DNA of 20,775 nt from a virus, in the IMG/VR virus record IMGVR_UViG_3300032296_001102, positions 1 to 20,775 of that record, one strand, 5' to 3'. The notes beneath the pieces were generated by a model. It searched no databases. It was given only the letters and a program-made list of their open reading frames with translations, and had not been told where the DNA came from. Both the position numbers and the translations under genes were made by a program. Below are positions 1 through 20,775 of the stretch, piece by piece; position 1 is the first letter of the stretch; every line of letters starts with the position of its first letter.

Positions 1-16
1 AAACCCGCTCCCAAAC

Positions 17-20
17 GGAG
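17..20 (+). promoter_or_regulatory. Ribosome binding site of first gene
   Basis: GGAG lies 8 nt before the ATG at 29, a normal Shine-Dalgarno spacing, and supports that start. The 28 bases before the gene hold nothing else I can identify. Confidence 0.6.
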
Positions 21-28
21 AAAGACCA

Positions 29-418
29 ATGATCCACAATCTGGGGTCTAAGACCTACATCGCCAGCCTTCTTCCGGCTGATTCCCGCACTGCTACTGCC
101 ACCGGCACCGGTTTCGATCTGCAAGGTTCGAACGATGCTGAAGGCGAAGCCATCGTGGTCCTTGACTGCGAAGCTGGTAGCGGCACCACCCCTACCCTGA
201 ACGTCAAGCTTCAGGATTCTGCTGACAACTCTTCTTGGGCTGACATCACCGGCAAGACTTTCACCGAAGTCACCGGCGCTGCTGCTGCCTTTGAAAAGAT
301 CAGCATCAACTGCAACGACGTGCGCCGTTATGTGCGTGCTGTCGGTACTCAAGCTGGCACCACCCCTGTGTTCGTGTACGGCGTCTCGCTGGTTTACAGC
401 AAGAAGTACGGCAACTGA
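29..418 (+). CDS. Putative virion structural protein (capsid-associated)
   Basis: A 129-aa protein with no Cys-pair, membrane or enzymatic motif. The sequence is rich in Thr, Ala, Ser and Gly, with alternating hydrophobic residues typical of a beta-sandwich. It has a central section (about residues 50-90) of the form 'AGSGTTPTLNVKLQDS' followed by 'DITGKTFTEVTG', a pattern I associate with small phage structural proteins encoded just after the major capsid gene. It lies directly upstream of the head-tail joining gene, which fits a capsid decoration or head-completion role. Codons are strongly C-ending (AAC, ACC, TTC, AAG) compared with neighbours at 716-1782, as is also true of the tail tube gene, which suggests high expression. 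The function is inferred from position; no family is named with certainty. Confidence 0.8.
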   Translation: MIHNLGSKTYIASLLPADSRTATATGTGFDLQGSNDAEGEAIVVLDCEAGSGTTPTLNVKLQDSADNSSWADITGKTFTEVTGAAAAFEKISINCNDVRRYVRAVGTQAGTTPVFVYGVSLVYSKKYGN

Positions 419-423
419 TCCTG

Positions 424-705
424 ATGGCGTTTCCAGAACTGCCAGATGCTTTCCTGAACGAGTTTGGCGTTACTTGCCAAATTGGTGCTGGCACTGCGTT
501 TCTTGGCATTCTGGATTCGCCTATGGATGTGATCGCGGGCGGTATGGCGTTGTCTCGGGAGTACTTGCTTACGGCAAAGACTTCTGATGTCAGCACTGCC
601 GCTCGCGGCACTTCTATTACGGTTGATTCCGCGTCTTATACCGTGCGTGAGAATCGCCCTATTGATGACGGTGTTTTTTCAGAACTACTATTGAGCAAAG
701 TTTGA
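424..705 (+). CDS. Head-tail joining protein (lambda FII-like)
   Basis: A 93-aa protein. It carries features of the small lambda FII/head-tail adaptor group: an N-terminal 'FLNEFGVTCQIG' strand, a central 'GILDSP' turn, 'SITVDSASYTVRE' near residues 63-76, and the ending 'DDGVFSELLLSKV'. Members form a ring on the portal/connector to which the completed tail docks. Position between a capsid-associated gene and the tail terminator agrees. It starts 5 nt after the previous stop with no convincing ribosome binding site, so it is probably translated by coupling. The call rests on the end motif and on gene order. Confidence 0.75.
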   Translation: MAFPELPDAFLNEFGVTCQIGAGTAFLGILDSPMDVIAGGMALSREYLLTAKTSDVSTAARGTSITVDSASYTVRENRPIDDGVFSELLLSKV

Positions 706-715
706 CTTTGGGGTC

Positions 716-1354
716 ATGAGCAGCGTCTTCAAAGTCAACAGCAGAGCGAATTGGGCGGCATCAAATCCTGTGTTGCTTCCGGGTGAAGCCGCCATTGAAA
801 CGCAAACAAATAATTTCAAAATTGGCGACGGTGTTTCAACTTGGAATCGACTGCCGTATTTTTCATCGCCTGGTTACTGGGGTTCGTTTTGGGACGAGAC
901 TTCTCAAACTGCAACGGCCAATACGCCAACTGCAATCAACTTGCGTCAGCGTGATACCGGAAGTCGTGGTGTTCGCGTTGTTTCAAACACTCAAATCACA
1001 TTTGATTATGCAGGTATTTACAGCCTGACTTTTTCAGTTCAGTTCAGCAATAACGACGAACAAATTCACGACATCAACGTATGGCTGCGCAAAAACGACA
1101 GTGGCGCAAGTGGTGACGTGCCAGCTACTGATAGCAAATTCAGCATTATTGCCACTCATGGCGGCATTCCTGGAAATGTGATTGGTACGGTCAATTACGT
1201 ATTACCTGTTGTTGCGGGTGATTATTTGGAATTGATTTGGGCTACTTCAGATGCTGACGCTTACATTCACGCTGAAGCCGCTGCTAGCAGCCCGTTTGCT
1301 CATCCGAGCATCCCAGGCATTATCTGCACTGTTGTTCAAGTCGCTTCTGCCTGA
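716..1354 (+). CDS. Adhesin-like virion protein: Mtd-type N-terminus plus C1q-like domain
   Basis: A 212-aa protein with two parts. Residues 8-49 ('RANWAASNPVLLPGEAAIET' then 'FKIGDGVSTWNRLPYF') match the short beta-prism repeat found at the N-terminus of major tropism determinant (Mtd)-type receptor-binding proteins and many tail fibres. Residues 53-212 form a Gly/Asn-rich beta domain that opens 'GYWGSFWDETSQTA' and continues 'YAGIYSLTFSVQFS', the pattern of C1q/TNF-like jelly rolls. These trimeric domains bind glycans or protein surfaces. The gene sits between head-tail joining and tail-terminator genes, far from the other fibre genes, so the product may be a head or neck fibre rather than a tail-tip fibre. 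It uses more T/A-ending codons than gene 29-418. No diversity-generating template or reverse transcriptase is in the window. Confidence 0.75.
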   Translation: MSSVFKVNSRANWAASNPVLLPGEAAIETQTNNFKIGDGVSTWNRLPYFSSPGYWGSFWDETSQTATANTPTAINLRQRDTGSRGVRVVSNTQITFDYAGIYSLTFSVQFSNNDEQIHDINVWLRKNDSGASGDVPATDSKFSIIATHGGIPGNVIGTVNYVLPVVAGDYLELIWATSDADAYIHAEAAASSPFAHPSIPGIICTVVQVASA

Positions 1355-1356
1355 TC

Positions 1357-1782
1357 ATGGCTGACACACGCCGCGAGTTGATTCTTGCTCGCATCAAAAG
1401 CAATCTGGACAGCATCACCGGCGCAACGGTGTACAGAAGCCGTGTGGAGCCTTTGTCACGGGGTGAAGTGCCCGCTGTAATTGTTGAATGCGTCAGCGAT
1501 CAACCCAGTGAAGTATTTAGCAGCAAATTGCAATGGCAACTGCGTGTTCGCGTGACGGTGTTGGTGCGAGCCGCCGTGCCTGATGATGACGCAGATGCTT
1601 ACACGCAGCAGGTGCATAAAAAAATTATGGACGATCCAACCTGCAATGGATACGCCTTAGACATTGATCCTGATCGTGTTGATTTCAGTCTGTACGAAGC
1701 AGACGTTCCCCTTGGTATCATTAGTATGGATTACATGGTCATGTATCGCTCTAGTCGAACTGACCTAACAGTGGCAGGTTAA
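1357..1782 (+). CDS. Tail terminator protein (lambda U-like)
   Basis: A 141-aa protein placed exactly where lambda U lies, just upstream of the tail tube. It begins with a helix ('RRELILARIKSNLDSI'), followed by 'PAVIVEC', a strand 'WQLRVRVTVLVRA', a helix 'DAYTQQVHKKIMDD', and a closing strand 'IISMDYMVMYRSS'. This alternating alpha/beta plan is that of tail-terminator proteins, which cap the polymerised tube as a hexamer and provide the surface for the head. It starts two bases after the preceding stop. The assignment rests on predicted fold order and on context; sequence similarity in this family is low, so a related neck protein remains possible. Confidence 0.72.
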   Translation: MADTRRELILARIKSNLDSITGATVYRSRVEPLSRGEVPAVIVECVSDQPSEVFSSKLQWQLRVRVTVLVRAAVPDDDADAYTQQVHKKIMDDPTCNGYALDIDPDRVDFSLYEADVPLGIISMDYMVMYRSSRTDLTVAG

Positions 1783-1786
1783 TTTG

Positions 1787-1948
1787 ATGACTAAATCGAA
1801 AGCACCTAAGCCTGTGCCAAATCCCGGTGTCGGGGGAACTTATCTCTTTGACGTTGAGACTGGCGAGCTTACACTGTTGACAGAAACTGATCTCTCTGGA
1901 GACCACTCCGATGGCGAAGCTTTACCGGAAGCGGACCGTCCTTGTTAA
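1787..1948 (+). CDS. Small 53-aa protein overlapping the tail tube start
   Basis: An ATG right after the terminator gene (4 nt gap) opens a 53-codon frame ending at TAA 1946-1948. The protein begins 'MTKSKAPKPVPNPGVGGTYL', then has an acidic, Thr/Leu-rich half ('FDVETGELTLLTETD'). The Pro/Lys-rich start and the 'GGTY..D..TGEL' core look like real coding sequence. The last 38 nt overlap the tube gene in another frame and contain the tube gene's GGAG ribosome binding site (1898-1901). Small proteins of this style occur between terminator and tube genes in other siphophages, to my recollection. The function is unknown; a cofactor for tube or neck assembly is only a guess from position. Confidence 0.6.
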   Translation: MTKSKAPKPVPNPGVGGTYLFDVETGELTLLTETDLSGDHSDGEALPEADRPC

Positions 1949-2852
1949 GGCTGAGTCAACCTATGGCACGGATTCGACTCCTGCCGGTAGCGACGCCGTT
2001 CAAGTCCGCAACCTTGAAATCACTCCGGTTGAATCCGAAGTTCTTTCTCGTGATTTGATCCGCCCTTACCTGGGCAACTCTCCGCAGTTGATTGCCAACA
2101 CCCGCGTGGTGGTGACATTTGAAGTGGAGTATGCAGGTTCTGGCACTGCAGGCACGGCTCCCCGTTACGGTGCTCTGCTCAAGGCTTGCGGTTTCAGTGA
2201 GACCGTGGTGGCCAGCACCAGCGTGACCTATGCGCCTGTGTCGTCTTCCTTCTCGTCTGTCACCATCTACTTCTCGATGGATGGCGTTCGCCACAAGGTG
2301 ACTGGTGCTCGTGGCACTTTCACCCTGAACTTGACCGCAAACCAGATCCCTGTCATCAACTTCACGATGACTGGTCAGTACAACGCTCCGACTGACACTG
2401 CGGATCCGACCCCGACTTATACCAACCAAGCGGCTCCCCAAATCTTTAACGACACCAACACCACCGCTTTCACCCTGTACGCTTCCAGCGCCATTCCGCT
2501 GCAGAGCTGCCAGTTGGATGTGGGCAATGAAGTGGTGTACCGCGAGCTGGTGAATTCTGACAAGGAAGTCAGCATCGTGAACCGTGCCGGCAGCGGCAGC
2601 CTTGCCATTGAAATGGTGAGCCTTGCGACGAAGGACTTCTTCGCCAACGCCGTGGCTGGCACCACCGGTGCATTCAGCATCACGCATGGCACCACGGCTG
2701 GGAACATCATTGATCTCGCCACTGCCGCTGGTGGTATCAGCCTGGGTGGTCCTACCTACTCAGAAGACAACGGCGTTGTTATGCTGAACCTGCCGTATAC
2801 TCTCGTACCCACTTCTTCGGGTAACGACGAGTTCACCCTGGCGTACACCTAA
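1911..2852 (+). CDS. Major tail tube protein
   Basis: A 313-aa protein that polymerises into stacked hexameric rings forming the non-contractile tail tube. The start is set by GGAG at 1898-1901, 9 nt before the ATG. The N-terminus 'LYRKRTVLVKAESTYGTDST' is characteristic of the siphophage tube family (Phage_tube_2 type), followed by 'LEITPVESEVLSRDLIRPYL'. Later strands such as 'GTFTLNLTANQIPVINFTMT' and 'YRELVNSDKEVSIVNRAGSG' complete the tandem beta-barrel plan. The gene has marked C-ending codon preference, as expected for the most abundant tail protein. It is followed 5 nt later by the chaperone gene, the same order as lambda V then G. A large antisense reading frame here is a shadow. Confidence 0.9.
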   Translation: MAKLYRKRTVLVKAESTYGTDSTPAGSDAVQVRNLEITPVESEVLSRDLIRPYLGNSPQLIANTRVVVTFEVEYAGSGTAGTAPRYGALLKACGFSETVVASTSVTYAPVSSSFSSVTIYFSMDGVRHKVTGARGTFTLNLTANQIPVINFTMTGQYNAPTDTADPTPTYTNQAAPQIFNDTNTTAFTLYASSAIPLQSCQLDVGNEVVYRELVNSDKEVSIVNRAGSGSLAIEMVSLATKDFFANAVAGTTGAFSITHGTTAGNIIDLATAAGGISLGGPTYSEDNGVVMLNLPYTLVPTSSGNDEFTLAYT

Positions 2853-2857
2853 ACCGC

Positions 2858-3184
2858 ATGGCATTCGTTCTCAAGAAGACTGCGTCGTACAAGTGGCCGG
2901 TCAAGGTGGAAACACCTATTGACGGCGGCAAGTTTGAAATTCAAACGTTTGACGCGGTCTTCAAAAAAATGAGTCGCTCGGCCTTCAATGATCTGCTTGA
3001 AAAGGGTGATGATGCCCTGATCGACGGAATCCTTGAAGGCTGGGATGGCATCAAGGACGAAGACGGCAAGGATTTGCCGTTTACGCAAAAGACCAAAAAA
3101 GAAATCTGCGACGATCATTATGTCGTCAAGGCTTTGGTTCAAGCGTATGCCGACAGCGTGACTGGAGTCACAACAAAAAACTAG
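2858..3184 (+). CDS. Tail assembly chaperone (lambda G-like)
   Basis: A 108-aa protein. Opening residues 'MAFVLKKTASYKWPVKVE' and 'GGKFEIQTFDAVFKKMSRS' followed by 'GWDGIKDEDGKDLPFT' are typical of siphophage tail chaperones that coat the tape measure during tail assembly. The gene ends '...TTKN' at TAG 3182-3184. The last two sense codons AAA AAC are part of a slippery heptamer, so a share of ribosomes shift to the -1 frame and make the longer GT form. It lies between tube and tape measure as in lambda. Chaperones of this type are absent from the finished virion. Confidence 0.9.
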   Translation: MAFVLKKTASYKWPVKVETPIDGGKFEIQTFDAVFKKMSRSAFNDLLEKGDDALIDGILEGWDGIKDEDGKDLPFTQKTKKEICDDHYVVKALVQAYADSVTGVTTKN

Positions 3185-3528
3185 AAGAAGCTGCCCGTTA
3201 TTGGTGCGGTGCAGCTCAACCTGGTGAAGACGAATCTGATGATGACTTACGAGCTTTGGGCTTGATGCCTGAAGCTATTGCTGATTTGCAATCACGTAAA
3301 GAGTCAAAAGATTTTGAACTGTGGGAAGAAAATTTAGAAATAGTCAGCATCTTTTTGCGCATGCAGACGCAATGGGTTGTTGGCGTCAATGGACTTGTGG
3401 GGTTGAACTACCAGAGTTTGGAATGGCTCTGTAAGCTGTATGCAGTCGGGGATCCTGTTGCTTTGCTTGAAGGCATACAGGTAATGGAACACGCCGCCCT
3501 TGCTTATTTCCAGGAAACAAGAAAATGA
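2858..3528 (+). CDS. Tail assembly chaperone GT-like, made by -1 frameshift
   Basis: Conceptual fusion of the 108-aa G-like protein with a 115-codon downstream frame (3181-3525, stop TGA 3526-3528), giving about 223 aa. The downstream frame is open from the slip site through 'LEEAARYWCGAAQPGEDESD', then 'LMPEAIADLQSRKE' and 'YFQETRK'. It has no good start before an internal ATG at 3256, which would cut off the first 25 codons of the T domain. In lambda the T domain of GT recruits the tube protein to the tape-measure/chaperone complex. The stop overlaps the tape-measure start (ATGA at 3525-3528). The mechanism is inferred from the slippery heptamer and stem-loop listed separately. Confidence 0.85.
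3175..3181 (+). promoter_or_regulatory. Slippery heptamer A AAA AAC for -1 frameshifting
   Basis: In the G frame the codons are AAA (3176-3178) and AAC (3179-3181), preceded by A. This gives X XXY YYZ with full re-pairing of AAA/AAA after a one-base slip. The zero-frame stop TAG comes immediately after. This is one of the classic heptamers for siphophage chaperone genes. Confidence 0.88.
3189..3216 (+). promoter_or_regulatory. Stem-loop downstream of slippery site
   Basis: AGCTGC at 3189-3194 pairs with GCAGCT at 3211-3216, and CCG 3195-3197 pairs with CGG 3207-3209, leaving a single bulged T at 3210 and a 9-nt loop. The stem begins 7 nt after the heptamer, the usual spacing for an element that pauses the ribosome and stimulates -1 slippage. 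Pairing was read by eye; folding energy was not calculated. Confidence 0.65.
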
Positions 3529-6500
3529 GCCAGACGACCGAGCTGCTATTGAGAGTCCGTCAAATTGGCGGTGAACAACTGCAGCAGCTTGGCCGTAGCC
3601 TGAACAAGCTTGGCAAGGAAGCAACGGATGCCAATCAAGATTTTGCAACGCTTGCGTCGCAGTTAAAAAGTGTTCAGGCAACTTCTGCCAATAGCATCAA
3701 CAATTTGCGTGGTTATGCAAATTCTTGGCGTCAGATTGCAAATAGCGTTGAGATTGGCACCGCTGAATTCAAACAAGCAACTGCTGAAGCAGCCAAACTT
3801 GAAGCGCAATTAGCCAAGACAGAAGGCCGTCGTGCTGGCGGTGGGCGTTTTGCTGGTGTTGCTCAGACCGTAGGCACTATTGCCGGTGCTGGCGTCTTTG
3901 GTGGTCCTGAAGGCGCACTTGGTGCCGCCCTTGGTTCTGTTGGCGGGGTTTCCGGTGCAATCACCGGTGGTGCTATTGGCGCTCAGGTTGGCCAGCTTCG
4001 CCAAGCACTTGGTTCAACGGCTGATTATGTCGCTGAAGTCAACAAACTAAAAATTGCGCTTGAAGGTGTTGCTGGTAGCCAACGGGAATATGCAAAAGCT
4101 CTGCAAATAGCTGATCAAGCCACGCGGCAATTCAATGTGCCGCAGGAAGTGGCCATTCAGGGCATGACCAAACTGACTGCCGCCGTGAAGGGCGCTGGCG
4201 GTCAAGTCGCTGATGCCGGTCTGGTGTTTACCAACATCACCAAAGCCATCAAGGGCACCGGTGGCAGCGCAGAAGATGTGCAGGGCGCCATCACCGCCAT
4301 GGTGCAGGTGTTCTCCAAGGGCAAGGTCAGCGCAGAAGAACTTTCTGGCCAGCTTGGTGAGCGTCTGCCTGGCGCTGTGACGCTGTTTGCCAAGGCGAAC
4401 AAGATGACCCTGCCTGAGCTGCAGAAGGGTCTTAAAGAAGGGCAAATTGGCCTGAACGAGCTGATGCGGTTCATTGAACTGCTGGGCACTCGTTATGGGA
4501 TGACTGCATTGAAGATTGCAGCATCTAGCGAAGATTCAGGCGCACGTTTGCGCGTTGCATTTAACGATATGCGCCTTGCTGTTGGTGGCGCTTTGCAACC
4601 GATTGGCGCTGAACTGCAAAATAGCTTTGGTCAATTTATCGCTGTCATTACGCCCGGCATTGTTGCTTCTGCCAAAATTCTTGGCCAAGCATTACTTGGC
4701 CTGACAAAAATTTTAGATGATGTTGTTTTTGCGATTACTGTTTTTGGCTCAACAGTTGCAACCATCAAAATAGTTGGCTTTGTTCTTGCTCTGCAAAATG
4801 CAACAACAGCGTGTGTTGTTTTATCCGGTGCTATTGGACTTGTTGAAACAGCAATCAAACGACTGGGATTATCCTTGCTGGCGATTCCTGGCTGGGGCTG
4901 GATTGCGGCGGGTGTAACTGCATTGGCTTTGCTTGGCAAAGCGTTATATGACAACAATAAAGACTTTCAAAATTGGGCAAACAATATCGGCCGTGTTGTT
5001 TCTAATGATATTCGCGCTGCGATGAAGGAGCTTTCAGGCGAAGTTGAAACTGGAGTCAAAAACGCTGCAGGATTTTTCAAATCATTGTCTGATTATGTTG
5101 GCGTTGTCGCCACTGACATTGGCAAGAAATTTAGCGGTGTTGGCAAGTCAGTTGGGGCAACTGGTAAAGACGCATCAAACATGTGGAGTGGTGCGCTTAA
5201 GGCAATTCAGGACAACACTGTTGGTTTGCTGAAAGCTGTTCAAATTGCAATTACAGGGTTGTATAACGCCCTGCCTGCTCCTTTGCGTAAATTCATTGAT
5301 CAGCCAAGTGCCATCAAGGATATTGGTAAAGTCATTCAATATATTCAAAGCGCAAATAGCAGGGCGGCTGCTGGTCAACTCCCGGCCAAACCCAAGCCAA
5401 ACGGCGGTGGGGGCGGTGGTGGTTTGACCAACTTTGATCCAGTTGGCGGCGATGGCGCCGGTGGTGGTGGCGCGAAAAAGAAACAAGCAAAAGAAGCAAA
5501 AGATACGTTGCAAGAAGTTCTTAATATTCAACAACTTTTAAATAATGAGATTGGCAAAGAAAGCCAACTGCGAACCGCTCAACTTAATTTCCGGCTCAAG
5601 CAAATTGATTTGCAAGATCAGTTCAAAAAAGGTCAAATTACTGAGCGTACTTTGCAATATGAACTGTCTAAAACTGGCAATGAATTAGCAAAATCTGCCT
5701 TGTCTGAAGAACAGCGTGTAAATGCTGTACTTGAAAAGCAAACGGCATTCAGGCTCAAAATTGACCGGCAAATTCAAGATGCTGTGCTTGCGTCTAAAAA
5801 TTTAAACGCCGAAGACAAGCGACGTGTTGAAATTAATCGGGCGTTAGCGCAAGCTATTGATGAAGCAATGGCTGCGGGAATTCAACCAGGCGAAGAGTTG
5901 CTCAAAATTATTCGTGAACTAAGAAAAGCGTTGGAAGGCGTAAAAGAAGCATCGAAAACTTTTGGTAAAGATTTCAACGATGCTTTCCAGCAAACAGCTA
6001 AGTCTGCTTTGGATTTAGCAACAAATTTGGGCTCTTCTGTTGGCAATGCAATAGGGGGACTTAGTGATGCAATTGCTGAATTTGTCGTAACTGGCAAGGC
6101 AAATTTTGCGGATTTAACCCGTTCTGTTCTTGCCGATTTGGCCAAAATATTTGTTAGAGCCGCATTGTTTTCTGGTTTAAAAAGCGTTTTCCAAGGGTCG
6201 GGAATTCTTGGCTTCGCCATGGGCGGTGTGATGACTGAAAACGGTCCAATGCCGCTCAAGCGTTACGCCGCTGGTGGTATTGCCAACTCACCGCAACTGG
6301 CCATGTTTGGTGAAGGAAGCCAGCCTGAAGCCTATGTGCCGCTGCCTGATGGTCGATCCATCCCTGTGACCATGCAGGGCGGCAGTGGAATCAATGTCAC
6401 AGTTAATGTTGACGCCAAGGGCACTAGCGTTCAAGGTGATGCCAGTCAGGCTGGACAACTTGCCAAGGCAGTGAGCATTGCCGTGCAACAAGAATTGCTG

Positions 6501-6530
6501 AAGCAGAAACGCCCTGGAGGGTTGCTGTAA
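3525..6530 (+). CDS. Tape measure protein
   Basis: A 1001-aa protein that spans the tail lumen and sets tail length (lambda H role). Residues 10-100 are helical and Gln/Ala-rich. Residues 185-325 match the tape-measure N-terminal conserved block ('QFNVPQEVAIQGMTKLTAAV', 'VQGAITAMVQVFSKGKVSAE', 'ELSGQLGERLPGAVTLFAKA'). Hydrophobic segments lie at about 375-470, fitting the membrane-active part released at DNA entry. A Gly/Lys linker is at about 625-652, then a long charged helical stretch to about 815. The C-terminus has the typical 'GFAMGGVMTENGP' and 'AAGGIANSPQLAMFGEG..PEAYVPLP' motifs after a lambda-H-like C domain (about 820-890). The block encoding 185-325 is much richer in G+C than its flanks. 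The start overlaps the GT stop (ATGA). Confidence 0.93.
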   Translation: MSQTTELLLRVRQIGGEQLQQLGRSLNKLGKEATDANQDFATLASQLKSVQATSANSINNLRGYANSWRQIANSVEIGTAEFKQATAEAAKLEAQLAKTEGRRAGGGRFAGVAQTVGTIAGAGVFGGPEGALGAALGSVGGVSGAITGGAIGAQVGQLRQALGSTADYVAEVNKLKIALEGVAGSQREYAKALQIADQATRQFNVPQEVAIQGMTKLTAAVKGAGGQVADAGLVFTNITKAIKGTGGSAEDVQGAITAMVQVFSKGKVSAEELSGQLGERLPGAVTLFAKANKMTLPELQKGLKEGQIGLNELMRFIELLGTRYGMTALKIAASSEDSGARLRVAFNDMRLAVGGALQPIGAELQNSFGQFIAVITPGIVASAKILGQALLGLTKILDDVVFAITVFGSTVATIKIVGFVLALQNATTACVVLSGAIGLVETAIKRLGLSLLAIPGWGWIAAGVTALALLGKALYDNNKDFQNWANNIGRVVSNDIRAAMKELSGEVETGVKNAAGFFKSLSDYVGVVATDIGKKFSGVGKSVGATGKDASNMWSGALKAIQDNTVGLLKAVQIAITGLYNALPAPLRKFIDQPSAIKDIGKVIQYIQSANSRAAAGQLPAKPKPNGGGGGGGLTNFDPVGGDGAGGGGAKKKQAKEAKDTLQEVLNIQQLLNNEIGKESQLRTAQLNFRLKQIDLQDQFKKGQITERTLQYELSKTGNELAKSALSEEQRVNAVLEKQTAFRLKIDRQIQDAVLASKNLNAEDKRRVEINRALAQAIDEAMAAGIQPGEELLKIIRELRKALEGVKEASKTFGKDFNDAFQQTAKSALDLATNLGSSVGNAIGGLSDAIAEFVVTGKANFADLTRSVLADLAKIFVRAALFSGLKSVFQGSGILGFAMGGVMTENGPMPLKRYAAGGIANSPQLAMFGEGSQPEAYVPLPDGRSIPVTMQGGSGINVTVNVDAKGTSVQGDASQAGQLAKAVSIAVQQELLKQKRPGGLL

Positions 6531-6865
6531 TGGCCACGTTTACCTACACGCCTGATTTTGATGCAGCCGAATCTCAACGGCCTGTTGTGCGCCGCGTGCA
6601 GTTTGGGGACGGCTATGAGCAACGTTTGGCGTATGGCTTGAACACTCAGCCATCGGAATGGCGCTTGACGTTTGCTAATCGCACGGACACGGAGCGCAAT
6701 GACATTACAAATTTCCTAGAAGCACGGGGTGCGACTGAATCTTTTGATTGGACACCACCGTATGGCTCGGCTGGTAAATGGGTTTGCGATGAATGGTCAA
6801 CGACAATGATTGCGGCCAACATCAATACTGTTCAGGCCACGTTCCGACAGGTATTTGAACCGTAA
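6530..6865 (+). CDS. Minor tail protein M-like (distal tail)
   Basis: A 111-aa protein with the lambda M signature: 'VRRVQFGDGYEQRLAYGLN' near residues 21-39, 'EWRLTFANR', 'FLEARGATESFDWTPP' at about 63-78, and the ending 'VQATFRQVFEP'. M-type proteins form the hexameric ring joining the last tube ring to the tip complex. The start codon shares one base with the tape-measure stop (TAATG), with a GGAGG ribosome binding site about 10 nt before it. The stop is joined in the same way to the L-like gene. Family assignment is secure from the motifs and gene order. Confidence 0.9.
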   Translation: MATFTYTPDFDAAESQRPVVRRVQFGDGYEQRLAYGLNTQPSEWRLTFANRTDTERNDITNFLEARGATESFDWTPPYGSAGKWVCDEWSTTMIAANINTVQATFRQVFEP

Positions 6866-8169
6866 TGGCGTATCCCGCGTGGACTAGTTCATCCGGTTAC
6901 GTCGTTGGTGACATTCGACGTGCAACTACGCTGCAGGCCAGCGGCCTTGTTTTTCGTTGTACAACTGCTGGCGCATCGGGCGTCACTGAACCAGCGTGGC
7001 CAACGGATATTGGCAGCACTGTCGTTGATAACACGGTTGTTTGGACTGCAATTAGCAGCGTCTACGAAGATCTTGCTGTCCTTGCTCCAAGCGCCGTTAT
7101 TGAATTGTTTGAATTGACATTGGATGCAACGTTGCACGGCAGCAGTGATGTTTATCGCTTTCATGCTGGATGCAATGCAAACGCAACGGGCAACGTCATT
7201 TGGAATGGCAATGCTTACACACGCTTGCCAATTAAAGCCGATGGATTTGAATTTTCATCAACTGGATCACTGCCAAGGCCAACACTGACAATTGCCAACC
7301 TTGATGGCGGCATTACTGGTGTGTTGTTGTTGGTGAATGCAACAACGCCTGGCAACGATTTGATTGGCGCAAAATTAAAACGGATTCGCACGTTGAAAAA
7401 ATATTTAGACGGTGAACCTGCGGCTGATCCGCACGCCAAATTTCCAGATGAAATTTGGTTTGTAGATCGCAAATCTGCCGAAAATCGCGATCTCGTTCAA
7501 TTTGAACTTGCCAGCAAATTGGACATGGCTGGCGTAATGCTGCCGCGCCGGCAAATTGTGTCCAACATTTGCCAATGGCAATACAAATCAACTGAATGTA
7601 GCTACACACCTGTGGCCACCTTTTCAGGTACTTACAACTTGCGAGCATTGGCCGCTACGTATTCGCAATCTGGCACAACAATTACCGTGACATCAACGTC
7701 GCATGGTTATGTTGCAGGTGACAAAGCCTGGTTGGATTTCACAAGCGGCACGGCTGTTGATGGCTATTACACAGTTGCAACTGCTGCAACAAATACCTTC
7801 ACGGTTACAGCGGGAACAAGTGCAACAACAAGTGGCAATGTGAGCTGCTTTTTATTGAAAGTTGCAGCCACGTCCCATGGACTGTCGCTCAATGATTCCG
7901 TATATCTTGATTTTACGTCTGGAACCGCAACAGATGGTCGTTACATGGTCAATGTTGCTAACGCTAATAATTTTTGCCTTGAAATTAAATCTGGTACAAC
8001 CACCAGTGGCAATGTGACTGCAACGCAGTGGTTTACATCTGGCAATTCGCCAACAACGATCTTGGCTAATGACGTATGCAAAAAAACGTTAGCTGCTTGT
8101 AAATTGCGTTTTGGCGACAATGCTGAATTGCCATACGGTTCTTTCCCAGGCGTAGGGTTTGGCGCATGA
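6865..8169 (+). CDS. Minor tail protein L-like with inserted repeats
   Basis: A 434-aa protein, nearly twice the length of lambda gpL (232 aa). Residues 5-61 form a small Trp/Gly-rich module ('GYVVGDIRRATT', 'FRCTTAGASG.TEPAWP') resembling carbohydrate-binding modules attached to phage tail proteins. Residues 70-245 are the L core ('VIELFELTL', 'YRFHAG', 'LPRPTLTIANLDGGITG'). Four cysteines match the cluster ligands of lambda gpL: C236-x8-C245 and C405-x6-C412, the same spacing within each pair as in lambda. The two pairs are separated by about 160 residues carrying two beta repeats instead of roughly 22. A 4Fe-4S cluster is inferred from this. L joins the M ring to the tip. It starts at TAATG and ends at ATGA with the K gene. 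Confidence 0.88.
   Translation: MAYPAWTSSSGYVVGDIRRATTLQASGLVFRCTTAGASGVTEPAWPTDIGSTVVDNTVVWTAISSVYEDLAVLAPSAVIELFELTLDATLHGSSDVYRFHAGCNANATGNVIWNGNAYTRLPIKADGFEFSSTGSLPRPTLTIANLDGGITGVLLLVNATTPGNDLIGAKLKRIRTLKKYLDGEPAADPHAKFPDEIWFVDRKSAENRDLVQFELASKLDMAGVMLPRRQIVSNICQWQYKSTECSYTPVATFSGTYNLRALAATYSQSGTTITVTSTSHGYVAGDKAWLDFTSGTAVDGYYTVATAATNTFTVTAGTSATTSGNVSCFLLKVAATSHGLSLNDSVYLDFTSGTATDGRYMVNVANANNFCLEIKSGTTTSGNVTATQWFTSGNSPTTILANDVCKKTLAACKLRFGDNAELPYGSFPGVGFGA
7600..8076 (+). repeat. Two FCCH-like beta repeats inserted in L (protein-level repeat)
   Basis: Residues 246-404 of the L-like protein. Copy one (about 264-329) has 'SHGYVAGDKAWLDFTSGTAV' and then 'TTSGNVS'; copy two (about 332-388) has 'SHGLSLNDSVYLDFTSGTAT' and 'TTSGNVT'. 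The pattern HG-x-DxxxLDFTSGTAxDGxYxV is the one often labelled as an E1-FCCH-like domain in phage structural proteins. The DNA copies have diverged, so the duplication is old or both came in together. The insert lies between the cysteine pairs of the presumed iron-sulfur site. Confidence 0.75.
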
Positions 8170-8879
8170 CATTAGCAAATTCGCTGCAACAGCAAATTCT
8201 GGATCATGCGAAAGAGCAAGATCCCAAAGAATGCTGCGGATTGATTGCAGTTGTCAAAGGTCGCCGTCGTTATTTTCCCTGCAAAAATTTGGCCGATACG
8301 CCTGACGAGCACTTTGTGCTTGATCCTGTTGATTTTGCTGCAGTAGAAGATCAAGGCGAGATTGTGGCTGTTGTACACAGCCATCCAATTAGCGCACCAA
8401 TTCCTTCCCAGGCTGATCGTGTGGCCTGCGAGCGCAGTGGCTTGCCTTGGTACATTGTCAACCCCAAAGCAGAAACTTTTGGCTACTGCGAGCCGGTTGG
8501 GTACAAAGCACCAATTGTTGGCCGTGAATTTGTATTTGGCATCTTGGATTGCTACACGCTGTGCCAAGACTGGTACGCCGAAAACATGGCGTTAAATCTT
8601 GGCGATTACGAAAGGCGCGACAAGTTTTGGGAGCGTGGTGAGAATTTATACCTAGACAATTTTTCAAAAGAAGGTTTCCGCCGCGTGTCTTTTGAAAACT
8701 TGCGATTTGGTGATGCCATTTTGATGCAACTACAGTCGCCCCTGCCGAATCACGCTGCTATTTACGTTGGTGATCAGCAAATTATTCACCACGTTCAAGG
8801 ACGGCTCAGTAGCAGGGACGTATACGGCGGGTATTATGTGAAGAACACGGCCATGGTCCTGCGGCATGAAAGTCGTTAA
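8166..8879 (+). CDS. Tail assembly protein K-like: JAB/MPN plus NlpC/P60 peptidase
   Basis: A 237-aa two-domain protein. The N-terminal domain (about 1-110) is a JAB/MPN metallopeptidase: the acid E22 in 'PKECCG', then H71-S-H73, S81 and D84 in 'HSHPISAPIPSQAD', the complete JAMM zinc set. The C-terminal domain (about 115-237) is NlpC/P60-like: nucleophile C129 in 'LDCYTLCQDWY', H196 in 'NHAAIYVG', and H208/H209 as possible third residue. Lambda K has the same architecture and is needed for tip assembly; whether it cuts peptidoglycan or processes a tail protein is not settled. The start overlaps the L stop (ATGA), and its last 14 nt overlap the I-like gene. Confidence 0.92.
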   Translation: MTLANSLQQQILDHAKEQDPKECCGLIAVVKGRRRYFPCKNLADTPDEHFVLDPVDFAAVEDQGEIVAVVHSHPISAPIPSQADRVACERSGLPWYIVNPKAETFGYCEPVGYKAPIVGREFVFGILDCYTLCQDWYAENMALNLGDYERRDKFWERGENLYLDNFSKEGFRRVSFENLRFGDAILMQLQSPLPNHAAIYVGDQQIIHHVQGRLSSRDVYGGYYVKNTAMVLRHESR

Positions 8880-9540
8880 GGTCTACGGCGCACTGCGCAA
8901 GAAGCTGGGTCAGTGCCGCTTTGAATTTCATGCAGAGACGCCCGCGCAGGCGTTAAAGGCTTTGTGCGTCAATTTTCCTGGCCTTGAAAAATGGTTGATT
9001 GATAGTGAAGAAGATGGTGTCAGTTATAGGGTCACGGTTGGAAAAGAAAAATTAACGGCTGAAAATGCAATGCCACTTGTTCTTCCTTGGAGCGAGCGCG
9101 AAGTTTTTAGCATTACTCCCGTTTTGACTGGCGCTGGCGGTGGTGGAGTTGGCCAGATTTTTGCAGGTATTGGCTTGGTTGCATTGGCAATCATTGCAGG
9201 TCCTGTTGCTGGTGGCTTTTTGGGTCTGGGCGCTGGCTTAAGTGGAGTGGGCGGTGGTATTGCTGCTTCAGGATTGGTGGGCGGTGCATTTGCAACAGCA
9301 ATCGGAAGCATTGGTGCTGCTTTGATTTTGGGTGGTGTCGCTCAAATGATTTCACCAGCCCCGCAAAACGCTATGGCAGCATCCATGGAACGCGGTTCTG
9401 AAGCGGCAAAGCTGGAATCATTTAGCTTTTCCGGCATTGTCAATACGGCCAAGCAGGGCATGCCTGTTCCAGTTGCATACGGACGGGTTGTAGTTGGTAG
9501 TGCTGTTATTAGTGTTGGCCTGGACGTGGATCAGGGCTGA
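8866..9540 (+). CDS. Tail assembly protein I-like
   Basis: A 224-aa protein. Residues 1-87 form a ubiquitin-like beta-grasp domain ('VVKVYGALRKKLGQCRFEF', 'TPAQALKALCVNFPGLEKWL'). Residues 89-161 are a Gly/Ala-rich hydrophobic stretch able to form membrane-spanning hairpins. The C-terminus ends 'QGMPVPVAYGRVVVGSAVIS', a conserved I-family tail. Lambda I acts with J, K and L in building the tip. The ubiquitin-like fold next to a JAB/MPN domain in K recalls peptidase-substrate pairing, though this is inference. It overlaps K by 14 nt and J by one base (TGATG). Confidence 0.88.
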   Translation: MKVVKVYGALRKKLGQCRFEFHAETPAQALKALCVNFPGLEKWLIDSEEDGVSYRVTVGKEKLTAENAMPLVLPWSEREVFSITPVLTGAGGGGVGQIFAGIGLVALAIIAGPVAGGFLGLGAGLSGVGGGIAASGLVGGAFATAIGSIGAALILGGVAQMISPAPQNAMAASMERGSEAAKLESFSFSGIVNTAKQGMPVPVAYGRVVVGSAVISVGLDVDQG

Positions 9541-12500
9541 TGAAAACAATCCGTGGTGCTGGTGGTGGCGGTGGTGGTGGTTGCTTTTTAGGGCACACCC
9601 TTGTCAATGTACCTGGCGGTCAGCGCAGGATTGATGAACTGGAAATTGGTGATCTTGTTCTTAGTTTTGATCACACAGGCACGGTTCATCAAGCCAAGAT
9701 TTTAAAAGTTCACGAACACGAAAACGAACGCGTTATTCGTTACACGTTATGGGGCGGCCAGTGCCTTGACGCAACACCAAACCATTGGGTGTTAAACCAG
9801 TTCAACGCTTTTGTTGAAATTGATACCCTTGGTCCTGACGATTGTTTGGTTGATGTCAACGGTCACCTTCGTCCAATCGTTGGTAAAACTGAATTTTGCA
9901 ATGGCACTGTCTACAATCTAACGGTTGAAGGGCATCACACTTTTATTGCCAATGGTGTTCGCGTTCACAATGCTGGCCTTGGTCTTGGCATTGCTGGAGC
10001 TGGCGGCGGCGGTGGCGGTGGCGGGGGCAAAGGTGGTGGCGGCGGCGGTGGTTCTGCTTATGTGCCAACAGAAACTTCTGACAACATCAAATCAACGCAA
10101 TTTGCAAGCGTATTGGATTTGCTTAGTGAAGGCGAAATACAAGGTTTGGACGATGGAGAAAAAAGCATTTACCTAGATGACACCCCTGTCAAAAGTGCTG
10201 CTGGTACGGCAAACTTTACCGGTTATTCAATTACCACCAGAACTGGTACGCAAAATCAGGCTTATATCACTGATTTAAACGGAACCGAATCTGAGCAAGG
10301 TGTTGGCGTCACAATTACAAAAGCCACGCCTGTAATTCGCACAATTACCGACACTGATGTTGATCGCGTTCGAGTAACCCTGCAGTTACCAGCATTGCAG
10401 GTGTTTACCGATAAAGGCGATATCCTTGGCAGTTCGGTCAATGTAAAAATTTCAGTTCAATACAACGGCGGTGGCTATAGCGTTATTCACGACGACACGA
10501 TCACCGGAAAAACATCCAATGCATACCAACGTGATTACATTGTTGCGCTTTCTGGATCATTCCCAGCCGACATAAAAGTTGAACGTGTTACTGATGATCC
10601 GACCACAACCAAAACGCAAAATATTGTCAACTGGTCTTCGTATACGGAAATTATTGACGAAAAGCTGCGCTATCCAAATAGTGCAATTGCGTTTTTGCGG
10701 TTTGATTCCAAAAACTTCAATAACATTCCAACTCGTAAATATTTAATTCGTGGCATCAAAGTTCGTTTGCCATCTAACGCAACAGTTGACACGACAACTC
10801 ATTTGGGACGCGTCACTTATTCAGGCGTTTGGGATGGCACTTTTGGTGCAGCTACTTGGTGCAGTGATCCTGCATGGTGCTTGTGGGATTTGCTAACAAA
10901 TACTCGTTACGGTGCATCAATCCCCGAATCAAGTCTTGACCGGTATGACTTTTATGCAATTAGCCAATATTGCAATTCACTAGTTGGCAATGGCTTTGGC
11001 GGTCAAGAACCACGTTTTTCGTGCAATATTCTTATCAATAGTCGGGACGAAGTTTATAACGTTATTCAAGAATTTACGACGCTTTTCCGTGGCATTGCTT
11101 ACTACGGCGCCGGCTCAATGGTGCTTTTGCAGGACAAACCTGCGGATAGCCAATATTTAATTGGTCCTGCCAATGTCATTGATGGAACTTTTTCGTACAG
11201 TGGCACGTCTCAAAAATCACGCCATACCACTGCAACTGTTGGTTATCAAACGTATGCAGGACTTGGTGAAATTGAATACGAATATGTTGAAGATGCTGAT
11301 GCTGTTGCCAAATACGGCGTCGTCAATAAAGACATTAAAATGCTCGGTTGCTACAGCCGTGGTCAAGCGCATCGCGCTGGTAAATGGGCATTGCTCAGCG
11401 AGCAAAACCTGACCGAGACAGTCAGTTTTTCGGTGTCAATTGATAGCGGCATTGTTCTTCGGCCTGGAATGGTCATTGATATTGCCGATCCCCTGCGAGC
11501 CAATACTCGACGCATGGGACGCATTGCGGCGGCTACAACCACCACCGTCACTGTTGATGACGCATCTGTGTCTGTTGATCTTGGCAACGCACCAACGCTG
11601 TCAGTGATGATGCCTACCGGTTTAGTTGAAACAAGGACTATTACCGGTCGCAGTGGTGCTGTATTGACTGTTGGCACAGCATTTAGCGAAGCACCAAATG
11701 CGCAATCTGCATGGCTTGTCCAAACCAATGACATTGAAAGCCAACAGTTTCGCGTGATCAGTGTTGGCGAAGGAGAAGAAGGCAGTTATGGAGTCACGGC
11801 ACTTGCATACAACGCCAGTATTTACAACGCAATTGAATCTGATGTTGATCTTGTTTTTAACGACATCACCAATTTCTCGGCAATTCCAGAGCCGCCTTCT
11901 TCAATCACTGGCAATGAATACTTGTACGAAGACGGTCAAAACGTTTTCACAGCTTTTGAACTTAGCTGGAACCCGCCAAGCACTGGCATCAAACCTTTGT
12001 ATTACAAGGTTGAATATCGCCTTGGAAATGACAACTGGTTGACCGTTCAGCCATCTGCTTCAAGCGTCACTTTAAAAAATCTTTCCGCTGGTGCGTTGGA
12101 TGTCAACATTCAATCTGTTAGCAGTGTTGGAAAGCTGAGCACAGTTGCAAATGCCAGTTTCACGCTAATTGGCAAAACCGCAATTCCTGAAAACGTACAA
12201 AACCTAACTTTTGAAGTTATCAATGCAAACTCGGGTCGATTGAAGTGGACGCAAGCTGCAGACCTTGACGTGAAGGTTGGTGGAAAAGTCCACATCCGTC
12301 ACAGCAGCCTTACTGATGGCACAGCCACCTGGAGCAACTCGGTTGATCTAATCAATGCTGTTGCTGGCAATGCAACTCAGGCCACGATCCCGTTGATTGA
12401 AGGCGAAGTGCTTGTCAAGTTTGCCGATGACTCCGGCAACATGAGCGCCGCCGAAACAAGCGTAATTATTGATTTGCCTGACACGTTAGGTCCACTGATA

Positions 12501-13304
12501 ATTTTGCAGCGACGAGAAGATCAAGATACACCGCCATTCCAAGGCACGAAAACAAATTGTTTTTACAGCGATGAATTTGATGCGTTGTGCATTGATGGCA
12601 ATGCATTTATAGACAGCGTTGCCGACATCGATGCGCTTGCCACGTTTGACGTGCTTGGTGATGTGTTAGCAAGTGCTACTTACAATTTTGCCAATACAGT
12701 TGATCTTGGAAATATTTATTCTCTTGATCTTGTTCGATATTTTGTCACCACCGGCTTTTTCCCGAGCGACTTGGTGGATTCGCGAACAGCGGACGTTGAT
12801 GCTTGGAGCGATTGGGATGGTGGCATTACTGATCAAGTCAACGCAACCATGGAAGTCCGCACGACTGACAATGATCCTGCTGGAACTCCAACGTGGTCAG
12901 GTTGGACTTCATTTGCAAACGGCACCTACAAAGGTCGTGGCTTCCAATTCCGCGCCAATTTGCTTTCTACATCAATCGACGAAAATATTTTGATTGATGA
13001 GTTGGGCTTTAATGCAAGCCTTCAAAAGCGTCAGGAACAAAGCAATGGTGCTGTCGCAAGTGGCGCGACATCAAAAACAATCACCTTTGCCAATGCCTTT
13101 TTCACGGGCACCGCTTCCATTGGCGGCGTGAACACCAGCCTGCCAAGCGTGGGAATTACCGCTCAAAACATGGCCAGCGGTGATTACTACACCGTAACAA
13201 GCGTGTCTGGCACTGGATTCACGGTCACATTCTACAACAGCAGTAACACCGTTGTTGACCGTAATTTCAACTGGAGCGCAGTAGGGTATGGCAAAGCGGC
13301 GTAG
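9540..13304 (+). CDS. Tail-tip attachment protein J-like with embedded Hint/intein domain
   Basis: A 1254-aa central tip protein that contacts the host receptor. Residues 1-14 ('MKTIRGAGGGGGGG') are the start of the usual Gly-rich N-terminus, interrupted by a Hint domain (15-144), which then resumes as poly-Gly (about 154-171). Residues 179-770 follow lambda J closely: 'DNIKSTQFASVLDLLSEGEI', 'WSSYTEIIDEKLRYPN', 'WCLWDLLTNTRYG', 'ISQYCNSLV.NGFGGQEPR', 'GCYSRGQAHRAG'. Two fibronectin-III-like domains lie at about 780-880 and 882-980. The last 270 residues are a fibre-like region ('WSDWDGGI', 'WSGWTSFANG', 'TITFANAFFTG'), probably the variable receptor-contact part. The start is coupled to the I stop. 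Unlike ordinary J proteins, this one must either be processed or tolerate the Hint domain. Confidence 0.93.
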   Translation: MKTIRGAGGGGGGGCFLGHTLVNVPGGQRRIDELEIGDLVLSFDHTGTVHQAKILKVHEHENERVIRYTLWGGQCLDATPNHWVLNQFNAFVEIDTLGPDDCLVDVNGHLRPIVGKTEFCNGTVYNLTVEGHHTFIANGVRVHNAGLGLGIAGAGGGGGGGGGKGGGGGGGSAYVPTETSDNIKSTQFASVLDLLSEGEIQGLDDGEKSIYLDDTPVKSAAGTANFTGYSITTRTGTQNQAYITDLNGTESEQGVGVTITKATPVIRTITDTDVDRVRVTLQLPALQVFTDKGDILGSSVNVKISVQYNGGGYSVIHDDTITGKTSNAYQRDYIVALSGSFPADIKVERVTDDPTTTKTQNIVNWSSYTEIIDEKLRYPNSAIAFLRFDSKNFNNIPTRKYLIRGIKVRLPSNATVDTTTHLGRVTYSGVWDGTFGAATWCSDPAWCLWDLLTNTRYGASIPESSLDRYDFYAISQYCNSLVGNGFGGQEPRFSCNILINSRDEVYNVIQEFTTLFRGIAYYGAGSMVLLQDKPADSQYLIGPANVIDGTFSYSGTSQKSRHTTATVGYQTYAGLGEIEYEYVEDADAVAKYGVVNKDIKMLGCYSRGQAHRAGKWALLSEQNLTETVSFSVSIDSGIVLRPGMVIDIADPLRANTRRMGRIAAATTTTVTVDDASVSVDLGNAPTLSVMMPTGLVETRTITGRSGAVLTVGTAFSEAPNAQSAWLVQTNDIESQQFRVISVGEGEEGSYGVTALAYNASIYNAIESDVDLVFNDITNFSAIPEPPSSITGNEYLYEDGQNVFTAFELSWNPPSTGIKPLYYKVEYRLGNDNWLTVQPSASSVTLKNLSAGALDVNIQSVSSVGKLSTVANASFTLIGKTAIPENVQNLTFEVINANSGRLKWTQAADLDVKVGGKVHIRHSSLTDGTATWSNSVDLINAVAGNATQATIPLIEGEVLVKFADDSGNMSAAETSVIIDLPDTLGPLIILQRREDQDTPPFQGTKTNCFYSDEFDALCIDGNAFIDSVADIDALATFDVLGDVLASATYNFANTVDLGNIYSLDLVRYFVTTGFFPSDLVDSRTADVDAWSDWDGGITDQVNATMEVRTTDNDPAGTPTWSGWTSFANGTYKGRGFQFRANLLSTSIDENILIDELGFNASLQKRQEQSNGAVASGATSKTITFANAFFTGTASIGGVNTSLPSVGITAQNMASGDYYTVTSVSGTGFTVTFYNSSNTVVDRNFNWSAVGYGKAA
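9582..9971 (+). other. Mini-intein / bacterial intein-like (Hint) domain within J
   Basis: Residues 15-144 of J. Block A starts at C15 ('CFLGHTLVNVPGGQRRIDEL', then 'EIGDLVLSFD'). Block B carries T79-x-x-H82 ('DATPNHWVL'). Block F is 'VYNLTVEGHHTFIANG', and block G ends 'VRVHN' with H143-N144. These are the residues for N-S acyl shift and Asn cyclisation. The residue after N144 is Ala, not Cys/Ser/Thr, so classical trans-esterification and splicing are not expected. That fits A-type bacterial intein-like domains, which cleave and can splice by another route. At 130 aa it has no homing endonuclease. Both flanks are poly-glycine. The domain is evident; its activity is inferred. Confidence 0.88.
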
Positions 13305-13335
13305 ACTGTAAGCAAATGACCGCTGATGGTCCGGC

Positions 13336-14433
13336 ATGGCAACCCACGACTATGTAATCAGCAACGGAACAGGCGCTGCAGTACGTTCCGACATCAATGG
13401 CGCTCTGGCGGCAGTTGCCACCAATAACAGCGATACCGTTGCACCTGCTACGACGTATGCATATCAGTGGTGGGCTGATACAACGACTGGTCTGCTCAAG
13501 ATTCGCAATGCTGCGAACTCTGGCTTTGTAACTGTTGGCACGCTGGCTAGCACCAATTTGGGTTTGCTGCCGCTTACTGGTGGCACGCTGACTGGTGCAT
13601 TGCTAACTGCTGCTGGTTCAGCCGCAACCGTTGCCCTTGGTTTAAACGATACCAATACAGGCTTCTACAGCAGCGGCACCGACGAAATTGGCATTGCCAC
13701 TGGTGGCACGCTGCGTGGCTTCTGGAGCAGCAATGGTTTAACTCTTCAAGCGCAAAATAACTTGCGCTTTGGTGATTCTGACAGCAGCAACTGGGTTGCA
13801 TTTCAAGCGCCTGCAACTGTTGCAAGCAACGTCACTTGGACGCTGCCTAGTGCAGACGGAACAGCCAACCAAGTGCTTAGCACAAACGGCACTGGCACAC
13901 TGAGCTGGGCGACGGCATTAACAGCATCAGGCGGCACGATTACCGGCAACCTTGAAATTGGAACCACAGGTTCCTTGACATTTGAAGGAAGCAGTGCCGA
14001 CGCCAACGAAACCACACTGGCAGTCACCAACCCTACGGCTGACCGCACAATCACCTTGCCGGACGCCACTGGCACGGTCGCGTTGCTGGAACTGGCGCAG
14101 AGCTTTTCAGCCGCTCAGCGCGGGGCAATTTCAGCATTGACCGATGGTGCAACAATCACGGCTGATTTTGCACTAGCCAATAACTTCAGCGTGACACTGG
14201 CCGGCAACCGTACTTTGGCCAACCCAAGCAACTTGACCGCTGGACAATCAGGCGCAATTTTCATTACTCAAGACGCCACCGGATCACGAACTTTGGCGTA
14301 TGGATCGCAATGGGACTTTTCAGGCGGCACAGCACCTGTATTGACCACAACTGCAAACGCGGTGGACTTGCTGGTCTACACGGTGCGAACCACGGGTAGT
14401 ATCCACGCACAACTGATCACGAACCTGAGCTGA
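13336..14433 (+). CDS. Tail fibre protein
   Basis: A 365-aa protein with the low-complexity, Ala/Thr/Gly-rich repeat style of phage fibre shafts. The N-terminus ('HDYVISNGTGAAVRSDINGA', then 'YQWWADTTTGLLKIRNA') is the common attachment and start module of marine and cyanobacterial phage fibres. Residues 75-130 contain 'LTGGTLTGAL' and 'LNDTNTGFYSSGTDEIGI'. Later 'TWTLPSADGTANQVLSTNGT' and 'NPTADRTITLPDATGTVAL' are typical shaft repeats. The C-terminal 90 residues ('FSVTLAGNRTLANPSNLTAG' onward) look like a terminal beta domain for trimerisation. It follows J by 31 nt and precedes the lectin-type fibre by 3 nt. No peptidase or chaperone motif is seen. Confidence 0.85.
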   Translation: MATHDYVISNGTGAAVRSDINGALAAVATNNSDTVAPATTYAYQWWADTTTGLLKIRNAANSGFVTVGTLASTNLGLLPLTGGTLTGALLTAAGSAATVALGLNDTNTGFYSSGTDEIGIATGGTLRGFWSSNGLTLQAQNNLRFGDSDSSNWVAFQAPATVASNVTWTLPSADGTANQVLSTNGTGTLSWATALTASGGTITGNLEIGTTGSLTFEGSSADANETTLAVTNPTADRTITLPDATGTVALLELAQSFSAAQRGAISALTDGATITADFALANNFSVTLAGNRTLANPSNLTAGQSGAIFITQDATGSRTLAYGSQWDFSGGTAPVLTTTANAVDLLVYTVRTTGSIHAQLITNLS

Positions 14434-14436
14434 GAT

Positions 14437-16824
14437 ATGGACGTACCTGGCGGCATCAACCCTTTGCTGTTTGGCGCACAGGGCTACCGTATTGAGCGCA
14501 GCCTGCGGTTCAATTCGGCGGATTCGGCGTACCTCAATAGGACTTACAGCGGGGCATGCCAAGACGCCAAGTTAATGACAATCAGCGTCTGGGTGAAAAG
14601 GGGAAGGCTATCCAGTTCCGCTCAATACCCAATTTTTTCGTCATACAGCGCGGTTCGTTTTGGCGGCGATCTCACCTGGAAAAATGACACCATTCAGTTT
14701 CGCCCTGGTGGCAACGGGGACGGAGCGTCAAACCAATACTCAATCAGCACTAACGCCGTCTTCAGAGATCCGTCCGCCTGGTATCACATCGTCGTCCAGT
14801 ACGACTCAACACAGGCAACAGCAGCCAACCGGCAGAAAATCTACGTTAATAACGTAGAGCAGTCGGTAACAGGCAACTATCCGACGCAGAACTATCTGCA
14901 CACCTACGCCTTTCAAAACGCCAACAATCAGATCGGCGGCTACACAAGTTACGGCACCGATTATCTCGATGGCCTGCTAACTGAGTTCCACTTCATCGAC
15001 GGCCAAGCCCTGACCCCCAGCAGCTTTGGCGAGACTGACACCATCACCGGCGTCTGGAAGCCGAAGAAGTATGCCGGCACCTACGGCACCAACGGTTTCT
15101 ACCTCAACTTCTCGGACAACTCTGGCACCACCAGCACCACGCTGGGCAAGGACAGCAGCGGCAACGGCAACAACTGGACGCCCAACAACTTCAGCGTCAC
15201 CGCTGGCGCAGGCAACGACAGCCTGATCGACACCCCAACGCCCTACGCCGATGGCGGCAATGGCAGGGGGAATTACTGCACCGGCAACCCGCTTTACATT
15301 CCTAGCACTCAATCCCGGATGTCCCTGACAAACGGGAATCTGGAATGGGGACAGGCCGCAACTAACGTCAACTGTTCCATGGCAGGGACGTTTGAGATGC
15401 GTTCTGGTAAGTGGTACTGGGAAGTTACCGTAGGCAAGTCTGTTAACTACACGGGTCTAGGTATTCAGACCACAACCAGTACAGCTTGGCGTGGCGGTGG
15501 CACAGTTCTTTATCGCTCGGATGGACAAAAACTAATCGGCGGAGTCAACTCTGCTTACGGGGCGTCCTATACAACGAACGACGTTATTGGCCTTGCCTAC
15601 GACGCAGACGCCGGTTCTCTGACCTGTTACCTAAACAATACTTCGCAAGGTGTTATTTACAGTTCTGGCACTGGAAATACTTGGGTGCCTTGCATTCACG
15701 ATGATAATGCTGGCTCTGGCGTCACTTATTACCACCCAGTTAACTTCGGCCAACGCCCCTTTGCGTACACCCCGCCGTCGGGCTTCGTGGCGCTGAACAC
15801 GCAGAACCTGCCCGAGCCGTCGATTAAGAAGCCGGCAAACTATTTTGACACCAAGTTATACACCGGCAATGGCACCAGCGTGACCGTCACTGGCACAGCA
15901 TTTTCGCCAGATTTTGTTTGGATTAAGCGGCGCAGCACCGTGAACAGTAATCACGTTTTGTTTGACACTGTTCGTGGTGCTACTAAGTATCTCATTTCCG
16001 ACAGCACTATTGCCGAAGGTACAGACGTAAATTCTCTCACAGCATTTAACTCTGACGGCTTTACTTACGGCAATGAAACATCTGGCAACGCCAATACCGC
16101 GTCCTACGTCGCCTGGTGCTGGGACGAAAGCGCCACGCCGGGGTTTGACATTGTGACCTATACGGGGAACGGCGTTAACACCCGCACCATTTCTCATAAT
16201 CTAGGCGTCACGCCTGCGTTCTTTATTACCAAGAACAGAGACGGTTACAACAATGCCAACGGCTTTAACGACTGGAGTGTCTACCACCAAAACTTGCCGG
16301 CATACAACACAACGGGATCTCAGGCTCTTTACTTAATGTCCACCACCAACGCTGGCGCAGCTGGTGGATTCTTCACGCGACCTACGAGCACTGTCTTTAC
16401 GCCTAACCAGACGGCATACGACAACGTTTCAACCAAGACTTACGTCGCCTACCTGTGGTCCGAAGTCGCGGGCTTCAGCAAGTTCGGCAGTTACACAGGC
16501 AACGGGTCCAGCGATGGTCCGTTTGTGTTCTGTGGGTTTAGACCCAAATACGTTCTAATCAAATACTCCAGCGGCGCAGGCGGCAACTGGGTTATCTATG
16601 ATTCTGCACGCATTGCGTACAACCTTACGTCCGCAAAACTTGCAGCAAATAGCAGTGTTCAGGAAAATGAATCTGCAAGTCTTGGCGACAGCACCTTTGG
16701 TATAGATTTTCTATCCAACGGCTTCAAGATTAGAACTACCGGTACAAACCACAACGTTTCCACTGGTACTTATGTGTTCGCTGCATTTAGCGAGTCACCC
16801 TTCAAGTATTCCCTTGCCCGCTGA
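14437..16824 (+). CDS. Large lectin-type fibre protein: LamG, SPRY and three DUF7483-like repeats
   Basis: A 795-aa probable receptor-binding protein. Residues 18-210 are a concanavalin/LamG-type jelly roll ('RSLRFNSADSAYLNR', 'WYHIVVQYDST', 'IGGYTSYGTDYLDGLLTEFH'). A linker at 210-300 contains 'DSSGNGNNWTPNNFS'. Residues 315-455 are SPRY-like ('SGKWYWEVTVGKS', 'DVIGLAYDADAGSLTCYLNN'). The C-terminal 325 residues are three repeats listed separately. Carbohydrate-binding domains in a chain fit adhesion to a glycan-coated host. The linkers (for example 14995-15260 and 15750-15840) are richer in G+C than the domain bodies, suggesting a mosaic gene. The exact receptor cannot be told. The gene follows the first fibre gene by 3 nt. 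Confidence 0.85.
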   Translation: MDVPGGINPLLFGAQGYRIERSLRFNSADSAYLNRTYSGACQDAKLMTISVWVKRGRLSSSAQYPIFSSYSAVRFGGDLTWKNDTIQFRPGGNGDGASNQYSISTNAVFRDPSAWYHIVVQYDSTQATAANRQKIYVNNVEQSVTGNYPTQNYLHTYAFQNANNQIGGYTSYGTDYLDGLLTEFHFIDGQALTPSSFGETDTITGVWKPKKYAGTYGTNGFYLNFSDNSGTTSTTLGKDSSGNGNNWTPNNFSVTAGAGNDSLIDTPTPYADGGNGRGNYCTGNPLYIPSTQSRMSLTNGNLEWGQAATNVNCSMAGTFEMRSGKWYWEVTVGKSVNYTGLGIQTTTSTAWRGGGTVLYRSDGQKLIGGVNSAYGASYTTNDVIGLAYDADAGSLTCYLNNTSQGVIYSSGTGNTWVPCIHDDNAGSGVTYYHPVNFGQRPFAYTPPSGFVALNTQNLPEPSIKKPANYFDTKLYTGNGTSVTVTGTAFSPDFVWIKRRSTVNSNHVLFDTVRGATKYLISDSTIAEGTDVNSLTAFNSDGFTYGNETSGNANTASYVAWCWDESATPGFDIVTYTGNGVNTRTISHNLGVTPAFFITKNRDGYNNANGFNDWSVYHQNLPAYNTTGSQALYLMSTTNAGAAGGFFTRPTSTVFTPNQTAYDNVSTKTYVAYLWSEVAGFSKFGSYTGNGSSDGPFVFCGFRPKYVLIKYSSGAGGNWVIYDSARIAYNLTSAKLAANSSVQENESASLGDSTFGIDFLSNGFKIRTTGTNHNVSTGTYVFAAFSESPFKYSLAR
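15844..16821 (+). repeat. Three tandem ~100-residue repeats (DUF7483-like) in fibre
   Basis: Repeats start at about residues 470, 570 and 683. Each begins with F-x-x-x-x-Y-T-G-N-G ('FDTKLYTGNGTSVT', 'FDIVTYTGNGVNTR', 'FGSYTGNGSSDG') and has an F-x-P-x-(F/Y)-(V/F)-x-I-K core ('FSPDFVWIKRRS', 'VTPAFFITKNRD', 'FRPKYVLIKYSS'). Each ends in Y-V-A/F strands ('YVAWCWDES', 'YVAYLWSEV', 'YVFAAFSES'). The repeats differ clearly at DNA level. The family name is from memory of similar marine phage fibres. Confidence 0.75.
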
Positions 16825-16861
16825 CCTATGAAACGGGCACACACTCACCGGAGCTAAAACC

Positions 16862-17359
16862 ATGTTCCTGCTCGATGGTCAGCCCCTTGCGGTTGACACC
16901 CCTTTTCAAACGCCAGATGGCACTCGTTATCCGGCCAACTGGTTGCGCCTTTCTACAGATGCAGAGAAAAAGGCTATTGGCATTACTGAAGTTGCAGATC
17001 CCCCGCAGTACGACCAACGCTTTTACTGGGGTTATGACGCAGAAGGGCATTTGATTCCCAAGGATCATGCCCAACTTGTTGAGCAATGGACTCAGCAAAC
17101 CCGCGCTACCGCCAATAGTCTGCTGTCCCCGACTGATTGGATCATCATCCGCGAAGCTGACAACGGCAAAGCCGCCGATCCCGTGCTCAAAACTTGGCGC
17201 GAAGAGATTCGTCTGGCTGCTGGCAGCAAAATCTACGAAATCGGTCAAACCGCTGATACCGATGCGCTGGCTGCCTACATCACTGGCGCTGATTATCCGG
17301 CCTGGCCTGTGGATCCTTACGCCCCCGTGCTTGCTGCAGAAGCGGGAGTAGATGACTGA
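16862..17359 (+). CDS. Tail-fibre assembly / chaperone-like protein
   Basis: A 165-aa soluble protein. Residues 1-60 form a compact beta part ('LLDGQPLAVDTPFQTPDGTR', 'YDQRFYWGYDAEG'). Residues 70-120 include 'TRATANSLLSPTDWIIIREA' and 'WREEIR', which match the C-terminal signature of phage tail-fibre assembly proteins (A-x-x-x-L-x-x-T-D-W followed by a Y/W-R helix). The C-terminal 45 residues are acidic and Ala-rich. It sits just after the fibre genes with a ribosome binding site CGGAG about 10 nt before the ATG. It probably helps fold or trimerise one of the fibres, but a structural role is possible. The stop overlaps the next gene (TGATG). Confidence 0.7.
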   Translation: MFLLDGQPLAVDTPFQTPDGTRYPANWLRLSTDAEKKAIGITEVADPPQYDQRFYWGYDAEGHLIPKDHAQLVEQWTQQTRATANSLLSPTDWIIIREADNGKAADPVLKTWREEIRLAAGSKIYEIGQTADTDALAAYITGADYPAWPVDPYAPVLAAEAGVDD

Positions 17360-17493
17360 TGGCTGTTAAATCAAAGGTTGGCGTCAAAGCCATTCAGCGC
17401 GTTCCACGTCCACCCAAGAAAACACGACAGGGAAATGGAAAACATTCCTTGCCTAGTCACGGTCGTAAATTGACTCGTGGTCAAGGGCGGTAA
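17359..17493 (+). CDS. Small basic 44-aa protein
   Basis: A 44-codon frame starting at an ATG that shares a base with the previous stop (TGATG) and ending at TAA 17491-17493. The protein begins 'MAVKSKVGVKAIQRVPRPPK' and ends 'HGRKLTRGQGR'. It is extremely Lys/Arg/Gly-rich with no acidic residues, and looks disordered and nucleic-acid-like. I recall similar 'MAVKSK..G....KTRQG....RGQGK' peptides in cyanophage genomes near tail or lysis genes, which supports it being real, but I could not check. The function is unknown; DNA or RNA binding, or a virion-internal role, is possible given the charge. Confidence 0.65.
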   Translation: MAVKSKVGVKAIQRVPRPPKKTRQGNGKHSLPSHGRKLTRGQGR

Positions 17494-17519
17494 GATCTAA
17501 ACGTAGCTGCAGACGTGCG

Positions 17520-17750
17520 ATGTCTGAAGGTGGTTTTTGGCGGGGAGTCAAGCAAGAAACTATTGCTGGCATTGGCGTTGCAGCTACGGTCGCCTTGGCA
17601 TCTGGCATTTTTTACTTGGTGTATACGGTGCCGACCAAGCTTGATGATGTTCTTCAAAATCAAGTCAAATTTGAAGAAAAGATTGGAAAGATGGATGATC
17701 GTATCCTTGATCACGAGCAACGGTTGATAAAGCTGGAGATCAAGCAATAA
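17520..17750 (+). CDS. Putative holin / small membrane protein with coiled coil
   Basis: A 76-aa protein. One predicted membrane segment at about residues 16-36 ('IGVAATVALASGIFYLVYTV') follows a short N-terminal arm, then a charged heptad-like helix (about 38-74) with Leu/Val/Ile spacing and many Lys/Glu. One membrane segment plus a cytoplasmic or periplasmic coiled coil resembles small holin-type or spanin-like proteins. Two genes upstream of an endolysin, it is the best holin candidate in the window. It could instead be a tail-associated membrane protein. Start: ATG 27 nt after the previous stop, without a strong ribosome binding site. Confidence 0.6.
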   Translation: MSEGGFWRGVKQETIAGIGVAATVALASGIFYLVYTVPTKLDDVLQNQVKFEEKIGKMDDRILDHEQRLIKLEIKQ

Positions 17751-17774
17751 GCTGGTAGTAGACATTCGTCTTTT

Positions 17775-17915
17775 ATGGATCCCACCACGACTGCTGCCAT
17801 CGCCATTGCTGTGGCTGCCATTTCTGAAGGACTCAGCCTTTACCCCAAGATCCGTGCAAACGGAATCATTCAACTGATCCTGATGGTGGCACGGACGCTT
17901 TTCCCAAAGCGTTGA
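17775..17915 (+). CDS. Small 46-aa hydrophobic protein, second lysis candidate
   Basis: A 46-codon frame ending at TGA 17913-17915. The protein starts 'MDPTTTAAIAIAVAAISEGL', giving an Ala/Ile-rich hydrophobic helix (4-20), a short polar link containing 'YPKIRANG', and a second hydrophobic helix 'IIQLILMVARTLF' ending in basic residues. A two-helix hairpin fits a very short holin or antiholin, or a membrane peptide. It lies between the coiled-coil membrane protein and the endolysin. Similar 'MDPTT..A.AVAAISE' peptides occur in cyanophages as far as I recall. The function is unproven. Confidence 0.6.
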   Translation: MDPTTTAAIAIAVAAISEGLSLYPKIRANGIIQLILMVARTLFPKR

Positions 17916-17964
17916 TGGCGTCAAGAGTCACGGCGATTCACACTCGAAACTTCAAATTGATTCA

Positions 17965-17970
17965 AGGGGG
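17965..17970 (+). promoter_or_regulatory. Strong ribosome binding site for endolysin
   Basis: AGGGGG ends 5 nt before the GTG at 17976. It decides the GTG start of the endolysin, since no ATG lies nearby in frame. Confidence 0.65.
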
Positions 17971-17975
17971 TCGTC

Positions 17976-18989
17976 GTGACTCAGAACCGCCTTCGCCTTG
18001 TTGACCTGTTCAAGTATTACAAGGAACTGCCGCATCAAACGGCGGCGATCTTTGAATTGGAATCTGCCATTCTTAAAGCCAAGCCTGGCATTTTGAATCG
18101 CGATCAGATCTGGTTCAAGACCTGGAGTCAGGCTGGCAAACAGGACAGGTTTGATAACAACTGGGATGGTGTTTGCGCTGCTGGCAAGAAGGCTGGTGCA
18201 AAGTTCCCTGAACTTGTTGCTGCACAGTGGGCGTTGGAATCTGGCTACGGCAAGCACGTATCAGGCGAGCACAATTACTTTGGACTAAAAGGTTCTGGCA
18301 GCACACGCAACACCAAGGAGTACATCAACGGGCAGTGGATCACAATTCAGGACACGTTCCTTGATTTCCCTGATCTTGAGACGTGCGTTTATTACTTGGT
18401 TGAGCGGTGGTACAAGGACTATCACATCTACAAGGGTTGCAATAACGCTGGTGATCGCGAAGCCGCTGCGCGTTGGCTGGTAAATGATGGGTACGCCACT
18501 GACCCCACTTACGCTGACAAGCTGATCAAGCTGATGAATCAGCATGTGCAGGGCAAGCCGGCAGACGATAAGTTCACGCCTGACAAGCCATTCAACTTCA
18601 AGGTGACGCCAAACATTACCTACGGCGAACTGGCATTGTTTGATGAGAAGCGTCGCTTCCAGGTGCAAGCGCAATGCGACACCGCGATTGAACTGTGCAA
18701 ATACCTTGAGAAGGTGCGCAGCCATTTTGGTAAGAAGCCGATCATCATTACTTCCGGCTATCGCCCACCGGCTGTGAATAAACAAGTGGGCGGTGCCAGC
18801 AATAGCGAGCACCTGTACAACATGACTGGTGTTGGCGCAGTTGACTTTTACGTCAAGGACGTGGACATCTACGAAGTACAAGAGTACTGTGATCAGACCT
18901 GGCCGTACTCCCTGGGATACGGTGCAACCAAGGGGTTTGTGCATCTTGGAATGCGGCTAGGTCGTCCACGTATTCGTTGGGATTACTGA
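17976..18989 (+). CDS. Bifunctional endolysin: glucosaminidase plus M15 peptidase
   Basis: A 337-aa protein starting at GTG. Residues about 55-195 form a glucosaminidase (FlgJ/LYZ2-type) domain: 'LVAAQWALESGYGKH' with catalytic-type E88, and 'HNYFGLKGSG' at 99-108, then the helical 'YADKLIKLMNQH'. Residues about 210-337 form an M15 D,D/L,D-carboxypeptidase domain: 'ITSGYRPPAVN', zinc ligands H279 (S-E-H), D290 ('GAVDFY') and H323 ('FVHLGM'). The H-to-D spacing is 11 rather than the more usual 7, so the loop has a four-residue insertion. The two parts would cut both the sugar chain and the peptide of peptidoglycan. A linker Lys/Pro/Asp-rich at 192-208 separates them. There is no signal peptide, so holin-dependent export is expected. 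A tail-borne peptidoglycan hydrolase is less likely but possible. Confidence 0.88.
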   Translation: MTQNRLRLVDLFKYYKELPHQTAAIFELESAILKAKPGILNRDQIWFKTWSQAGKQDRFDNNWDGVCAAGKKAGAKFPELVAAQWALESGYGKHVSGEHNYFGLKGSGSTRNTKEYINGQWITIQDTFLDFPDLETCVYYLVERWYKDYHIYKGCNNAGDREAAARWLVNDGYATDPTYADKLIKLMNQHVQGKPADDKFTPDKPFNFKVTPNITYGELALFDEKRRFQVQAQCDTAIELCKYLEKVRSHFGKKPIIITSGYRPPAVNKQVGGASNSEHLYNMTGVGAVDFYVKDVDIYEVQEYCDQTWPYSLGYGATKGFVHLGMRLGRPRIRWDY

Positions 18990-19514
18990 GTGTCTGTACT
19001 TTGCGACTGGCAGATCCGCTCATTGTGTGAAGGCGGCGGCATGATCGTGCCGTTCGATTTGGAATTGCTCAATCCCGCGTCAATTGACGTGCTGCTGGGC
19101 GACAACCTGATGATCGAGTCGCCTGTCGACATGACAATGCAGTTGCACAGCCTGCAGGGCTACACCGCACAGGATCCTTACTGGCTGCGACCTGGTGAGT
19201 TTGTGCTGGCTGAAACTCGCGAAACCTTCGACATTCCTGAGCACATCAGCGGACAGTTTGCGCTGAAAAGCAGCAGGGCAAGGGAAGGTTATTCCCACAT
19301 GCTGGCTGGCTGGATCGATCCGGGCTGGCACGGCTCAAAGCTGACGCTGGAGCTGCAGAATGCACGCAAAATGCATTCACTGCCGTTGTATCCGGGACTC
19401 AAAATTGGACAGATAATCTTCTTTGAAATGAGTGAAAAACCACTCAAAAGTTATGCCGAAGTTGGGCATTACAATAACGATACCAAAGTGTCAGCTTCTA
19501 AGGTAAATCCCTGA
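18990..19514 (+). CDS. dcd: dCTP deaminase (Dcd family, dUTPase-like fold)
   Basis: A 174-aa enzyme converting dCTP to dUTP for dTTP synthesis. It starts at GTG directly after the endolysin TGA, with GGGA 7 nt before it. Motifs: 'PASIDVLLGDN' (29-39), 'LKSSRAREG' (92-100, substrate-binding Ser/Arg), 'AGWIDPGWHGSKLTLELQN' (106-124, with general-base E121 matching E. coli Glu138), 'LYPGLKIGQIIFFE' (133-146), and a C-terminal 'HYNNDTKVSASK'. Length fits the family. A bifunctional dCTP deaminase/dUTPase cannot be excluded by eye. It is the only nucleotide-metabolism gene in the window and is fused in layout to the end of the late block. Its last 17 nt overlap the convergent HNH gene. Confidence 0.9.
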   Translation: MSVLCDWQIRSLCEGGGMIVPFDLELLNPASIDVLLGDNLMIESPVDMTMQLHSLQGYTAQDPYWLRPGEFVLAETRETFDIPEHISGQFALKSSRAREGYSHMLAGWIDPGWHGSKLTLELQNARKMHSLPLYPGLKIGQIIFFEMSEKPLKSYAEVGHYNNDTKVSASKVNP

Positions 19515-19812
19515 ACTGGTACATCCAATACCAGATTGCAATTTCATTGTTTTGTGTATAAAAATCTTGCTCTCTATACCAAAGTGTCCATTCTGTTGAT
19601 CCTTTGGATCCATTGCAGCGCAGGCATGCTGGTACTAGGTTCTCTATCACAGTTTGCCCACCACGATGACGTGGGATGATGTGATCTAGCGATTGCGCAT
19701 GCTCATCGCAATAGGCACATTTACCACAAAAAGCATCAAATATTTTTAATCTAAATCGCGCTCTTGTTTCTCTCTTTGGAATCAGACTGGTCTCGTCGAT
19801 CCAAGAGTGCAT
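19498..19812 (-). CDS. HNH endonuclease
   Basis: A 104-aa protein on the minus strand. The ATG at 19812 is chosen because GGAG (19820-19823) lies 7 nt upstream; a TTG at 19833 would add 7 residues. It has the zinc-supported HNH core: C32-A-Y-C35, 'LDHIIPRHRGG' with H44, 'NLVPAC' with N58, C63-L-R-C66 and N67 ('LRCNGSKGS'). The final H of HNH is N here, as in many members. A Trp-rich C-terminus ('EWTLWYREQDF', 'IWYWMYQF') follows. Free-standing phage HNH genes of this size act as homing endonucleases or DNA nickases. It points against its neighbours and overlaps the dcd end by 17 nt, typical of a later insertion. Confidence 0.88.
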   Translation of the reverse strand: MHSWIDETSLIPKRETRARFRLKIFDAFCGKCAYCDEHAQSLDHIIPRHRGGQTVIENLVPACLRCNGSKGSTEWTLWYREQDFYTQNNEIAIWYWMYQFRDLP

Positions 19813-19819
19813 GACGCGG

Positions 19820-19823
19820 CTCC
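19820..19823 (-). promoter_or_regulatory. Ribosome binding site of HNH gene
   Basis: GGAG on the minus strand, 7 nt before the ATG at 19812. It supports that start over the upstream TTG. Confidence 0.6.
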
Positions 19824-19873
19824 GTTTGCACAAATCGTAGGAACGATTGCAGTCGAAAGGAAGAAGAAAAACA

Positions 19874-20056
19874 GTGACTCCCCCATCTTTTTCACGTGAC
19901 GGTCACGGTGCCGTCTGGGTGCGCTTTGGCGTCAGTGGATATTGGCGTGCGTGGTTTCTAAAGCAAAGTACGGTGTTCTACCTTCCTACCTGCTTTGATA
20001 CTGAGAGTATGGCAGTATCTGCTGCTCACTCCGCATATGGAATGGCATCCGATTGA
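19874..20056 (+). CDS. Small 60-aa protein, possible AP2-like DNA-binding domain
   Basis: A 60-codon frame from GTG 19874 (an upstream TTG at 19847 is an alternative), with AAAGGAAGAAG purine-rich sequence before it. The protein has 'DGHGAVWVRFGVSGYWRAWF', a likely three-stranded sheet, and then 'FDTESMAVSAAHSAYG', a helix. The order sheet-then-'F-D-T-E..A..AA..A' recalls the AP2/ERF-type DNA-binding fold, which phages often join to HNH enzymes. Here it lies divergently next to a separate HNH gene. The match is visual and weak. It could be an unrelated small beta-alpha protein. Confidence 0.55.
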   Translation: MTPPSFSRDGHGAVWVRFGVSGYWRAWFLKQSTVFYLPTCFDTESMAVSAAHSAYGMASD

Positions 20057-20285
20057 ACGCACTCAGGAAAGCCAGTTCTCTGAAGTGGCTACCGCCAAGA
20101 TGCTTGAAGAATGGCTGAAACAGGGGGATATCAAAGGGATATACAACGCTGCGCTATTGCTTAACACCATGCTGCATCAGCAGCGGACAATCACAAAATG
20201 GCTGGCTGGTGAAGCTGCTCGCAATCTTGGTCGCCCTGACCTTGAAGATGACATCCTTCAAAAGTCAATCATTCAGACGGGGTAG
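20037..20285 (+). CDS. Small 82-aa helical protein, function unknown
   Basis: Starts at ATG 20037, overlapping the previous gene by 20 nt in another frame, and ends TAG 20283-20285. Residues 1-8 'MEWHPIER' are followed by an all-helical, charged protein ('TAKMLEEWLKQGDIKGIYNA', 'LLLNTMLHQQRTITKWLAGE'). There is no membrane segment or catalytic motif. The pattern of a short 'HPI..T.E.QF' start and helical body recalls small conserved proteins of picocyanobacterial phages; I cannot verify this. It is translationally coupled to the preceding gene and convergent with the minus-strand genes that follow, overlapping them by 17 nt. Confidence 0.6.
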   Translation: MEWHPIERTQESQFSEVATAKMLEEWLKQGDIKGIYNAALLLNTMLHQQRTITKWLAGEAARNLGRPDLEDDILQKSIIQTG

Positions 20286-20469
20286 GCACCATTTGTGCAA
20301 GCAGGTGTTCGATGTAGATCTCAGCCTGCCACAGGTCATCCGAGTAGCGACACAAACCACCGGCGCAGCTTCTGTAAAGGATGTACGGACCGTCTTCCAG
20401 TACGTCGATATACGCTCCATTCCGCTTCGAGATCACCTGCGAAACGCGCCAGTTCCGATGAATCGTCAT
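20269..20469 (-). CDS. Small 66-aa protein, function unknown
   Basis: Minus-strand frame; the ATG at 20469 is chosen because codons upstream in this frame read the acidic repeat of the neighbour as a run of Thr/Ser. The protein runs 'MTIHRNWRVSQVISKRNGAY', then 'DVLEDGPYILYRS', 'GGLCRYSDDLWQAEIYIEHL' and 'MVPTPSE'. It has a natural amino-acid mix and looks like a small beta-then-helix domain. 134 nt overlap the upstream minus-strand gene in another frame, which is long for a phage. No clear ribosome binding site precedes the ATG, so coupling or a frameshift is possible. The function is unknown. Confidence 0.6.
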   Translation of the reverse strand: MTIHRNWRVSQVISKRNGAYIDVLEDGPYILYRSCAGGLCRYSDDLWQAEIYIEHLLAQMVPTPSE

Positions 20470-20773
20470 CGTCGTACTCGTCGTCGTCGTACTCTTCATC
20501 ATCGGGAGTTGCTTCCACAATTTCAAGTAGACGCAATGCCCAACACTTGAGATCTGCAATACCTTCACGACAACGCATCAAATTGTCAGACGGCATCTCA
20601 CCGTTCTGCATGATCTTGGCGCAGGCGTTATCAACCCATTCCTGATGTGAGTCGCACATCCAGAGCAGGATCCTGATATGGCCTTCCGTGAACTCAAAGT
20701 CAGCGTTTGGGGCGGCCATGACGGGAACCCATCTCCCTGAACGGTAGCGGGGTAGACGATCTGACGCCTTCAT
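20336..20773 (-). CDS. 145-aa acidic-tract protein, function unknown
   Basis: Minus-strand frame starting at ATG 20773 (TGATG, which suggests coupling to an upstream gene beyond the window). A second possible start is Met19. Residues 20-88 ('NADFEFTEGHIRILLWMCDS', 'GIADLKCWALRLLEIVEATP') are helical and credible. Residues 90-104 are almost all Asp/Glu/Tyr ('PDDEEYDDDEYDDDD'), coded by GAC/GAT/GAG repeats. After that the sequence becomes Arg-rich and less convincing, and here it overlaps the 66-aa gene in another frame. The real gene may end near the acidic tract through a frameshift into the other frame. No family is recognised. Confidence 0.55.
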   Translation of the reverse strand: MKASDRLPRYRSGRWVPVMAAPNADFEFTEGHIRILLWMCDSHQEWVDNACAKIMQNGEMPSDNLMRCREGIADLKCWALRLLEIVEATPDDEEYDDDEYDDDDSSELARFAGDLEAEWSVYRRTGRRSVHPLQKLRRWFVSLLG

Positions 20774-20775
20774 CA

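Follow-up and report, generated by a model that had tools for sequence, protein, structure and literature searches.

A small intein-like, probably self-cutting domain is found at the start of the tail-tip protein J in hundreds of uncultured phages. The copy described here lies in a window of 20,775 nucleotides, which is the whole stretch of DNA analysed (IMG/VR virus record IMGVR_UViG_3300032296_001102, positions 1 to 20,775). It occupies residues 15-144 of J (9582-9971; plus strand, as for all tail features below). This 130-residue segment is confirmed as a real and complete Hint domain, and it has the anatomy of a type A bacterial intein-like (BIL) domain. For the location of this conserved type A BIL-like domain, the N-terminus of J, searches of the open-access literature, with few subscription journals covered, gave no earlier report.

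Outside the Hint domain, sequence matches indicate that J (9540-13304; 1254 residues), a tail-tip or central fibre protein, is normal for the lambda type. It matches PHROG 31, central tail fiber J (E 3e-228), FNIII-A_GpJ and Phage-tail_3, and, partially and below the model's cut-off, lambda_TipJ (E 2e-121). Both the J domains and the L-K-I-J gene order are present, and the neighbourhood holds the usual set: the tape measure gene, minor tail protein L (6865-8169; Pfam Phage_tail_L, 7e-49), a gpK-like protein with JAB and NlpC/P60 domains (8166-8879; Pfam Prok-JAB 3e-18, NLPC_P60 7e-14) and the tail assembly protein gpI (8866-9540; PHROG 32, E 6e-47), whose stop codon is overlapped by the ATG of J. 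Elsewhere in the window, a predicted cell-wall enzyme with fused glucosaminidase and M15 peptidase domains (17976-18989) and a free-standing HNH endonuclease reading frame (19498-19833, minus strand) beside a dCTP deaminase-like gene (18990-19514) were noted. No link between the HNH frame and the Hint domain was seen.

The gpI protein has a linker, LTGAGGGG, that resembles the N-terminal motif of J. An [ILV]xGAG motif follows the N-terminal domain in nearly all of 222 gpI proteins from related loci, and it is very similar to the motif in the N-arm of J, including J proteins without a Hint domain; in Halomonas phage H4907 the two read AIEGAG (gpI) and WIEGAG (J). In lambda, the lumen of the tip is plugged by gpI, and virions were found to lack gpK (PMC10721106). 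The hydrophobic plug segment of gpI was compared among nine loci (L094, L096, L097, L101, L111, L113, L128, L154, L162). Phages with near-identical sequence on either side of the segment have strongly different plugs, in the manner of cassette shuffling. A link between the plug and Hint status, suspected from the first pairs, was rejected, as the plug shuffles independently of the Hint domain in phages with and without it.

The identification of the Hint domain relies on profiles, structure prediction, fold searches and conservation. Two NCBIfam models pass their cut-offs, TIGR01443 (29.8 bits, cut-off 15.6) and TIGR01445 (24.9 bits, cut-off 24.5), while four Pfam Hint or intein models match below theirs, two of them narrowly (Intein_splicing 35.4 against 35.8; Hint 29.4 against 29.7); PT-HINT is below its cut-off (24.1 against 27.7 bits). 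The domain sequence runs CFLGHTLV...ATPNHW...VYNLTVEGHHTFIANGVRVHN, followed by Ala145. The predicted thioester nucleophile of block A is Cys15 (9582-9584), block B is T79-P80-N81-H82 (9774-9785), blocks F and G are formed by VYNLTVEGHHTFIANGVRVHN (9909-9971, the segment matched by TIGR01443), and the predicted site of cleavage by Asn cyclisation is H143-N144 (9966-9971). Position 4 of block F, N126, is Asn, where most inteins have Asp; Asn is also found there in Clostridium thermocellum BIL4 (CthBIL4) and in a Trichormus BIL-like domain. An AlphaFold model of J residues 1-184, built from 60 related sequences, scores above 90 in pLDDT throughout the Hint domain, while the glycine-rich flanks have low confidence. 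In Foldseek searches, BIL2 of the Tetrahymena BUBL1 locus ranks first (E 6e-11), with the gp41-1 intein and then Clostridium BIL4 after it. Z scores from VIA-align are about 20-21 for DnaB and RecA inteins, BILs and the hedgehog domain, and about 19-21 for the class 1 mini-inteins gp41-1, Mtu RecA and Ssp DnaB. When the PDB is searched with the profile of the Hint family, CthBIL4 (2LWY, E 1.6e-9) is the best sequence match, with inteins scoring close behind. Fold likeness by itself shows no activity.

The first-pass annotation had proposed a Hint domain at this place, open to cleavage or A-type BIL chemistry, and its coordinates and its residues C15, T79 and H82, H143-N144 and the +1 Ala (Ala145) are exact on translation. 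The profile matches, the AlphaFold model and the fold searches agree with that identification. Its statement that a non-nucleophilic Ala at the +1 position prevents classical splicing is borne out in every copy examined, and the survey of other phage J proteins that it suggested returned the same insertion site in many other phages. Its further proposals, cleavage timed by tip assembly and attachment of the leader peptide to another nucleophile, are possibilities.

Relatives of the domain are numerous in IMG/VR, with 451 found in one scan and 501 in another, and a one-off fusion or chance resemblance is rejected on these counts. Conservation was assessed in 200 copies, which comprise 134 distinct domains; 40 of the copies came from a search with the J body that did not select for Hint. 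These sampled rows are related by descent, and the counts are not independent. All 200 copies are located at the same place in J and are exactly 130 residues long. Cys1, the T-x-N-H of block B (with Ala for Pro in 11 copies), N126, the His-Asn end and the Gly at -1 are each invariant, as is the Ala at +1, while positions +1 to +4 read AGLG in 199 copies and AGLS in one. Since these copies share invariant catalytic residues, chance resemblance is ruled out. However, catalytic invariance alone is no proof of activity, because about 50 of the 130 positions are invariant among the 134 distinct domains anyway. Several of these, H58, H60, W83, N86, Q87, N89, C102 and H109, are not expected from splicing chemistry. 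Such family-specific invariants (H58, H60, C102, H109 and the D77-V92 stretch, with for example W83, N86, Q87 and N89) may point to regulation through a bound metal or a partner.

Beyond IMG/VR, no Hint match was found in annotated J proteins of cultured phages among 50,697 INPHARED records (E 0.01); the INPHARED matches occur only in helicase, terminase and other proteins, most at about 30% identity. The good plasmid matches are Hint proteins outside enzymes. Only one cellular match was obtained (L082), in a bin labelled Cyanobacteria. Two further loci were of separate interest. Ruminococcus phage NatCom_3870 (L243) encodes Hint-like domains, about 29% identical to the query, at two sites in hypothetical proteins, with some 2 kb between them. 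In L236, the frame that starts at the J ATG (MSRIVGAGGGGGGAS) does not match that of the Hint domain, the shift lying within a run of glycine codons; either the repeat is truly frameshifted or the read is in error.

The N-extein or leader, MKTIRGAGGGGGGG (residues 1-14, 9540-9581), contains an [IL]xG[AS]G-Gly motif. Behind the domain, A145-G146-L147-G148 (9972-9983), the predicted new N-terminus of mature J, is followed by a second copy of the motif, IAGAG (residues 151-155, 9990-10004), which flank comparison shows to be homologous to the sole copy in J proteins without Hint. The latter start, for example, MTKIIRGAGG or MTYLIRGAGG, and MSAAEWIEGAGG in Halomonas phage H4907. The first-pass annotation had described one glycine run interrupted by the domain. 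Glycine runs do flank it, but a single interrupted run is too simple a description: J proteins with Hint carry two motif copies, one on each side, plus the cassette-specific AGLG, and those without Hint carry one copy. The 14-residue leader looks like an added copy of the arm rather than half of a split glycine run.

Constraint rises along the chain, with pN/pS of 0.42 for the leader motif, 0.20 for the second motif and 0.03 for AGLG. The two motif copies within one protein are slightly closer than shuffled pairs (pN 0.179 against 0.217), and shared descent explains part of this likeness. The sequence IQGASTGGG occurs as both the first and the second copy in L154 and L162, where the codons of the two copies differ at five synonymous and no non-synonymous positions. 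The glycine-rich N-arm of J, residues 145-172 (9972-10055), is as long as the arm in J without Hint: across J proteins with the domain, the stretch between Ala145 and the core has a mean length of 28.3 residues (n=80), and the whole arm after Met in J without Hint has 28.4 (n=19). If spliced, the arm would have a mean length of 41.0 residues. A single lysine (K164, 10029-10031) recurs in the glycine-rich arm of J with Hint and in most J without it, and is a possible functional residue or acceptor.

The Hint domain is under purifying selection. In a codon comparison of 109 sequences, omega is about 0.07 in Hint, against 0.05 in the body of J, and both catalytic ends noted in the first-pass annotation are kept. 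Presence and absence were followed in a sample picked by the J body alone, with 40 sequences carrying Hint, 36 scored without it and 4 truncated; one scored as lacking it (L147) is a truncated copy with Hint on inspection. On the J-body tree, parsimony gives 11 gains or losses, at least 6 of them on well-supported branches. Because some pairs are much closer in Hint than in J (L018 and L024 have pS of 0.23 in Hint against 0.76 in J), Hint or its end of J moves by recombination. One empty allele is L094, whose DNA is 88% identical to that of the Hint-bearing L128 upstream and 93% downstream. Homology extends as far as the nucleotide preceding the Cys1 codon and is picked up again about 0.4 kb on, at the second copy of the motif, so that L128 differs from L094 by one precise in-frame insertion between near-identical flanks. 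Close relatives without Hint show that a J of this type can do without the domain. Hint and the J body vary together in GC content (r=0.84), evidence against a recent arrival, and recently acquired foreign DNA is not supported.

Self-removal of the Hint domain is, by a narrow measure, the probable fate of the J precursor. Type A BILs, which have a His-Asn end and no nucleophile at +1, yield mainly cleavage products (PMC4031507). The Cys1 with its conserved preceding Gly and the His-Asn with its conserved following AGLG appear to be the two halves of a self-processing site. The primary product would be a J precursor, with the glycine-rich leader and the Hint domain as residues 1-144. The domain would fold and form a thioester at the Gly14-Cys15 bond, Asn144 would cyclise, and the chain would be cut at N144/A145, before Ala145. 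Mature J would then start AGLGLGIAGAGGGG..., with the arm length and motif of relatives that never had Hint, and its N-terminal peptides would start AGLGLGIAGAGG. The thioester would mostly be hydrolysed, freeing the leader, and part of it may be attacked by the freed amine of Ala145 to give spliced J. We infer the chemistry, the sequence of events, which product predominates and whatever part the domain plays in assembling the tip. Removal at N144/A145 is the best-supported outcome because the segment behind Hint has the length and motif of an ordinary J N-arm; equal arm lengths could instead stem from the mode of cassette insertion. The classical branch step is impossible, as +1 is Ala. True splicing, in which the Ala145 amine attacks the Gly14 thioester and joins the leader to the arm, with both motif copies in mature J, is a less likely main outcome, although not a negligible one. 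It has been proposed for type A BILs that a freed amine attacks the thioester in this way (PMC4031507); both catalytic ends and the -1 Gly are invariant, a Gly thioester and an Ala amine are both unhindered, and the leader retains a J-type motif, also in L154 and L162. A purely discarded leader would not need this motif, which leaves room for splicing. However, the spliced arm would be about 13 residues longer than that of J without Hint, the type A BILs studied give mostly cleavage, and the leader is under weaker constraint than the arm on the C-terminal side.

The remaining alternatives are all improbable. A selfish, mini-intein-like passenger, kept by recombination between glycine-codon repeats and excising itself harmlessly with no benefit to the phage, would fit the patchy presence, the discordant synonymous distances of Hint and J, and the low-complexity, permissive insertion site. 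The absence of a homing endonuclease, purifying selection with family-specific invariants, no decay in any of 134 distinct copies, and a GC content suggesting long residence make it doubtful. This reading concerns benefit rather than chemistry, and may be compatible with cleavage. Marginally less probable again is that the Cys15 thioester passes the leader, with its IxGAG-Gly tail, onto a different protein of the tip, at a lysine or amine. This draws on the analogy with BIL2, the top Foldseek match, for which conjugation of ubl4 to ubl5 and Ras is reported (PMC8616854), on the JAB domain of gpK, and on gpI, which shares the xxGAGG motif and is a member of the tail protein I family; tail protein I has been described as ubiquitin-like and as adjoining a JAB protease (PMC1779556). 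Conversely, the leader has just 14 residues and no ubiquitin-like fold, the same genes and motif occur in phages without Hint, and the likeness to BIL2 is common to ordinary inteins. A more specific version, a one-shot device passing a Gly-tailed IxGAGG peptide, akin to the linker that follows the ubiquitin-like domain in gpI, to a tip lysine or amine with the JAB protein gpK as counterpart, is a shade more doubtful still; if true, phage assembly would include a step in which proteins are joined in a ubiquitin-like manner without ATP. Least credible is that Hint stays on J as a folded, unprocessed module. Structure or binding alone could explain the approximately 50 invariant positions, but both termini and AGLG retain the exact residues of self-processing domains, and Hint is present or absent in nearly identical J proteins.

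Terminases, helicases and nucleotide enzymes are the usual locations of self-splicing or self-cutting domains in phages. If the tail tip, which is involved in tail opening and host contact, has a conserved domain of the BIL type, this would tie Hint chemistry to virion maturation. The natural alleles with and without Hint, nearly identical elsewhere, make the role of such domains directly testable. The compact, constant size and the Gly/Ala junctions are of possible interest to protein engineers.

Compared with known systems, J belongs to the same family as lambda gpJ and HK97-type J and shares their L-K-I-J gene order, while the lambda- and HK97-type J proteins annotated in INPHARED, in contrast to J of the window, have no Hint match. 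Class 1 mini-inteins (gp41-1, Mtu RecA, Ssp DnaB) have the same fold, Cys1 and His-Asn end. Unlike them, J Hint has Ala145 in place of the +1 Cys, Ser or Thr and no classical transesterification, and its host site is not a conserved enzyme motif; a canonical intein is rejected because +1 is Ala in all copies. A homing endonuclease, lacking in mini-inteins too, has no room in 130 residues in any of the 200 copies. Type B BILs and pretoxin HINT domains have no block G His-Asn, which J Hint possesses. BIL2 of Tetrahymena thermophila BUBL1 (6Y75, 6TMM) is reported to transfer the upstream ubiquitin-like domain to lysine (PMC8616854). Ubiquitin-like domains flank BIL2 in one chain, whereas in the phage the member of a ubiquitin-like family is gpI, not J, and only the 14-residue glycine-rich leader precedes C15. 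The closest counterparts are type A BILs such as CthBIL4 (PDB 2LWY), to which J Hint is assigned on anatomy: it shares with them the fold with blocks A, B, F and G, the N-terminal Cys, the C-terminal His-Asn and a +1 residue other than Cys, Ser or Thr (PMC4031507). With CthBIL4 it also shares the Asn at block F position 4, at about 26% identity. It differs from these type A BILs in its fixed length, its fixed AGLG flank and its location at the extreme N-terminus of a tail-tip protein, within a glycine-rich arm.
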